Translations under genes and position numbers: made by a program
The notes under the pieces: model-generated
Seen by the model: the letters and a program-made list of their open reading frames with translations, nothing else
What the model was told of the DNA's origin: nothing
The model's database searches: none
Assembly: GCA_902571975.1 (NCBI GenBank)
Contig: CACGED010000002.1
Location: forward strand, 62,001-126,000
From: an uncultured Pelagibacteraceae bacterium
Lineage (GTDB): Bacteria; Pseudomonadota; Alphaproteobacteria; Pelagibacterales; Pelagibacteraceae
Length of the DNA stretch: 64,000 bases
Direction of reading: 5' to 3'
In this document: positions 1-64,000 of the stretch, one piece after another
Layout: every line of letters begins with the position of its first letter
Numbering within the stretch: position 1 is the stretch's first letter

Positions 1-212
1 TAGCTCTCAGGGCCAGGAAACCATAGTAATAAACCTTCATCTATTAGTTCAGAAGTGCTTATTTTATTGAACTTTTTTAAATTTGATACTCGTGGTTCAG
101 GGGGATCTTCACCTGTAATAAGTTTGACTACATTTGAAGCCTCAGACCCAGATATTCTAATTACAGCTATTCCAGAGACTCCTGGTCCTGATGATAGTGC
201 ATATATAGTCAT
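1..212 (-). CDS. mnmE: tRNA modification GTPase MnmE, N-terminal part (cut by window edge)
   Basis: Minus-strand reading from the ATG at 212-210 gives 70 residues starting MTIYALSSGPGVSGIAVIR and reaching LLLWFPGPES at the window edge. This matches the N-terminal formyl-tetrahydrofolate-binding TrmE domain, with the ...AIAxxxGxGGIAVIRxSG start and the GLxLWFPGPxSxTGED stretch of the family. MnmE with MnmG modifies the wobble uridine of certain tRNAs. The GTPase domain lies outside the window. The gene diverges from the sulfotransferase at 259 across a 46-bp, almost pure A/T spacer. Placement beside rho and the hemE origin region fits alphaproteobacterial gene order. Confidence 0.9.
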   Translation of the reverse strand, partial: MTIYALSSGPGVSGIAVIRISGSEASNVVKLITGEDPPEPRVSNLKKFNKISTSELIDEGLLLWFPGPES

Positions 213-258
213 ATAATTATTATAGTTTTATATTAATCATAATAATATAATTTTCTAA

Positions 259-1113
259 ATGATAATATGGCTTGCATCTTATCCCAAGAGTGGAAATACA
301 TGGATTAGATCTTTTTTAGCTTCATTATTATTTAATAAAAATAACAAAGCTGATTTGGATGGAATTTCAAATATACCCCAGTATCCTTTAAGATCGCATT
401 TTAAAAATCTTGTAAATAATATTGATGATATAAAAGAAATTTCATCTAACTGGGTTAAATCTCAAAGTTTAATCAATAATGATAAAAAAATTAAATTTTT
501 TAAAACACATCATGCTCTTTGTAATTACCAAGGAAATAACTTTACTAATTTAGAAAACACTTTAGGTGTTATACACATCGTTCGTGATCCAAGAAATATA
601 ATCTCATCAATACTTTATCACTATTCGAAAGAGAATTACAACAAAGCTCTTGAATTTATGTTAGATGATAATAAAGCTTTAGGTAAGAAATTTGATAAAA
701 AAAGTCCAACTGTAAACAGAGATATGTTTACAATAATTTCATCATGGAAAAATAATTATAATTCTTGGAAAAATTTTAGAGGGAATTATTTATTGATAAA
801 ATATGAAAACTTATTGTTCGAACCAAATAAAGAATTTTATAAGATATGTAATTACTTGACTGATAAAATAAACATTAAATTTGATGATGAAAAAATTTTT
901 ACTGCAATAAAAGAAAATAATTTTGAAAATCTTAAAAAATTGGAGAACAGTAAGGGATTTAATGAAACGGTTAAGGATAAATCAACAGGAAAACTTAAAA
1001 AATTTTTTAATTTAGGTCCTGAAAATAAATGGGAAAATATATTAGATCCAAAAATCAAAACAATGATAGAGAAAGAATTTAAAGAAGAAATGAAAGAATT
1101 GAGGTATTTATAA
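259..1113 (+). CDS. Sulfotransferase domain protein
   Basis: A 284-residue cytosolic protein with both PAPS-binding signatures of the Sulfotransfer_1 fold. The 5'-phosphosulfate loop is YPKSGNTW at residues 8-15. The 3'-phosphate-binding stretch HIVRDPRNIISSILYHYS is near residues 106-123. FKTHHA around residue 82 is the usual strand before the catalytic histidine region. It should move sulfate from PAPS to a hydroxyl of a glycan, lipid or small molecule; the acceptor cannot be told. Its 3' end overlaps the convergent OGT-like gene by 6 bp, so the two probably arrived or evolved as neighbours. Such genes are accessory in this lineage, and this one sits between mnmE and rho, normally a core region. 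Confidence 0.85.
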   Translation: MIIWLASYPKSGNTWIRSFLASLLFNKNNKADLDGISNIPQYPLRSHFKNLVNNIDDIKEISSNWVKSQSLINNDKKIKFFKTHHALCNYQGNNFTNLENTLGVIHIVRDPRNIISSILYHYSKENYNKALEFMLDDNKALGKKFDKKSPTVNRDMFTIISSWKNNYNSWKNFRGNYLLIKYENLLFEPNKEFYKICNYLTDKINIKFDDEKIFTAIKENNFENLKKLENSKGFNETVKDKSTGKLKKFFNLGPENKWENILDPKIKTMIEKEFKEEMKELRYL

Positions 1114-2805
1114 ATTTCTCTTATAAACTTTTAAAAGTTCATTTTTTAAACCCTCAGCAAACTTCTGCGAGTCGTAAAGAGGTGTACTAAGAATATTGCT
1201 AAATATTTTTTCCCTTATAGAAGTTAATTCATCTATGTTATTAGCTAAGTGAGTTGCTTTTTGGATATATTGGTCTTCATTTTCTGCCAAAAAGTATTCT
1301 AAATTGCCGTTTTTTACTATACTCTCTCCGCACCTAGAGTTGAAATTATAACCTTTCAATACCAGGACTGGAACACCAGCCCATAAAGCCTCAAAGGTAG
1401 TAGTAACTCCATTATATGGAAAAGTATCTAGACCAATATCAACATTATTATATAATTTTATATGATCCTCAACTTCTGAATAATTTTGACGATCAAAGAA
1501 TTCTAATTGTTTATCAACACCATAATTTTTAAATTTTGAAATAATATTTTTTGTTTGATAACTAAAAGAAGATTTTAAGATCAATTTAGAATTTTTAACT
1601 TCTTTTAAAATTTTGCTCCAAGTTCTAATTACTTCATCAGATATTTTAAGAAAATTATTAAATGAACCAAAAGTAATAAATTTATTTTTTTTAAATGGTA
1701 GATCTAACTTTTCTCTCTTAAATGGAAAACCTGAATGACAGTTCCAAACATGTGGGAGTTTAATAATTTTTTCTGAATAATATTTTTCTTCCTCATCATA
1801 TATTAAGTTTTTGTCTGCTATTAAGTAATCAATATCATTGAAACCAACCGTATTACAAAAAGCTAACCATGATATCTGTATGGGGCAAACTCTGTTGTTA
1901 AATATTTCAATATTTTTGGCTCCAGTTAATCCCATTACATCAAATAATATTTCAATTTTGTCAGTTTGGATTTTGTTGATAATTTCCTGATTTGAGGTTT
2001 TTGATAAATCGTACCAAAAGTCTGAATTATCTTTTAACTCTTTAGACGATGATTTAAGAAGTGAAGACTCACCAATTTGATATACAGATACTTCAAAAAT
2101 ATTTTTATCTAAATTTTTTATTGTATTCTTAACAAAATATGTAACTGAGTGATTGACCACAAAATCAGGAGATACAAAACCTATTTTTATTTTATTATTT
2201 TTTTTGTAGTCGATATCATTTATGTCATTTACTTTAAGTTTGGGAAAAAAAGTTTTGAAATCTTTGGAATAATTATAATAATCTTTAATCCCCCAGTCAT
2301 AGATATAATTATTCATCATACCATAAGTACAAGCATTTATTTTTAATTTAGAATTGTTTTCTAAAACTTTTTTTGACAATTGAAGAACTTTTTTGGGATT
2401 TAACAAGTACTTATGTAAATCAATACCACTTAGGTATAATTTCTCATTGTAGGGAAAATTTTTTTCAGCCTCATCAAACATTAATTTAGCATTTTCTAAA
2501 AAATCAATGACATTAAGATATTTTTGAGAATTTTTAATACATGCGGTGATATAATTACCTAGTGCCTCAATGCCTGCTAAGTTTGTTTTTAATTTTTTGT
2601 AAGCATCTTCAAAGTCAGATAGTGCAGATATAACATCTTCTTCTGTATAATTTGGATTTAGCATTTTACAAACTCCAACCAAAGATGACAAACCACCAGG
2701 ACGATTGTCTCTTTTTGAATATTCCTCTACTTTAAGAATAATATCTTTGTACTTTTTTCTTGAAAATAAATCTAAGAGTGTTCTTTGAAAATTTTGATCA
2801 ACCAT
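1108..2805 (-). CDS. TPR/OGT-like glycosyltransferase (GT41 family)
   Basis: A 565-residue protein. Residues 1-200 are helical, TPR-like repeats. Residues 205-565 carry the catalytic core of the SPINDLY/O-GlcNAc transferase family (GT41). Diagnostic segments are KIGFVSPDF near 207, FGSFNNFLKISDEVIRTW near 385, and GLDTFPYNGVTTTFEALWAG followed by VPVLVL near 460-485, the nucleotide-sugar binding region. It probably adds a sugar from a UDP-sugar to Ser/Thr of proteins or builds a surface glycan; the acceptor is unknown. It runs toward the sulfotransferase (6-bp tail overlap), away from rho. The 91-bp gap to rho shows no clear terminator. Confidence 0.85.
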   Translation of the reverse strand: MVDQNFQRTLLDLFSRKKYKDIILKVEEYSKRDNRPGGLSSLVGVCKMLNPNYTEEDVISALSDFEDAYKKLKTNLAGIEALGNYITACIKNSQKYLNVIDFLENAKLMFDEAEKNFPYNEKLYLSGIDLHKYLLNPKKVLQLSKKVLENNSKLKINACTYGMMNNYIYDWGIKDYYNYSKDFKTFFPKLKVNDINDIDYKKNNKIKIGFVSPDFVVNHSVTYFVKNTIKNLDKNIFEVSVYQIGESSLLKSSSKELKDNSDFWYDLSKTSNQEIINKIQTDKIEILFDVMGLTGAKNIEIFNNRVCPIQISWLAFCNTVGFNDIDYLIADKNLIYDEEEKYYSEKIIKLPHVWNCHSGFPFKREKLDLPFKKNKFITFGSFNNFLKISDEVIRTWSKILKEVKNSKLILKSSFSYQTKNIISKFKNYGVDKQLEFFDRQNYSEVEDHIKLYNNVDIGLDTFPYNGVTTTFEALWAGVPVLVLKGYNFNSRCGESIVKNGNLEYFLAENEDQYIQKATHLANNIDELTSIREKIFSNILSTPLYDSQKFAEGLKNELLKVYKRNL

Positions 2806-2896
2806 ATTTAAGATTTAGTATGATAACTTATATTTATTTTAAGATTAAGAATAGATGTTAAACAAGAATTTAAAAGCTTATAAATATGGTAAAAAC

Positions 2897-4168
2897 TTAG
2901 GAAGGTTTGTTCATTGAGTTAAAAAACTCAGCGTTATTTTTTGTTGTTTTCAATTTTGAATTTATAAAATCAATTGCATCCATGGAACCCATTGGAGCTA
3001 TAATTCTTCTTAAAACATTCATTTTTTGAAGATCATTTTTATCAAAAATAAGTTCTTCTCTTCTCGTACCAGATTTAGTTATATCAATGGCTGGGAATAT
3101 TCTTTTCTCTGAAATTTTTCTATCTAAAATAGTTTCACTATTTCCAGTTCCTTTAAATTCTTCAAAAATTACTTCATCCATTCTACTGCCAGTATCAATT
3201 AAAGCGGTAGCTATAATTGTTAGAGATCCTCCTTCTTCAATATTCCTAGCTGCTCCAAAAAACCTTTTTGGTCTTTGAAGAGCGTTCGCATCTACTCCTC
3301 CTGTTAATACTTTACCAGAACTTGGAACGACAGCATTATATGCTCTTCCAAGTCTTGTGATTGAGTCTAATAAAATTACAACATCTTTTTTGTGTTCTGT
3401 TAATCTCTTAGCTTTTTCAATTACCATTTCAGCAACAGCTACATGACGCTGAGCTGGTTCATCAAATGTTGAACTTATTACCTCACCTTTAACAGTTCTT
3501 TGCATGTCTGTTACCTCCTCAGGCCTCTCATCTATGAGTAATACCATTAAATAACATTCAGGATGATTTGCTGTAATAGAATTTGCAATACTTTGTAAAA
3601 TCATTGTTTTCCCAGCTTTAGGTGGTGAAATAATTAGAGATCTTTGTCCTTTTCCTATCGGGCTAACTAAATCAATTAATCTTGGAGTTAAGTCGGGCTT
3701 CTTCTCAACTTTATTACTTTCAACCTCCATTCCTAATTGTTTATTAGGATATAAAGGAGTTAGGTTGTCGAAAGCTATCTTATGTTTAAATTTATCTGGT
3801 TCTTCAAAATTTATTTTACTCACCTGCAGAAGTGCAAAGTATCTTTCACCTTCCTTAGGAGATCTAATTGGACCTTCAACTGAGTCTCCAGTTCTTAATC
3901 CAAATCTTCTGATTTGGCTTGGACTTACATATATATCATCTGCTCCTGGCAAATAATTTGACTCCATTGCTCTAAGAAAACCGAAACCATCTTGAAGTAA
4001 CTGTAATACACCACCACCTGTAATTTCTTCACCTTTTTCAGCAAGTTTTTTTAAAATTGCAAAATAAATTTCTTGCCTTCTTAGTGTACTTGCGTTTTCA
4101 ATACCTAATTTTTCTGCTTCAGTGATTAACTTTTCAGAGCTTTTTTCTTTTAATTCTTGAATATTCAT
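2897..4168 (-). CDS. rho: Transcription termination factor Rho
   Basis: A full-length hexameric RNA helicase of 423 residues. It has the N-terminal Rho_N helical domain, a cold-shock-like RNA-binding domain ([16 protein letters not shown] near 51-66; [20 protein letters not shown]) and a RecA-like ATPase with Walker A SPPKAGKT near residue 178 and the Walker B stretch [12 protein letters not shown]. It ends transcription of untranslated RNA. Because many convergent gene pairs in this window share their stop codons and leave no room for hairpin terminators, Rho may carry much of the termination load here (inference). It is the last gene of the minus-strand hemE-hemH-hemJ-rho series. Confidence 0.97.
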
Positions 4169-4226
4169 TTGTGGGGGTTTTGTTTGAGATCATTTAAATA
4201 TATATACTAGTTCAAAAATTTCAACC

Positions 4227-4661
4227 CTAGATAGGTTTAAAAACTACAACAAAAACAACAAAAATTAACAATAATGTAGGTATTTCGTTGATTATTCTAA
4301 AAAATTTAGATGATTTTGTGTTTTCTTTTGATTTTAATAATCTCATACATCGTCCAAGGTATTCATGATAAATCGTTAATAAAACTACTAATAGAATTTT
4401 AAGTTGTAGCCATAGAAATGCAAAACTTTCAATACCATTTATCCAAATCAATATAATACCAAAAAACCATGATAGAAGCATGGCCGGTCGCATTATGTAA
4501 TTATATAGTTTTTTTTCCATTATCTCAAAAATTTGAGTTACTTGACCTTTTTCAGAATTTTCAACATGATAGACAAATATTCTTGGTAAATATAAAAGTC
4601 CCGCCATCCAAGAAATAACTGCAATTAGATGGAGCGATTTAAATAAAAGATATCCACTCAT
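4227..4661 (-). CDS. hemJ: Protoporphyrinogen oxidase HemJ
   Basis: A 144-residue inner-membrane protein with four predicted membrane helices. It starts MSGYLLFKSLHLIAVISW and continues MAGLLYLPRIFVYHVE, which is the conserved HemJ (UPF0093) N-terminus with its essential histidine near position 11. HemJ oxidises protoporphyrinogen IX to protoporphyrin IX, the step just before ferrochelatase. The start lies 2 bp after the hemH stop, and the hemE-hemH-hemJ order is that seen beside the origin in other alphaproteobacteria. No hemG or hemY is visible in the window. Confidence 0.93.
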   Translation of the reverse strand: MSGYLLFKSLHLIAVISWMAGLLYLPRIFVYHVENSEKGQVTQIFEIMEKKLYNYIMRPAMLLSWFFGIILIWINGIESFAFLWLQLKILLVVLLTIYHEYLGRCMRLLKSKENTKSSKFFRIINEIPTLLLIFVVFVVVFKPI

Positions 4662-4663
4662 AA

Positions 4664-5656
4664 TTAAATATTTTTCATAACGAGATGTTTAAATAACATA
4701 ATGTGATCCTCACTATCATTTAAACATGGTACCATCTCAAAATTTTCACCACCTGATTTAATAAAACTTTCTTTTCCTTGAATGGATATTTCTTCTAAAG
4801 TTTCCACGCAGTCAGATGAAAATCCTGGACATATAACTAAAATATTTTTCTTGCCTTCTTTTGGAAGATTTTCAAAAGTTTTATCAGTATATGGTTGTAA
4901 CCATTCTTGAGGGCCAAATCTTGATTGAAAAGTTGTAATTATTTTTATATCTGAATATTTTTCAGAAATAAGTCTGGTAGTTTTGTGACAATAACAGTGA
5001 TAAGGATCACCTTTTTCAAAATACTTTTTTGGTATGCCATGATAAGATGCTACAATTAAATCTGGTTTCCAACTTATTTCATTTATTTTTTTTTCAATAC
5101 TATTTTTAATTGCTTCGATATAAAGAGGTTCTGATTCATAATGTGGAATTATTTTAAGACTGGGTTGCCACCTCATTTTCATTAATGTTCTATAAACTTC
5201 ATCGCACACTGTTGCTGTTGTTGCTGCAGCGTATTGAGGGTAGAGAGGTAATATAATCAACTTTTCGCAACCCTGTTTCTGAAGTCGATGAATTTTACTA
5301 TTAATACTTGGATTTCCATATCTCATTGCAAAATCAATAATTATCTCCTCGTTTCCAATCTTTTCTGACAGTTTTTTTGCTTGGCTTTCTGTATAGTATC
5401 TAAGTGGAGACATGTTTTTATCATTCATCCATATTTCTTTATACGCTTTAGCAGTTTTAGAAGGCCTAAAGGTAAGTATAAATAGGTTAAGTATTACTTG
5501 CCAAATTAGAGGATTTACTTCGATTACTCTTTTATCAGATAGAAATTCCTTTAGATATTTTCTTATATCCAGCCAACTTGTTGAGTCTGGTGTACCTAAA
5601 TTTACAATTAGTATCCCTGTTTTACCATAATTAATTTTTGGATGATCTGGTGTCAT
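4664..5656 (-). CDS. hemH: Ferrochelatase
   Basis: A 330-residue enzyme that inserts Fe2+ into protoporphyrin IX to make heme. It has the N-terminal ILIVNLGTPD motif (residues 16-25), the catalytic histidine in ASYHGIPKKYFEKGDPYH near 204-221, the GPQEWLQPYTDKT substrate segment near 248, and the CPGFSSDCVETLEEI signature near 275. Length is normal for a bacterial ferrochelatase without the C-terminal iron-sulfur extension. It overlaps the upstream hemE stop by 4 bp (ATGA), implying coupled translation. Confidence 0.97.
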   Translation of the reverse strand: MTPDHPKINYGKTGILIVNLGTPDSTSWLDIRKYLKEFLSDKRVIEVNPLIWQVILNLFILTFRPSKTAKAYKEIWMNDKNMSPLRYYTESQAKKLSEKIGNEEIIIDFAMRYGNPSINSKIHRLQKQGCEKLIILPLYPQYAAATTATVCDEVYRTLMKMRWQPSLKIIPHYESEPLYIEAIKNSIEKKINEISWKPDLIVASYHGIPKKYFEKGDPYHCYCHKTTRLISEKYSDIKIITTFQSRFGPQEWLQPYTDKTFENLPKEGKKNILVICPGFSSDCVETLEEISIQGKESFIKSGGENFEMVPCLNDSEDHIMLFKHLVMKNI

Positions 5657-6654
5657 TTAAAATTTCTTACAATCTTTATTAATTCTTCAACCATTTCAAT
5701 TTTAGTCTCTGGAAGTATTCCGTGACCTAAATTAAAAATGTATGGGTGGTCTTTAAAAACATTAAGGTATTTCTCAACTTCTATTTTAAGAGTTTTTTGA
5801 TCAGTTAATAATATTTTTGGATCGAGGCCACCCTGTATTGGTATGTTGATTTCATTGACTATTTTCTTTGGGTCAATATCATAATCTATATTTACAGCGT
5901 CAGGTTTAACAATTTCACAAAAATTTTTATAATCTTTTATACCTCTAGGAAAACAAATAACTGGTACTCCTAATGTCTTTACATAATCAACAATATTAAG
6001 GGTAGGTATATAAATATATTCTGGAATTTTATCTTTTAATAATCCAGCCCAACTATCAAAAATTTGAATAACTTGAGCTCCAGCCTCAATTTGATTTTTT
6101 ATATGAAGTTTTAAAAATTTCTCTATTATTCCTAGTAATCTATTAATTAAAAAATCATCTTTAAAAAATTCACTCGATAAACCTTTTTTGGGAGATGATT
6201 TATTAATCATATAAACTAGTATCGTCCAAGGAGCTCCAACAAATCCAATCATATCTTTATTAATCATTAAAGGATCTTTTGACGTTTTTGAGATTGCTTT
6301 ATAAACTTTATAAACTTTTTCTGTAAAAATTATTTCATCTACATTTTTTATTGTTTCTAAATTTATATCTCCCAATTTAGGCCCAAAATTTTTTTCAAAT
6401 TCTACTTTTTGCCCTAACCCATATGGTAACATTAAAATATCTGAAAATATTACTGCGCCATCAAATCCAAATCTTTTTATTGGTTGAAGTGTTATTTCAG
6501 AAGCTAGATCGCTGTTTAAGCAGAGTTTTATAAAATCTTGATTTTCTTTTCTAATCTCTCTAAATTCAGGTAAGTATCTTCCTGCTTGTCTCATTAACCA
6601 TATAGGATTAGTCCTTGTATCTTTATTTTTAATGCAGTTAGTTAAGGGACTCAT
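5653..6654 (-). CDS. hemE: Uroporphyrinogen decarboxylase
   Basis: A 333-residue cytosolic enzyme that converts uroporphyrinogen III to coproporphyrinogen III. Visible motifs are the substrate-binding PIWLMRQAGRYLPEFRE (residues 18-34), FSDILMLPYGLG near 71, IGFVGAPWTI near 136, and GHGILPET near 314. It is the first gene of the minus-strand heme block. Its start faces the 284-bp gap proposed as the replication origin; in Caulobacter and Rickettsia the origin also borders hemE. Confidence 0.97.
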   Translation of the reverse strand: MSPLTNCIKNKDTRTNPIWLMRQAGRYLPEFREIRKENQDFIKLCLNSDLASEITLQPIKRFGFDGAVIFSDILMLPYGLGQKVEFEKNFGPKLGDINLETIKNVDEIIFTEKVYKVYKAISKTSKDPLMINKDMIGFVGAPWTILVYMINKSSPKKGLSSEFFKDDFLINRLLGIIEKFLKLHIKNQIEAGAQVIQIFDSWAGLLKDKIPEYIYIPTLNIVDYVKTLGVPVICFPRGIKDYKNFCEIVKPDAVNIDYDIDPKKIVNEINIPIQGGLDPKILLTDQKTLKIEVEKYLNVFKDHPYIFNLGHGILPETKIEMVEELIKIVRNFK

Positions 6655-6938
6655 ATAAATAGATATATATTATTTACTTTATTAGTATTATGTAATGTGA
6701 ATAACGTAAATTAGTCAATTACCACACTTAATTAACTTTTTATTAACAATTTAAATCTTAAATTAGTAAGGTATTTTAGGCTTAATTTTAGATTTCTCTT
6801 ATTTTATTACTATTATGTATAAAATTAATCACAATTTATAACTAGGTTAATTATATGGAAAAAAAACAAGTTTTGGCAGGTTTAATTTCTAAATCTACAT
6901 TTTTCTTATTTTACTAATAGTTTATAAACATCTTATAC
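6655..6938. other. Candidate chromosomal replication origin (hemE-ppsR intergenic region)
   Basis: The largest gene-free stretch in the window, very AT-rich, lies between divergent hemE and ppsR. The origin of Caulobacter and Rickettsia occupies the equivalent place between hemE and the RP001-type gene. It contains a perfect TTWTNCACA box on the minus strand (6696-6704), one-mismatch boxes at 6825-6833 and 6922-6930, and a TTAA-N7-TTAA pair at 6732-6746 resembling a CtrA site. There is also a 14-bp near-direct repeat (6681-6694 and 6806-6819, one mismatch), each copy followed within 20 bp by a DnaA-like box, and a second repeat, AAATTAGT, at 6708-6715 and 6760-6767. Genes on both sides are transcribed away from it for several kilobases. 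The identification rests on synteny plus these short sites. Confidence 0.6.
6696..6704 (-). promoter_or_regulatory. DnaA box (consensus match)
   Basis: The plus strand reads TGTGAATAA, which is TTATTCACA on the minus strand, an exact fit to TTWTNCACA. One such site is expected by chance now and then in AT-rich DNA. Its weight comes from lying inside the hemE-ppsR gap, next to weaker boxes. Confidence 0.5.
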
Positions 6939-7766
6939 ATGAAAAACTTGTATCAAATTTATCTAATTTCAGATTCAACTGGTGAAACATTAGATAGAAT
7001 TTTCTTAGCACTTAAAGCACAGTTTCCTAATTTTGAATATGAAACTAATCATTTTTCTTTTACAAGAACTGAAAGTCAAACTTTAAGTATTTTGAAACAA
7101 GCTAAAAAAGACGAAAATTCAATAATATTGTATACTATTGTGAACAGTAAATTAGCAAAATATCTTACAGAGAAAGCTTACGAAAGAAAAATACCCTGCT
7201 TCGGAGTACTAGGAGATTTAATACTAAACTTTTCAAAAGTTCTAAATCAAAAAGCTTCACACCAACCAAGTGGTCAACATATTTTGAATGAGGAATATTA
7301 TGATAGAATTGAAGCAATTCAATTTACAATGAATCATGACGATGGTAATCAAACAGACGATATAGAAAAATCAGATATTATTCTTTTGGGTGTTAGCAGA
7401 ACTAGCAAAACCCCGACATCTATATACTTGGCCAATAGGGGCTTTAAAACATCTAATATCCCTTTAGTAAATAAAAACTCTATACCAAGTATGGTGACTA
7501 AGAAAAATTTTTCACCGTGTGTAGTTGGGTTAGTTACTGAAGCGGAGAGATTATATGATTTAAGAAAGAATAGACTAAATTCACTAAAGGAAAATCAAAA
7601 TAGTGAGTATGTAAATATTGATAAAATTAGAGATGAGGTAAATAATAGTAGAAAAATATTTAAAGAAAATAACTGGCCCATAATAGATGTAACAAGAAAA
7701 TCTGTTGAAGAAACAGCTGCATCTATAATTAAAATTTATGAAATAAAAAATAAAAAGAATGACTGA
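6939..7766 (+). CDS. ppsR: PPDK/PEP synthase regulatory kinase-pyrophosphorylase
   Basis: A 275-residue member of the DUF299 (PPSR) family, which phosphorylates and dephosphorylates pyruvate phosphate dikinase or PEP synthase. It starts YLISDSTGETL (residues 8-18) and carries the nucleotide-binding loop LLGVSRTSKTPTSIYLANRG near 150-169, both family hallmarks. I take it to be the counterpart of the gene flanking the origin in Rickettsia (RP001) and Caulobacter. An upstream in-frame extension is blocked by stop codons. It overlaps maf by 8 bp. Confidence 0.93.
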   Translation: MKNLYQIYLISDSTGETLDRIFLALKAQFPNFEYETNHFSFTRTESQTLSILKQAKKDENSIILYTIVNSKLAKYLTEKAYERKIPCFGVLGDLILNFSKVLNQKASHQPSGQHILNEEYYDRIEAIQFTMNHDDGNQTDDIEKSDIILLGVSRTSKTPTSIYLANRGFKTSNIPLVNKNSIPSMVTKKNFSPCVVGLVTEAERLYDLRKNRLNSLKENQNSEYVNIDKIRDEVNNSRKIFKENNWPIIDVTRKSVEETAASIIKIYEIKNKKND

Positions 7767-8343
7767 CATTATTTTAGCTTCAAAAAGTAAAGTAAGAAAA
7801 GAAATATTAGACAACCATAAAATTAATAGCAAAGTTGAGGTATCAAATGTTGATGAAGATCCAATAAAAGAAAGTTTATTAAAAGAGGGAGCTTCACCAG
7901 AAATTATTTCTAAAAATTTAGCAGAATTAAAAGCAAATAAAGTAAGTCAAAAAATCAATAACAGTCTTGTTTTGGGAGCCGATAGCGTAATAGACCTTTC
8001 AGGTGAGCTAATTTCAAAACCAGCAAGTAGGAATGAAGCGCTTAATATTTTGAAAAAACTTAATGGGAAGAAACACTCTTTAATAAGTTCAGTATGTATA
8101 TCTAAAAATGGTTCCATGATTTGGAATTATACTGATAAAGCATACTTAACCATGAAAAATTTTTCTGAAAATGAATTAATAATGTATTTAAGCAAAATCA
8201 GTGACGAAAACTTATATGCGTATAATGTTTACCAAATTGAGGGGGAAGGAAGAGCTTTGTTTTCAAATATTGAAGGTAATGAAGATACAATAATGGGCTT
8301 ACCAATTAATAAAATAAAAGAATATTTGGAACTTCAAAAATGA
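7759..8343 (+). CDS. maf: Maf family nucleotide pyrophosphatase
   Basis: A 194-residue Maf/HAM1-fold protein with the N-terminal ILASKSKVRKEIL motif (residues 4-16, usually SxSxRR), a LGADSVID metal/nucleotide site near 72, and KPASRNEA near 88. Family members hydrolyse non-canonical or methylated nucleoside triphosphates and are linked to septum formation. The second arginine of the SxRR motif is lysine here. It overlaps ppsR and aroE by a few bases (ATGA with aroE at 8340), so the three are probably one transcript. Confidence 0.9.
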   Translation: MTDIILASKSKVRKEILDNHKINSKVEVSNVDEDPIKESLLKEGASPEIISKNLAELKANKVSQKINNSLVLGADSVIDLSGELISKPASRNEALNILKKLNGKKHSLISSVCISKNGSMIWNYTDKAYLTMKNFSENELIMYLSKISDENLYAYNVYQIEGEGRALFSNIEGNEDTIMGLPINKIKEYLELQK

Positions 8344-9131
8344 AAAAATTTTTAGTCATAGGAAATCCAATTGAACACTCTTTATCTCCAAATTTACATA
8401 ATTATTGGATTAAAAAAAATAATTTAAATGCGATTTATGGAAAATTGGAGACTTATGAAAATGATCTTCCAGAATTATGTAAATCAGTTAAAAGAGGAGA
8501 ACTAGATGGTCTTAATGTTACAGTCCCATTTAAAAATTCTATTATTCCATTTTTGGATAAACTAACAACTGAAGCTGAAAAAACGCAGTCAGTTAATACT
8601 ATTTATTTAAAAGATGAAATGGTCATAGGCCATAATACAGATATAGAAGGTTTTGAGTTAGCAATAAAACATATAAAATATGATGTAAGTCAAAAGAAAG
8701 TATTGCTATTAGGAGCAGGGGGAGTCTCTCCTTCAATAATTTTTGCTTTAAATAATATGAAGGCTAAGAGAATTTTTATAAGTAATAGGACACGCAGTAA
8801 AGCTGAAAATTTAAAAAAAATTTTTAGCGAAATCGAAATTGTTGAGTGGGGAGCATTACCTGATTTAGATATGATTATTAATGCCACGAGTTTAGGTTTA
8901 AAAAATGATGAAAAAATTAATTTAGAATATTCTAAAATTGGATCTAATAAATTTTTCTATGATGTTATATACAATCCTTCTCAAACTAATTTTTTGAAAT
9001 CTGGCAAAGATACTGGCAATAAAACAGAAAATGGAATGAAAATGTTTTTATATCAAGCGCAAGCTTCATTTAAAATTTGGAATAAAATTACACCTGAAGT
9101 AAATGATAAAATATTGAAATTATTATACTAA
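8340..9131 (+). CDS. aroE: Shikimate 5-dehydrogenase
   Basis: A 263-residue NADP-dependent enzyme of the chorismate pathway, reducing 3-dehydroshikimate to shikimate. Motifs: GNPIEHSLSPNLHNYW (residues 8-23) with shikimate-binding serines; NVTVPFKN near 59-66 with the catalytic lysine; HNTDIEGF near 101; the glycine-rich loop LLGAGGVSPS near 122; and ENGMKMFLYQA near 230. Its position between maf and coaE matches the alphaproteobacterial block. The ATG overlaps the maf stop. Confidence 0.96.
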   Translation: MKKFLVIGNPIEHSLSPNLHNYWIKKNNLNAIYGKLETYENDLPELCKSVKRGELDGLNVTVPFKNSIIPFLDKLTTEAEKTQSVNTIYLKDEMVIGHNTDIEGFELAIKHIKYDVSQKKVLLLGAGGVSPSIIFALNNMKAKRIFISNRTRSKAENLKKIFSEIEIVEWGALPDLDMIINATSLGLKNDEKINLEYSKIGSNKFFYDVIYNPSQTNFLKSGKDTGNKTENGMKMFLYQAQASFKIWNKITPEVNDKILKLLY

Positions 9132-9143
9132 AACAATTTTTGC

Positions 9144-10004
9144 ATGATTAAAAAACACTTAGAGAATTATATAAATTTAGCAAAAAAACATGATGAAAAT
9201 CTTCAATTTAGTATTGCTGATATTGGTGCTCATCCTTATGAACTTAAAGAAGAACCATATCATATGTTTCTAGATCATTTTCCTGGCTCGAAAGTATTTG
9301 CATTTGATATCGATGAGCATGAATGCAAAAAATTAAACAGTAATGCAAAAGAAGGTTTAAAATTTTATCCTTATGCCCTTGGAAAAAAAAACGAAAAAAG
9401 ACTATTTTATGAGACTAATCATCCGATGTGTAGCTCATTGTATGAACCTGACACTGATATGATGAAATTATATAATGCTCTAGAGAATGCATATCTTAAA
9501 AAAACTTATGAAATAGAAACTATTACATTGGACAAATTCATCAAAGACGAAAAAATTGAAGATTTAGATTTTATAAAAATAGATATTCAAGGTGGAGAGC
9601 TTGACGTTTTAGAGGGTGCAGTCACAGTTTTAAGTAAAATTATTGCTGTGGTATCTGAAGTTGAATTTGTACAAATTTATAAAAAACAACCGTTATTTGG
9701 AGATGTTAATACTTTTTTGACTAATCAAAATATGATGTTTTATAAATTTTTAGGTTTATCTGGTAGGACGATGAGACCTACCATAATAAAAGATATTCTT
9801 TATGCTAGTCAGCATATGTGGTCAGATGCATTATTTATAAAGAAATTTGAAGAGATAAGAAAATTAACCTCTTCAAAATTGCTTAAACTATCAATAATAG
9901 CAGCTATTTATGGGAGTCCAGATATATCTTTTAACTGTTTTAAAATATTTGATGAAATAAACAACACAAATTTAACAAAAGAATTAGTAAAATTATCCTC
10001 ATGA
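9144..10004 (+). CDS. FkbM family methyltransferase
   Basis: A 286-residue SAM-dependent methyltransferase. Motif I is SIADIGAHPYE near residues 23-33, the acidic strand end is VFAFDIDEHE near 51, and the FkbM post-motif is DFIKIDIQGGELDVLEGA near 143-160. FkbM enzymes methylate sugars or lipid-linked glycans; the substrate here is unknown. A roughly 75-residue C-terminal helical tail follows the fold. It lies between aroE and coaE, which are adjacent in related genomes, so it looks like a lineage-specific insertion placed in frame with the operon (12 bp after aroE, 4-bp overlap with coaE). Confidence 0.82.
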   Translation: MIKKHLENYINLAKKHDENLQFSIADIGAHPYELKEEPYHMFLDHFPGSKVFAFDIDEHECKKLNSNAKEGLKFYPYALGKKNEKRLFYETNHPMCSSLYEPDTDMMKLYNALENAYLKKTYEIETITLDKFIKDEKIEDLDFIKIDIQGGELDVLEGAVTVLSKIIAVVSEVEFVQIYKKQPLFGDVNTFLTNQNMMFYKFLGLSGRTMRPTIIKDILYASQHMWSDALFIKKFEEIRKLTSSKLLKLSIIAAIYGSPDISFNCFKIFDEINNTNLTKELVKLSS

Positions 10005-10594
10005 TTGTTTTGGGCATATTAGGTGAAATAGGTGCAGGTAAAAGTTTTGTTGCAAAGCAATTTGGTTGTCCTGTTTTTAATGCAGATTATGAAGTAAACG
10101 AAATTTATAATAAGGATAAAATTTCTTTTAAAAAAATAAAAGCTGCACTTCCTAAATTCATCAAATCATTTCCTATTAATAAAGCTGAATTAAGTAATGC
10201 ATTATTATCAAATAAAAGAAATCTCAAAAAAATTATAAAAATAGTTCATCCAGTTGTAAGAAAAAAAATGGATATATTTTTAAAAAAAAATGAAAGTAAG
10301 AAGATGGTAATATTAGATATTCCACTTTTAATTGAAAATAAATTAAATAAAAAAAGCCATATTTTAATTTTCGTAAATACTAAGCGTTTGTTAATTAATT
10401 CAAGGCTCAAAAAAAGAAAAAACTACAACAAAAAAATTCTTCAAAATCTTAGGAAAAACCAAGTTTCTACGAATAAAAAAAAAAAATTAGCTGATTATAT
10501 TATCGATAATAATTTTTCTCCTAATATAATAAAAAAAAAAATTAGATTATTAAAAAAAAAAATTATACATGAAAGAAATAGTTCTAGATACTGA
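10001..10594 (+). CDS. coaE: Dephospho-CoA kinase
   Basis: A 197-residue P-loop kinase for the last step of CoA synthesis. The Walker A loop is LGEIGAGKSFVAKQFG (residues 6-21), the lid precedes VHPVVRKKM near 83, and VILDIPLLIENK near 102-113 is the conserved core. The C-terminal third is extremely lysine- and asparagine-rich, in line with the AT bias. The 3' end overlaps dnaQ by 26 bp in another frame, a long overlap by local standards. Confidence 0.92.
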   Translation: MIVLGILGEIGAGKSFVAKQFGCPVFNADYEVNEIYNKDKISFKKIKAALPKFIKSFPINKAELSNALLSNKRNLKKIIKIVHPVVRKKMDIFLKKNESKKMVILDIPLLIENKLNKKSHILIFVNTKRLLINSRLKKRKNYNKKILQNLRKNQVSTNKKKKLADYIIDNNFSPNIIKKKIRLLKKKIIHERNSSRY

Positions 10595-11234
10595 GACAAC
10601 GGGATTGTCTATAAGAGATGGCCATCGTATCGTTGAAATTGGATGTATAGAGCTTGATAATTTAATACCCTCTAAAAACATATTTCATTTTTATTTAAAT
10701 CCAGAAAGGAAAGTGTCTGATAAAGCTTTTGAGGTTCATGGATACTCTGATGAATTTTTATCAACCAAGCAGAAATTCGTTGAAATTGCTGATGATTTTC
10801 TAAATTTTATCAAAGATAAAAAAATTATAATTCATAATGCCGAATTTGATATTGGTCATCTCAATAATGAATTAGCTTTAATAGGAAAGCAAAAAATTAA
10901 CAATGCGAATGTTATTGATACATTAGAATTGGCAAGAAATAAGTTTCCAGGATCTGGTATTAGTCTTGATGCTTTATGCAAGAGATTTCGCATAGATAAT
11001 TCTAAAAGAGAAAAACATACTGCTCTTATTGACTGTGAGTTACTTGCAAGAGTCTATATAAATTTAATAGACCAAAAAGAACCCACCCTAGATTTATCAG
11101 ACAATAATGAGAGTAAAATTTCCTCATTAAATGGTCAGTCAGATTATTATAAAAAAGTTATTTTACCAACTGAACAAGAATTATCAAACCACAAAGAATT
11201 TCTTAAAAAAAACTTAAAAAAAAATTTTTTTTAA
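10569..11234 (+). CDS. dnaQ: DNA polymerase III epsilon subunit (3'-5' exonuclease)
   Basis: A 221-residue DEDDh proofreading exonuclease. ExoI is VLDTETTGLSIRDGHR (Asp7, Glu9), ExoII is IIHNAEFDIGHLN near residues 91-103, and ExoIII is KHTALIDCELLARVY near 154-168 with the catalytic His and Asp. The tail after residue 180 should bind the polymerase alpha subunit. It starts inside coaE. Its TAA shares the tetranucleotide TTAA (11231-11234) with the stop of the convergent secB. Confidence 0.95.
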   Translation: MKEIVLDTETTGLSIRDGHRIVEIGCIELDNLIPSKNIFHFYLNPERKVSDKAFEVHGYSDEFLSTKQKFVEIADDFLNFIKDKKIIIHNAEFDIGHLNNELALIGKQKINNANVIDTLELARNKFPGSGISLDALCKRFRIDNSKREKHTALIDCELLARVYINLIDQKEPTLDLSDNNESKISSLNGQSDYYKKVILPTEQELSNHKEFLKKNLKKNFF

Positions 11235-11653
11235 CTTAATCTTTTTTTATAAAGTTCCTCAAAATCAATTTTTTTCTCAAATTGTAAATTTGGTAGACCT
11301 GACTCTCTGAGTATAGTTAAAAATTTTTGTTCTAATTCTGGGTATATTTTAGTTGGGGTATCACATAGAACTATCTTTTCTAATTCAGTTTTATTAATTT
11401 GCGGATCTAATATATCGATTACTGTTGCATATTTAATCTGAAATATACCTTTATCTATTTTCTTATTTGGATTTTCGTAACTTAATGTTGTTAAAACTTC
11501 TATCATTTTTTTTTTTAAAGGTTTTGATTTTAAACCAACAGTCATTTTATAATCTGGAATAGTATTCCTTATGGTAACCAAAGCTTCTGGACTAGCAATT
11601 TCAACTGACAAATCTTGAATATAACTTATTATTATTTTATATTTATCTTCCAT
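11231..11653 (-). CDS. secB: Protein-export chaperone SecB
   Basis: A 140-residue SecB-like protein: YIQDLSVEIASPEAL near residues 10-24 corresponds to the first strand (YIKDLSFENPNAP in better-known members), and ILCDTPT-like VLCDTPTKIYPELEQKFL near 105-122 to the conserved C-terminal part. SecB keeps secretory precursors unfolded and hands them to SecA. It is quite divergent and ends soon after the last helix. The start overlaps fxsA by 11 bp on the same strand. Confidence 0.85.
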   Translation of the reverse strand: MEDKYKIIISYIQDLSVEIASPEALVTIRNTIPDYKMTVGLKSKPLKKKMIEVLTTLSYENPNKKIDKGIFQIKYATVIDILDPQINKTELEKIVLCDTPTKIYPELEQKFLTILRESGLPNLQFEKKIDFEELYKKRLS

Positions 11654-12065
11654 CTTTATCTTCTATATCCTCATACTCACCTTCAACAAGATTATTTTCT
11701 TTTGGTTTTTTCTTTGATGAATATTTTTTTGAGTATTTTTTAAGTATTATTTTTCTTGTAACTGGAAAGACTAGTAAAATCCCAATTATGTCAGTTGCAA
11801 ATCCAGGAAGTATTAAAAGCAAAGCTGCAAACGCAATTGCAGCTCCAGAGACGATTTCATACAGAGGAACTTCATTTTTGACTAATTGAGACATGCCTGA
11901 ACGCAAGGTATTAAATCCCTCATATCTCGCATACCAAATTCCAACAACTGCTGTAGTAAGTATAAGCAAAATAGTGTTTAAAGCTCCTATTTGTGAGCCA
12001 ACTTTAATGAATAAGTATATTTCGATTAGAGGGATCCCTAAAATAAGAATTATTGCTGTGTTCAT
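11643..12065 (-). CDS. fxsA: FxsA family membrane protein
   Basis: A 140-residue inner-membrane protein with three or four hydrophobic helices (about residues 3-20, 26-44 and 72-100) and a highly charged C-terminal tail. It starts NTAIILILGIPLIEIYLFIK and contains WYARYEGFNTLRSG near 44-57, the conserved FxsA core. FxsA modulates F-exclusion of phage T7 in E. coli; its normal role is unclear. It precedes secB in alphaproteobacteria, as here, and diverges from the Tim44-domain gene. Confidence 0.85.
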   Translation of the reverse strand: MNTAIILILGIPLIEIYLFIKVGSQIGALNTILLILTTAVVGIWYARYEGFNTLRSGMSQLVKNEVPLYEIVSGAAIAFAALLLILPGFATDIIGILLVFPVTRKIILKKYSKKYSSKKKPKENNLVEGEYEDIEDKDGR

Positions 12066-12123
12066 TTGTCTATAATGTAAATTGCAGGTTGAAATTAATC
12101 AACATAGTAAATATTATCATATT

Positions 12124-12714
12124 ATGAGCTACAGCTTTGAATACATCGATATAATACTATTAGCAATGATCGCAGGATTTATATTTCTAAGATTAAGAGG
12201 GATTTTAGGGAAAAAAACCGGATTTGAGGAAAATATTAATTCTAGTTTTCCTCACGAGGAGGCCCCAGAGACAAAAAATTCTCCCATTTTGAATGCTGAA
12301 ACTTTTGATGATGCAGCAAAAAAAGATTTCTTAAATGGCGCTAAAATTGCTTATGAAAGTATTATTACTAGTTTTTCAAAAGGAGATTTAAAATCAATAA
12401 AAAATCTTTTAGCAAAAAATGTCTATGACCAATTTGATGAGGCTATCAAAGATAAAAAAGCAAGAAATGTTACCTCAGAAACTACATTTATAGGCATTAA
12501 TTCCGCAGAGATAAAAGAGCATAATCAAAATAAAAATATGCTTGAAGTAAGTGTTGAATTTGTGAGTGAAATTATATCTTGCATTAAAGATAAAGATAAT
12601 AAAATTATTTCAGGCGATGCTCAAAAAGTTAAAAAAGTATTAGATACTTGGAAATTTACAAAAGATAGTGCCTCAAAAAATCCTAACTGGTTAATCGTAG
12701 ACACTCAAGCTTAG
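12124..12714 (+). CDS. Tim44-like domain protein
   Basis: I start this at the ATG at 12124 (196 residues) rather than at an upstream TTG at 12082, because MSYSFEYIDIILLAMIAG then gives the usual N-terminal membrane anchor, followed by FIFLRLRGILGKKTG and an acidic linker. Residues 70-196 form the Tim44/Tim44-like domain (FLNGAKIAYESIITSFSKGD; final WKFTKD...NPNWLIVDTQA). Bacterial members (TimA) are membrane-associated proteins of uncertain role related to mitochondrial Tim44. The usual neighbour mltA, a lytic transglycosylase, is missing between this gene and the Smr gene. Confidence 0.85.
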   Translation: MSYSFEYIDIILLAMIAGFIFLRLRGILGKKTGFEENINSSFPHEEAPETKNSPILNAETFDDAAKKDFLNGAKIAYESIITSFSKGDLKSIKNLLAKNVYDQFDEAIKDKKARNVTSETTFIGINSAEIKEHNQNKNMLEVSVEFVSEIISCIKDKDNKIISGDAQKVKKVLDTWKFTKDSASKNPNWLIVDTQA

Positions 12715-13131
12715 TTGATTAAAAAAATATCAGATAAAGATAAACAGGATTGGCAAAATTTCTTAAATAGTTCTGACAAACTAGAAAATAAAGATCAAAG
12801 AATTTCTTTAAAACCTAAAAAATATATTGAAAGATCTATTGATTTGCACGGTTATACATTAGATGAAGCAAATCAAAAGATGAATTCTTATATAGAAGAA
12901 TGTTTTATTAACGGAGTTAATAAAATTAATGTCATCACAGGAAAGGGTTTAAGATCAAAAAATTTAAATGATCCATATCAATCTAATAATTTAAGTATAT
13001 TAAAATACTCAGTTCCTAATTTTATTAAAGGTAGTGATCATTTAATGAGTAAAATTATAAGTATTGATTTTGACGCTGTTGAAAATCCATCAGTTGGAAA
13101 TTTTGATGTTTTTTTAAAAAAAAGAAAGTAA
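12715..13131 (+). CDS. Smr domain protein
   Basis: A 138-residue protein with a basic N-terminal segment and a C-terminal Smr (small MutS-related) domain: RSIDLHGYTLDEA near residues 40-52 and NVITGKGLRSKN near 77-88, the LDLHG and TGKG hallmarks. The start is a TTG exactly one base after the Tim44 gene's TAG; no ATG fits without losing conserved residues. Smr domains are nicking nucleases or RNA endonucleases in characterised proteins; here the function is unknown. Convergent with hslU, 3 bp apart. Confidence 0.85.
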   Translation: MIKKISDKDKQDWQNFLNSSDKLENKDQRISLKPKKYIERSIDLHGYTLDEANQKMNSYIEECFINGVNKINVITGKGLRSKNLNDPYQSNNLSILKYSVPNFIKGSDHLMSKIISIDFDAVENPSVGNFDVFLKKRK

Positions 13132-13134
13132 TAA

Positions 13135-14505
13135 TTACAAAATAAATTTTGATAAATCTGCGTCCTTAACAAGTTCGCCAATATTTTTCTTAATATATTC
13201 TGAGTCTATACTGATTTTTTCACCCGCTCTATCAGTTGCTGTAAAACTAATTTCATCTAAAACTCTTTCAATTATGGTATGCAGTCTTCTAGCACCAATA
13301 TTTTCAACTGTTGTGTTTACTTCGCTTGCAATTGTTGCAATTGTATCAATCCCATCTTCAGTAAATTCTAAATCAACGTTTTCTGTCTTAAGTAAAGCTT
13401 TGTATTGTTTGATTAAACTATTATCTGGCTCTTTTAAAATTCGCTTAAAATCCTCACTATTCAATGCATCTAGCTCGACCCTAATTGGTAGTCTTCCTTG
13501 AAGTTCAGGTAAAAGATCTGATGGTTTTGCTAATTGAAAAGCCCCAGATGCTATAAACAATATGTGGTCTGTTTTAATTGGACCATATTTAGTACTTACT
13601 GTTGTCCCTTCTATTAAAGGAAGCAGATCCCTTTGGACACCTTCTCTTGATACATCGCCGCCAACTCTATCAGTTCGTGCTGAAATTTTATCTATCTCAT
13701 CTAAAAATACGATACCGTTGTTTTCTGTTGTGTTTTTTGCTGATTTTATAATTTTATCTTGTTCGATTAACTTATCAGCTTCTTCGTTAAGTAATATCTC
13801 ATGAGATTCTTTTACTGACATTTTCTTCTTCTTAGCTTTTTGGCCCATAGATTTACCAAGCATGTCTGAAATATTTATCATTCCAACATTTGCACCAGGC
13901 ATACCAGGAATTTCAAATGATGGCATTCCACTATTACTCTCAGTAACAGCTACCTCAATTTCGTTATTATCTAAATCACCATCTCTTAATCTTTTTCTAA
14001 AACTTTCTCTTGTTGCTACACTTGCTTTATTGCCAACAATTGCATCAAGAACTCTATCCTCTGCTAGTTTTTGTGCTTTTGAGTGAACTTCTTTTCTTTT
14101 TTTCACTTTTTCCATTGCAATAGCAATTTCCAAAAGATCTCTAATTATTTGTTCAACATCTCTTCCAACGTAACCTACTTCAGTAAATCTTGTAGCTTCA
14201 ACTTTTACAAATGGTGCTTCAGCTAATTTTGACAATCTTCTAGATATTTCTGTCTTACCAACACCCGTTGGTCCCATCATTAAAATATTTTTTGGAAGAA
14301 CTTCATCTTTCATATCACCTTCTAAAGCTTGTCTTCTCCATCTATTCCTTAAAGCAATTGCAACAGCTCTCTTTGCATTATTTTGTCCGACAACAAATCT
14401 ATCTAGTTCAGAAACTATTTCTCTTGGAGTTAATGAGTTTTGAATACTATTTTTTTCTTTTTTTACTTTGGTGTTTGGTAGTGTTGTGACGTTTGATTTT
14501 TCCAT
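13135..14505 (-). CDS. hslU: ATP-dependent protease ATPase subunit HslU
   Basis: A 456-residue AAA+ unfoldase of the HslUV (ClpYQ) protease. Features: [20 protein letters not shown] near 27-46; Walker [12 protein letters not shown] near 71; GYVGRDVE near 107 (pore loop); a variable I domain (residues 125-245); Walker [13 protein letters not shown] near 264; and the C-terminal tail ending LSKFIL, which docks into HslV. It lies one base downstream of hslV on the same strand. Confidence 0.97.
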
Positions 14506-14506
14506 A

Positions 14507-15022
14507 TTAAATTTTCTCTATATTTAAGTTATCATTTGTGAAAACACATATTTCAGATGCAACTTTAATTGCTTTTTTTGCAATTTCTTCTGCGGATAAA
14601 TCAGTATCCATTAATACTTTTGCTGAAGCCAATGCATAATTTCCACCAGAACCTATTCCAATAACGTCTCCCTCGGGCTCTAAAACATCACCAGTTCCTG
14701 AAATAATAAAACTATTTTCTTTGTCACCAACTGCCATTAAGGCTTCTAATCTTCTTAAATACTTATCTGTACGCCAATCTTTAGCTAATTCAACAGCTGC
14801 TCTTGCTAGATTTCCAGCATGTTTTTCTAGTTTAGACTCTAATCTTTCAAATAATGTTAGGGCATCTGCTGTAGATCCAGCAAAACCTGCGATCACATTT
14901 CTTTTCTCAATCTTACGAACTTTGTTTGCAGTTTTCTTAATTACTGTATTTCCCATACTAACTTGGCCATCTCCAGCAACTACTACTTCATTGTTTTTTC
15001 TTACTAATACTATTGTTGTCAT
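14507..15022 (-). CDS. hslV: ATP-dependent protease peptidase subunit HslV
   Basis: A 171-residue proteasome-like N-terminal nucleophile peptidase. The sequence begins [10 protein letters not shown], so removal of Met1 exposes the catalytic threonine. [16 protein letters not shown] near 14-29, with its lysine, and [15 protein letters not shown] near 123-137 are conserved. It forms the proteolytic core with HslU. The gene diverges from hisB across 91 bp, the same arrangement as in other alphaproteobacteria. Confidence 0.97.
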
Positions 15023-15113
15023 GGATTATAGATGGATACTAAATCTTATAGTTCAAGACCAAGCCTAGAATTATTGCCATAATTGAATAATAGATATATA
15101 CCTTTTTCAAACT

Positions 15114-15704
15114 ATGAAACGTAAAGCCAAAATAAGTAGAAAAACAAAAGAGACTAACATCAGTGTTGATTTAAACATTGATGGTAAGGGTAAGTACAAA
15201 GTTGACACAGGTATAGGATTTTTAGATCACATGCTTGAGCAATTATCGAAACACTCATCAATGGATATGAATATTAAAGCCAAAGGTGATACTCACATTG
15301 ATCTTCACCACACAACTGAAGATACGGGAATAGCAATTGGTGAATGTTTGAAAAAAGCATCTAAAAAATTTGTAGGTATTAAAAGATATGCTCATGCAAT
15401 GATACCAATGGATGAAACATTAACCAGAGTTGCAATTGATGTATCAAACAGACCTTATTTAATTTGGAAAGTAAAATTGAAAGTAGAAAAATTAGGTGAG
15501 ATGGACACAGAATTATTTAAAGAATGGTTCCAAGCTTTTTCCCAAGCTGCTGGAATTACTTTGCACATTGAAAACATCTATGGTGATAACAGTCACCACA
15601 TAATCGAATCCTGCTTTAAAGGATTAGCTAGATCATTAAGGGCTGCTTTAGAAATGGATCCAAGAAATAAAACTACAATACCTTCTACAAAAGGTTCTTT
15701 ATAA
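15114..15704 (+). CDS. hisB: Imidazoleglycerol-phosphate dehydratase
   Basis: A 196-residue single-function HisB (no phosphatase domain) catalysing the dehydration step of histidine synthesis. Metal-binding motifs: [13 protein letters not shown] near residues 37-49, [14 protein letters not shown] near 64-77, and [19 protein letters not shown] near 158-176, then the C-terminal STKGSL. It opens the plus-strand his operon and lies 5 bp before hisH. Confidence 0.97.
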
Positions 15705-15709
15705 ATTTA

Positions 15710-16336
15710 ATGAATGTCACAATTGTTGACTACAATTCAGGCAATATAAGTTCTGTAATAAATTCGTTTAAAGAAGTTGCAAAAGATAAAGTAAATATTG
15801 AAGTAACAGCAGATCTTACAACCATAAAAACTAGCGACAAAGTTGTATTACCTGGGCAAGGATCTTTTAAAAGTTGTATTGATGGTCTTAATAATATTAA
15901 TGGTTTGATTGACACATTAAATGAATTTGTAATTCAAAATAAAAAACCACTTCTTGGAATTTGTGTTGGGCTTCAAATGTTTGCAGATATTGGTTATGAA
16001 GAAACAGAGACTAAAGGCTTAGGATGGATTTCTGGAAAAGTCTCAAAAATTGATAACCAAGGCGGAAAATTTAAGCTGCCACACATCGGCTGGAACGAAA
16101 TCAATATAATGAAAGAAAGTAAGATTTTTAAAGGCATAGAAAATAATTCTCATATGTACTTTGTTCACAGTTATGAATTTGTACCTGAGGATAAATCCGT
16201 AATTTCAGCAACAACTGATTATTCATCTAATGTTGTTTGTGCTGCTGAAAAAGAAAACATATTTGGCACCCAGTTTCACCCTGAAAAGAGTGATAAAATT
16301 GGACTAAAAATAATTGATAACTTTATTAAACTTTAG
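15710..16336 (+). CDS. hisH: Imidazole glycerol phosphate synthase, glutamine amidotransferase subunit
   Basis: A 208-residue class I glutaminase that feeds ammonia to HisF. It has VDYNSGNISSV near residue 5, the nucleophile cysteine in LLGICVGLQMF near 81-91, and the catalytic His-Glu in GTQFHPEKS near 185-193. It is followed after 3 bp by a secreted protein gene and only then by hisA. Confidence 0.96.
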   Translation: MNVTIVDYNSGNISSVINSFKEVAKDKVNIEVTADLTTIKTSDKVVLPGQGSFKSCIDGLNNINGLIDTLNEFVIQNKKPLLGICVGLQMFADIGYEETETKGLGWISGKVSKIDNQGGKFKLPHIGWNEINIMKESKIFKGIENNSHMYFVHSYEFVPEDKSVISATTDYSSNVVCAAEKENIFGTQFHPEKSDKIGLKIIDNFIKL

Positions 16337-16339
16337 AAA

Positions 16340-16771
16340 ATGAAAAAATTTTTAATTTCAATATTATTTTTATTAATTTCTAATAATTTATTTGCAAAGC
16401 CAATCTATTTAGAATGTATAGATGATGAACCAATATATGATAATGAAGATCAATACACATATTTATCAGTTGATTTAGGAAAGAAAAAATTTGGAGTAGT
16501 TGGCACAAAGACCATTCTAAAAGGTGAATGTTTAATTGGAAAATGTGAGAGCGTAGAATTATATAATAGAGATATGCCTTTTATTAGCGAAGATTACGAA
16601 TATTTAAAAATTGGTGAAGAAGAAAAAAATTACATTACATTGAATAAACAAACCGGAGGTGTTGTTTGGTATTCATATTATTGGGAAGAAATAGGTTCAA
16701 CAAACACTTTTAAACAAATTGATAATTGGGGCTATTATTCATGTAAGGCAACTAAAGAACTTCCCTTTTAA
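16340..16771 (+). CDS. Small secreted protein of unknown function
   Basis: A 143-residue protein with a clear signal peptide (MKKFLISILFLLISNNLFA, cleavage likely after Ala19). The mature part is about 124 residues, acidic, with cysteines in LECIDD, GECLIGKCES and YYSCKAT that could form two disulfides in the periplasm. I recognise no family. It sits inside the histidine operon between hisH and hisA, where other alphaproteobacteria carry a different short gene, so co-transcription with his genes is likely but says little about its function. Confidence 0.75.
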   Translation: MKKFLISILFLLISNNLFAKPIYLECIDDEPIYDNEDQYTYLSVDLGKKKFGVVGTKTILKGECLIGKCESVELYNRDMPFISEDYEYLKIGEEEKNYITLNKQTGGVVWYSYYWEEIGSTNTFKQIDNWGYYSCKATKELPF

Positions 16772-16834
16772 ATGGTTGAAGCAATAATTATTATCGAATT
16801 AGCTGCTTTATTTTGGTATTTTGCAAATAAATGA
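16772..16834 (+). CDS. Candidate 20-residue micro-ORF filling the gap before hisA
   Basis: The reading frame starts at the base after the previous gene's TAA and ends in a TGA that overlaps the hisA ATG (ATGA). The peptide is [20 protein letters not shown], strongly hydrophobic with a helical pattern. Because it fills the gap exactly and would couple translation into hisA, it may be a translated leader or a tiny membrane peptide. There is no homology evidence, so it may also be coincidence. Confidence 0.45.
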   Translation: MVEAIIIIELAALFWYFANK

Positions 16835-17556
16835 AAATATTTCCAGCAATAGATATTAAAGATAAAAAGTGCGTGAGGTTAGTTAAAGGAGACTTTGATA
16901 ATAAAACTGAATATGACATGTCTCCAGTTGAACAAGCTGGTAAATATAATGACCATGGTTTCAAAAACTTACACATAGTTGATTTGGATGGAGCATTAAC
17001 AGGAGAGACTGTAAACATTGATATTATCGAGGAAATTGTTGGTAAATTTGATCTTAAAATTGAAATAGGTGGAGGCGTAAGAAACTTTGAAAGTATTCAA
17101 AAATATACCGATGCAGGAGTTGAGAAAGTTATTTTAGGTAGTGCAGCAATAAAAGACAAAGAATTTTTAAAAGAAGCTTGTCAAAAATTTCCTGGAAAAA
17201 TTGCTTTAGGTCTAGATGCTAAAGATGGATATTTATCCTTATCTGGCTGGAAAGAAAATTCAAACTTAAAAACTTTAGATTTTTTAAAAGACGTAAATGA
17301 TTATGGGGCAAGTAGATTAATTTATACAGATATTAATAGAGATGGCATGAAGCTAAGCCCTAATTTTGATGAAACAGAAAATGTAGCTAATAATTCAAAT
17401 TGTCCAGTGATTATTTCTGGAGGAGTTTCTTCAATTAATGATGTTAGAAAAGCAAAAGAAATAGGAAATAAAAATATTGAAGGTATTATAGTTGGTAAAG
17501 CTATATATGATGGTGATATTAAATTGGAGGAGCTTGCAAAAGAAATAGATGCTTAA
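16831..17556 (+). CDS. hisA: Phosphoribosylformimino-AICAR ribotide isomerase
   Basis: A 241-residue TIM barrel. It starts [20 protein letters not shown] with the catalytic Asp8. [11 protein letters not shown] near 82 and [14 protein letters not shown] near 196 are the two phosphate-binding loops, and [10 protein letters not shown] near 165 carries the second catalytic Asp. It isomerises ProFAR to PRFAR in histidine synthesis. It overlaps hisF by 8 bp. Confidence 0.97.
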
Positions 17557-18304
17557 AAATAGAATAATACCTTGCTTAGATGTTAAAAATGGAAGAGTTG
17601 TAAAAGGTATCAACTTTGTTGATTTACAAGATGCAGGAGACCCAGTGGAGCAAGCTAAAATTTATAGTGATGGTGGTGCAGATGAAATTTGTTTTTTAGA
17701 TATTACAGCCTCAAATGAAAATAGAGATACTATTTATGATGTAGTTAAAGATACTTCTAAAAAATGTTTTGTACCTTTAACAGTTGGTGGTGGAGTTAGA
17801 AGTGTGGATGATATTAGTAAACTTTTAAACTGCGGGGCAGATAAAGTTTCAATTAATACAGCTGCAGTACAAAATGCTGATGTTGTAGTTCAAAGTTCAA
17901 AAAAATTTGGATCCCAATGCATAGTTGTTGCTATAGATGCTAAGAAGAGCGGAGAGAAATGGGAAGTTTTTACCCACGGAGGTAGAAATAATACTGGAAT
18001 TGATGCTTTAGAGTTTGCAAAGAAGATGGAAGAGAGTGGCGCAGGTGAGTTGTTGGTCACCTCAATGGATAGAGATGGTACTCAGGTGGGCTATGACATA
18101 GATTTGATGTTTAAAATTTCATCTATGGTAAACATACCCACAATAGCATCAGGAGGAGTTGGAAATCTTGATCATTTAGTCGATGGCATTAAATTAGGCA
18201 ATGCCAGCGCTGTTTTAGCAGCATCCATATTTCACTATGGAAAATATTCTGTGAAGGAAGCTAAAGAATATTTGGACTCAAAAGGAATACCTGTTAGGAT
18301 TTGA
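17549..18304 (+). CDS. hisF: Imidazole glycerol phosphate synthase, cyclase subunit
   Basis: A 251-residue TIM barrel, partner of HisH. It starts [19 protein letters not shown] with catalytic Asp11. [15 protein letters not shown] near 81, [12 protein letters not shown] near 171-182 with the second catalytic Asp, and [12 protein letters not shown] near 199 are conserved. It makes imidazole glycerol phosphate and AICAR; AICAR then enters purine synthesis via PurH, encoded elsewhere in the window. Confidence 0.97.
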
Positions 18305-18305
18305 G

Positions 18306-18578
18306 ATGCTAAATACCCTTGAGAGCCTATTTAAACTTGCAAGAGAAAGAAAATCTTCACCAGTTGATGGTTCGTATACCAATAAACTTCTAAGTGATAA
18401 ATCTTTGAGTAAAGCTAAAGTGCTTGAGGAAATAAATGAATTGATAGAGGCAGTAGAAGAAGATACAAATAAAATTCATGAAGCTGCAGATGTGTTTTAT
18501 CATCTAGCCATGTACCTTGAAGCAAATAATATTAAAGTTGAAGAAGTAATGAGTGAATTAGATAAAAGGAAAAAATGA
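18306..18578 (+). CDS. hisE: Phosphoribosyl-ATP pyrophosphatase
   Basis: A 90-residue all-alpha MazG-like pyrophosphatase of histidine synthesis. It shows SYTNKLLSDKSLSKAKVLEE near residues 23-42 and EAADVFYHLAMYLE near 60-73, with the Glu/Asp metal ligands. It is not fused to HisI. It overlaps the malyl-CoA lyase gene by 4 bp (ATGA), tying the his genes to the downstream carbon-metabolism genes. Confidence 0.94.
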   Translation: MLNTLESLFKLARERKSSPVDGSYTNKLLSDKSLSKAKVLEEINELIEAVEEDTNKIHEAADVFYHLAMYLEANNIKVEEVMSELDKRKK

Positions 18579-19513
18579 GCCATAAATTTTATAAACCTGC
18601 AAGATCAAGATTACAAAGAAGTGAATTAGCAGTTCCAGGTTCATCACCTAAAATGTTTGAGAAAGCTCTTAGTTCTGCAGCAGATTATGTTTTTTTAGAT
18701 TTAGAAGATGCAGTTTCTCCTAATGATAAAATTACTGCTAGAGCAAATGTTATTAAATCTTTAAATGAAATGGATTGGAGAGGTAGTGGTAAAACTATTT
18801 CAGTACGAATAAATAGTTTAGATACTCATTACATGTATTCAGATTTAATCGAGATTGTTGAACAAGCTGGAGAAAATGTAGATACAATTTTAGTTCCAAA
18901 AGCAGGAACTGCAAGTGATGTTTACATGGTTGACTGTCTGTTAACTCAAATTGAAACAAATAAAAAATTAAAAAATAAAATTGGAATTGAGTGTTTAATT
19001 GAAACTGCATTAGGAATGTCAAATATTAAAGAAATTGCAACTTCAAGTGAAAGATTAGAGGCATTACATTTTGGTGTTGCAGACTATGCTGCTAGTTTAA
19101 GAGCGAGAACCACCGTGATAGGTGGTCTTAATGAAAACTATCCAGGAGACCAGTGGCATCATGGTTTATCTGAACTAGTTATGACTTGTAGAGCATATGG
19201 AATAAGAGCAATTGATGGACCGTTTGGAGATTTTAATGATCCAGATGCCTATACAGCGGCGGCTAAAAGAGGAGCTGCAATTGGTATTGAAGGTAAATGG
19301 GCAATTCATCCTTCTCAAATTGAATTAGCAAACAATGTGTTTTCTCCACCAGAAGCAGAGGTTGCTAAAGCTAAAAGGATACTAGAAGAGCTAGAAAAGG
19401 CAGCAAATGAAGGAAAAGGTGCCGCTCAGCTTGATGGTAGAATGATTGATGCTGCATCAGCTAGAATGGCTGAAAATATTGTAAACATCGACAAGTTAAT
19501 CCATAATAAATAA
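18575..19513 (+). CDS. mcl: L-malyl-CoA lyase
   Basis: A 312-residue HpcH/CitE-type lyase. SRLQRSELAVPGSSPKMFEK (residues 9-28), FLDLEDAVSPNDK near 39-51 (metal ligand), INSLDTHYMYSDL, HFGVADYAASLRARTTVIGG near 164-183 and DGPFGDFNDPDAYTAAAKRG agree closely with Methylobacterium-type malyl-CoA lyase, better than with citrate lyase beta. The enzyme cleaves (S)-malyl-CoA to acetyl-CoA and glyoxylate, reversibly. The two malate-CoA ligase subunits follow directly, supporting this substrate. Confidence 0.88.
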   Translation: MSHKFYKPARSRLQRSELAVPGSSPKMFEKALSSAADYVFLDLEDAVSPNDKITARANVIKSLNEMDWRGSGKTISVRINSLDTHYMYSDLIEIVEQAGENVDTILVPKAGTASDVYMVDCLLTQIETNKKLKNKIGIECLIETALGMSNIKEIATSSERLEALHFGVADYAASLRARTTVIGGLNENYPGDQWHHGLSELVMTCRAYGIRAIDGPFGDFNDPDAYTAAAKRGAAIGIEGKWAIHPSQIELANNVFSPPEAEVAKAKRILEELEKAANEGKGAAQLDGRMIDAASARMAENIVNIDKLIHNK

Positions 19514-19521
19514 AAAAAATT

Positions 19522-20685
19522 ATGGACATTCACGAATACCAAGCAAAAAAAATACTTTCAGATTTTGGAGTAACAATTCCAAGAGGTGGAATTGTGTACA
19601 GTCCAGAAAATGCAGAGAATAAAGCTAGAGAAATTGGTGGATCAAGATGGGTAGTAAAAGCGCAAATTCATTCAGGTGCTAGAGGAAAAGCAGGTGGAAT
19701 AATTGTTTGTGATACTCCTTTAGAAGTTGCCCAAGCAACAGATAAATTACTGGGAAAAAAATTGGTCACAAATCAAACAGGTCCTGAAGGTAAAATAGTA
19801 AATAGAATATATATTGAGGAAGCAACTGATATTGAGCGTGAGTTATATCTTGGTTTAGTTTTTGATAGAAGTTCAGAAAGCATAATGGTTGTTGCATCAA
19901 CAGAAGGTGGTATGAGTGTTGAAGAAATTTCAAAAGAAAAACCTGAGAGTATAATTAGATCAAAAATAGAAGTTGCTGTTGGAATGCAAAGTTTCCAAGC
20001 TAGAGAATTAGCCTTCGGTTTGGGAATTGAACCTGATTTAATTAGAAGAGCATCTGAAACAATTATTGGATGTTACAAGGCATTTAGTGAATTAGATGCT
20101 ACGATGGTTGAGGTTAATCCATTAGTTATTTCAAAACAAAAACAAATTTTAGCTTTGGATTGTAAAATGAGTTTTGATAACAATGCAATGTTTAGAAGAA
20201 ATCAAGTTTCGGAACTTAGGGATAAAACACAAGAAGACTCAAAAGAAGTTTTTGCATCTGATAGAGGGCTAAATTACGTAAGCCTAGATGGAAACATTGG
20301 TAATATTATAAATGGTGCTGGTTTAGCAATGGCATCAATGGACATGATTAAACTAGCTGGTGGAAGTCCTGCAAATTTTTTAGATGTGGGTGGTGGTGCA
20401 ACACCAGAAAAAATAGTTAAAGCATTTAAGCTAGTTACAATGGATGAAAAAGTTAAAGTAATTCTTGTAAATATTTTTGCAGGTATCAATAGATGTGATT
20501 GGGTTGCTGAAGGAATTGTAGATGCATTAAAAAAAATTCAAATTAAAGTTCCATTAGTTATCCGTTTAGCAGGTACTAATGTTGAAAAAGGAAATAAAAT
20601 CTTAAAAGAAAGCAAGATTAATTATATAGAGGCAAATACTTTAGAGGATGCAGCTAATAAAGCAGTTGCAGCACTAAATAAATAA
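19522..20685 (+). CDS. mtkA: Malate-CoA ligase, beta subunit (SucC-like)
   Basis: A 387-residue ATP-grasp plus CoA-ligase protein. It starts MDIHEYQAKKILSDFGV. VVKAQIHSGARGKAGG near 45-60, EVNPLV near 194 and FLDVGGGATPEKI near 281 occur in all succinyl/malyl ligases. IVCDTPLEV, LVTNQTGPEGK, SMDMIKLAGGSPANFLDVG and the terminal RLAGTNVEKGNKIL follow the MtkA pattern. With MtkB it joins malate to CoA at the cost of ATP or runs in reverse. The alternative, TCA-cycle SucC, is less likely given the mcl neighbour; the true sucCD is not in this window. Confidence 0.83.
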   Translation: MDIHEYQAKKILSDFGVTIPRGGIVYSPENAENKAREIGGSRWVVKAQIHSGARGKAGGIIVCDTPLEVAQATDKLLGKKLVTNQTGPEGKIVNRIYIEEATDIERELYLGLVFDRSSESIMVVASTEGGMSVEEISKEKPESIIRSKIEVAVGMQSFQARELAFGLGIEPDLIRRASETIIGCYKAFSELDATMVEVNPLVISKQKQILALDCKMSFDNNAMFRRNQVSELRDKTQEDSKEVFASDRGLNYVSLDGNIGNIINGAGLAMASMDMIKLAGGSPANFLDVGGGATPEKIVKAFKLVTMDEKVKVILVNIFAGINRCDWVAEGIVDALKKIQIKVPLVIRLAGTNVEKGNKILKESKINYIEANTLEDAANKAVAALNK

Positions 20686-20688
20686 ATC

Positions 20689-21576
20689 ATGACGGTACTC
20701 GTAGATAAAAATAGTAAGATAATTATTCAAGGTTTTACAGGTAAAATGGGCTCTTTTCATGCAGATGAGATGATAAAATATGGCTCAAACGTAGTAGGCG
20801 GAGTAACACCAGGAAAAGGGGGCTCTAAGCATTTAGATTTACCAGTATTTAACACAGTTAAAGATGCTGTGAATGAAACAGGGGCTGATGCATCTATTTT
20901 ATTTGTACCCCCAGCTTTTGCGGCCGACTCAGCAATGGAAGCAGCTGATGCTGGAATTAAAATATGTGTAGCAATAGTTGATGGAATACCTTCTCATGAC
21001 ATGATCAGAATAAAAAGATACATGAGAAGATACACTAAAAGTTCTAAGATGACATTAGTTGGACCAAACTGTGCTGGAATTATTAGTCCTGGAAAATCAA
21101 TGTTGGGTATTATGCCTGGTCATATTTACAAAGAAGGAAGAGTTGGAATTATTAGTAGATCAGGTACATTAGGTTATGAAGCTGCTCAACAGCTTAAAAA
21201 TTTAAATATAGGTGTTTCAACAAGTGTAGGAATTGGAGGAGATCCAATAAATGGAAGTTCTTTTAGAGATATAATTGAAAAGTTTGAAACAGATGATGAG
21301 ACCGATGCAATATTAATGATTGGTGAAATTGGTGGCCCACAAGAAGTTGCTGCAGGAGAATTTGCAAAAGAAAATATGAAGAAACCAGTTATAGCTTACA
21401 TAGCTGGACTAACTGCACCAAAAGGAAGAGTAATGGGTCATGCAGGAGCAATAGTTTCAGCTTATGGGGAAAGTGCAATTGAAAAAGTTGAAATTTTAAA
21501 AGAGTGTGGAATCACAATTTCTAAAAATCCATCTGTTATGGGTGATACAGTAAAATCAGTTCTAGAAAAAATGTAA
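20689..21576 (+). CDS. mtkB: Malate-CoA ligase, alpha subunit (SucD-like)
   Basis: A 295-residue CoA-binding subunit. It has IIQGFTGKMGSFHADEMIKY near residues 12-31, GGVTPGKGGSKHLDLPVF near 37-54, LVGPNCAGIISPGKSMLGIM near 122-141, and GHAGAIVSAYGES near 246-258 with the histidine that is phosphorylated. FHADEM and the MRRYTKSSKMT stretch match MtkB rather than ordinary SucD. It sits 3 bp after mtkA, completing mcl-mtkA-mtkB. Confidence 0.85.
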   Translation: MTVLVDKNSKIIIQGFTGKMGSFHADEMIKYGSNVVGGVTPGKGGSKHLDLPVFNTVKDAVNETGADASILFVPPAFAADSAMEAADAGIKICVAIVDGIPSHDMIRIKRYMRRYTKSSKMTLVGPNCAGIISPGKSMLGIMPGHIYKEGRVGIISRSGTLGYEAAQQLKNLNIGVSTSVGIGGDPINGSSFRDIIEKFETDDETDAILMIGEIGGPQEVAAGEFAKENMKKPVIAYIAGLTAPKGRVMGHAGAIVSAYGESAIEKVEILKECGITISKNPSVMGDTVKSVLEKM

Positions 21577-21578
21577 TC

Positions 21579-21944
21579 ATGAGTTACGATGATAATAATA
21601 TATTTGCAAAAATACTTAGAAATGAGATACCGTGTAATAAAATTTATGAGGACGAATTTATTTTATCCTTTCATGACATAAATCCTCAAAAAAAAATCCA
21701 TGCTTTAGTAATTCCAAAAGGAAAATATGTTGACTTAGATGATTTTAGTCAAAATGCTTCTCCTGAGGAAATGGTTGGATTACTCAAGGGTATAAATATT
21801 GTAGCAAAGAAATTAAACATATCTGTTGATACAGGAAAAGGCTATAGAACTTTAGCAAATGTAAGTGAGGATGGGGGACAAGAAGTCCCTCATTTGCATT
21901 TTCATTTGTTTGGTGGAGAGAAAATTGGTAAAATGGTTTCGTGA
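21579..21944 (+). CDS. HIT family nucleotide-binding protein
   Basis: A 121-residue histidine-triad protein. It has IFAKILRNEIPCNKIYEDE near 8-26 and the triad EVPHLHFHLFGG near 100-111. HinT-type members hydrolyse AMP-lysine and related phosphoramidates; the physiological substrate is uncertain. In alphaproteobacteria a HIT gene commonly follows hisE; here the mcl-mtkAB genes stand between them. It overlaps the next start by 4 bp. Confidence 0.92.
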   Translation: MSYDDNNIFAKILRNEIPCNKIYEDEFILSFHDINPQKKIHALVIPKGKYVDLDDFSQNASPEEMVGLLKGINIVAKKLNISVDTGKGYRTLANVSEDGGQEVPHLHFHLFGGEKIGKMVS

Positions 21945-22453
21945 AAATTAATGTAGACAGAAGTTTCTTAGAAATAAATTCTGTAAAAGATTTAAACAGC
22001 TCAAAGAGACCTGGACCAAACTTTAAAATCACTCAAGTAGACCCACCAGATTTCCAATTAAATAAGTTTTTTTATAAACAAATTGGAAGAAAACATAGAT
22101 GGATAGATAGATTAGCCTGGGGCGACAATAAATGGATTGAGTATGTTGAAAATCCAAGAATAAAAACCTTTATTTTAAAGGATAATAACAACTTAGCAGG
22201 ATATTATGAAACTATCCATGATCTTAATAACAATCATTCGGAAATAGCATATTTTGGCATCTTAGAGGAATATTATGGAAAAAAATGTGGCGGCTATCTT
22301 CTTTCTGAGGCTATTAAGAAATTATTCGAGCAAGGAATGTCAAGAGTTTGGTTGCACACCTGTTCACTGGACCACGAAAATGCAATTAAAAATTATTTAG
22401 CTAGAGGAATGCAGGTATTCAAATCTGAAAAGATAAATGTCGATCTTAATTAG
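21941..22453 (+). CDS. GNAT family N-acetyltransferase
   Basis: A 170-residue protein with a GTG start overlapping the HIT gene stop. The C-terminal half has the GNAT fold: AGYYETIHDLNNNHSEIAYF, then the acetyl-CoA loop ILEEYYGKKCGGYLLSEAIK near residues 107-126, then RVWLHTCSLDHENAIKNYLA near 135-154. The substrate (small molecule or protein N-terminus) cannot be told. The last 8 bp overlap the convergent lolA. Confidence 0.8.
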   Translation: MKINVDRSFLEINSVKDLNSSKRPGPNFKITQVDPPDFQLNKFFYKQIGRKHRWIDRLAWGDNKWIEYVENPRIKTFILKDNNNLAGYYETIHDLNNNHSEIAYFGILEEYYGKKCGGYLLSEAIKKLFEQGMSRVWLHTCSLDHENAIKNYLARGMQVFKSEKINVDLN

Positions 22454-23006
22454 TATATTTTTGAATTGAAAATATTTTTTCTTCAACATCAATATTAATA
22501 TTAATATCACTTAAAAAAGTTTGTATTAAATTTTGATAGATATCTTTAGTTTCCCAACCCATTAAATCCAAACTTTCTTTATCAAAAAAAACCTTAATTA
22601 GATTATTTTCATATTCAAAATTTAAGACATAATAAAAAGGATAATTAGTGTCATTTTCTGCCTCATTCATTTTTGAAATTAAAAAATTTTTATCAAGTAT
22701 AAAATTTAAAGGTGTTTTATCTAGCGGATATCTATAGTAATTTGTAATTTTATCTGAATTGATAACTAGAGATTTACCATTTGAAACTAGTATTTTATTA
22801 TAAATATCATAATATTTACAAAAAATTTTCTTAGGGTATAAAATTATACATTCTCCTTTCTCTATATTGTTATTATCTATCTTTTGAGTAAATTTAAATT
22901 GTAAAGAATTAATATTTTCTAAGTGATTAATAATTTTTTGGTTTGAGGAACTGTGAGCGTTCAAATTAAAAAAAAAAATTAAACAAAAAATTAAATATTT
23001 TTTCAT
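22446..23006 (-). CDS. lolA: Outer-membrane lipoprotein carrier LolA
   Basis: A 186-residue periplasmic protein with signal peptide MKKYLIFCLIFFFNLNAHSS. The mature part has the LolA beta-sheet pattern (IINHLENINSLQFKFTQKID; KSLVINSDKITNYYRYPLDK near 88-107; MGWETKD near 150). LolA ferries lipoproteins from LolCDE to LolB. It is a divergent member, identified partly by its place just after ftsK, which is the usual alphaproteobacterial order; the two overlap by 4 bp. Confidence 0.8.
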   Translation of the reverse strand: MKKYLIFCLIFFFNLNAHSSSNQKIINHLENINSLQFKFTQKIDNNNIEKGECIILYPKKIFCKYYDIYNKILVSNGKSLVINSDKITNYYRYPLDKTPLNFILDKNFLISKMNEAENDTNYPFYYVLNFEYENNLIKVFFDKESLDLMGWETKDIYQNLIQTFLSDININIDVEEKIFSIQKYTN

Positions 23007-25090
23007 TTTAGCACTTCTCTTTTCCCCACGTGATTGGCTTGGCTTACCTCTCCATTTGCCTCCATTTGATCAACTATTCTAGCTGCTCTATTGTAACCAA
23101 TTTGTAATTTTCTCTGTAAAAAAGATGTTGATGCTTTTCTCTCAGATTTTACAATTTGAAGAGCTGTATTATATAATTCATCTAGATTTTCATTATCTTT
23201 TGAGTCGCTTCCACTCTCTTTTTCATCTGCGAAATTAAGAATTTCATCTACGTAATCTGGTTCGGCTTGATTTCGTAAAAAATTGTTTATTTTTTCAATT
23301 TCACTTTCTGAAACAAATGGAGCATGAATTCTTGTCATTCTATTTGCTGAAGTCATATAAAGCATATCTCCTTTTCCAAGCAATTGTTCAGCTCCTTGTT
23401 CACCAAGAATTGTTCTACTATCTATTTTAGAAGTAACTTGGAATGATATTCTAGTTGGAAAATTAGCTTTTATTGTTCCCGTGATTACATCAACACTTGG
23501 TCTCTGTGTTGCCATTATAATATGAATACCTGCAGCTCTAGCCATTTGTGATAGCTTCTGAATGTAATTTTCTATGTCTTTTCCAGCAACAAGCATCAAA
23601 TCTGACATTTCATCAACAATAACAACAATATAAGGCATAGAAATCTTATGTTTTTCGTTATATCCATCAATATTTCTCACCCCAACTTTGGTCATTAATT
23701 TGTATCGATTTTCCATTTCTTTCACTACCCACCCTAATACAGAGGCTGCTTTTTTTGCTTCAGTAATTACAGGACATAATAAATGTGGGATCCCTTCGTA
23801 TGTTGATAGTTCTAACATTTTTGGATCAATTAAAATAAACTTACATTTTTCAGGAGAGTGTTTATATAAAAGGGATAAAATAATTGTATTAATACAAACC
23901 GATTTCCCTGATCCTGTTGTACCTGCTATAAGTAAATGAGGCATTATACTTAAGTCTCCTGTTATGGGTAGTCCAGATATACTTTTGCCTAGTGCAATCG
24001 GAAGCTTTATATCCTTTTTTTTAAATTTAGAGTCTGAAATTATTTCACTTAAAAAAACATTTTCTCTTTGTGGTTTAGGCAACTCAATTCCAATTGTGTT
24101 GCTTCCAGGTATAGTTGCTATTCTAGCAGATTCCGAACTAGTATTTCTTGCAATATCTTCAGAAAGATTAATAATTTTTGATACTTTTACACCAGGAGCT
24201 GGCTCAAATTCATATAAAGTTACAACTGGACCTTGACTTACTTTTTTAACCTCACCTTCAACTCCAAAATCAAGTAAAATTTTCTCTAAAGTTTTCTCAT
24301 CAATTTTGTTTTCTGATAAGTTTTTATCTTTTTTTGTAGGAGACTTTAAAAAATCAATAGAAGGTAATTTATATTTTATAATTTTTTTATCTGATGGTAT
24401 TATATTTTTTTCAAATGAGAAGTTTTCCTGAATTCTAGTTTCGTTATTAATATAATTATCTTCACTATTAAGATTTTCATCATAGTTATCACTAACAATT
24501 TTACTTGGTATTTTTTTATTGTAAGTAAAAATTTTTAAAATAAACTTAAAATATCTAAATTTAAAATTAACACTTAAAAGGAAAAAAAATAATATCAAAG
24601 TTACTAGCACAAAATAACTTATTTTGTTATTTAAGTTTATTAAATTTATAAAGAAAGTTTCTTCAAATAAATTTCCTAAAAATCCATTGTTCCCATTAAT
24701 TGTAAGCCAGTATGTTTCAGTATGGAAAATGGTAAAGAACAATGCTCCTGTTATTGAATATAGAATTATAAAAAATAAACTTTCAACAACATATAAAATT
24801 TTTTTATCAATTATTACAGATAGAGATATAAAAAAAAAAGAAATTGGTATTAATAATGATATTAAACCAATTGATTGATATAAGATATCAGAAGCATAAC
24901 TACCTTTTGAACCCAACAAATTCTTAATTTCAGTATTCTCAGGAAAAATGAAGTTTGGATCCTCTGGTGAATAACTGACTAATGATACTAAAAACAATAT
25001 TGAAAAAATCAACAAAGAGGCCCCTATTAGTTCAGATAATCTCTTTAATAAAAAGCTACCAGTTTTATCAATAATATTTTTAATTTTCAT
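23003..25090 (-). CDS. ftsK: DNA translocase FtsK
   Basis: A 695-residue division protein. Residues 1-185 contain four membrane helices, then a short charged linker (to about 255) much shorter than in E. coli. The motor has Walker A IAGTTGSGKSVCINT near 379-393, Walker B YIVVIVDEMSDLMLVAGK near 475, and QMARAAGIHIIMATQRPSVD near 502. The C-terminal gamma winged helix (FLQRKLQIGYNRAARIVDQM, near 650-669) would read KOPS sequences. It anchors at the septum and moves chromosome ends for XerCD resolution. Confidence 0.96.
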   Translation of the reverse strand: MKIKNIIDKTGSFLLKRLSELIGASLLIFSILFLVSLVSYSPEDPNFIFPENTEIKNLLGSKGSYASDILYQSIGLISLLIPISFFFISLSVIIDKKILYVVESLFFIILYSITGALFFTIFHTETYWLTINGNNGFLGNLFEETFFINLINLNNKISYFVLVTLILFFFLLSVNFKFRYFKFILKIFTYNKKIPSKIVSDNYDENLNSEDNYINNETRIQENFSFEKNIIPSDKKIIKYKLPSIDFLKSPTKKDKNLSENKIDEKTLEKILLDFGVEGEVKKVSQGPVVTLYEFEPAPGVKVSKIINLSEDIARNTSSESARIATIPGSNTIGIELPKPQRENVFLSEIISDSKFKKKDIKLPIALGKSISGLPITGDLSIMPHLLIAGTTGSGKSVCINTIILSLLYKHSPEKCKFILIDPKMLELSTYEGIPHLLCPVITEAKKAASVLGWVVKEMENRYKLMTKVGVRNIDGYNEKHKISMPYIVVIVDEMSDLMLVAGKDIENYIQKLSQMARAAGIHIIMATQRPSVDVITGTIKANFPTRISFQVTSKIDSRTILGEQGAEQLLGKGDMLYMTSANRMTRIHAPFVSESEIEKINNFLRNQAEPDYVDEILNFADEKESGSDSKDNENLDELYNTALQIVKSERKASTSFLQRKLQIGYNRAARIVDQMEANGEVSQANHVGKREVLK

Positions 25091-25153
25091 TTTGTTATTA
25101 GTGATTTGTCACTTTGTATCATTTAATTTTTATTGATAAAATTAAATAATATT

Positions 25154-26215
25154 ATGAAAATTTGTCTTTTAGGAAATAACTTAACTAATCTAGTTCTTGG
25201 AAACATATTACTAAAAAAAAAGATCAAAGTTGACATCATCTCTCAGGATAACCCATCCTTATTAACTAATACTATTAGAACAATTGCAATTTCAAATGAA
25301 AATTATGAATTTTTGAGGAAAAATATTAAAGGTATTTCAAACCTTGGATGGCCAACAGAAAAAATTAAAATTTACACAGCCAAAAATAAATCATCTGAGT
25401 TATTTGAGTTCAAAAATAAAAATCAAAGTAATTTTTTTTTACTTAAATATAGTGCACTTTATAATTTGACGAAAAAAAACAAATCCTTAAAATTTATTAA
25501 TCTTAAAAATTATAAACTAGATGATATTAAAAAAAGAGAATATAGTTTAATTATAAATTCTGAACAAAATAATCCAATCACAAAAAAATATTTTCAAAAA
25601 AAAATAGAAAAAAACTATAAATCTTTAGCTCATACAGCAATAATAGATCATAAAAAAATCGAAAACAAAATTGCCTCTCAAATTTTTACAAAAAATGGTC
25701 CTTTAGCATTTCTACCTTTATCTAAAAATCAAACTTCAATTGTGTTTTCAAACAATTCTAGAAAATTAATGGATAAATCAAGTCTTCTTCAGATAATTAA
25801 TAAGTATAATCATCAATATAAGATAACTAAAATTAGTGAAGTTGAGTCTGTGGGTATTAAGTTTTTAGTTCTTAGAGATTATTTTTTTAAAAATATTTTA
25901 TCTTTTGGAGATTTAATACATAAAGTTCACCCACTAGCAGGGCAAGGTTTTAATATGACTATTAGAGACATCAAATCTTTGTCTAATATTTTAGAAGAAA
26001 ATATTAAATTAGGAATTGATGATGGAGAAATAATTGCTGAAAAATTTCAAGAAATTAATAAGCATATAAATTTTGTGTATGGATTTGGAATTGATGCTAT
26101 TAATTCTTTTTTTAAATTTGATAGCAAATTACAAAATAATTTATCAGGACCAATATTTAAAATTTTAAAAGGAAATAAATTTTTAAACAAATATGCAACA
26201 TTTTTGTCTAACTAG
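25154..26215 (+). CDS. UbiH/COQ6-like FAD monooxygenase (ubiquinone biosynthesis)
   Basis: I start at the ATG at 25154 (353 residues); an upstream TTG at 25133 adds seven residues but the FAD motif begins at once after the ATG (MKICLLGNNLTNLVLGNILL). The diagnostic C-terminal FAD motif is GDLIHKVHPLAGQGFNMTIR near 256-275. Family members hydroxylate the quinone ring. The N-terminal GxGxxG is altered to GNNLTN and the protein is lysine/asparagine-rich, so it is a fast-evolving member; which ring position it modifies is unknown. Confidence 0.8.
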   Translation: MKICLLGNNLTNLVLGNILLKKKIKVDIISQDNPSLLTNTIRTIAISNENYEFLRKNIKGISNLGWPTEKIKIYTAKNKSSELFEFKNKNQSNFFLLKYSALYNLTKKNKSLKFINLKNYKLDDIKKREYSLIINSEQNNPITKKYFQKKIEKNYKSLAHTAIIDHKKIENKIASQIFTKNGPLAFLPLSKNQTSIVFSNNSRKLMDKSSLLQIINKYNHQYKITKISEVESVGIKFLVLRDYFFKNILSFGDLIHKVHPLAGQGFNMTIRDIKSLSNILEENIKLGIDDGEIIAEKFQEINKHINFVYGFGIDAINSFFKFDSKLQNNLSGPIFKILKGNKFLNKYATFLSN

Positions 26216-26228
26216 TTTTTACTATTAG

Positions 26229-26870
26229 TTACTGTAATGTTTTATTATTAAAATTATCAACAATATAAGTATTTAAGATCTCTTTTAATCTATCTTTTCT
26301 TATAGTTAGATCTTTACTCTCAAGTAAAACTTGTTTTTCCTCAAGAGAAAAGGGAGACGCCATTGATAAAGTGTTTATAGTTTGATCCAAGCTTTGTTTT
26401 TCAATTTCTTTCCAATTAATTTCATAACCCTGTTTTTTAAATAAACCTTTCAAATTTTGAAAAATAAGGTTTAAGTCTGAAAATTTAATTTCCTCTGACT
26501 TTTCATTTAAATCTTTAAGAAAATCGTCGTATTTAACTTCACATTCTCTGTACAAATTATCATTATTTAATTCATCCATTATTTTAAATCTGCAAATACC
26601 ATTAAGAATTATTAAATATCTTCCATCATCAGTTTCATTAAAACTTGTTATTTTACCTGCACAACCAATTTTATATAAATCTGGTTTTTTGAGTTGACCG
26701 GATTTCTTTGGTTGTATCATCCCAATCAATCTATTTGTTTTCATACTATTATCTATCATTTCAATATATCTTGGTTCAAAAATGTTCAAAGGTACTGTTG
26801 TTCTCGGAAAAATAATAAAATTCGATAAAGGGAAAACTGGTAATATACTGGGAAGATCTTCTTTTTTCAT
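26229..26870 (-). CDS. LON substrate-binding domain protein
   Basis: Starting at the ATG at 26870 (213 residues) gives MKKEDLPSILPVFPLSNFII, the normal beginning of a stand-alone Lon N-terminal domain. An earlier in-frame ATG at 26906 would overlap the divergent gene and adds only non-conserved residues. FPRTTVPLNIFEPRYIEMI, GCAGKITSFNETDDGRYLI and the final VDQ-like EEKQVLLESKDLTIRKDRL complete the family pattern. No ATPase or protease domain is attached; the function is unknown, possibly substrate recognition. Confidence 0.85.
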   Translation of the reverse strand: MKKEDLPSILPVFPLSNFIIFPRTTVPLNIFEPRYIEMIDNSMKTNRLIGMIQPKKSGQLKKPDLYKIGCAGKITSFNETDDGRYLIILNGICRFKIMDELNNDNLYRECEVKYDDFLKDLNEKSEEIKFSDLNLIFQNLKGLFKKQGYEINWKEIEKQSLDQTINTLSMASPFSLEEKQVLLESKDLTIRKDRLKEILNTYIVDNFNNKTLQ

Positions 26871-26896
26871 TATAATTAAAATATAACAATTAATTG

Positions 26897-28534
26897 ATGA
26901 ATTCAAACAATTTAGATAAGACGAATATAATAAATTTATATAAAGAAAAGAATTATCAAGGTGTAATCAAATCGGGATTAAAATTACTAAAAAAAAATCC
27001 TAAAGATTATCAATTAATTTATTCGATTGGACTATCATACATAAATCTTAAAAATTATTTTGAAGCAGAAAAGTATTTTAATAAGCTTTTATTTATACAA
27101 AAAAAACCAGAAATATTTTTTATACAAGCAAATATTCATAAACAATTAGAAAAATATGATACAGCAATTACTTATTTTGAGGAAGCGATTAAATTAAACC
27201 CAAATTTTTTCGAAGCTTATAATAATTTAGGAAACACAAAAAAACGTATTGGTAAAATTGAAGATGCAATTTCATGTTTTAAAAAAGCTATTCAATTAAA
27301 TGAGAATAATATTCAATCATATTTTAATTTAGCTAATATATATAAAGACAATAAAAATTTTGATGAATTAATTAAAACTTATGAAAAAATATTAAACTTC
27401 AATCAAAATGATGTAAAAACTTTATATAATTTAGGTAGCGTATATTTATTTAAAGGCGATATATCAAAAGGAACAAATCTCTTTGAAAAAATAATTAAAA
27501 TTAATAAAAATCATATACCCAGTTTTAGAAATTATATATCGGTAACCAAAATTAAAAAAAATAATGAAATTTTTAAAAAATTAGAAGCTTTAAATGTAGA
27601 TATTTTACAAGATGACGAGAAAATTTTATTTTATGATGCTTTAAGTAAAGGATATTTTGATCAGGAAAATAATGAGCTAGCTTTTAAATATTTAGAAAAA
27701 TCGAATTCTTTAAAAAAGAAAAATTCGAAATTTTCTTTTGAAAATACAGAAATTCAATTTAAACAGATAAAAACCTTTTTTGAAAATATTGAAAATATTG
27801 ATATAAATTTTAAAGATACACTTAAAAGTAGACCAATATTTATTGTTGGAATGCCAAGATCTGGAACTTCACTAATAGAGCAGATATTATCTAGTCATTC
27901 AAAAATATATGGAGCAGGGGAGTTAGATTTCCTGCCAAAAATTATAGATAAACTTAGTATTAAAAAACCTAAAAATTTGGAGAATTATTTTACAAAAATA
28001 AGGGATTTATATATTGATCAAATAAACAAGATATCAGATAATAATTATATTATTGATAAATTGCCAGTCAATTTCAGATGGGTGGGATTTATAATTAATG
28101 CTATTCCAGAGGCAAAAATCATACATATTGAAAGAAATCCTATGGCAGTATGTTGGTCTAATTATAAAACTTCATTTGTTGATAGTGGTATGGATTTTAA
28201 CTTGAGTCAGAAAGATATTGCTAAATATTACTCATTATATTTTGATTTGATGAATTTTTGGAGATTAAAATATGCAAAAAATATATTAAATATTAATTAT
28301 GAAAATTTCGTTAATGATTTTGAAAAAAATTCTAAAGAGATTTTAAATTTTTTAGATTTAAATTGGGAAGATCAAATTAAAAACTATGATAAAAATATGA
28401 GACCTGTAACAACAGCGTCTTTTCAACAAGTAAGAGAGGGTATAAAAAAAAATACATCATTAGCATGGAAAAAGTATAATAATTATTTAACTCCTATGCA
28501 GGAAACTCTAAATAGAATGAAAATAAAGTTCTAA
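26897..28534 (+). CDS. TPR-sulfotransferase fusion protein (first copy)
   Basis: A 545-residue protein from the ATG at 26897. Residues 1-225 are about six TPR units (for example FFEAYNNLGNTKKRIGKIED, IQSYFNLANIYKDNKNFDEL). Residues 310-545 are a Sulfotransfer_3-type domain with 5'-PSB IFIVGMPRSGTSLIEQIL near 315 and 3'-PB IIHIERNPMAVCWSNYK near 411, both intact. DKLPVNFRWVGFI follows the catalytic region. TPR-sulfotransferases are widespread in marine bacteria but the acceptor is unknown; the TPRs may hold a protein or peptide substrate. Confidence 0.85.
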   Translation: MNSNNLDKTNIINLYKEKNYQGVIKSGLKLLKKNPKDYQLIYSIGLSYINLKNYFEAEKYFNKLLFIQKKPEIFFIQANIHKQLEKYDTAITYFEEAIKLNPNFFEAYNNLGNTKKRIGKIEDAISCFKKAIQLNENNIQSYFNLANIYKDNKNFDELIKTYEKILNFNQNDVKTLYNLGSVYLFKGDISKGTNLFEKIIKINKNHIPSFRNYISVTKIKKNNEIFKKLEALNVDILQDDEKILFYDALSKGYFDQENNELAFKYLEKSNSLKKKNSKFSFENTEIQFKQIKTFFENIENIDINFKDTLKSRPIFIVGMPRSGTSLIEQILSSHSKIYGAGELDFLPKIIDKLSIKKPKNLENYFTKIRDLYIDQINKISDNNYIIDKLPVNFRWVGFIINAIPEAKIIHIERNPMAVCWSNYKTSFVDSGMDFNLSQKDIAKYYSLYFDLMNFWRLKYAKNILNINYENFVNDFEKNSKEILNFLDLNWEDQIKNYDKNMRPVTTASFQQVREGIKKNTSLAWKKYNNYLTPMQETLNRMKIKF

Positions 28535-28543
28535 TAAATATTT

Positions 28544-29905
28544 ATGAATTTAGAAGCTATTAAAAAATTAATGTACAAACAAGATTTTAGGGAGGCAGAA
28601 AAACTTTTACAAAAAAGCTTAAGAACAGAGAAAGATAAATTTATGGTTTTCTATTTCTTAGGTCTTGTTTATTTCGAATTGAGGATTTTAGATAAAAGTA
28701 TTCAATTTTTTGAAGAATCTACAAAATTGAGACCTAATAATATTTCAGCGTATCTTAAATTAGCGGTTCTGTATCAAACAATGGGTGATAACGAGTCATC
28801 AAAAATTAATTATTTAAAATCTATTGAATTAGACAGTAATCAGATACGAAGTTATTATGGTTTATACCAGCTAAAATCAAAATTTCTTAAAGATGAGTAT
28901 CATGATAAAATAAAAAACATTTCACTTAATGCAAAAGAAAATTCAACAGAACTTGCGATAAGTAAATTTTTACTTTCAAAGTATGAAATAAATAAAAATA
29001 ACTTAAAAGATGAATTGACTTTACTAGAAGATGCTCACAAAACAATATTTAACTCAAACTTACAATACAATAAAGAATCTGATTTTTATTATAAAAAAAT
29101 TATGCAAAAGTACCATAATAAAATAGATTTTCTAAATGTAGATAACTCTGCAAAGCAAAAATATACAAAACCAATTTTTATTATTGGCCTCCCTAGAACA
29201 GGATCTACTTTAATTGAAAGTATTATTTCTAGTGATAACAATAATTATTTATCATTTGGAGAAACTTCTTTCTTTCATATGGGTATACTGGAGCAAATTA
29301 AAAAAAAAAATCTTTTTAATAATAATAACTATAATAATGTTAATAATATTGAATTAGATTTTATAGAATTAAAAGATTATTTATTTAAAAGATATTCTCA
29401 ATTTAATACCTCAGAAAGTAAAAAAGAAATAATTGATAAATCACTAGATAATTTTTTTAATATTGAAACAATATTAAAAGTCTTTCCAGATGCAATATTT
29501 ATAAATTCTACAAGAAATATATATGATAATATAATTGCAATTTATGAAAAACTTTTAGCTAAATTATCTTGGGCTCATACAATCAAAGATATATTAGATT
29601 ATGTTGATATATATTTAAGAATAATTGATTATTATAAAAATAAATATCCACAAAAAATAATTTCTATATCTTTAGAAAATCTAAATAATGACAAAAATTT
29701 AGAAACAAAAAAAATTTTTGAATTTTGTAACTTAAATTGGAATGAAGAAATATTTGAATTCCACAAAAGAGACAACTTATATATTAAAACTAGTAGTAAT
29801 GTACAATTAAGATCCGGAATTCAATCATACAACTACGATAAATATAAAAGATATTATCCTTTATTTGAGGATTATAAAAAAAATTATCAGTGGTTAAATA
29901 ATTAA
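28544..29905 (+). CDS. TPR-sulfotransferase fusion protein (second copy, altered PAPS site)
   Basis: A 453-residue relative of the preceding gene, 9 bp downstream. Residues 1-125 are three or four TPR units. The sulfotransferase domain has 5'-PSB IFIIGLPRTGSTLIESII near 210. In the 3'-PB stretch, INSTRNIYDNIIAIYEK near 323, the proline of RNP is Ile and the usual serine is Ala. That may weaken PAPS binding or mark a changed function. C-terminal LRSGIQSYNYDKYKRYYP is normal for the family. Probably co-transcribed with the first copy. Confidence 0.8.
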   Translation: MNLEAIKKLMYKQDFREAEKLLQKSLRTEKDKFMVFYFLGLVYFELRILDKSIQFFEESTKLRPNNISAYLKLAVLYQTMGDNESSKINYLKSIELDSNQIRSYYGLYQLKSKFLKDEYHDKIKNISLNAKENSTELAISKFLLSKYEINKNNLKDELTLLEDAHKTIFNSNLQYNKESDFYYKKIMQKYHNKIDFLNVDNSAKQKYTKPIFIIGLPRTGSTLIESIISSDNNNYLSFGETSFFHMGILEQIKKKNLFNNNNYNNVNNIELDFIELKDYLFKRYSQFNTSESKKEIIDKSLDNFFNIETILKVFPDAIFINSTRNIYDNIIAIYEKLLAKLSWAHTIKDILDYVDIYLRIIDYYKNKYPQKIISISLENLNNDKNLETKKIFEFCNLNWNEEIFEFHKRDNLYIKTSSNVQLRSGIQSYNYDKYKRYYPLFEDYKKNYQWLNN

Positions 29906-30008
29906 AAAATTTCAGCCATACTGACGGATATAGTTGATCCTTAATTCTAATCATTTTGCCTATTGCTTAATTATTAAAAAGCAACTACTTTCAACACTTA
30001 TAGAACAA

Positions 30009-30083
30009 GCGGGCATAGCTCAGTGGTAGAGCGTCTCGTTGCCAACGAGAAGGTCGTGGGTTCGAGTCCCATTGCCCGCTCCA
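30009..30083 (+). tRNA. tRNA-Gly (GCC anticodon)
   Basis: A 75-base cloverleaf. The acceptor stem GCGGGCA pairs with TGCCCGC (30073-30079), the D arm is AGCTCAGTGGTAGAGC, the anticodon stem TCTCG/CGAGA encloses loop TTGCCAA with GCC at 30041-30043, and the T arm contains GGGTTCGAGTCCC. The 3' CCA is encoded (30081-30083). It is the only tRNA I find in the window and lies between two accessory TPR genes. Confidence 0.97.
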
Positions 30084-30105
30084 AAAATGCTAAAAATATT
30101 TGGAA

Positions 30106-31233
30106 ATGAATACTTCAAATTACAAGGATGAATTTAATCAATTAGATAAAATTGTAAAAAGTTACAGCTTAAATTCTCTGAAAGACACTTTATTGTTTGC
30201 TGATAATAGTAAATTTAAACTTCCAAATTTAAATAATATTCCACAATACCATAATATTTTAGGGCTTATAAATTTTAGACTTAATGATTTAGAAAATTCT
30301 ATAATGAATTTTGAAAAAGCGATTAATCTTGAACCAAATTTTTATTCTGCTTACTATAATTTAGGATTATTATTTTTTAAAACTAAGGATTTGAAAAAAG
30401 CTTATAGTTTTTTGAATAAAGCAATAAATATTAAAAACGATTATAAATTAGCAAGAGATAAAATAATTGAAATACTTTGTTTTTATAAACCTGATAAAGA
30501 AAATTCAAATTTTATAAGTGATGTTGATAAAAAAGTAAAACAAATTCCTTACGAGATTGATTTTTCAAAAGAAATAACAGATCAACAAATTATTAATTAT
30601 TTTAAGAATTGTAAAAAAGTTGTACTAAAAAATTTAAATGACCTTTCTTATAATAAAGTTCAAATTTATAGAACAAAATCAATAAATCTTAATTGTGAGA
30701 GACATAAAGCAATCTTTTTTAAATATAATTCCATACCAAAATACTGTTTTGAGTGTTATAAAGTAGTAATTAAGTCAAAAAATTTTTATGATTTATTAAA
30801 AATGTCTTTAATTTTTGACCAAATAAATTACTTCCATAAGTTTAACAGAAAAAATATGATAGATAAGAAATCAGAAACTGATATTTTTAAAAGTATTATC
30901 TATTGTCAAAGTCTAGAGGAAGTTTTTCAAGTAGAAAATGAAACAAAAAAGATTCTTAAAGTTTATTTTGATGAACAAATTTTAATTGAAAGTAAGAGAG
31001 GCTGTCATGAATATGCATCAAAATATCCAGAATATAAAAAAATTTTTAAAAAAAAATCAGAAATGATGCTTATGCCTAATGAATGGTTAGATAATGAAAA
31101 GAAATATGATTTAGAAAATACAAAAGATGGTGTTGAGAATTCTGGAGTTTCTCATGATACAATAAAAGGAATTTCTTTAAATAATTTTCTTGTTATTAAC
31201 AATTGGTTTAATAATCAAAAAATCTTTTTTTAA
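30106..31233 (+). CDS. TPR protein with unrecognised cysteine-containing C-terminal domain
   Basis: The ATG at 30106 gives 375 residues. Residues 40-125 hold two or three TPR units (YHNILGLINFRLNDLENSIM; FYSAYYNLGLLFFKTKDLKK). The rest is a domain I do not recognise, with NCERHKAIFF near 195, YCFECYKVVIKSK near 211, QSLEEVF near 265, RGCHEYASKYPEY near 298, and an asparagine-rich C-terminus. The spacing of Cys/His (CxRH, CFxCYK, GCHEY) suggests a metal or disulfide site. It immediately follows tRNA-Gly and may have come with the TPR-sulfotransferases. The stop codon lies within a 22-bp perfect palindrome (31221-31242). Confidence 0.72.
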   Translation: MNTSNYKDEFNQLDKIVKSYSLNSLKDTLLFADNSKFKLPNLNNIPQYHNILGLINFRLNDLENSIMNFEKAINLEPNFYSAYYNLGLLFFKTKDLKKAYSFLNKAINIKNDYKLARDKIIEILCFYKPDKENSNFISDVDKKVKQIPYEIDFSKEITDQQIINYFKNCKKVVLKNLNDLSYNKVQIYRTKSINLNCERHKAIFFKYNSIPKYCFECYKVVIKSKNFYDLLKMSLIFDQINYFHKFNRKNMIDKKSETDIFKSIIYCQSLEEVFQVENETKKILKVYFDEQILIESKRGCHEYASKYPEYKKIFKKKSEMMLMPNEWLDNEKKYDLENTKDGVENSGVSHDTIKGISLNNFLVINNWFNNQKIFF

Positions 31234-31292
31234 AAAAAGATTAATTATCTAATGCTTGCAATTAAAAAGTATATATTTATAATAATTTTTTT

Positions 31293-31628
31293 ATGACTGG
31301 TTTAGCTGACAAAAAATGTATTCCATGTGAAGGAGGAATACCAAGTTTTAATATTGAGGAAATACATAAATATCTTAAGAAAGTTGATGGTTGGGATGTC
31401 AATTCAGAGGATAAAAAAGATTATTATATTATTAAAGACTTTAAATTTAATAATTTTTTAGAAAGTCAATCTTTCATTAATAAAGTTGGAGAAATAGCTG
31501 AACAAGAAGGTCACCATCCTGATATATGGTTTGGTTGGGGCTATGCTAAAATCAAAATACAAACACACGCAATTAATGGATTACATGAAAGCGACTTTGT
31601 GCTTGCTGCAAAAATTGATAAAATTTAA
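31293..31628 (+). CDS. phhB: Pterin-4-alpha-carbinolamine dehydratase
   Basis: A 111-residue PCD/DCoH protein. The catalytic pattern is EIAEQEGHHPDIWFGWGYAK near residues 70-89, followed by THAINGLHESDFVLAAKID. It normally dehydrates 4a-hydroxytetrahydrobiopterin made by aromatic amino acid hydroxylases. In bacteria without that enzyme it may act on other pterins or molybdopterin. Convergent with purH with only 6 bp between stops. Confidence 0.93.
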   Translation: MTGLADKKCIPCEGGIPSFNIEEIHKYLKKVDGWDVNSEDKKDYYIIKDFKFNNFLESQSFINKVGEIAEQEGHHPDIWFGWGYAKIKIQTHAINGLHESDFVLAAKIDKI

Positions 31629-31634
31629 TTAATT

Positions 31635-33179
31635 TTAATGTTTAAAATGTCTGGTTTTAGAAAAAACCAGTATGACGCCTAATCTATCTGCAAATTTAAT
31701 GATTTCTTTATCACGAATAGATCCTGAAGGTTGAATGATTGCGCTTACTCCATTTTGAACTAAGGTTTCAATTCCATCCACGAAGGGAAAAAATGCATCT
31801 GATGCGCCTATGATTATGTCATTTTCACTAATTTTTTGGAATCTTTTCATTTTCTCAATTGCTATTTTACAACTATCTAATCTACTTGGCTGACCTGATC
31901 CTATTCCAACAGTCGAACTATTTCTTGTTAAAACAATCGCATTAGATTTTACATTTCTACATACATTGAAAGCAAACAATAGGTTATCTAAAATTTTTTT
32001 TGTAGGTTTGATTTTAGATACAACTTTAAAATTATCTTTAGTAAAAATTTTATTATCTGTACTTTGAAGTAATAAAGAGTCGAAATGACTGGTAATATTT
32101 TTTGAATTTTGTTCACCTAATTTTGATGCATCAATTAATCTTAAATTTTTCCTCTTTTTTAGAATTTTCAGAGAGTCCTCATCAAATCCAAGTCCAATAA
32201 TTACCTCTAAAAATATTTTATTAAATTCTAAAGCTATTTTTTTATTTACTTTAAAATTACAAGAAACAATTCCCCCAAATGCACTTATGGGATCGCAAGC
32301 AAGAGCCTCTTTGTAACTCTCTATTTTATTTTTATTTACTGAAACTCCACAAGGGTTTGCATGTTTTACAATTACAGTTCCATTATTTTTTGGAAGCGTT
32401 TGTGAAATATTTAAAGCTGCATAAATATCATTATAATTATTATAACTTAATTTTTTTCCACTTAATTGTGATATGTCTAAATTATTATTTTTACTATAAA
32501 TTGCTGATTTTTGATGAGGGTTTTCTCCATACCGCAATACCTCTACTAAATTTCCATGAATAGTCTTCTTTTGAGGAAAATGATCATCATTCATATTATT
32601 TAAATATTCTGAAATTACAGAGTCATAGTAAGCCGTAGAATTAAATGCTTCTTGAGATAGTTTTTTTCTAAATTCCAAACTAGTGGAGCCTTTATTTTTT
32701 TCTAAATTTAAAATAAATTCTTTATATTGATGTGGAGAGGTTAAAACGGTTGTATATTTAAAGTTTTTTGCTCCTGCTCTAACAAGAGTTGGGCCACCTA
32801 TATCTATATTTTCAATGAGTTTATTTTGATTTTTTGTAATTTTTAATGTTTCTTCAAATGGGTAAAAATTAACTATAACTAGATCTATTGCATCGTAATT
32901 ATTTTTTTTGAGTTCTTTCTTATGAACTTTGTTATCTCTCTTACTCAAAATGCCAGCATATAACTTTGGATGAAGCGTTTTAACCCTCCCATCCAAAATC
33001 TCATCTGTTTTAGTATATTCTGATACATCAGTGCATTTGTAGCCTAATTTCTTAATCTCTTTAGATGTACCCCCTGAACTTATAATATTAACCTTATATT
33101 TTTTAAGGGTATTTAATATTAATTTAATTTCTGATTTATCCGAGATAGATATTATTGCTTTTTTAATTTTATTACTCAT
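31635..33179 (-). CDS. purH: Bifunctional AICAR transformylase / IMP cyclohydrolase
   Basis: A 514-residue enzyme for the last two steps of IMP synthesis. The N-terminal MGS-like domain shows ISISDKSEIKLILNTLKKYK and IISSGGTSKEIKKLGY near 31-46. The transformylase domain shows LRYGENPHQKSAIY near 212 and VIVKHANPCGVS near 259 with the catalytic Lys-His. GSGQPSRLDS and ASDAFFPFVDGIE near the C-terminus are conserved. It uses AICAR, which HisF also produces. The start overlaps the heparinase-like gene's stop by 4 bp. Confidence 0.97.
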   Translation of the reverse strand: MSNKIKKAIISISDKSEIKLILNTLKKYKVNIISSGGTSKEIKKLGYKCTDVSEYTKTDEILDGRVKTLHPKLYAGILSKRDNKVHKKELKKNNYDAIDLVIVNFYPFEETLKITKNQNKLIENIDIGGPTLVRAGAKNFKYTTVLTSPHQYKEFILNLEKNKGSTSLEFRKKLSQEAFNSTAYYDSVISEYLNNMNDDHFPQKKTIHGNLVEVLRYGENPHQKSAIYSKNNNLDISQLSGKKLSYNNYNDIYAALNISQTLPKNNGTVIVKHANPCGVSVNKNKIESYKEALACDPISAFGGIVSCNFKVNKKIALEFNKIFLEVIIGLGFDEDSLKILKKRKNLRLIDASKLGEQNSKNITSHFDSLLLQSTDNKIFTKDNFKVVSKIKPTKKILDNLLFAFNVCRNVKSNAIVLTRNSSTVGIGSGQPSRLDSCKIAIEKMKRFQKISENDIIIGASDAFFPFVDGIETLVQNGVSAIIQPSGSIRDKEIIKFADRLGVILVFSKTRHFKH

Positions 33180-34804
33180 ATTTTACTAATTTGCCATTCA
33201 ATTAATTGTTCATTATTTTGAGTAATACCTGATATGAAAATATTCTGGTTCTCAATATATTTATTTTTATCGCCAAAGTATAGCCCAGTTTCGACACCTA
33301 TCAATCCATCTTTTGAAAAGAATCTCCAGCCAGAATTTTCTAATTCAATTAAAACTGATTTATTATCTTGAAGCTTTGTTACTTTAATATTTGGAAGAAG
33401 ATGAAATCTTATTTCAAAGTTTGTGACCTTAAAATTCTTTTTTTTAAGAAGTTTTTCTTTTCCAAATAGAATACATTTATCTATATCAAATTCTATGTTT
33501 CTTTGATGAATTACCCCATATCTTGATAAATATCCATCATGTGAACATTTAATACCCCAATAATTTTTTTCATAAGTCACTTCATTATCGAATGTTTTAA
33601 ATCCTTTATTAATTATACTAGGACCATTACTATTTTTTTTAAAATTACAAGTTGAAGAGTTATCTAATATTAATGTCGAATGAGTTGCAGTTGATTTTGA
33701 AATCGAATTCAGTTGGTGGTTATGATCTTGAAAATAACCAGAATTAGTAATAAGTTTTTTACCTTTAAAAAAAAATTCAAATGATAATGGTCCACTTTGA
33801 TAATTTTCGGAGTAGTTTTTTGCTGGGTTGCTACCTGTATCTACAGCAAGGACTGCATTTTTATTTTTTAAGATTGTATATCCAGATATGTCGAACTTAT
33901 CATGTTTAAACTTGTATCTAAAAAGAGATAAATATTCATCAAAGTCTTCATTATTTGAATTATTATTTCCATTAAATAATAAACTCTGCCTTAATGACCC
34001 CCAAAGAAAATCATAGGATTTACCAAGAAAATGAATTATTTCATTCAAGTATTCTGGAATATCATTTAAAGAGTCTTTTAAAAGCTCTCTTATCAAAATA
34101 AAATATTTTAAGTAAAAAACCATCTGTCTTATATTTCTTGATTTTGGAAAGTAGTTATTATCAAAAGAAGTATTAATGATTTTTTTAAGTAAATCTAATC
34201 CATACTCCAAAAACCTATTGTTTTTGTAAGCTATGCCTGCGAGAATTATAGCTGTGCACCCAACCATTTTGTTGTTTAAATCAGAGGATCTATCAATTTC
34301 ATTAATTAAATGATTTACTTGCTTACTGATTATTTCGTTAAAAGTATTTTTATAGTTACTTCCAGATTCATGGTATGTTATTTTTGAGTTTGATATCCAA
34401 GCTATTACTCTTTTAGAAAGTATATCTATTTCCCAACTTTTTGTTTCATAGTTTTGGTTTTTTTTGATCCAATTTTCAATAATTGACTGAGTAACTTCGT
34501 TAGAAGATTTAAGGTCTATTGAAAATAACCAATAAAAACTATGAAGTTTTTTAAAATCATTATATTTTAAATCTTTATTTTCCCATATTGATTGAACATT
34601 AAAATCTTCAATCTTTTTTTTTTGTTTTTCGTATTTTATTAATGAACTAAGTATATTAAGACTTGGTTGATAAACTAAAACATTTTCATCAACTCTTGAA
34701 ATTTTTTTATTGTAAAGAGATGATTTTAAATAAATTTTTCGTATTTGGTTTTTAAAAATAAAATAAAATTCATTGATATAATTAAAAGAACTTTTTAAAA
34801 ACAT
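33176..34804 (-). CDS. Heparinase II/III-like protein
   Basis: A 542-residue protein of the alphaproteobacterial heparinase II/III group that sits between rpe and purH. N-terminal half: helical toroid-like (WLFSIDLKSSNEVTQSIIEN; WISNSKITY). C-terminal half: beta-rich Hepar_II_III domain with GYTILKNKNAVLAVDTGSNP near 304-323, GPLSFEFFFKGKKLITNSGY near 336, HSTLILDNSSTCNF near 377, and HDGYLSRYGVIHQRNI near 424. There is no obvious signal peptide. Characterised relatives are polysaccharide lyases; the substrate and even activity are unknown. Confidence 0.85.
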   Translation of the reverse strand: MFLKSSFNYINEFYFIFKNQIRKIYLKSSLYNKKISRVDENVLVYQPSLNILSSLIKYEKQKKKIEDFNVQSIWENKDLKYNDFKKLHSFYWLFSIDLKSSNEVTQSIIENWIKKNQNYETKSWEIDILSKRVIAWISNSKITYHESGSNYKNTFNEIISKQVNHLINEIDRSSDLNNKMVGCTAIILAGIAYKNNRFLEYGLDLLKKIINTSFDNNYFPKSRNIRQMVFYLKYFILIRELLKDSLNDIPEYLNEIIHFLGKSYDFLWGSLRQSLLFNGNNNSNNEDFDEYLSLFRYKFKHDKFDISGYTILKNKNAVLAVDTGSNPAKNYSENYQSGPLSFEFFFKGKKLITNSGYFQDHNHQLNSISKSTATHSTLILDNSSTCNFKKNSNGPSIINKGFKTFDNEVTYEKNYWGIKCSHDGYLSRYGVIHQRNIEFDIDKCILFGKEKLLKKKNFKVTNFEIRFHLLPNIKVTKLQDNKSVLIELENSGWRFFSKDGLIGVETGLYFGDKNKYIENQNIFISGITQNNEQLIEWQISKI

Positions 34805-34805
34805 T

Positions 34806-35465
34806 TTACATTGATTTTAGTTTTTCAATATTGGTTTTAATATCCCCATCGTTCTCTTTAAAAACTGCGGTTCCAGATACCAAAATATCAGCTCCAGCTT
34901 CTATAACGATTTTTGAATTACTAAAATTAATTCCTCCATCAACTTCAATATCAAAGTGACATTGTTTTTTGTCTTTTATTTTTTTCAATTCTTTAATTTT
35001 GTCTAAAACTTCAGGCATAAATTTTTGTCCACCAAAACCAGGGTTAACACTCATAACAAGAACTAAATCAATGTTGTCAATTTCATTAATTAAAGTTTTT
35101 ATTTCAGTTTTAGGATTTAAAGATACACCAACTTTTTTGCCAAATTTTTTTATTAAATTTATAGATTCTTTTAAGTTTTCAGTAGCTTCAGGGTGAATAG
35201 TTATTATATCAGCACCAGCATTTGCATAATTTTCGATGTACTCATGTACTGGAGAAATCATTAGGTGTACATCAAATGGAAGCTTGGTATATTTTCTTAA
35301 GTTTTTTATTACAGGAGGTCCTATTGTTAAATTTGGAACAAAGTGACCGTCCATTACATCGACGTGAATTAAGTCGGCCCCACCTTGTTCTAGCTTCTTA
35401 ATTTCATTACCAAGCTGGCTGAAGTCTGCAGATAATATAGAAGGAGAAATTTGAATTTTTTTCAT
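34806..35465 (-). CDS. rpe: Ribulose-phosphate 3-epimerase
   Basis: A 219-residue TIM-barrel enzyme interconverting ribulose-5-phosphate and xylulose-5-phosphate. It has ISPSILSADFSQLGNEIKKL (residues 6-25), LIHVDVMDGHFVPNLTIGP near 36-54 with metal ligands, DVHLMISPVHEYI near 69, VLVMSVNPGFGGQKFMP near 136-152 and DIEVDGGINFSN near 177. One base separates it from the heparinase-like gene downstream. Confidence 0.97.
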   Translation of the reverse strand: MKKIQISPSILSADFSQLGNEIKKLEQGGADLIHVDVMDGHFVPNLTIGPPVIKNLRKYTKLPFDVHLMISPVHEYIENYANAGADIITIHPEATENLKESINLIKKFGKKVGVSLNPKTEIKTLINEIDNIDLVLVMSVNPGFGGQKFMPEVLDKIKELKKIKDKKQCHFDIEVDGGINFSNSKIVIEAGADILVSGTAVFKENDGDIKTNIEKLKSM

Positions 35466-35508
35466 TTGATACTAAAAATATTAGTATCAATTTTTTGTTC
35501 TATTTGAA

Positions 35509-35859
35509 TTAGTTTTTACTAAATATTCTATATATTTCTCGAGCAATTTCACTTTCAAGAGGAAATGAAAGCATACCCATAACTGAATAACCAAGTAAAT
35601 AAGGCATTAAATAGAAACGACCCATGTAAAAAAACCAAGCTACATAAAGTGGTACTAAAGGTCCTATAATAAAGCTTGGGGTAATTGGTTTAAATATTTT
35701 TATAAGTGGGTTAGTTAATTTCACAAATACTTTCATAAAGAAAAATTGTGAATCTTCTTTCTGAAATATATTCATCGCAACTCTTCCAATTAAAGTCCAC
35801 ATTATAACTCCAAGGACATAATCAATTATATAAACTAAGGGATGAAAGTTTGCTGACAT
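35509..35859 (-). CDS. YggT-like integral membrane protein
   Basis: A 116-residue protein with two or three hydrophobic helices (about residues 8-28, 61-80 and 85-97) and the segment KLTNPLIKIFKPITPSF near 47-63, which resembles the helix-joining motif of YggT proteins (compare KLTDPILNKIRGFLPSL in the YggT gene at 47034). The role is unknown; YggT proteins are linked to membrane or osmotic functions. It stands alone between rpe and the symporter operon, all on the minus strand. Confidence 0.6.
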   Translation of the reverse strand: MSANFHPLVYIIDYVLGVIMWTLIGRVAMNIFQKEDSQFFFMKVFVKLTNPLIKIFKPITPSFIIGPLVPLYVAWFFYMGRFYLMPYLLGYSVMGMLSFPLESEIAREIYRIFSKN

Positions 35860-35911
35860 TTTAGATTTTATCTAGGGGCGAAATTCTCGCCCCTAAAATA
35901 ATATATTTTAA

Positions 35912-37726
35912 TTAATGTTGTTTTCCAAGTATGGTTTTACCACTTGGTACACGCACATCATCAACCATCTTCTGAGTAGCTGCGTCTGGTGCTGCAGTTA
36001 TTAAACTGACAACAATCATAGAAACTAAACTTACAGCTGCTCCAACTATTCCAAAAGTTAGTTGAGTTATGCCTAAGAACCCAGATCCACCACTTCGTAC
36101 CCAAACTAGATACGCAGTTCCTGAGATCAGTCCTAACAGCATTCCCGCAACAGCTCCTGGTGCATTAGCTCTCTTCCACCATACACCAAGTACAAGTGGG
36201 AAGAATAGTCCAGACATCGCAAAGTCAAAAGCCCAAATTACCGAACCTAGAATACCTTGTATCTCTAGTGCAGCAATTGTAGCTCCTGCAAAACCAATCA
36301 ATACAAGTAACACCCTTGCAACAATTAATCTTTTTGCAGTTTCAGCTTTTGGATTAATGATTTTGTAGTAAACATCATGTGATAACGCATTTGAAATAGC
36401 TAAAACTAATCCATCTGCAGTTGACATGGCAGCAGCCATACCTCCAGCAGCAACTAGTCCAGATATTACATAAGGTAATCCAGCAATTTCAGGTGTTGCT
36501 AATACAACAGCACTACCTTTCATAAAGAACTCATTAAGTTCGAGAGTTCCATTGCCATTAAAGTCACTTACAAACATCAACTTCGCTTGGTTCCAGTTTT
36601 GATACCAGTCAAGAGCTTGAACTTCAGTTATCGATTTACCGATAATTCCAGTAGCTAGATTAGGATCCATCAAAGAAATTTTTGATAGAGTAGCTAACAT
36701 TGGAGCTGAAGAGTAAAGTAGGAATATAAAGAATAACGACCAACCTACAGATCTTCTAGCTGTTCTTACACTTGGAGTAGTAAAGTATCTCATCATAACG
36801 TGAGGTAATGATGCTGTTCCTGCCATCATACAAACTGCTAATGATATAAATGCCCAAGGTGTTGCATTAACTGAAGAGTGCGGTTTGGTAATTCCCGCCA
36901 ATCCTTTTGGAACTGTAGCTAAATCTGCAGCTGAGTTTTTAACAAATCCAAATTGACCTTCAAGTTCTGCAATTCTTGCTACTTCGTCAGCTAACATGAA
37001 GTGAGGGAAGAAGCCTGCACCAATATTGTTACTTATCCAGAATACTGGAAGTAAATAAGCAATAATTAATACAATATATTGAGCAACTTGTGTCCAAGTT
37101 ACTGCTCTCATTCCACCAAGCATTGAGCACATCAAAATACTAGCTAGTCCAACGTAAACTGCAATTTCAAATGGAATATCTAAAGCAACAGAAGCAATTG
37201 TTCCTGTAGCATTAATTTGAGCAGTCACATAAGTGAATGATGCAACAGTTAAGACAATAACGGCACTAAATCTTGCTAAGTTACCACCGTAACGAGTTCC
37301 TATAAAATCTGGTACAGTATAACATCCAAATTTTCTAAGATATGGTGCTAACAAAGATGCAACTAGTACATATCCACCAGTCCATCCAACAAGCAGTGCC
37401 ATATAACCATAGCCTTTAAAATAAATACCACCTGCCATGGCTACAAAAGATGCACCAGACATCCAGTCTGCTGCAGTTGCCATTCCATTAAATACGGTAG
37501 GTACTTGCCTTCCAGCTACGTAATAAGCGTCTGTTTGAAGTGTTCTTGATAACCAACCAATTAAAGCATAAATCAAAACTGTAAAAGCAACAAAAAAGAT
37601 ACCAATCATTTTTGCGGACATTCCAGCTTGCTCAGCTATGGCCATTATGATGATAAATACTAGAAAACCTCCAGTATATATTCCATAGACCTTCGGTAGA
37701 TTATCTATAAATTTACCTTTTATCAT
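35912..37726 (-). CDS. Sodium:solute symporter (acetate-type, VC_2705 subfamily)
   Basis: A 604-residue inner-membrane transporter with about 13 helices. It has AYYVAGRQVPTVFNGMATAA near residue 67, ADWMSGASFVAMAGGIYFKG near 86 (sodium-site helix) and ASLPHVMMRYFTTPSVRTAR near 303. It belongs with ActP-like symporters that use a small DUF4212 partner, encoded 4 bp overlapping upstream. Residues 388-399, DFNGNGTLELNE, form a textbook EF-hand loop between membrane helices. Substrate is likely a short organic acid; acs across the divergent gene supports acetate, not proven. Confidence 0.85.
   Translation of the reverse strand: MIKGKFIDNLPKVYGIYTGGFLVFIIIMAIAEQAGMSAKMIGIFFVAFTVLIYALIGWLSRTLQTDAYYVAGRQVPTVFNGMATAADWMSGASFVAMAGGIYFKGYGYMALLVGWTGGYVLVASLLAPYLRKFGCYTVPDFIGTRYGGNLARFSAVIVLTVASFTYVTAQINATGTIASVALDIPFEIAVYVGLASILMCSMLGGMRAVTWTQVAQYIVLIIAYLLPVFWISNNIGAGFFPHFMLADEVARIAELEGQFGFVKNSAADLATVPKGLAGITKPHSSVNATPWAFISLAVCMMAGTASLPHVMMRYFTTPSVRTARRSVGWSLFFIFLLYSSAPMLATLSKISLMDPNLATGIIGKSITEVQALDWYQNWNQAKLMFVSDFNGNGTLELNEFFMKGSAVVLATPEIAGLPYVISGLVAAGGMAAAMSTADGLVLAISNALSHDVYYKIINPKAETAKRLIVARVLLVLIGFAGATIAALEIQGILGSVIWAFDFAMSGLFFPLVLGVWWKRANAPGAVAGMLLGLISGTAYLVWVRSGGSGFLGITQLTFGIVGAAVSLVSMIVVSLITAAPDAATQKMVDDVRVPSGKTILGKQH
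36530..36565 (-). other. EF-hand-like calcium loop within the symporter gene
   Basis: These 36 bases encode DFNGNGTLELNE. Ligand positions 1, 3, 5, 7, 9 and 12 are D, N, N, T, E and E, with glycine at 6 and a hydrophobic residue at 8, as in canonical EF-hands. The helices that would flank a full EF-hand are not obvious, so this may be a single calcium or other cation loop. Confidence 0.6.
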
Positions 37727-37989
37727 TGTTCACCCTCTCTTTCAGTAAATCCGAACTCATCATCAATTTTCTCTTGTCGACCGGCAAACCAGAAAATTAG
37801 TATGACGAAGATTGCAAGTGATCCCTGACATGTAAACCAATACGTTAAAGGATATCCAAATGGTCTAATGCTAGATTCTTGCATTTCGGCTCCGAAAAGA
37901 AAGATGCCAATTGAGAAAACAAACCAAATTGCTAATGTGACAAACAGCAAGTTTCTGGTTTTTTCCCAGTGTTGTTCTTGTTTTGACAT
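37723..37989 (-). CDS. Small subunit of sodium:solute symporter (DUF4212)
   Basis: An 88-residue two-helix membrane protein: WEKTRNLLFVTLAIWFVFSI, then GYPLTYWFTCQGSLAIFVIL with a charged tail. This is the DUF4212/TIGR03647 partner that precedes VC_2705-type symporters. It overlaps the transporter start by 4 bp. Its start has an unusually good Shine-Dalgarno for this AT-rich sequence, suggesting strong translation. Confidence 0.9.
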   Translation of the reverse strand: MSKQEQHWEKTRNLLFVTLAIWFVFSIGIFLFGAEMQESSIRPFGYPLTYWFTCQGSLAIFVILIFWFAGRQEKIDDEFGFTEREGEQ

Positions 37990-37998
37990 TTTTTCTCT

Positions 37999-38003
37999 CT
38001 CCT
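37999..38003 (-). promoter_or_regulatory. Strong ribosome binding site before the symporter small subunit
   Basis: AGGAG on the minus strand, 9 bases before the ATG at 37989. Most starts in this window lack a recognisable Shine-Dalgarno, so this site stands out and fixes the start. Confidence 0.6.
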
Positions 38004-38109
38004 ATAGGTTAAAGAAAGAATCATACCGATAATCAAACTTATTTAAACCCTTAAAAACACTCGATATTGTGTCATTTTTACATTATACATCAACATATTA
38101 GGTACATAA

Positions 38110-38736
38110 ATGGCCCTTAAATACAGATTCAACTTAAAAGATATAAATCTTCAAGATTTCAAAGTTTATTTAGTTGCAATGTTCAAAGGAATTTTGCCAA
38201 AGAAAAAAATAAAAAATATCGAAGACCTTGGGGAATTTATTCAGCAAAAATCAGCTTGGGTATCACAAGTTACTTTATATAACTATTTGAAAACTAGAAT
38301 GGGCACTAAATGGGTTCTACATTTCGATGATGAAACATTTTTAAAATCAATTAACACTGCCAAATGGAATATATATGCAATTTCGCTTCAAGATTTATCC
38401 TTTTACACAATTTCATATTTAAATGTTTTTTTTAATTATCAAGAAACCAATAAAGCTTCTGAAATTTATAATAATATTTTGGACAAAGAATTAGAGAATG
38501 GAATGCCTAAGGAAATTATTGATGAAGCGAGGGCTAGTTTTCAGAAAAGATTAGATAAAATTAAATGGGATGACTATTATAAGTCTTGGCCATTTAATGA
38601 AAGTGCTCTTGCATTGTATAATTGGGCTCCGGTGGCTACTGAACTAAAATCCATAGATAGAAAAATAGTCCTTAATTCTATGATTTTAAAATGGGACAAT
38701 ATTAAGGAAGAGTTTTCTAAACTAATAAAGATCTAG
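38110..38736 (+). CDS. Conserved hypothetical protein
   Basis: A 208-residue soluble protein without signal peptide or membrane helix; rich in aromatic residues ([40 protein letters not shown] near 48-67; [20 protein letters not shown] near 154-173). I recognise no catalytic motif. It is divergent from the symporter operon and convergent with acs, sharing the palindromic stop CTAG (38733-38736), so it lies in the middle of what looks like an acetate uptake and activation locus. Its function is unknown. Confidence 0.7.
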
Positions 38737-40718
38737 ATATTTTTTCTATTATCGACCAAGCTTTCAACAACCGAAGGATCAGCTAAAGTGGTTGTATCTC
38801 CTAATTGACCATGTTCATTAGCAGCAATTTTTCGAAGAATTCTTCTCATTATTTTTCCAGATCTTGTTTTTGGAAGTCCAGGAGCAAATTGAATTAAGTC
38901 AGGAGTTGCTATTGGACCAATTTGTTTCCTTACCCAAAGTTTTAAGTCTCTTTCTAAATCAAGAGTGCTTTTTTCTCCAACATTTAAAGTTACATAGCAG
39001 TAAAGCCCATTTCCTTTTATGTCATGTGGATATCCAACCACTGCTGCTTCTGCCACCTTTGGATGAGCTACAAACGCGCTCTCAATTTCTGCAGTACCCA
39101 AATTATGTCCAGAAACAATAATTACATCATCTACTCTTCCTGTAATCCAATAGTATCCATCCTTATCTCTTCTGCAGCCATCACCTGTAAAATATTTTCC
39201 GTCAAACTGTGAAAAATAAGTATCTATAAATCTTTGATGGTCACCATACACACTTCTCATTTGTCCAGGCCATGATTGTGAAATACAAAGTCTACCTTGT
39301 GCTTCTCCTTTTAAAACTTTGCCATCTTTATCTAAGATTTCTGGTTTAATTCCATAAAATGGTTTTGTTGCAGAACCAGGTTTTAAATCTATGGCACCAG
39401 TTTGAGGACTGATCAAAATTCCACCTGTTTCTGTTTGCCACCAAGTATCAACGATAGGACATCTGCTATCACCAACAGTTTTATAGTACCACTCCCATGC
39501 TTCAGGATTAATTGGTTCACCCACAGTGCCTAGAAGTTTTAAAGTTTTTCTAGATGTTTTCTTTACAGGTTTATCACCTTCCCTCATTAAAGCTCTGATT
39601 GCCGTTGGTGCTGTATAAAAAATATTAACTTTATATTTATCAACTATTTGCCACCATCTAGATGTATCGGGATAAGTAGGTATTCCCTCAAACATAATTG
39701 TAGTTGCACCATTAGCAAGTGGACCATAAATAATATAACTATGTCCTGTAACCCAACCTATATCAGCCGTGCACCAGTAAATATCTTTAGGTTTATAATT
39801 AAAAATATATTGGTGAGTCATTGATGCATAAACCATATATCCGCCAGTTGTATGTAGTACACCTTTTGGTTTCCCAGTTGAACCAGATGTGTAAAGAATG
39901 AATAATGGATCCTCAGCATTCATTTCCTCAGGCTCACATTTTGCTGAAACTTTACTTGTCATTTTGTGATACCAAACATCACGATCATTAAACCAATCAA
40001 TTTTTTTTGTACCTGTTCTCTTTACAACAACACATTTCTTTACGTTGGGACAGCTCTGCAAAGCTTCATCTGTAATAGATTTTAAAGGAATTGTTTTGCC
40101 GCCTCTCACACCTTCATCTGCAGTTATCACATAATCAGATTCGCAATCATTAATTCTACCTGAAATACTATCTGGTGAAAAACCTCCAAATATTATGGAG
40201 TGAACTGCACCTATTCTAGCACATGCAAGCATTGTGTAGGCAAGTTCTGGTATCATAGTAAGATAAATAGTTACTCTATCACCCTTTTGAACTCCCAAAT
40301 TTTTTAATCCATTTGCTGCTTTTGAAACTTCTTTATGAAGTTCTTTATATGTAATTTTTTTTTGAACTTTAGGATCGTCTCCTACCCAAATAATTGCAGT
40401 TTTGTTAGCATTCTTTTTAAGATGCCTATCAATGCAATTCGCTGAGGCATTTAAAGTACCATCATAGAACCATTTGATATGTACATCATCTTTACTATAT
40501 TTAACGTCTTTAATTTTTTTATAAGGTTTAATCCAATTAATTCTTTTTCCTTCCTTTTTCCAAAATCCATCATTGTCTTTAATCGACTCATTATATTTCT
40601 TTATATATTGTGATTTATTAACTGTAGCTTTACTTATCCATTCTTTCTGAGTTTTATAAATTGTCTCTTTAGGTTTTTTAGAGGTTACTTTTTTTTTTAC
40701 TTTTTTTTTCTTAGGCAT
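38733..40718 (-). CDS. acs: Acetyl-CoA synthetase
   Basis: A 661-residue ANL-superfamily enzyme making acetyl-CoA from acetate, ATP and CoA. It has the AMP-binding loop [20 protein letters not shown] near 274-293, [10 protein letters not shown] near 424-433, [20 protein letters not shown] near 517-536, and the regulatory lysine in [14 protein letters not shown] near 625. The first 17 residues ([16 protein letters not shown]) are a lysine-rich tail not usual for Acs. The ATG overlaps the upstream EVE gene stop by 8 bp. Confidence 0.96.
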
Positions 40719-41145
40719 GAATTTTTTTTTGATTAATTCTACCCATCTTCAAAATTATTTTCCAGCTTTTAGTATCAATTGGCATAACAGACAGTCTACT
40801 TTGTCTAATTAGAGATAAGTTCTCTAAAGCCTTAGTTTTTTTGATGTTTTTAAGTGTTACAGGATTTTGAAGTTTACTTTTAAATCTAACTTTAACTGCA
40901 ACAAACCTTTTTTCCTTATCTGTTGGATCAATGAATGCCGTTCTAATAACCTCTACTATACCAACTATTTCTTTCCCAATATTTGAGTGATAAAAAAAAC
41001 AAAGATCTCCTTTTCCCATTTTTTTTAAGTTATTTGCTGCTTGATAATTTCTTACACCATCCCAGTCGGCTCCTTTTTCTCCAGCTTTGATTTGTTGATC
41101 AATCGACCAAACATCAGGCTCAGATTTCATTAACCAGTACTGCAT
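40711..41145 (-). CDS. EVE domain protein
   Basis: A 144-residue stand-alone EVE (PUA-like) protein: [20 protein letters not shown] (residues 3-22), [20 protein letters not shown] near 27-46, [19 protein letters not shown] near 48-66. EVE domains bind modified bases in DNA or RNA; the cellular target of this one is not known. The 5' third of the gene is present a second time as a truncated copy at 42153-42281, on the far side of the SGNH gene. Confidence 0.92.
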
Positions 41146-41163
41146 TTATTTAATTTCCATTTT

Positions 41164-42156
41164 TTAGTTATTTTCAAAATTATAAATTTTCATCAAATAA
41201 TCATTAATTATCGAAGCTGTTAAATTATTTCCTTTAAGTGTTTGGTGTATTCGATCACAAAAAAGTTTTTCATTCTTATAATTTTTAAGAACTTTTGAAG
41301 CTTCTTCCTCTGTCTTAAAGTAAAATACTCCATATTTCTCTGATAATTTTTCAGCAGAATTAAACCAATAATCATAAAATTCTATGTGCAGTATCTCACC
41401 AGAGGATTCAATACCAAATAGAGAAATAATGTGAAAATCAATATCGTAACGTTTTGCAAAATTAATTGCGTTAATTGTATTTTGCTCATACTTTTTTATA
41501 CTTTTTTCATAGTTTAGGCTCTCGATTTGTTCACCGATTATGTTTGGCTGGTAACCAATTATTTTGAAAGTTATTCTTTCAATTAGATCGTTAAGTAAAA
41601 AATAAAAGACTGAATTTAATTTTAAAGTATAATCTATTCTTTTCATAAGTTTAAGTTTAGATTTATCTATTGGTCCAAAATTAAATTGGTCATTATATTT
41701 TCCGGCCCATAGTATAATATCAGGTTTTTCTTTTAAGTTTTGATCATACAAAATATCAATAGCATAGTTGGTCGAATTACCTTTTTTTCCAAAGTTTTTT
41801 ACTATTATAGATTTATTTAAATTTGATAATTCATCTGGCCAAGAGGACGTATAGTGACCACACTTAGGTTCGTCTCCTTCAGTAGTAGATCCACCAAAAG
41901 TCCATATATCTATTCTTTCAGATTTATTATAATTTTTTTTTGTTTTTTTAAACTTCTTAGAGTTGTTTGCATAAAGCAAAAAGTCAAATTCAGATAAATC
42001 ATTTATTCTAAAAATTATAGTTTTATTAAATCCATAGCTATAAATAACTTTATTTTTAGTAATAATAAAAACTAAGGACCTTGAAAATAATTCAATTAAT
42101 AAAAAAAATAAAAAAAAAATTAAAAATAAAAAAAAAATTTTTTTTGAAGCTTTCAT
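41164..42156 (-). CDS. Membrane-anchored SGNH/GDSL hydrolase-like protein
   Basis: A 330-residue protein with one N-terminal membrane helix (residues 8-25) and an SGNH fold facing the periplasm. Block I is IWTFGGSTTEGDE near 84-96 with the nucleophile serine, block II is NFGKKGNSTNYAID, block III is IILWAGKYND near 144-153, and block V is FCDRIHQTLKGN near 301 with the Asp-x-x-His pair. Likely an esterase or O-acetyl-transfer-type enzyme acting on glycans. Its ATG overlaps the stop of the truncated EVE copy (ATGA). It looks inserted before the complete EVE gene. Confidence 0.72.
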   Translation of the reverse strand: MKASKKIFFLFLIFFLFFLLIELFSRSLVFIITKNKVIYSYGFNKTIIFRINDLSEFDFLLYANNSKKFKKTKKNYNKSERIDIWTFGGSTTEGDEPKCGHYTSSWPDELSNLNKSIIVKNFGKKGNSTNYAIDILYDQNLKEKPDIILWAGKYNDQFNFGPIDKSKLKLMKRIDYTLKLNSVFYFLLNDLIERITFKIIGYQPNIIGEQIESLNYEKSIKKYEQNTINAINFAKRYDIDFHIISLFGIESSGEILHIEFYDYWFNSAEKLSEKYGVFYFKTEEEASKVLKNYKNEKLFCDRIHQTLKGNNLTASIINDYLMKIYNFENN

Positions 42157-42281
42157 TTTATTAAATTATTAAGAGCTTGATAATTTCTTACACCATCCCA
42201 AGAAACTCTTTTTTTCCCAGCTTTTTTTTGTTGATTAATTGACCATACATTAGGTTCGGATTTTAATAACCAGTACTTCAT
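42153..42281 (-). pseudogene. Truncated second copy of the EVE gene (5' end only)
   Basis: Minus-strand reading from the ATG at 42281 gives 42 residues, MKYWLLKSEPNVWSINQQ..., ending NYQALNNLIK then TGA. Aligned without gaps to the first 42 residues of the EVE protein at 40711-41145, 31 are identical, including WSI and WDGVRNYQA. The rest of the domain is missing. It begins 4 bp after the FkbM gene and its TGA overlaps the SGNH start. Most simply it is the remnant left when the SGNH gene entered in front of the EVE gene with duplication of the target's 5' end. Confidence 0.88.
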
Positions 42282-42285
42282 TAAA

Positions 42286-43098
42286 TTATTTATTTAAAAG
42301 ATTATAAGCTTCATTTGTAACATACCAACCATCAAAAGCTGTTAAACTAGCCAATACTCTAACATAGCCATTTGAAAGCATCAGTTGGTTAATTTTAGTT
42401 TGATACTCTGTAAAGTTATGTTCAATAGTAAAAACTATAGGTCTATATTTTTTAAAATCGAAAGACTTTAAAATTTCATATTCTGATCCCTCTGTATCTA
42501 TGGATATATAAGATGGTGATTTTGAACTAAATGACTTCTCAATTACATCATTTAAAGAAATAGATTTTATGGAAACAATTTTTCCATTTCGTGTCCTTTC
42601 TCTTGTATTGCCAGGCATCGAAATTTTATCACTTTCTTTAAAATCATTAATTGTCGAAAGAACTCCAACATCTGAAACAAAAAAATCTAAATTTTCATTA
42701 CTTCTAGACCAAATACATTCAGTAATTATTTTATTATTTGGTCTATTTTTTTTTAACTCCACATGCCATTGTGGACTTGGCTCTGATAAGTAGCCACTCC
42801 AATTCATATTTTTTTCAAGAATATATGTGTTAGATAAATCTATTCCATTTGTTGCTCCAAATTCTAAAAAAGATTTTTCATATTCATCCCCAATTACAAA
42901 AGATGCAAATACATCTTGATATAATTGTGATTTAATTTCATCAATATTTTTAATGTGTTCTATAAAATTTGATAAAAGTTTATCGTCTTTATCATTAATC
43001 ATATTCTTTTTGTAAGCTTGTTCTAATATTTTATGATGGTTTAAATTATTTTGCTTTACATAAGAAGCTGTTACAAAAAAATTTACCTTATTTTGCAT
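42286..43098 (-). CDS. FkbM family methyltransferase
   Basis: A 270-residue SAM-dependent methyltransferase. Motif I is KSFLEFGATNGIDLSNTY near 74-91, then NWSGYLSEPSP near 98. The FkbM signature is PSYISIDTEGSEYEILKSFD near 195-214, followed by IVFTIEHNFTEYQ. It is of a different subgroup from the FkbM gene at 9144. Substrate probably a glycan or small metabolite. It sits between the small basic ORF and the EVE fragment, in the accessory segment inserted behind tsaD. Confidence 0.82.
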   Translation of the reverse strand: MQNKVNFFVTASYVKQNNLNHHKILEQAYKKNMINDKDDKLLSNFIEHIKNIDEIKSQLYQDVFASFVIGDEYEKSFLEFGATNGIDLSNTYILEKNMNWSGYLSEPSPQWHVELKKNRPNNKIITECIWSRSNENLDFFVSDVGVLSTINDFKESDKISMPGNTRERTRNGKIVSIKSISLNDVIEKSFSSKSPSYISIDTEGSEYEILKSFDFKKYRPIVFTIEHNFTEYQTKINQLMLSNGYVRVLASLTAFDGWYVTNEAYNLLNK

Positions 43099-43210
43099 GT
43101 TTATTTTTTTTTCTCTCTTTTTTATTTTTTCTTCTTTCTTTAAAAGATAGCTTTGCTTTCTTCATTACGCTTGAGTCTTTAAAAGATTTACCACTATATC
43201 TTTTTGACAT
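43088..43210 (-). CDS. Small basic protein (40 residues)
   Basis: Minus-strand frame starting directly after the tsaD stop and ending 11 bp inside the FkbM gene. The protein, MSKRYSGKSFKDSSVMKKAK..., is about 45 percent Lys+Arg by count of the printed sequence, with a KERRKNKKERKKNKHAK end. Exact abutment to tsaD suggests a real translated gene. Such composition fits nucleic acid or ribosome binding, comparable in place and character to rpsU beside tsaD in other bacteria, but it has no visible S21 motif. Function unknown. Confidence 0.6.
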   Translation of the reverse strand: MSKRYSGKSFKDSSVMKKAKLSFKERRKNKKERKKNKHAK

Positions 43211-44284
43211 TTATAATCTAACTCCTGCTCCTTTTAAAAACTTTGCTTTTTCGTCAAGTGGTAGTCTTGGACTTGCAGGAAGATCTAAATTATCAAATTT
43301 CTTGATTTTATACTTTTCAAGACCAACTAGTGCAATCATGGCTGCATTATCCCCACATAATTTTGGTTCAGGGAAGATTGGTCTAAAATCATTCTTCTTA
43401 CATACTTTTATTAATTTTTTTCTAATACCTTTATTAGCAGCAACACCTCCAGCTATAACAAAAGTTTTACTTTTCATTTTGCTAATTTTTTTGAATTCAT
43501 CAAAGGCTATTTGTGTTTTTATGTCTAAAATTTCTTCAATTGTTTTTTGAAAAGATGCTGCAAGATCATATTTCTCTTGCTTGGACTTTATAGTGCTGGA
43601 TATCTTTAAAATCGCTGTTTTAAGACCTGCAAATGATAAATTACATCCCCCTTTATTTATAATTGGTTTAGGAAGTTTAAATTTATTTGCATCTCCCTGC
43701 TTCGCAAAACTTTCTAACTTTGGTCCTCCAGGAAATTCAATACCTAAAAGTTTTGCTGTTTTGTCAAATGCTTCTCCTAAAGCATCATCAATTGTTGTTC
43801 CTAATCTTTTATATTTTCCAAGTCCATTCACACTAAGGTATTGTGTATGTCCTCCTGAAATTAATAATAATAAATATGGGAAATCTAAGGTTGTACTAAG
43901 TTTTGGACTTAAGGCATGCCCTTCAAGATGGTTTACACCAATAAAAGGTATATTTAGGCTTGCAGATAATGCTTTACCGAAATTTAAACCAACAGTAAGA
44001 CAAACAATTAAGCCTGGTCCAGATGTTGAAGCAATTGCAGAAACATCATTTAAATTAACACCGCTTTCATTAATTGCTTTTTTTGCAATTAAATCAATTT
44101 TTTCAACATGAGATCGTGCTGCAAGCTCAGGAACCACACCTCCAAATTCTTTATGAATATCAAATTGACTTGAAACTATATTAGATAATATTTTTATCTT
44201 ACCGTTTTTATCTTCTTCTATGATTGATACTGCTGTTTCATCGCAACTTGTCTCAATTCCAAGGATTATTTTTTTTTCATTCAT
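43211..44284 (-). CDS. tsaD: tRNA N6-adenosine threonylcarbamoyltransferase TsaD
   Basis: A 357-residue ASKHA-fold protein. It shows ILGIETSCDETAVSIIE (residues 7-23), GGVVPELAARSHVE near 48, the metal-binding GVNHLEGHALSP near 114-125 (two histidines), LLLISGGHTQYL near 136, and FVIAGGVAANKGIRKKL near 271. With TsaB, TsaC and TsaE it makes t6A37 in ANN-decoding tRNAs. It diverges from hemC across 53 bp, a standard alphaproteobacterial arrangement. Confidence 0.97.
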   Translation of the reverse strand: MNEKKIILGIETSCDETAVSIIEEDKNGKIKILSNIVSSQFDIHKEFGGVVPELAARSHVEKIDLIAKKAINESGVNLNDVSAIASTSGPGLIVCLTVGLNFGKALSASLNIPFIGVNHLEGHALSPKLSTTLDFPYLLLLISGGHTQYLSVNGLGKYKRLGTTIDDALGEAFDKTAKLLGIEFPGGPKLESFAKQGDANKFKLPKPIINKGGCNLSFAGLKTAILKISSTIKSKQEKYDLAASFQKTIEEILDIKTQIAFDEFKKISKMKSKTFVIAGGVAANKGIRKKLIKVCKKNDFRPIFPEPKLCGDNAAMIALVGLEKYKIKKFDNLDLPASPRLPLDEKAKFLKGAGVRL

Positions 44285-44337
44285 AAATATTTATAATTAA
44301 TACAATTAAACTATAAGAATGTAATAAAAATAAGAAT

Positions 44338-45249
44338 ATGAAAAAGGATAAAATTATTATTGGCACTCGAGGAAGTCAGTTAGCTCAAATTTATACCGAA
44401 AAAGTGATAAACCATCTTAAAAAAGTTTCATCGACCCACATAGAAACAAAAAAAATAGTCACAAGTGGAGATGAAAACCAAAAAGATAGGCTGTCAAACA
44501 TTGGAGGAAAAGGATTATTTTCAAAAAAAATTGAAATAGAATTAATTAATAATAATATTGATATAGCTGTTCATGCTTTAAAAGATATGCCATCGATTGA
44601 AACAGAGGGACTAATAACAAATTTTTATTTAAAAAGAAATTCGCCTAATGAAATTTTTATTAGCAATAACAATATTAAGTTCCAAGACCTTAAACCTAAT
44701 TCAATAATTGGTACTTCTTCTTACAGGAGAGAATATCAATTAAAAAGTATTAGATCAGATCTGAATTATAAATTAATAAGAGGAAATGTGGATACTAGGA
44801 TAAAGAAATTAGAGAATGGAGATTACGATGCAATTTTACTTTCTAAAGCTGGCATTGAAGCTTTAGGGTTGACAAATAAAATTACACATGAATTTAATAC
44901 TGAGGAACTAATACCATGTGCTGGACAAGGTATTATTGCCATACAATGTAGAGAAAACGATCAAGAAATAATAAATATCTTAGAAAAAATAAATGATGAT
45001 CAATCGAGAATAATCGCAAATGCTGAAAGAAAAATCTTAAAAATACTCGAGGGTGACTGTGATACAGCGGTTGGTGTGTATGCAAAGATTGATAAAGATC
45101 TTGTAAATATAAAAGCTGAACTTTTTTCAGTAGATGGCAAACAAAGATTTTTTGTTGAAGAAAGTGAAAATAAAACAATGGTTAAAGATTTAAGTATTAA
45201 GATTGGAGAAAAATTAAAATCAGAGTCAAAGGGATCTTATAAAAGGTAA
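44338..45249 (+). CDS. hemC: Hydroxymethylbilane synthase (porphobilinogen deaminase)
   Basis: A 303-residue enzyme linking four porphobilinogens into hydroxymethylbilane. IIIGTRGSQLAQIYTEKVI near 5-23, VHALKDMPS near 80 with the catalytic Asp, IIGTSSYRREYQL near 122, RGNVDTRIKKLENGDYDAIL near 144, and the dipyrromethane cofactor cysteine in EGDCDTAVGVYA near 236. It is followed one base later by hemD; together with hemE, hemH and hemJ elsewhere in the window, half of the heme pathway is present. Confidence 0.97.
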   Translation: MKKDKIIIGTRGSQLAQIYTEKVINHLKKVSSTHIETKKIVTSGDENQKDRLSNIGGKGLFSKKIEIELINNNIDIAVHALKDMPSIETEGLITNFYLKRNSPNEIFISNNNIKFQDLKPNSIIGTSSYRREYQLKSIRSDLNYKLIRGNVDTRIKKLENGDYDAILLSKAGIEALGLTNKITHEFNTEELIPCAGQGIIAIQCRENDQEIINILEKINDDQSRIIANAERKILKILEGDCDTAVGVYAKIDKDLVNIKAELFSVDGKQRFFVEESENKTMVKDLSIKIGEKLKSESKGSYKR

Positions 45250-45250
45250 A

Positions 45251-45949
45251 ATGCATATTTTATTAACAAGACCATTAGAGGATAGTAAAGAATTAATATT
45301 AAAATTTAGTTCTTTAGGACATAAAGTTTCTCATTTACCTGTAATAAAAGTTGAACCAATTAAATACGATGAACCTGACTATAGCCAATTTAAGGGAATA
45401 ATATTTACAAGTTCAAATGCGATTAAGAATTTAGATTTAAATAGAGTTGATAAAAAAATTGAATGTTATTGTGTTGGCTCTGCAACAGAAAAAGTTGCAA
45501 AGCTAAACGGTTTTCAAAATATTATCTCTGCAGAAGGAAACGTAAATAATTTAAAAGAATTAATATTACAAAACTTCGACTCAAAGAATGGATCACTTCT
45601 TTATGTAAGTGGTGAGATAGTTTCTAGTAGGTTAGATAAAGATCTAATTTCTGAAGGTTATTCTATAAAGAGATTGATTAACTATACGGTTTCATCAACT
45701 CAAGAAATAAAAGAAGAATTTAGAGCACAATTAAAAGCCTCAATCCCTGATATAATTTATGTTTACTCAGAAAATAGTGCTAAGAGTTTATTAAATTTAC
45801 TTAAAAAATACGATCTTTTAGACAGTTGGATGGATACCAATTTGATGTGTAGGGGTGAAAAAGCATCAGCAATTTTAAATGAGATCAAGTGGAAAAAAAT
45901 TTTTCTATTTAACTCTGGTGAAGAAGAGTTTTTGCTATATAAAATTTAG
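45251..45949 (+). CDS. hemD: Uroporphyrinogen-III synthase
   Basis: A 232-residue two-lobed cyclase that inverts ring D. Sequence conservation in this family is low; visible parts are ILLTRPLEDSKELILKFSSL near 3-22, GIIFTSSNAIKNL near 50, CYCVGSATEKVAKLNGF near 73, LLYVSGEIVSSRLDKDL near 115 and IIYVYSENSAKSLLNLLKKY near 173. Assignment is secured by its place right behind hemC. The usual next genes in relatives (mitofilin-type, hemY) are replaced here by an MscS channel. Confidence 0.9.
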   Translation: MHILLTRPLEDSKELILKFSSLGHKVSHLPVIKVEPIKYDEPDYSQFKGIIFTSSNAIKNLDLNRVDKKIECYCVGSATEKVAKLNGFQNIISAEGNVNNLKELILQNFDSKNGSLLYVSGEIVSSRLDKDLISEGYSIKRLINYTVSSTQEIKEEFRAQLKASIPDIIYVYSENSAKSLLNLLKKYDLLDSWMDTNLMCRGEKASAILNEIKWKKIFLFNSGEEEFLLYKI

Positions 45950-45951
45950 CC

Positions 45952-47037
45952 ATGGGTGTTTTTGAGAATTTTTCAGGACTTTTTTTGTCTGTATGGCAAA
46001 AGGGAATTTTAGGTGTAAACTTTGTTGAGATCTTAATAGGTCTTGGAATATTCTTTATATTCTTAGTTTTTAGAGGGTTAATTAGTAAATTAATCATTAA
46101 AAAATTAGAACTAATCACTAAAAGAACAACGAATAAACTTGATGATACTTTCGTTAAGGCAATGGAGGGGCCAGCCAGATTTCTTCCAATTGTTCTTGGA
46201 GTATTTTTTGCAAGTTACTACATGTCTTTTGCAGAAGATACGAGATTATTTTTAGATAATGTAAATAGAACGTTGATAACGATTTTACTTTTTTGGATTA
46301 TTCATCAAATTATTGAACCAATTTCCTACATACTAAGTGGATTTGATAAGATTTTAACTAGAGAACTAATTGGCTGGATTATCAAATCATTAAAAATTTT
46401 AATTTTAATCTTAGGAGCTGCAGCTGTTTTAGAATTATGGGGAATTAAAATTGGTCCAATTATTGCAGGACTTGGTTTATTTGGTGTTGCAGTTGCTTTA
46501 GGAGCTCAAGATTTATTCAAAAATTTAATATCAGGAATTTTAGTACTTGTTGAAAAAAGATTTAAAATGGGTGATTGGATTGAAGTTGAAGGAATAATCG
46601 AGGGTGTGGTTGAAAAAATAGGTTTTAGATCAACTGTTATACGAAAATTTGACAAGTCTTTGGCAATTATTCCAAATTTCCAGTTTGCAGAGAATGCTGT
46701 AATTAATAAAAGTCAAATTACAAATTGGAGAATTAGTTGGACGATAACACTTCAGTATGACTCTACCGTTGAACAATTAAAAACTATACGAAATGAGATA
46801 GAAGATTTTATAAATAGTTCAGAAGATTATGATACTAAAGTTGGTGTTTCTGTTAGGGTTGATAAATTTGCTGATAGTTCAATAGATATGTATGTAAGAT
46901 GTTATACAAAAACAAATAGCTGGAGCGAGATGTTGTTGGTTAAAGAAAGATTGGCAATTAAAATTAAAGAAATAGTTGAGGGTAATAAAGCATCTTTTGC
47001 TTTCCCAAGTACTTCTGTATATGTAGAGAAGAAATGA
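45952..47037 (+). CDS. MscS family mechanosensitive ion channel
   Basis: A 361-residue membrane protein with an N-terminal helix, three further helices and the MscS pore and beta domain. It has IIAGLGLFGVAVALGAQDLF near residue 170-189 (pore-lining TM3), KNLISGILVLVEKRFKMGDW near 190, VEKIGFRSTVIRKFDKSLAI and IPNFQFAENAVINKSQITNW. It likely releases solutes on hypo-osmotic shock. It lies 2 bp after hemD and overlaps the YggT gene by 4 bp. Confidence 0.93.
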   Translation: MGVFENFSGLFLSVWQKGILGVNFVEILIGLGIFFIFLVFRGLISKLIIKKLELITKRTTNKLDDTFVKAMEGPARFLPIVLGVFFASYYMSFAEDTRLFLDNVNRTLITILLFWIIHQIIEPISYILSGFDKILTRELIGWIIKSLKILILILGAAAVLELWGIKIGPIIAGLGLFGVAVALGAQDLFKNLISGILVLVEKRFKMGDWIEVEGIIEGVVEKIGFRSTVIRKFDKSLAIIPNFQFAENAVINKSQITNWRISWTITLQYDSTVEQLKTIRNEIEDFINSSEDYDTKVGVSVRVDKFADSSIDMYVRCYTKTNSWSEMLLVKERLAIKIKEIVEGNKASFAFPSTSVYVEKK

Positions 47038-47324
47038 TAGCTATTTTTTATTTAGCTTTACAATTATTAAAATTGTATTCTTATGTAGTAATCGCTAACG
47101 TTGTTATAAGCTGGTTAATAGCTTTTAATGTTTTAAATACTTCAAATAGATTTGTTTATTCAATATTAGAGTTTACTTATAAGCTTACTGATCCAATACT
47201 TAATAAAATAAGGGGTTTTTTGCCCAGTCTAGGTGCTTTTGATATATCACCTATCATTCTTCTTTTGTTGATCTGGTTTGTAGAAATGTGTATGAAACTC
47301 TACATAGCACCACTTATTTTTTAA
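47034..47324 (+). CDS. YggT family membrane protein
   Basis: A 96-residue protein with two membrane helices, LYSYVVIANVVISWLIAFNV near residues 13-32 and DISPIILLLLIWFVEMCMKL near 69-88, joined by the conserved YKLTDPILNKIRGFLPSLG. YggT proteins are found beside osmotic or division genes; the molecular role is not established. Its coupling to an MscS channel gene by a 4-bp overlap is in line with an osmotic role (inference). Confidence 0.9.
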   Translation: MIAIFYLALQLLKLYSYVVIANVVISWLIAFNVLNTSNRFVYSILEFTYKLTDPILNKIRGFLPSLGAFDISPIILLLLIWFVEMCMKLYIAPLIF

Positions 47325-47329
47325 TTATC

Positions 47330-48178
47330 ATGATTTTAATAGACGGAAAAAAACAATCGGCTGAACTTAGAGAAGAATTAAAAAAAGAAGTAGATGGCTT
47401 GAGAGAAAAGTATAACAAAGTTCCAGGTCTTACAGTAATCTTAATCGGAGATTTGGCTCCAAGTCAGATTTATGTAAGGAATAAAGAAAAATCAGCAACA
47501 CAAGTTGGTTTAAAATCTGAAGTTATTAAATACCCAGATACTGTAGATGAAAAAACAGTCTTAGACAAAATTGAAGAACTTAATAATAATGAAACTGTTT
47601 CAGGAATTTTGGTTCAATTGCCACTTCCGAAACATATTAACAAGCAACACGTTATAGAAACTATCTCACCACATAAAGATGTTGATGGTTTACATCCTAT
47701 GAATGTTGGTAATCTTTCATCTGGATACCAAGGTTCAATTCCTTGTACACCTCTTGGATGTTATTATTTATTAAAAAAAATAGAACCTAACTTAACAGGA
47801 AAAAAAGCTGTAATGATTGGGCGGTCAAACTTAAATGGTAAAGCGATGGCACAACTTTTACTACAAGAAGATTGTACGGTAACAATTACTCACTCAAAAA
47901 CAAAAGACCTTCAGCATGAATGTTTAGAAGCAGATGTTATTGTTGCTGCTGTTGGAATTCCTGAACTTATAAAAGGTAATTGGGTGAAAAAAGATGCAAT
48001 AGTTATTGATGTCGGAATAAACAAAACAGAAAATGGTTTAGTAGGTGATGTTGATTTTGAAGAAGTTTCAAAAGTTGCAAAGGCTTTAACTCCAGTTCCA
48101 GGAGGAGTTGGACCAATGACAATTGCTTGTTTGTTAAAAAATACAATTGAGTGTTTCAAAAGAACCTTAAACAACTAA
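47330..48178 (+). CDS. folD: Bifunctional methylene-THF dehydrogenase / methenyl-THF cyclohydrolase
   Basis: The ATG at 47330 (282 residues) is chosen because MILIDGKKQSAELREELKKE is the normal FolD start; an earlier ATG at 47288 would lie inside the YggT gene. It shows the YVRNKEKSATQVG active-site lysine region near 49, GILVQLPLPKHIN near 92, PHKDVDGLHPMNVG near 116, the NADP loop IGRSNLNGKAMA near 160 and ALTPVPGGVGPMTIACLLKN near 249. It supplies one-carbon units, including 10-formyl-THF for PurH. Confidence 0.96.
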   Translation: MILIDGKKQSAELREELKKEVDGLREKYNKVPGLTVILIGDLAPSQIYVRNKEKSATQVGLKSEVIKYPDTVDEKTVLDKIEELNNNETVSGILVQLPLPKHINKQHVIETISPHKDVDGLHPMNVGNLSSGYQGSIPCTPLGCYYLLKKIEPNLTGKKAVMIGRSNLNGKAMAQLLLQEDCTVTITHSKTKDLQHECLEADVIVAAVGIPELIKGNWVKKDAIVIDVGINKTENGLVGDVDFEEVSKVAKALTPVPGGVGPMTIACLLKNTIECFKRTLNN

Positions 48179-48184
48179 AGATTA

Positions 48185-49243
48185 TTGTCAAAGTTAACAA
48201 TTTTAATTGTTATATTTTTTATTTATAATTCTTTTACATTAGCTATGGAAAAAACACCTTATCATCATTTACCAGACGGTAGTTTTAGAAATCCTGAAGG
48301 ATCTCCAGAACGAAACTCAAATTTTAAGTGGTCATTTAAAATATTTAATAAGGAAAAGAAAAAACTTGATATGGCTATTCCCGAGGGTCACACTATTGAA
48401 AAACAAAAAGTACTTTCAGATTTAGAAAATCTAAAAAATGATGATTATGTTGGCTGGATAGGACATGCAACCTTCTTAATTAAGCTAGGAAATACAACAA
48501 TAATAACTGATCCAGTATTTTCAAAAAATGCAGGACCTTTAATTTTTGGTCCAAAAAGATTTACCAAAACAGCCTTAAACTTAAATGAACTTCCAAAAAC
48601 TGATTTATTTCTTCTGACACACAATCATTATGATCACCAAGATATGACCACAATCAGAAAATTTCCATTTAAAGATGCAAAGGTTCTACTTCCTTTAAGA
48701 CTTGGAAAATATTTTACAAGAAACAAATATAAAGATGTGAACGAAATGGATTGGTATGACGAAATTAGGATTAATGAGGATCTAAAAGTAACATTAGTTC
48801 CTGCGGTGCATTGGTCAAAAAGAAGTTTGACAGATACTAACAAAACATTGTGGGGAAATTTTTTAATCGAATATAAAAATAAAAAAATACTCTTTGCATG
48901 TGATACTGGTGTAGGAAATGTTTATAAAGAATTAGGTGAGAAGTATGGGCCTATTGATTTAACTTTTATTAATATTGGTGCTTATAATTTTTATCCATTA
49001 TCTCCAAATAAAGATAAATCTTCTTATCATACTAACCCTGAAGAGGCTCTAAGCATCGCCAGAGATCTAAAAAGCAAAAAAGTATTAGGAATGCATTGGG
49101 GAACTTTCGTTTTATCTTTAGAGCCAATTATGGAACCTCCAATTAGATTTAAAGATAATGCAGAAAAATATGGTTTTAAAAAACAAGATGCAATTATTTT
49201 TAAAATTGGTGAATTTCAGTCTTTAAAAAGTTTAGGAATTTAA
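48185..49243 (+). CDS. MBL-fold metallohydrolase, NAPE-PLD-like, exported
   Basis: A 352-residue metallo-beta-lactamase-fold protein. It is read from a TTG at 48185 because that gives a signal peptide (SKLTILIVIFFIYNSFTLA); the next ATG, at 48245, would remove it. Metal ligands: WIGHATFLIKLGNTTIITDP near 95-114, FLLTHNHYDHQDM near 140-152, VPAVHWSKRS near 205, ACDTGVGN near 238 and MHWGTFVLSLEP near 302. The pattern matches lactamase_B_2/NAPE-PLD-like phosphodiesterases; the substrate could be a phospholipid derivative, unproven. Confidence 0.83.
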   Translation: MSKLTILIVIFFIYNSFTLAMEKTPYHHLPDGSFRNPEGSPERNSNFKWSFKIFNKEKKKLDMAIPEGHTIEKQKVLSDLENLKNDDYVGWIGHATFLIKLGNTTIITDPVFSKNAGPLIFGPKRFTKTALNLNELPKTDLFLLTHNHYDHQDMTTIRKFPFKDAKVLLPLRLGKYFTRNKYKDVNEMDWYDEIRINEDLKVTLVPAVHWSKRSLTDTNKTLWGNFLIEYKNKKILFACDTGVGNVYKELGEKYGPIDLTFINIGAYNFYPLSPNKDKSSYHTNPEEALSIARDLKSKKVLGMHWGTFVLSLEPIMEPPIRFKDNAEKYGFKKQDAIIFKIGEFQSLKSLGI

Positions 49244-49476
49244 CAACAGCCGCAAGTTTTTTTTGGTTTGCTTTTTTCTTCTTTTAATAATTCTTCCTCA
49301 GCCTTAGCCGCTTCTAGTTCTCTTGCACTTTCTCCTAGAGCTACTTTTTCCTGCAAAATTTTATTTTCAAAGTAAGCATAAAGAGAGTTGAAACCAAGCT
49401 TAGTAGCTTTTTTTTCCTCATAGTTTCTACGTCCCTTTAAATTTTTAATTATTTCTATTATTTGTGGGTTTTGCAT
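49240..49476 (-). CDS. Small coiled-coil protein with CGCC tail
   Basis: A 78-residue soluble protein with helix-forming, charged sequence (QIIEIIKNLKGRRNYEEKKA; ARELEAAKAEEELLKEEKSK near 51-70) that ends KPKKTCGCC. The three cysteines at the very C-terminus could bind metal or form disulfides. I recognise no family. Its stop shares the palindromic TTAA with the convergent MBL-fold gene. Confidence 0.7.
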   Translation of the reverse strand: MQNPQIIEIIKNLKGRRNYEEKKATKLGFNSLYAYFENKILQEKVALGESARELEAAKAEEELLKEEKSKPKKTCGCC

Positions 49477-49517
49477 ACCATTTTTATCTCATAAATTAAA
49501 AAAATTTCAATTACAAT

Positions 49518-50660
49518 TTATTCAAGGTTTTTAACTATTTTAGGAATATATTTTTTAAAGTTAAAAAAACCTTTGTTACAAAACTTCCATGAATTTTGAT
49601 CTAATTTTCTATAGAGAAACTCAATATTTTTTAGTGAGTTTTGATTTATGTAATCTAAATTTTCTCCAACTGTTGGATAAAGGCAGTAACAACTTTCCAA
49701 ATTTTTAATTTCGTTTATATCAATAATCTCACAATTAATTGATTTTTCCTCTAACCTTTTCTTTTGTTCCTCAATTAAACTAGCCTTAAAATTCACTACA
49801 TTGTCACTGAGTTTAATATTTCTATTTTCATTTTTATTAATAATAAGTAAAATTTTTTTAAATTTTTGATCTGCAAAGTCAGTGATTTCAAATGCTAAGT
49901 TATTTTCAAAAACTAGTAAGTTCTTCTCCTCAATATTTATTGGATTTTCAAAAGTTTTATGAAGAATAGTATAATTTTTATCACTTATTATTGGGGGTGC
50001 ATTTTCGTTAAGTTCTATATTTTCAAATCTATTATTTGTAAATTTTTTAATATTCCATTCACTTGCAAGATAATGTTTCCCTTGAGTTTGAACGCCTGCT
50101 ACCCAACGCCAACCTAAAGTATTTGATGCAGTATCACCATCATATAAGTGTTGCATAAAAAATTCTGCACCAAGTTGCCAAGGTAATTCTAGTGTAAATA
50201 TCCAAATGCTTGCAAACCACATCCTTGTATGGTTATGCAAATAATTAAAGGTCTTTAATTCATTTACCCATTCATTAAAGCATTCAATTTTAGTTTTACC
50301 TTTAATGGCATTTAGATAATTTCCATTATCTTTAAATTCCTCTTTTATTCTTTTTAGATCTATTAAATAGTCATCCCATACTCCAGATCGTAGTTCCATC
50401 CATCCTTTCCAATAAGTTCGCCATAAAACTTCTTGAATAAATTTTTCATTTTTTTGAAAAGAAAATTTATCTAGTGATTTTCTTATCACCTCCTTTTCAT
50501 TGATCAACCCATGTGTTATGTACGGTGACAAGCAAGATGTATTTGATCTTTTGTTAGGTCCAAAGTCAAAATTTCTAAGGGTTGAGTATTCACCAAGATT
50601 ATTTTCAACAAAATTTTCTAAATTTCCAATAGCCGCAGCCCTTGTAGCTTTTAATTCCAT
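49518..50660 (-). CDS. Photolyase-like FAD-binding protein, apparently domain-permuted
   Basis: A 380-residue protein. Residues 1-225 match the helical FAD-binding domain of photolyases/cryptochromes: SCLSPYITHGLI near 42-53, LWRTYWKGWM near 84, NYLHNHTRMWFASIWIF near 137-153, LYDGDTASNTLGWRWVAGVQ near 170-189. The N-terminal alpha/beta antenna domain of normal photolyases is absent from the front. Instead residues 240-360 look alpha/beta (LLVFENNLAFE, KKILLIINKNE, CEIIDINEI) and end KGFFNFKKYIPKI. It may repair UV lesions or sense blue light; activity is not established. Confidence 0.75.
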   Translation of the reverse strand: MELKATRAAAIGNLENFVENNLGEYSTLRNFDFGPNKRSNTSCLSPYITHGLINEKEVIRKSLDKFSFQKNEKFIQEVLWRTYWKGWMELRSGVWDDYLIDLKRIKEEFKDNGNYLNAIKGKTKIECFNEWVNELKTFNYLHNHTRMWFASIWIFTLELPWQLGAEFFMQHLYDGDTASNTLGWRWVAGVQTQGKHYLASEWNIKKFTNNRFENIELNENAPPIISDKNYTILHKTFENPINIEEKNLLVFENNLAFEITDFADQKFKKILLIINKNENRNIKLSDNVVNFKASLIEEQKKRLEEKSINCEIIDINEIKNLESCYCLYPTVGENLDYINQNSLKNIEFLYRKLDQNSWKFCNKGFFNFKKYIPKIVKNLE

Positions 50661-50667
50661 TTTTTTA

Positions 50668-51852
50668 TTATCTTAATTTTTTCTTATGAAAGTTAATAAA
50701 TCTTTCAACGTTTGATTTATTGAAAGTTTTATTTTCCTCGAAAGAGACATTTTTAATTGAGTAAGCATTACTTGAGGTCTGTCTCGATTGAATTGTAATA
50801 TTACCTTTGTAAAGTTTTAGTTTAACTGATCCATTTACTTTATTTCTTTTTAGATCGACTATTTTTTGTAGTTTAAATCTTTCCTTAGAATACCAATAAC
50901 CATTATAAATAAGCTCTGCATATCTTGGCATAACCTCATCTTTTTTATGCATTGTGTCTTTATCTAGAGTTACTGACTCAATTGCTCTGTGTGCCACAAG
51001 CAATAATGTTCCTCCTGGAGTTTCATAAACTCCTCTCGATTTTATTCCAATGAATCTATTTTCAACTAAATCTACTCTCCCAATTCCATTTTTGCCGGCT
51101 AATTGATTAAGTTTATTCAAAACTTTCGCTGGAGATAATTTTTTTCCATTCAGACCAACTGGATCGCCGTTCTTATAATTAATTGTTATAAAACTTGCTT
51201 TATTTGGTGCTTTTTCAGGGGAAGTTGTTCTTTGAAATATAAATTCAGGTGCAGAATTTTTTGGATTTTCTAAAACTTTACCCTCTGTTGAGGTATGGAA
51301 TAAATTATCATCTACTGAAAAAGGAGGTGCCCCTTTTTTATCCTTAGGGATTGGTATTCTATTTTTTTTTGCATAATTAATGAGATCTGTTCTTGATTTT
51401 AATTTCCATATTCTCCATGGAGCAATTATTTTAATTTTAGGACCAAAGTAATGATATCCAAGTTCAAATCTTACTTGATCATTTCCTTTTCCAGTTGAAC
51501 CATGTGAGACGGCATAAGCGTTAAATTTCTTTGCAACTCTAATTTGATCTTTTGCAATAAGTGGTCTTGCAATCGATGTACCTAATAAATAAACACCTTC
51601 ATAAAGAGCATGACCCCTTATCATTGGGTAGACATAATCTTTAACAAAAATATTTTTTAGATCTTGTATGATAATTTTTTTTACACCTAATTTTTTTGCA
51701 TTCTTAATGATTTTTTTTTTATCCATTTCTTGCCCAACATCAGCTGTATAGGCTATTACTTCAGCATCATAATTTTCTTGAAGCCATTTAAGAATAATAG
51801 ACGTATCTAAACCACCTGAATAGGCGAGCACAATCTTCTTTTGTTTTTTCAT
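50668..51852 (-). CDS. argG: Argininosuccinate synthase
   Basis: A 394-residue enzyme joining citrulline and aspartate at the cost of ATP. The PP-loop is VLAYSGGLDTSIILKWLQEN (residues 8-27). IARPLIAKDQIRVAKK near 95, VSHGSTGKGNDQVRFELGYH near 115 and IGRVDLVENRFIGIKSRGVY near 256 are conserved. It is one base downstream of the IalB-like gene on the minus strand and 7 bp upstream of the photolyase-like gene. Confidence 0.97.
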   Translation of the reverse strand: MKKQKKIVLAYSGGLDTSIILKWLQENYDAEVIAYTADVGQEMDKKKIIKNAKKLGVKKIIIQDLKNIFVKDYVYPMIRGHALYEGVYLLGTSIARPLIAKDQIRVAKKFNAYAVSHGSTGKGNDQVRFELGYHYFGPKIKIIAPWRIWKLKSRTDLINYAKKNRIPIPKDKKGAPPFSVDDNLFHTSTEGKVLENPKNSAPEFIFQRTTSPEKAPNKASFITINYKNGDPVGLNGKKLSPAKVLNKLNQLAGKNGIGRVDLVENRFIGIKSRGVYETPGGTLLLVAHRAIESVTLDKDTMHKKDEVMPRYAELIYNGYWYSKERFKLQKIVDLKRNKVNGSVKLKLYKGNITIQSRQTSSNAYSIKNVSFEENKTFNKSNVERFINFHKKKLR

Positions 51853-52365
51853 TTAAGTGCAGCTTTTTTTTGCAGCGTTATAAGCTTTTGTAAATCCCAT
51901 TAAAGAATAGTCATCAGTAGTTTGAGTGCCACTTTGTTTATAAGCTGTTATCATCAGCCTAGATGCCTTTTTCATTCTTTTAATTATTTTTTGTTCTGTT
52001 TTTCCACTTGAAATCCAAGCAAATTTATTTTGTGGTAAATCAAATTCAAATTTAGATTTACCTGAGGTAGCTAAAATTGCGTTTTGTGGATTAAAATCGT
52101 AACCAGATGTTATGCTCACTTCATCTGTAATTTTGTCTTCAGGTCTAAATGATACAAATAATCTAGCTTCTCTATTACTCGCTTTAGGAGATTGTCTAAC
52201 TGGAACCGAATAAGCAAAACAGATTTTTCCAGTTTCATTAAAAACTGTAACAGCATTCCAATCTTTAAATGTACCTAATTTTGTTAAATCTTCAGACTGA
52301 GCCAAGGTTATTGAAAATACTGATAATATAAGTGTTTTTAAAATTATTTTTTTAATTATGGACAT
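51853..52365 (-). CDS. IalB-like (invasion associated locus B) periplasmic protein
   Basis: A 170-residue exported protein with signal peptide ending near TLAQSE (about residue 24). The mature part has the IalB pattern FKDWNAVTVFNETGKICFAY near 33-52, ARLFVSFRP near 67, and KRMKKASRLMITAYKQSG near 128, with a cysteine pair (Cys49 and Cys169). Alphaproteobacteria carry several of these; despite the name there is no evidence for invasion in a free-living cell. The start overlaps the aldo/keto reductase stop by 10 bp. Confidence 0.78.
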   Translation of the reverse strand: MSIIKKIILKTLILSVFSITLAQSEDLTKLGTFKDWNAVTVFNETGKICFAYSVPVRQSPKASNREARLFVSFRPEDKITDEVSITSGYDFNPQNAILATSGKSKFEFDLPQNKFAWISSGKTEQKIIKRMKKASRLMITAYKQSGTQTTDDYSLMGFTKAYNAAKKSCT

Positions 52366-53390
52366 GGATTAGGATATTTTTTTTGTACATTATTTATTTC
52401 TTTTATTACTTCACTATCAAGACTCACTTTTACACTTTCTACGTTAGTTTTCAACTGCTCCATAGTTGTTGCTCCAATAATTACACTAGTCATAAAGTCT
52501 TGGACTTCACAGAATTTAATAGACATCTGACTCATATCTAAATCAAATTTTTGACTAATTTTGTAGTATTCCTCTACTGCTTCAGATGTATTTGGTTTTC
52601 TATACCTTGTCCAAAAATCAAAATCCCTTTCCATCCTTGATCCTTTGGGAAATTGTTTATTTCTATATTTTCCTGTTAAATAACCACTGGCCAAAGGTGA
52701 ATATGACAAACATCCTATATTTTCTCTTATAGATACTTCCGCTAAACCAACTTCATAAGACCGATTTAATAAACTGTATGGATTTTGAATTGACATCATT
52801 CTTGGTAGATCCTTATCTTTAGAAAGTTGAAGATAATTCATAACTCCCCATGGGGTTTCATTTGATAAACCGACATACCTAATTTTGCCCTCCTCAATAA
52901 ATTTTTTTAAATTTTCCAAAACATCTTCAAATTTATTCCAGTTATTTTCTTTGTGTTCATAACCCAATCTTCCAAAGTTATTTACGTTTCTTTCAGGCCA
53001 ATGCAATTGATAAAGATCAATATAATCTGTTTTTAATCTTTTTAGACTTCCATGCAGCGCATTCTCTAAATTCTTTCCAGTGAAGCTGTTCTCTCCATTT
53101 CTCATGTATTTTCTGCTAGGACCACCCACTTTGGACGCCAGAATTACATCTTTTCTTTTTTTTGTTTTTTCAAACCAATTTCCAATTATAGTCTCTGTAT
53201 GACCATATGTTTCAGCTTTCGGGGGCACGGCATACAACTCAGCTGTATCCCAAAAATTTACTCCATTATCTAAAGAGTAATCCATTTGTTCAAATGCCTC
53301 ATTTTGGGTATTTTGTTCACCCCAAGTCATTGTCCCAAGACAAATTGTACTTACATTTAGCTCAGTATTTCCTAGTTTTTTGTAATTCAT
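52356..53390 (-). CDS. Aldo/keto reductase (Tas-like)
   Basis: A 344-residue NADPH-dependent TIM-barrel oxidoreductase. The catalytic tetrad is visible: Asp and Tyr in NFWDTAELYAVPP near 45-57, Lys in ILASKVGG near 82, His in YQLHWPERN near 121. GLSNETPWGVM near 173 and SYSPLASGYLTGKY near 229 are typical of the Tas/YajO subgroup. Substrate unknown. It diverges from the Bax-inhibitor-like gene. Confidence 0.92.
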   Translation of the reverse strand: MNYKKLGNTELNVSTICLGTMTWGEQNTQNEAFEQMDYSLDNGVNFWDTAELYAVPPKAETYGHTETIIGNWFEKTKKRKDVILASKVGGPSRKYMRNGENSFTGKNLENALHGSLKRLKTDYIDLYQLHWPERNVNNFGRLGYEHKENNWNKFEDVLENLKKFIEEGKIRYVGLSNETPWGVMNYLQLSKDKDLPRMMSIQNPYSLLNRSYEVGLAEVSIRENIGCLSYSPLASGYLTGKYRNKQFPKGSRMERDFDFWTRYRKPNTSEAVEEYYKISQKFDLDMSQMSIKFCEVQDFMTSVIIGATTMEQLKTNVESVKVSLDSEVIKEINNVQKKYPNPCP

Positions 53391-53426
53391 ATTTTATTTA
53401 GTATTTGTTACATTTATTTTGACGAC

Positions 53427-53455
53427 TTGAAAATCTTAAAAAAAAATCTTATATA
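53427..53455 (+). promoter_or_regulatory. Possible promoter of the Bax-inhibitor-like gene
   Basis: TTGAAA (53427-53432) and TATATA (53450-53455) are separated by 17 bases. Transcription would start about at the ATG (53462), giving a leaderless or near-leaderless mRNA. Both hexamers are common in AT-rich DNA, so confidence is low. Confidence 0.25.
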
Positions 53456-53461
53456 AATAAT

Positions 53462-54220
53462 ATGGAATTCAATAAAGATAATATTTTAAATAAAGCAACA
53501 ACAGCTAAGCAAACTGTTGTCATGGATGAAGGCTTAAGAGCCTACATGCTTAAAGTTTATAACTATATGGCGACTGGAGTTTTGCTTACTGGAATAATCG
53601 CACTCTTATCATTTAAAATGTCTGTTGTAACAGATCCAAATGGAGCAATTGTTGGATTAACAGAATTTGGCAATGCAATTTATTTATCAGGTTTAAAATG
53701 GATTGTAATGTTAGCTCCACTAGGAATTGTGTTTTACATGAGTTTTGGAATTAATAAAATGAGTGCTTCAAGAGCTCAGACAACTTTCTGGGTATTTGCA
53801 GCATTAATGGGATTATCTCTTTCTTCAATATTATTAGTTTACACAGGTTTAAGTGTAACAAGAGTATTCTTTATTTCTTCAGCAACATTTGGAGCAATGA
53901 GTATTTATGGTTACACAACAAAAAGAGATTTAACTAAGATGGGATCTTTTTTAATGATGGGTTTAATAGGAATTATAATTGCATCTGTTGTAAATATATT
54001 CTTAAAATCATCAATGATGTATTTTGCAATATCAATAATCGGTGTTTTAGTATTTGTTGGCTTAACGGCATACGATACACAAAAAATTAAAAACATGTAT
54101 GCTGCCTCCGACAGTGGTGAGTTAATGGGTAAAAAAGCTGTTATGGGAGCACTAACTTTATATTTAGATTTTATAAATTTATTTATAATGCTTTTAAGAT
54201 TATTCGGTCAAAGAAGATAA
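53462..54220 (+). CDS. Bax inhibitor-1 / YccA family membrane protein
   Basis: A 252-residue protein with seven membrane helices. GLRAYMLKVYNYMATGVLLT near 25-44 starts the domain, SATFGAMSIYGYTTKRDLTK near 141-160 is the family core, and VGLTAYDTQKIKNMY near 199-213 carries the conserved acidic pair linked to pH-dependent cation leak in relatives. Bacterial members are of uncertain role, possibly calcium or proton leak and stress tolerance. Convergent with the DUF2794 gene, 3 bp apart. Confidence 0.93.
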   Translation: MEFNKDNILNKATTAKQTVVMDEGLRAYMLKVYNYMATGVLLTGIIALLSFKMSVVTDPNGAIVGLTEFGNAIYLSGLKWIVMLAPLGIVFYMSFGINKMSASRAQTTFWVFAALMGLSLSSILLVYTGLSVTRVFFISSATFGAMSIYGYTTKRDLTKMGSFLMMGLIGIIIASVVNIFLKSSMMYFAISIIGVLVFVGLTAYDTQKIKNMYAASDSGELMGKKAVMGALTLYLDFINLFIMLLRLFGQRR

Positions 54221-54223
54221 AAA

Positions 54224-54562
54224 CTAAATTTTTTTCCAATCAACTTTATTCAAGAGCATCTTAAGATCGTAAGAATTTTTAAGTATCTTGCCATTAGTAT
54301 CTGTAATTAAATATTTAAGATTTTTGTTTGAAGGCTTAAAGTTTTTACAAATTTTATATATAGCTTTTTCAGCAGCATTTTTAAAAACACTAAAACTTAC
54401 TTGTTTACCAGAAATCGATAGGCCATAATCTTTCCAATTACCCGAAGAAACCATTTTTGCATAAAGATCTAAAATAATTTTTAATTCAGTTCTCTCAAAA
54501 AAAAGTTTTTTACTTTCATCTTTATTCGAATTATTTACTACTAATCTTAAATTTCTATTCAT
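54224..54562 (-). CDS. DUF2794 protein
   Basis: A 112-residue soluble protein matching the alphaproteobacteria-specific DUF2794: FFERTELKIILDLYAKMVSS near 22-41, NWKDYGLSISGKQVSFSVF near 43-61, and KAIYKICK near 67. Function unknown. It overlaps the YciB gene by 8 bp on the same strand. Confidence 0.85.
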   Translation of the reverse strand: MNRNLRLVVNNSNKDESKKLFFERTELKIILDLYAKMVSSGNWKDYGLSISGKQVSFSVFKNAAEKAIYKICKNFKPSNKNLKYLITDTNGKILKNSYDLKMLLNKVDWKKI

Positions 54563-55106
54563 TTAGTTTGTATTTATTTATTAAACCAATTTGAAAAGCG
54601 GTAAAAATAAAGGTTATTGGCAACATTCCCCAAACTTTAAAGTTTACCCAAAATTCTTCCGTTTGAGTTCTCCAGATTATTTCATTTAAAATTGCTAGAG
54701 CAAAAAAGAAATACATCCATCTCTTATTTAAAATTTCCCAACCCTCATCACTTAAGGGCATAGATTTGCCAAGCAATTTCTTCAAAACCGGCTCGTTTGT
54801 AAAGTATTTTCCAAACATTAATGCTAGACCAAATAAAATATTTATAATTGTGGGCTTCATGTAAATAAATATAGGATCATCAAAATAAATTGTTAGACCA
54901 CCAAATACCGTTATCAAAATTCCACTTATAAGTGGAACTTTTGGAATTTTTTTCTCAATAACCCAAACAACTAAAACAGCAATAATTGTTGCAACTATAA
55001 GTGGAGGAATTGCAATAATTAAATTTTTATCATTGTTATAATAAAAATAAAAAAATATTACTAAAGGCCCTAAATCAGTTACAAATTTTAAAATAGATTT
55101 ATTCAC
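54555..55106 (-). CDS. Inner membrane septation protein A (YciB/IspZ family)
   Basis: A GTG at 55106 is preferred (183 residues: NKSILKFVTDLGPLVIFFYF is the family's usual start). A longer frame from the ATG at 55211 would overlap the divergent hspQ and adds an atypical 35-residue leader. Five membrane helices; KPTIINILFGLALMFGKYFT, KKLLGKSMPLSDEGWEILNK and RWMYFFFALAILNEIIWR are conserved. Linked to envelope synthesis and septation in enterics. Confidence 0.88.
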   Translation of the reverse strand: MNKSILKFVTDLGPLVIFFYFYYNNDKNLIIAIPPLIVATIIAVLVVWVIEKKIPKVPLISGILITVFGGLTIYFDDPIFIYMKPTIINILFGLALMFGKYFTNEPVLKKLLGKSMPLSDEGWEILNKRWMYFFFALAILNEIIWRTQTEEFWVNFKVWGMLPITFIFTAFQIGLINKYKLNE

Positions 55107-55183
55107 TGCTACATAATAGCAGAATAATAAAACATTCACATTTTTTTTATTGATTTTTAATTTTAAATATCCATATTTAATGT

Positions 55184-55504
55184 GTGAGTATTCAAAAAGG
55201 TAAATTTTCAATTGGTGATGTAGTAAAACATAAGCACTTTGATTTTAGAGGTGTAATATATGACGTTGATTTTGAATTTAATAATTCAGAGGAGTGGTAT
55301 CAATCAATTCCAAAAAATGTAAGACCAAGAAAAGATCAACCATTTTATCATTTGTTAGCTGAAAATGACGAAATCACGTATGAAGCATATGTTTCTGAAC
55401 AAAATTTATTGGTGGATGACTCAGATGAACCGATTAAGCACCCTCTAATTAACGAAATATTTTCAGGCAAAAAGGGTTCAGGCTATTTTAAACCTTCTAA
55501 CTAG
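55184..55504 (+). CDS. hspQ: Heat shock protein HspQ
   Basis: A 106-residue HspQ (YccV) protein, GTG start: FSIGDVVKHKHFDFRGVIYD near 8-27, FYHLLAENDEITYEAYVSEQ near 54-73, NLLVDDSDEPIKHPLINEIF near 74-93. HspQ binds hemimethylated oriC DNA in E. coli and is a specificity factor for Lon protease. The start codon is supported by the conserved beginning; an ATG four bases upstream is in another frame with an early stop. Confidence 0.92.
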   Translation: MSIQKGKFSIGDVVKHKHFDFRGVIYDVDFEFNNSEEWYQSIPKNVRPRKDQPFYHLLAENDEITYEAYVSEQNLLVDDSDEPIKHPLINEIFSGKKGSGYFKPSN

Positions 55505-55551
55505 ATATATTTACATTTTTTAAACACATTTCGTGCAAATCTTCGTCACAG

Positions 55552-55659
55552 ATTATGACTAAAATAAATAATATTTTGACCAAGGATGCTTTAATCCCAT
55601 TTATTTTATCTCCCTCGGTGTTCTTGGTCAGAATAACCCACCAGAAAAATTTTCATAAT
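55552..55659 (+). ncRNA. Long-stem structured RNA or leader upstream of ccmC
   Basis: Nested inverted repeats: ATTATG (55552-55557) with CATAAT (55654-55659), AAAAT (55561-55565) with ATTTT (55649-55653), then an asymmetric internal loop. Next comes a 15-pair stem from 55576-55590 with 55617-55631 that includes TGACCAAG/CTTGGTCA and six G-U pairs. The 26-base apical loop is pyrimidine-rich (ATCCC, TCTCCCTC). The G-U pairs would be mismatches on the other strand, so a plus-strand transcript is favoured. The long hairpin with a large internal loop resembles 6S RNA in outline, but I see no proof; it could also be the 5' leader of the ccm operon, whose first ATG is 28 bases further. Confidence 0.55.
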
Positions 55660-55686
55660 TTAAATTTGTGTTATAGATAACAGAAA

Positions 55687-56394
55687 ATGTTTAAGTATTT
55701 AAAACCGAACAATTTATTAAAAATAATAAATAAAACACAAAAGTTTGTATTTATTATTTTTTTAGTAATTATAAGCATTGGTCTTGTTGAGGCATTAATA
55801 CTTTCTCCTGAAGACTATAAACAAAGCGACTCTGTGAGAATTATGTATGTCCATGTTCCGGCAGCTTGGATTTCTCTTGGAATTTTTTCTTTAATTGCTG
55901 TTTTGTCATTTGGTATTTTAGTTTTTAAAAATAAGAATCTTTCTTTAATAACAAAAAGCTTAGCACCATCTGGTTTTGTCTTTAATCTAATTGCTTTAGT
56001 TACAGGATCCATCTGGGGTAAACCTACTTGGGGAACCTGGTGGGCATGGGATGCAAGAATAACATCAATGTTATTACTTGCTTTTTTTTATTTGATGTTT
56101 CTTCTAAGTTGGAGGGTAACAGATAATGAGGAAAAAGCTGTAAAGATTAGTTCGTACATAGCAATAATAGGTTTAATAAATGTCCCAATAATCAAATTTT
56201 CTGTTGAATGGTGGTCAACATTGCACCAACCTTCTTCAGTAAATATTTTTACAGAAACTTCTATTCATACATCCATGTTGTTACCTTTAGGTATAATGAC
56301 TGCGGCATTTGCACTTTTTTCGCTTTTGATATTTTTGATGAAATATAATACAGAACTGATAAAAATAAAAAACAAAGGATTAGATAGATTATGA
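55687..56394 (+). CDS. ccmC: Cytochrome c maturation protein CcmC
   Basis: A 235-residue inner-membrane heme handling protein with six helices. The tryptophan-rich heme-binding WWD segment is PTWGTWWAWDARITSML near 117-133, and histidines lie in MYVHVPAAWISLG near 49 and TLHQPSS near 178. It loads heme onto CcmE together with CcmD. ccmA and ccmB are not in the window. It overlaps ccmD by 4 bp, opening a six-gene ccmC-H run. Confidence 0.96.
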   Translation: MFKYLKPNNLLKIINKTQKFVFIIFLVIISIGLVEALILSPEDYKQSDSVRIMYVHVPAAWISLGIFSLIAVLSFGILVFKNKNLSLITKSLAPSGFVFNLIALVTGSIWGKPTWGTWWAWDARITSMLLLAFFYLMFLLSWRVTDNEEKAVKISSYIAIIGLINVPIIKFSVEWWSTLHQPSSVNIFTETSIHTSMLLPLGIMTAAFALFSLLIFLMKYNTELIKIKNKGLDRL

Positions 56395-56624
56395 TTAACG
56401 AAGTTTTATACATGAATGGATATGGTGTCTATGTATGGTCTTCTTTTGCATTTACTCTTTCTTGTTTCTGTATTTTATATTCAGTAATCAAACTTCAACT
56501 AGTTGAAGAGCAAAAGAAATTTAGGGCTCGTTTTGAAAGTTTAGAGACTGATAAAATTGAAATAGCAAAAAAACAAGAGACATATAAAGAAATACTAGCT
56601 ACTTCATCTGCATCTAAAATTTAA
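56391..56624 (+). CDS. ccmD: Heme exporter protein CcmD
   Basis: A 77-residue single-helix protein. [20 protein letters not shown] near residues 9-28 is the typical CcmD start of the membrane helix, followed by a charged tail longer than usual. It helps release holo-CcmE from CcmC. Identified by motif and by position between ccmC and ccmE. Confidence 0.85.
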
Positions 56625-56635
56625 CTTTTATTTTC

Positions 56636-57058
56636 ATGTATGGTAAAAAAGTTAAACTAAGAGCCATCTTTATATTATCTATATTCTTTTCATCAATCTT
56701 AATTGTGTTTTTAGTTTTTAAATCACTTGAGGAAAACGTTGTTTATTTTAAATCTCCTACAGAAATAAAAAATTTAACAGAGCTGACACTAAAAAAAATA
56801 AGAGTTGGAGGAATGGTTAAAGAAAAATCAATTAATGTAAATCAGTCAGAAGTAAACTTTGTTATAACTGACTTTAAAAATGAATTAATTGTTAATTATA
56901 GTGGTTCCGTTCCAAATTTATTTGAAGAGGGAAAAGGAGTTGTGGCTGAAGGTTTTTTAAAAGATCGTAATTTTTTAACTGCGGTTAAAATATTAGCAAA
57001 ACATGATGAAAATTATATGCCACCCGAGGTGGAAGAGGCATTAAAAGAGAGTAATTAA
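56636..57058 (+). CDS. ccmE: Periplasmic heme chaperone CcmE
   Basis: A 140-residue membrane-anchored beta-barrel protein. It has the anchor [19 protein letters not shown] near 10-28, [11 protein letters not shown] near 56, [20 protein letters not shown] near 85-104, and the heme-attaching histidine in [11 protein letters not shown] near 121-131. It carries heme from CcmC to CcmF. Its stop TAA overlaps the ccmF ATG by one base. Confidence 0.95.
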
Positions 57059-58929
57059 TGCTAAACCAAATTGGAAATTATTCACTTTATATTGCTTTAC
57101 TGTCGTCTATTTTGATAATCATTCAATCTCCAATATTATTAAAGAGGAATAATATAAATGTTAGTGGAAGAATTTTTTCACTAATTTCTATTCAATCATT
57201 AATGATTATAATAAGTTTCATTACTCTTATAATAGCTTTTATAATCTCAGATTTTAGTAATGAGACAGTTTATAATAATTCTCATACCTCTAAACCTTTG
57301 TTCTATAAAATTTCAGGATCATGGGGAAACCATGAGGGAAGTTTACTTCTTTGGTTATTAGTATTATCAATTTTTTTATTAATTTTTACAATTACTTCAA
57401 AAAGTCTTTCAAACCAATATAGAATTTTAACTTTATTTTTTCAGGAAATAATAATTTTGGGATTTTTGTTATTTATTCTTTTTACCTCAAATCCTTTTAT
57501 GAGTTTATTTCCAATTCCAAACGAAGGAACTGGTTTAAATCCAATACTTCAAGACCCCGCATTAGCAATTCATCCACCAATATTATATTTAGGATATGTT
57601 GGGACATCTATTATTTTTTCTTCTTCACTCGCAGCCTTAATATCAGGTTCTGTAAATAAAAGTTGGGCTAAGCATATAAAGAATTGGGTACTAGTTTCAT
57701 GGATTTTTTTATCAATTGGAATTTTATTAGGATCTATATGGGCTTATTATGAACTAGGATGGGGAGGTTTTTGGTTTTGGGATCCAGTTGAAAATGTATC
57801 TCTTATGCCATGGTTTTGTTTAACAGCTTTATTTCACACTATTTTAATTTTAGAAAAAAGAGAAATGTTTCATTCATGGGCGGTAATTTTATCAATTACA
57901 ACTTTTTCATTAAGTATGAGTGGAACATTTCTAGTAAGATCTGGTATTTTAAATTCAATTCATACTTTTGCAAATGATCCATCAAGGGGAGTTTTTATTC
58001 TTTGTTTTTTATTTATTTTAATTACGTTGTCTATTTTTATCTATTTTTTTTATCAAAACAAAATCAAAAACAATTTCACAAACACTTATATTGTTAGTAA
58101 AGAAACAGCTGTACTAATCAATAACTTGTTCATGATGTTTTTTTTATCAGTTGTCTTGATTGGTACAGTTTATCCAATATTTCTAGAAGTAGTAAATAAT
58201 GATAAAATTTCAGTTGGTCCTCCCTTTTATCATAAATTAATTGTACCTTTTATGATTCCTTTTCTAATTTTTATGGCAATCGGACCAAATTTTAATTGGA
58301 TAAAAGATAAAATAAATAAAATTAATCTGCAGCAACTTTTATTTTTCATTTTATCAATAATTGTTTCTTTTATTTTTTTAAAAAGAGTTGGAATTTCCTA
58401 TTTATTTTCACTACCACTTTTTGTAGCAAGCTTTTTTCTTTTTTTTATTACTATTAAAGATTTTTCAGTAAAAAAAACAAATTTATCTCAAAAAATATCT
58501 CATTTTGGTTTTAGTTTGTTTATTTTAAGTGTTTTAGTCAATGGTGTTCTAGCTAAAGAATATTCATCTAATATGAAAGTTGGTGATGAAAGAAAATTTC
58601 TAAATAAAACAATAAAATTTGAAAGTCTTAAAATTAATGAAAATAAAAATTATCAATCTTTAGAAGCAAACTTTAAAATCACAGATAAAAATAATTCAAT
58701 CAATTTAAAACCAGAGGTTAGAGTTTATGATCAGCCACAGACAATAACCAGTGAAGCTGATATTGAATCAACATTATATTCAGATAATTTTTTAGTGTTT
58801 AATATATTAAAAAATGATGGATTTTATAATGTCAGGTATCAAATAAAACCGTTTATGATATGGATTTGGATATCAATAATATTAATTTCCTTTGGAGGGA
58901 TATTAAGCATTGTAAAAAAAAATGGTTAA
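57058..58929 (+). CDS. ccmF: Heme lyase CcmF
   Basis: A 623-residue membrane protein with about 14 helices. SWGNHEGSLLLWLLVLS near 87-103, PPILYLGYVGTS near 176, the WWD heme site YELGWGGFWFWDPVEN near 226-241, and MSGTFLVRSGILNSIHTFA near 288 are conserved. With CcmH it attaches heme to apocytochrome c. The ORF is intact and overlaps ccmG by 8 bp. Confidence 0.97.
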   Translation: MLNQIGNYSLYIALLSSILIIIQSPILLKRNNINVSGRIFSLISIQSLMIIISFITLIIAFIISDFSNETVYNNSHTSKPLFYKISGSWGNHEGSLLLWLLVLSIFLLIFTITSKSLSNQYRILTLFFQEIIILGFLLFILFTSNPFMSLFPIPNEGTGLNPILQDPALAIHPPILYLGYVGTSIIFSSSLAALISGSVNKSWAKHIKNWVLVSWIFLSIGILLGSIWAYYELGWGGFWFWDPVENVSLMPWFCLTALFHTILILEKREMFHSWAVILSITTFSLSMSGTFLVRSGILNSIHTFANDPSRGVFILCFLFILITLSIFIYFFYQNKIKNNFTNTYIVSKETAVLINNLFMMFFLSVVLIGTVYPIFLEVVNNDKISVGPPFYHKLIVPFMIPFLIFMAIGPNFNWIKDKINKINLQQLLFFILSIIVSFIFLKRVGISYLFSLPLFVASFFLFFITIKDFSVKKTNLSQKISHFGFSLFILSVLVNGVLAKEYSSNMKVGDERKFLNKTIKFESLKINENKNYQSLEANFKITDKNNSINLKPEVRVYDQPQTITSEADIESTLYSDNFLVFNILKNDGFYNVRYQIKPFMIWIWISIILISFGGILSIVKKNG

Positions 58930-59455
58930 AAATATTAAGCTAATAGCAGTAGTTTTTTTAGTTATTGTAAGTTTTTTTATTCTTCTAAAAGGTCTGAATA
59001 AAACAAATAGTTATTCTCCTAATTTAAACTCAAGTAAAATTGATTTTAACTTTAAGGCAAAGTTTCTTTACTCTGATGAAGAGACAACATTATTTGAATT
59101 GATAAATGATAAAGATTTTTCAATAATTAATATTTGGGCTTCATGGTGCCTACCTTGTAGAGAAGAGCATTCTTTTCTATTAAACCTCAAATCATTGGAT
59201 AAATTAAATATAATAGGAATTAATTATAAAGATAATGAGATTAATGCAAAAAAATTTATTAAAGAACTGGGTAATCCTTATTCTAAAATTATAGTTGACC
59301 CTTCAGGAGTTAATTCAATTGAGTTAGGTGCATATGGTGTACCTGAAACAATTCTTATAAATAACAATTCTAAAACTATTTTAAAAAAATATATTGGTCC
59401 AATAGATGATAAAAAACTTGCTGAACTTAAAATGATAATCAAAAATGAAAATTAA
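58922..59455 (+). CDS. ccmG: Thiol:disulfide interchange protein CcmG (DsbE)
   Basis: A 177-residue membrane-anchored thioredoxin-fold protein. The anchor is residues 4-23. The active site is INIWASWCLPCREEHSF near 71-87, a CxxC redox pair, and GAYGVPETILINN near 137 has the cis-proline. It reduces the cysteines of apocytochrome c or CcmH before heme attachment. It overlaps ccmH by 11 bp. Confidence 0.95.
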   Translation: MVKNIKLIAVVFLVIVSFFILLKGLNKTNSYSPNLNSSKIDFNFKAKFLYSDEETTLFELINDKDFSIINIWASWCLPCREEHSFLLNLKSLDKLNIIGINYKDNEINAKKFIKELGNPYSKIIVDPSGVNSIELGAYGVPETILINNNSKTILKKYIGPIDDKKLAELKMIIKNEN

Positions 59456-59807
59456 AATTTTAGTCCTTGCAATATTTTACTTAATAGGTTTTTTTAATCT
59501 ATTATATGCAGCTAATTCTGAAAAGGTTGATCAAATTTCAAAAAATTTGAGATGTTTAATTTGTCAAGGACAATCAGTTTACGACTCCCAATCTGATTTT
59601 GCTTTAAGTATGAAAATTTTAATTCAAAATAAAATAGATGAAGGTAAAAATGATGAACAGATTTATGAATTTCTTAAGAGTAAATATGGAGAGTGGATAG
59701 TTTACGATCCAGAAATTAACAAAAACACAGTTTTACTTTGGGTATTACCTTTGATTTTATTTGTTTTTGGCGGTATTTTAATTCTTAGAAAAGTATCTAT
59801 AAAGTAG
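59445..59807 (+). CDS. ccmH: Cytochrome c maturation protein CcmH
   Basis: A 120-residue protein with a signal peptide (to about Ala23), the redox motif LRCLICQGQSVYDSQSDFAL near 36-55, the FLKSKYGEWIVYDP segment near 79, and a C-terminal membrane helix (VLLWVLPLILFVFGGILIL). It corresponds to the N-terminal part of long CcmH; the TPR part (CcmI) is absent from the operon. Last gene of the ccm run. Confidence 0.95.
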   Translation: MKIKILVLAIFYLIGFFNLLYAANSEKVDQISKNLRCLICQGQSVYDSQSDFALSMKILIQNKIDEGKNDEQIYEFLKSKYGEWIVYDPEINKNTVLLWVLPLILFVFGGILILRKVSIK

Positions 59808-59820
59808 ATACAAACTTTTT

Positions 59821-60321
59821 ATGCAAACCATTTTAAAATTATTGTTAATTTATTTTTTGCTGGGTTTTAATTTAGCAAAAGCAGATGGACATAGTTCTAA
59901 TGAAAATTGGAGTTTTTATATTGGAACGTTTGATTTTAGTGATGAGGGAAAAAAGTCTACTTTATTTGGTATACAGCATATTAATACTGGAAAAGATAAA
60001 GAGAGCTTTCTAGGAATTTTGCAACCAGTAACAGGTCTAATGGTGACGGCAGATAACGCGGCATATATTTATACAGGCTTTCAAATTTACAATGAGGGTC
60101 CTTTGAAGTTTACTCCAAGTTTTACTCCTGGTCTATATTCTGAAGGTGATGGTAAAGATTTAGGACATGTAATTGAGTTTAAAACAGAAATACAAATTTC
60201 TTATGAATTTTCTTCTAATAGTGAAATAGCGGTGTCATATAACCATATATCAAACGCGAGCCTTGGAGATAAAAATCCTGGGGCAAATAGTTATATGTTT
60301 AATTATATAAAAAAATTTTAA
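59821..60321 (+). CDS. PagL-like acyloxyacyl hydrolase / lipid A deacylase family protein
   Basis: A 166-residue protein with signal peptide (cleavage near AKA-DG, residue 21) and alternating beta-strand sequence typical of an eight-stranded outer-membrane barrel. The motif VSYNHISNASLGDKNPGANS near 139-158 matches the catalytic His-Ser strand of PagL, and the protein ends in an aromatic residue (IKKF), as barrels do. PagL removes a 3-O acyl chain from lipid A; activity here is inferred. 13 bp after ccmH. Confidence 0.78.
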   Translation: MQTILKLLLIYFLLGFNLAKADGHSSNENWSFYIGTFDFSDEGKKSTLFGIQHINTGKDKESFLGILQPVTGLMVTADNAAYIYTGFQIYNEGPLKFTPSFTPGLYSEGDGKDLGHVIEFKTEIQISYEFSSNSEIAVSYNHISNASLGDKNPGANSYMFNYIKKF

Positions 60322-60330
60322 ACTTAATTT

Positions 60331-61482
60331 ATGAATTTAAAAGACTGTCACAATTTTGGTGATTTTAGAAAACTAGCTAAAAAAAAATTACCTTCTCCAA
60401 TTTTTCACTACATCGATGGTGCAGCTGATGATGAGATAACGTATGCCAGAAATACTAGTGCTTTTGATGATGTTGATTTAGTTCCAAATGTTTTAAGAGG
60501 AGTTGAAAATGTTGATCTTTCAACAACAATATTTGGAAAAAAATTGGATTTACCATTTTACCTAGCACCAACAGCATTACAAAGACTTTTTCATTATGAT
60601 GGAGAAAGAGCAGTTGGAAAGGCAGCTAAAAAATTTAATACAATGTTTGGTGTCTCAGCTTTGGCTACAGTCAGTGTAGAGGAAATTTCTGCTATGATTG
60701 ATACTCCTAAGATGTTTCAATTTTATTTTCACAAAGATAGAGGCTTGAATGACTCTTGTTTAGAGAGAGCAAAAGCAGCTAAATTTGATGTAATGGCTTT
60801 AACGGTAGATACTATTACAGGAGGAAACCGAGAGAGAGATTTAAGAACTGGTTTTACATCTCCACCTAAGTTGACCTTATCAAGTTTGTTTAGTTTTGCC
60901 ACTAAGCCTATGTGGGGGATAAACTATCTGACTAAAGGTAAATTTGAATTACCGCACCTTCAAGATTTTGTAAAAGAAGGCACAAGCACTAACTCTTCAA
61001 TTGGGAGTTATTTTTCTACTATGTTAGACCAATCTATGAATTGGAAAGATGCTGAAAAACTTTGTTCTCAATGGGGTGGCCATTTTGCTCTCAAAGGTAT
61101 TATGAGTGTTGAAGATGCAAAAAAAGCTGTAGATATTGGTTGCACTGGAATTATGGTTTCAAATCATGGGGGAAGACAACTTGATGGGTCTAGATCTCCT
61201 TTTGATCAACTTGCAGAAATTGTTGATGCAGTTGGCGATAAACTTGATGTTATATGTGAAGGTGGAATTCACAGAGGAACTCATATGCTTAAAGCATTAT
61301 CTTTAGGTGCTAAAGCTTGTTCAGGTGGAAGACTTTATCTTTATGCTTTAGCTGCAGCAGGTCAAGCAGGAGTGGAAAGAGCACTAAATCAATATAAAAC
61401 TGAACTGCAACGAGACATGAAGCTAATGGGTTGTACAAAAATTAGTGACCTAAACAGAAGTAACTTAAGATTCAGAGTATAA
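60331..61482 (+). CDS. FMN-dependent alpha-hydroxy-acid dehydrogenase (LldD-like), copy 1
   Basis: A 383-residue TIM-barrel flavoprotein oxidising an L-2-hydroxy acid (L-lactate or glycolate) to the keto acid. HYIDGAADDEITYARNTSAF near residues 26-45, ALTVDTITGGNRERDLRTGF near 155-174, FALKGIMSV near 251 (Lys), SNHGGRQLDGSRSPFDQL near 275-292 with catalytic His and Arg. The FMN phosphate site is altered: CEGGIHRG in place of DGGVRRG, while GGRLYL keeps the second arginine. Tandem with a 383-residue paralogue whose ATG overlaps its stop. Confidence 0.88.
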   Translation: MNLKDCHNFGDFRKLAKKKLPSPIFHYIDGAADDEITYARNTSAFDDVDLVPNVLRGVENVDLSTTIFGKKLDLPFYLAPTALQRLFHYDGERAVGKAAKKFNTMFGVSALATVSVEEISAMIDTPKMFQFYFHKDRGLNDSCLERAKAAKFDVMALTVDTITGGNRERDLRTGFTSPPKLTLSSLFSFATKPMWGINYLTKGKFELPHLQDFVKEGTSTNSSIGSYFSTMLDQSMNWKDAEKLCSQWGGHFALKGIMSVEDAKKAVDIGCTGIMVSNHGGRQLDGSRSPFDQLAEIVDAVGDKLDVICEGGIHRGTHMLKALSLGAKACSGGRLYLYALAAAGQAGVERALNQYKTELQRDMKLMGCTKISDLNRSNLRFRV

Positions 61483-62633
61483 TGAGTTTAAGCAATTGCT
61501 ATAACTTTGATGACTTTAGAAAGTTAGCAAAAAAAAAACTACCTTCACCTATTTTTCATTATATAGACGGAGGAGCAGACGATGAAGTTACAATGAATAG
61601 AAATACAGATTCATTTAATGACTGTGATCTTATTCCAAATATTTTAAATAGTGTTGGTGAACCTGATTTAAAAACAGAGGTCTTTGGAACAAAGATGGAT
61701 ATGCCAATTTTTTTATCTCCTACCGCGATGCAAAGTTTATATCACCCAGATGGAGATAAAGCTTCTGCTCGTGCTGCTGAAAAATTTGGTACTATATACA
61801 GTATGTCTACTATGGCATCTTTTTCAATTGAAGAAATTGCAAATCTTTCAAGTGGGCCAAAAATTTTCCAGTTATATATTCATAAGGACCAATCTATAAC
61901 TAATGATTTAATAGATAGATGTAAAAGAGCAAACTTCAATGGAATGTGTATTACAGTTGATACCATTGTTGCTGGAAACAGAGAAAGAGATCATAGAACA
62001 GGTTTTACAACGCCACCAAAATTTACTTTAGATAGTTTAATGAGTTTTGCCATGAGACCTCAGTGGGTCTTTAACTATTTTACGCATAAGAAATTTGAAT
62101 TAGCAAATCTTAAAGATAAAGTTGATAAGGGTACAAATATTGCCCAATCTGTTATGGGATATATAAATGAGCAATATGATCCTGCCATGAATTGGAAAGA
62201 TGCAGAGTATTGTATAAAAAAATGGGACGGTCCAATTGCACTTAAAGGAGTTATGTCAGTTGATGATGCTAAAAGAGCAATAGACATAGGATGTACCGCT
62301 ATAATGATATCAAACCATGGTGGAAGACAACTTGACGGGTCTAGATCTCCTTTTGATCAAGTAAAAGCTATAAGAGATGCTGTAGGAGATAAATTAGAGG
62401 TAATTTTAGATGGTGGAGTTCGAAGAGGGACGCATGTTCTTAAGGCATTAGCAGCAGGTGCGACAGCTTGTAGTTTTGGTAAAGCTTTTTTGTTTAGTTT
62501 AGGGGCTGGTGGCCAACAAGGAGTAGAAAGATTACTGCAGAATATGCATGATGAAATCAGACGTAACATGATATTGATGGGATGCAAAAGTATAAGAGAC
62601 TTAGATGAGTCCAAAATCATTTATAGAAGATAA
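61482..62633 (+). CDS. FMN-dependent alpha-hydroxy-acid dehydrogenase (LldD-like), copy 2
   Basis: A 383-residue paralogue of the preceding gene, equal in length and clearly related along its full length. HYIDGGADDEVTMNRNTDSF near 26-45, CITVDTIVAGNRERDHRTGF near 155, IALKGVMSVDDAKRA near 250, SNHGGRQLDGSRSPFDQ near 275. It keeps LDGGVRRG, but the second phosphate-binding arginine is lysine (FGKAFLFSL). The two copies may form a mixed oligomer or have different substrates. Probably reads out of the same transcript (TAATG junction). Confidence 0.88.
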   Translation: MSLSNCYNFDDFRKLAKKKLPSPIFHYIDGGADDEVTMNRNTDSFNDCDLIPNILNSVGEPDLKTEVFGTKMDMPIFLSPTAMQSLYHPDGDKASARAAEKFGTIYSMSTMASFSIEEIANLSSGPKIFQLYIHKDQSITNDLIDRCKRANFNGMCITVDTIVAGNRERDHRTGFTTPPKFTLDSLMSFAMRPQWVFNYFTHKKFELANLKDKVDKGTNIAQSVMGYINEQYDPAMNWKDAEYCIKKWDGPIALKGVMSVDDAKRAIDIGCTAIMISNHGGRQLDGSRSPFDQVKAIRDAVGDKLEVILDGGVRRGTHVLKALAAGATACSFGKAFLFSLGAGGQQGVERLLQNMHDEIRRNMILMGCKSIRDLDESKIIYRR

Positions 62634-62699
62634 AAAATTTTAATTAATAGACATATTAAATCTTTTCAGTTAGTTTTTCTTTTTTTAAAAAATAAAATT

Positions 62700-63866
62700 A
62701 TGATACTTGCAAAAAATTTAGAAAATTTAGGAACAGAGTCTGCATTCAGTGTATTAGCAGAAGCTAAAGCATTAGAAGCAAAAGGACACCCAATGATTCA
62801 TTTGGGATTAGGTCAACCAGATTTTAAAACACCAAAACATGTAGTTGAAGCTGCTAAAAAAGCTTTAGACGACGGTCATCATGGATATGTCATGTCTAAT
62901 GGAATTCCAGAATGTAGAGAAGCAGTAACAAGATGGATCAAAAAACGTTATAACGCAACTATAGATGCCGAAAGAATTTTGATTATGCCAGGCGGAAAGC
63001 CGACAATGAGTTATGCAATTCAATGTTTTGGCGAACCAGGAGCAGAAATAATTCATCCAACACCTGCTTTCCCTATTTATGAATCAATGATAAACTATAC
63101 TGGTTCTACACCGGTGCCCTATGATCTTACTGAAGATAAAGATCTTAAATTTGATCCGGATAAAATATTATCTTTGATTACTGATAAAACTAGATTGTTA
63201 ATTTTAATTAATCCAAATAATCCTACGGGTAGTTTTGTCGAAAAATCAGTAATAGATTACTTTGCGAAAGAATTAGAAAAACATCCACATGTCACTATTT
63301 TAAGTGATGAAATTTATAGTAGACAAATTTTTGACTATAAAGAAATGCCATCATTTTTTCATTACGAAGCATTAAAGGATAGATTAATTGTTTTAGAAGG
63401 TTGGAGTAAAGCTTATTCAATGACAGGTTGGAGATTAGGATGGAGTTATTGGCCTAAGGAAATGGTTGCGCATGTAAATAAATTGCTCATCAATAGTGTA
63501 TCTTGCGTAAATGCAGCAGCACAATTTGCTGGTATAGCAGCATTAGATGGTCCAGATGATTCAATTAATGACATGTTAGATAAATTCACCTTAAGAAGAA
63601 ATTTAATTCATAAAGGTTTGAATGATTTACCTGGAATAGAATGTAGTCTGCCAGGTGGAGCTTTTTATGCTTTTCCAAATGTTAAAGGAACTGGAATGTC
63701 TGGTGCAGAATTTTGCAAAAAAGCGATGCATGAAGCAGGCGTAGCTATTGTACCAGGAACAGCTTTTGGTCAAACTTGCCAAGACTACGTAAGGTTTAGT
63801 TTTGCCGCATCTAGAGATAATATACAGCAGGCTTTAGAAAACATAGGCAAGATGCTTTCTAAATAG
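62700..63866 (+). CDS. PLP-dependent aminotransferase, class I (aspartate aminotransferase-like)
   Basis: A 388-residue fold-type I aminotransferase. MIHLGLGQPDFKTPKHVVEA near 32-51, GYVMSNGIPECREAVTRWIK near 61-80, INPNNPTGSFVE near 168-179, ILSDEIYSRQIFD near 197 and the PLP lysine in LEGWSKAYSMTGWRLGWSYW near 229-248. Substrate cannot be set from sequence; neighbours acting on hydroxy and keto acids make glyoxylate, pyruvate or oxaloacetate possible acceptors. The 66-bp spacer before it could hold its own promoter. Confidence 0.9.
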   Translation: MILAKNLENLGTESAFSVLAEAKALEAKGHPMIHLGLGQPDFKTPKHVVEAAKKALDDGHHGYVMSNGIPECREAVTRWIKKRYNATIDAERILIMPGGKPTMSYAIQCFGEPGAEIIHPTPAFPIYESMINYTGSTPVPYDLTEDKDLKFDPDKILSLITDKTRLLILINPNNPTGSFVEKSVIDYFAKELEKHPHVTILSDEIYSRQIFDYKEMPSFFHYEALKDRLIVLEGWSKAYSMTGWRLGWSYWPKEMVAHVNKLLINSVSCVNAAAQFAGIAALDGPDDSINDMLDKFTLRRNLIHKGLNDLPGIECSLPGGAFYAFPNVKGTGMSGAEFCKKAMHEAGVAIVPGTAFGQTCQDYVRFSFAASRDNIQQALENIGKMLSK

Positions 63867-63903
63867 GCTGTATTTTTAACAAAAATTTTTGTAATATTTG
63901 ATT

Positions 63904-64000
63904 ATGAATGAGACAGTTCAGACAGAATTAAAAAAAATTTTTGATGGTAGATTTTCAACTTCAGAGTCTACTCGCTCAAACTATGCTAGAGGCGAAGACA
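63904..64000 (+). CDS. FAD-linked oxidase, GlcD/D-lactate dehydrogenase type, N-terminal fragment
   Basis: The last 97 bases encode 32 residues, MNETVQTELKKIFDGRFSTS and then ESTRSNYARGED, cut by the window end. The pattern (helix, then a loop DxRxSTSxxxRxxYxRxED) is how FAD_binding_4 oxidases such as glycolate oxidase GlcD and D-lactate dehydrogenase begin. The assignment is supported by the neighbouring 2-hydroxyacid dehydrogenases, but the FAD motif itself is outside the window. Confidence 0.5.
   Translation, partial: MNETVQTELKKIFDGRFSTSESTRSNYARGED

Follow-up and report, generated by a model that had tools for sequence, protein, structure and literature searches.

Introduction

Where chromosome replication starts in a SAR11 bacterium is the question raised by an intergenic gap of exactly 284 bp (positions 6655–6938) between the divergent hemE and PPPase (ppsR) genes. 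SAR11 bacteria are among the most abundant cell groups in the ocean. The gap lies in a stretch of 64,000 nucleotides, termed here the window, which comprises bases 62,001–126,000 of contig 2 (C2) of a draft genome (1.09 Mb in 36 contigs, 77% complete); the closest named records for its PPPase protein, at up to 97% identity, are proteins of Pelagibacteraceae single-cell genomes and MAGs, which identifies the genome as SAR11. The origins of Caulobacter crescentus (Cori) and Rickettsia prowazekii are placed at the hemE / COG1806-RP001 junction in an earlier study (PMC1914354), and in the portions of the literature that we searched no paper placed a SAR11 origin at hemE. Judged from sequence, the gap very probably serves this SAR11 bacterium as its chromosomal replication origin (oriC). 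This placement, which an initial annotation of the window had proposed, is well supported by the DnaA boxes, by their conservation and their clustering within the searched DNA, by the switch of skew and gene orientation in relatives, and by the centres of chromosomal inversions.

Results

The hemE–ppsR gap and its flanking genes

The gap and its neighbours were delineated as follows:

2897–5656, minus strand: rho, a hemJ-type (UPF0093) gene and hemH, the left neighbours (Pfam), in an order beside hemE identical in the relative G069
5653–6654, minus strand: hemE, flanking gene (PF01208, E 2.3e-81)
6655–6938, no strand: proposed oriC, AT-rich and intergenic, the sole cluster of three boxes within the 146 kb of contig covered
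6939–7766, plus strand: PPPase gene, kinase/pyrophosphorylase (ppsR, RP001/COG1806-type), flanking gene (PF03618, E 4.4e-88)

Several descriptions in the initial annotation were borne out: the gap is the longest stretch without open reading frames of at least 80 codons in 146 kb of the contig, by the small margin of 284 over 274 bp; genes run outward on both sides (minus strand at 1108–6654, plus strand at 6939–11234); and two pairs of short repeats are present, of 37 nt at 76% identity (6783/6890) and of 21 nt at 90% (6674/6799). These repeats lie partly in its central portion, where conservation is low, and we did not adopt them as functional parts. The G+C content of 0.18 conforms to the raised AT content of hemE-type origins, and among 145,716 segments of the same length only 230 have a lower stability. 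Within the gap, stability is low at 6790–6855 and the least stable 50 bp begin at 6655, and searches with Rfam and for tRNAs yielded no match inside it. In the surroundings of the gap, a GT41-like glycosyltransferase gene (1108–2805) and an FkbM methyltransferase gene (9144–10004) are without a same-place orthologue in the relatives G012, G069 and G068, and are possible lineage-specific inserts.

DnaA boxes cluster in the gap

Inspection of the gap and of its alignments yielded the following elements:

6696–6704, minus strand: predicted DnaA box 1, TTATTCACA, within the best-conserved part of the gap
6729–6737, plus strand: degenerate tandem half-box copy, family consensus TTATTAAC (consensus of alignment A1, 55 sequences), 2 nt ahead of box 2
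6740–6748, plus strand: predicted DnaA box 2, TTATTAACA (relaxed), from the TTATNMACA scan and alignment A1
6750–6890, no strand: AT-rich middle of the gap, candidate duplex-opening region, of low conservation in 62 aligned sequences
6825–6833, plus strand: weak site resembling a box, TTAATCACA, differing from TTATTCACA at one position, read from the sequence
6922–6930, plus strand: predicted DnaA box 3, TTATAAACA (relaxed), adjoining ppsR

Box 1 had been called perfect, which is correct for TTATNCACA only, as it carries one mismatch to TTATCCACA. Allowing up to one mismatch to TTATCCACA, the whole window contains 19 matches compared with 21.6 in shuffles, and in view of this lack of excess the box at 6696–6704 means little on its own. 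Strict TTATNCACA occurs once in the gap. A further motif, TGTGGTAAT, was discarded with 12 matches compared with 18.4 in shuffles; its sole exact match in the window lies in the gap (6718–6726, minus strand).

We used the relaxed box TTATNMACA, a motif picked after viewing an alignment of 31 gaps. Three such sites are found in the gap, and no other 284-bp segment within the 146 kb covered contains as many. Likewise, the corresponding locus is the only cluster of at least three relaxed boxes in the regions read of G012 (593 kb), G069 (488 kb) and G068 (468 kb), where one cluster site overlaps the ppsR start codon in both G069 and G068; the gap of G075 has one box and no cluster. The 31 gaps from which the motif was chosen contain 93 relaxed boxes compared with 5.6 in shuffles, and 28 gaps outside this choice contain 74 compared with 4.6 (maximum of 200 shuffles: 11), with at least one box in 27 of the 28. 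Taking all 59 gaps together, 38 have at least three boxes and seven have fewer than two, one of these (L032) having none, and the 78 gaps of named Pelagibacteraceae divide into 11 with one box, 19 with two, 43 with three and five with four. The gap thus possesses several DnaA boxes, more than other intergenic regions, as does a hemE-type origin, when relaxed boxes are counted.

Across the window and 61 close relatives, box positions are also better conserved than the rest of the gap, at 96.8% versus 85.3% (p 2e-5 by a rank test, p 0.02 when three 9-mers are placed at random). Here, as for the box excess, the loci are relatives of one another and do not represent independent events. Box 1, written as TGT[GT]NATAA, is intact in 60 of 62 aligned sequences, in which bases 6696–6720 are nearly invariant and 15-mers starting at 6696–6706 are 99% conserved. 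The half-box copy of the window departs from the A1 consensus TTATTAAC, and the place aligned to the weak site at 6825–6833 reads TTATTCACA in relatives such as L003–L005. The DnaA protein of G012 aligns to solved DnaA chains, 1j1v among them (E 1.8e-20).

The locus is conserved across the genus and beyond

The divergent arrangement of hemE and ppsR, with a gap of 261–286 bp, was present in 58 of 58 loci fetched from genus and order searches (30 of 51 genus/order matches from one search and 28 more of 58 from another). Among 80 loci of named Pelagibacteraceae, 78 display the hemE–ppsR order with gaps of 282–288 bp, and the contigs of the remaining two end before hemE.

We built R1, a model that describes a 67-nt core by sequence alone; the window itself is a member of it, and R1 matches contig 2 at C2:68686–68751, equal to window 6686–6751. 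Of 46 genomes of the same genus (45 with at least 95% completeness plus the 77% complete genome of the window), R1 located the core at the gap in 44, each time 183–208 bp before the ppsR match, and the two genomes that it missed are also without a PF03618 match. Seventeen of the 44, as well as G073 of another genus, are outside the model. In same-family genomes of other genera, only two of 14 gave an R1 match in the gap, both weak: in G073 at the same place, and in G117 inside the gap on the opposite strand; eight other weak matches fall elsewhere (E 0.002–0.0075). As the other 12 genomes gave no match, the R1 core is a genus-level signature, and its use beyond the genus was rejected.

Outside the genus the boxes persist in looser form, so that the conservation expected by the initial annotation holds within the genus and weakens beyond it. 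In genus g3, G065 has a 276-bp hemE–ppsR gap with three boxes. A class-wide sample contained PF03618 in 24 of 39 genomes; leaving out the window's own locus, hemE is the divergent neighbour of ppsR in 20 of 23, and TTATNMACA is present in 11 of these 20 gaps.

The gap is retained when its neighbours are replaced

The position between hemE and COG1806/RP001, as found in the window, is not found in G068 and in three genomes of family f2. In G068 (genus g4), hemE is located at 718 kb and rho lies directly left of the gap, whose four sites form a denser box cluster than any other in that region. None of the three f2 genomes has a PF03618 match, and their hemE has maf on the far side of a gap of 262–278 bp, with three boxes in one genome and none in two. 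The constant element is hence the gap, more than hemE or ppsR.

Regarding hemE itself, the genes of the g4 genomes G067 and G068 (L201/L202), located away from this locus, score 190 and 188 bits with the family model versus 296 in G065, and the g4 gene is possibly a replaced one; the open reading frame following it appears ferrochelatase-like by eye. The hemE of G069 (L200/L203) gives a two-piece match with two stops in the second piece, reflecting either sequencing error or real decay.

CtrA, IHF and GANTC sites

The TTAA-N7-TTAA pair pointed out in the initial annotation is present at 6732–6746; its implied role as a CtrA site is not supported, as the pair is poorly conserved, occurring in 22 of 60 related gaps with 25 sites, somewhat above the 15.7 ± 4.0 in shuffles. 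Of four OmpR-type regulators found in G012, none reached the CtrA cut-off of 350 (top score 133.5), and for one of the four CtrA was absent among the 25 families listed. A ctrA orthologue is reported absent in Pelagibacter (PMC2877005), and few or no CtrA sites are also reported for some hemE-type origins (PMC1914354). Two versions of the IHF consensus, WATCAN4WTR and the same with N5, each occurred at 21 sites in 18 of 60 gaps, equal to shuffles, for a loose consensus that a diverged site could escape. GANTC was found twice in the gaps of 60 loci compared with 11 in shuffles, and is also scarce in long regions (169 versus 425 expected in the contig). A role for CtrA, IHF or GANTC sites in the gap is not supported. 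On CcrM in SAR11, PMC3973325 has one sentence of ambiguous wording, from which we draw no conclusion.

Observed-to-expected ratios of GANTC were about 0.4–0.75 across contig 2, G012, G069 and G068. An OmpR-type winged-helix protein is encoded outside the window at contig 2:48641–48850 (L239), with counterparts in G012 (L246), G069 (L247) and G068 (L248), about 18–28 kb from ppsR in each genome; L239, L246 and L248 match regulator models mostly over the C-terminal part of the models.

Strand skew, gene orientation and inversions

Strand skew was sampled in the single-contig genomes G012, G075, G069 and G068, using 20 even stretches each, 57–66 kb apart. The best two-step GC-skew origin fell at 1,260,000 in G012 (ppsR at 1,262,228), at 600,000 in G075 (604,674) and at 140,000 in G068 (141,307). 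As sampled, three of the four closed relatives thus have their best fit less than 10 kb away from ppsR. In G069 it fell at 300,000, beside dnaA (295,652) and not ppsR (359,498), by a small preference (GC 0.115 versus 0.109). The switch that the initial annotation expected here and not beside dnaA was accordingly seen in the former three genomes and lay nearer dnaA in the fourth. Taking ppsR as the origin with an opposite terminus gave permutation p values of 0.019 (G012), 0.0002 (G075), 0.0006 (G069) and 0.0004 (G068). For AT skew, G068 failed (p 0.11), with its best fit far away at 540,000, and G012 was marginal (p 0.06).

Coding sequence occupies the leading strand to 61–74%, and much of the skew signal is gene orientation. 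The best orientation switch was at ppsR in G012 (1,260,000) and G075 (605,000), at 295,000–300,000 in G069 and at 150,000–185,000 in G068. Strand-corrected third-position skew was weak, with a clear preference for ppsR over dnaA only for GC3 in G068 and with best fits far from both genes for GC3 in G075 and AT3 in G068. At finer resolution, in joined regions of 243–273 kb, cumulative purine excess has its minimum 31–34 kb from ppsR on the hemE side in three genomes, and GC-skew minima fell at +29, −32 and −19 kb. Within the window, cumulative GC skew is minimal at the 2-kb step 6001–8000.

Between genera, orthologues inverted from one genome to the other are separated by ppsR in 82/82, 27/27, 51/51 and 122/123 pairs (282/283 overall) in four comparisons of C2 or G012 with G069 or G068; these comparisons have genomes in common and do not count as independent. 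The median midpoints are 4.7–10.4 kb from ppsR and not at dnaA, with single pairs at −26 to +76 kb. The compared regions had ppsR at their centre, and a more distant midpoint could be detected only within their limits.

Discussion

Alternative explanations

A conserved two-way hemE/ppsR promoter, with transcription under the control of DnaA or some other regulator and replication starting elsewhere, would account for part of these observations: divergent genes should have promoters for both directions in the gap, and its gene-adjoining ends are its most conserved parts. We nevertheless consider this reading very unlikely, as G068 has kept the box cluster even though hemE moved away, a gap of similar size adjoins hemE in f2 without ppsR (with boxes in one of three f2 gaps), and a promoter gives no reason for the skew switch and the inversion centres to fall there.

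Similarly improbable is an origin near but outside the gap, for instance next to dnaA or where purine excess is lowest on the hemE side. The dnaA gene is about 61–72 kb from ppsR in 10 of 11 single-contig genomes (those with a readable distance), specifically 61–64 kb in seven of genus g1 and 71–72 kb in two of g4, and in g4 it lies on the other side of ppsR than in g1; occupying opposite sides at a like distance, dnaA is not the centre. Skew and orientation in G069 do favour about 300,000, adjoining dnaA, yet neither there nor in C2, G012 or G068 did we find a three-box cluster beside dnaA or at the purine minimum, and the inversion centres are nearer the gap, in agreement with the initial proposal of a location away from dnaA. 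The minimum of purine excess that three genomes show at −31 to −34 kb would also suit a neighbouring origin; we tentatively attribute it to gene orientation, which short-range purine excess is expected to track.

A probable variant of the hemE-type origin

With the gap as oriC, DnaA would bind the minus-strand box at 6696–6704, the plus-strand boxes at 6729–6748 and the plus-strand site at 6922–6930 beside ppsR, and would open AT-rich DNA within the gap, presumably followed by the loading of two replisomes, one departing in the direction of hemE and the other in that of ppsR. Regulation may proceed without CtrA.

The locus resembles the Caulobacter crescentus Cori and Rickettsia prowazekii origins in its divergent flanking genes, AT-rich gap and DnaA boxes, and is smaller, at about 284 bp versus the more than 400 bp given for those origins (PMC1914354). 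In contrast to these origins, its boxes are mostly relaxed TTATNNACA with one TTATNCACA, IHF sites are not enriched in SAR11 gaps, TTAA-N7-TTAA is poorly conserved, GANTC is nearly absent, and a ctrA orthologue is reported to be lacking in Pelagibacter (PMC2877005). Since position and DnaA boxes agree and the CtrA and IHF features fail as tested, we regard it as a variant of the hemE-type origin. The exchange of a flanking gene while the origin stays is also described for Wolbachia, Ehrlichia and Anaplasma (COG1253–hemE), where COG1253 replaces COG1806 (PMC1914354); in SAR11 relatives, rho replaces hemE (G068) and maf replaces ppsR (f2). The chances appear evenly balanced that the SAR11 oriC is a stripped-down ancestral alphaproteobacterial origin of about 260–290 bp, driven by DnaA, without conserved CtrA, IHF or GANTC sites, and acting as a fixed chromosome pivot at which hemE and ppsR are both replaceable.

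Growth estimates from metagenomes depend on the positions of replication start and end, and in one study SAR11 is anchored on a terminus derived from coverage (PMC9589681). An origin at base level, together with a 67-nt signature that locates it in same-genus drafts, would give such methods a fixed point. Furthermore, the locus occupies the same position as the origins of distant relatives, apparently without the cell-cycle control sites usual there, and offers a test of initiation control in a bacterium without reported CtrA.
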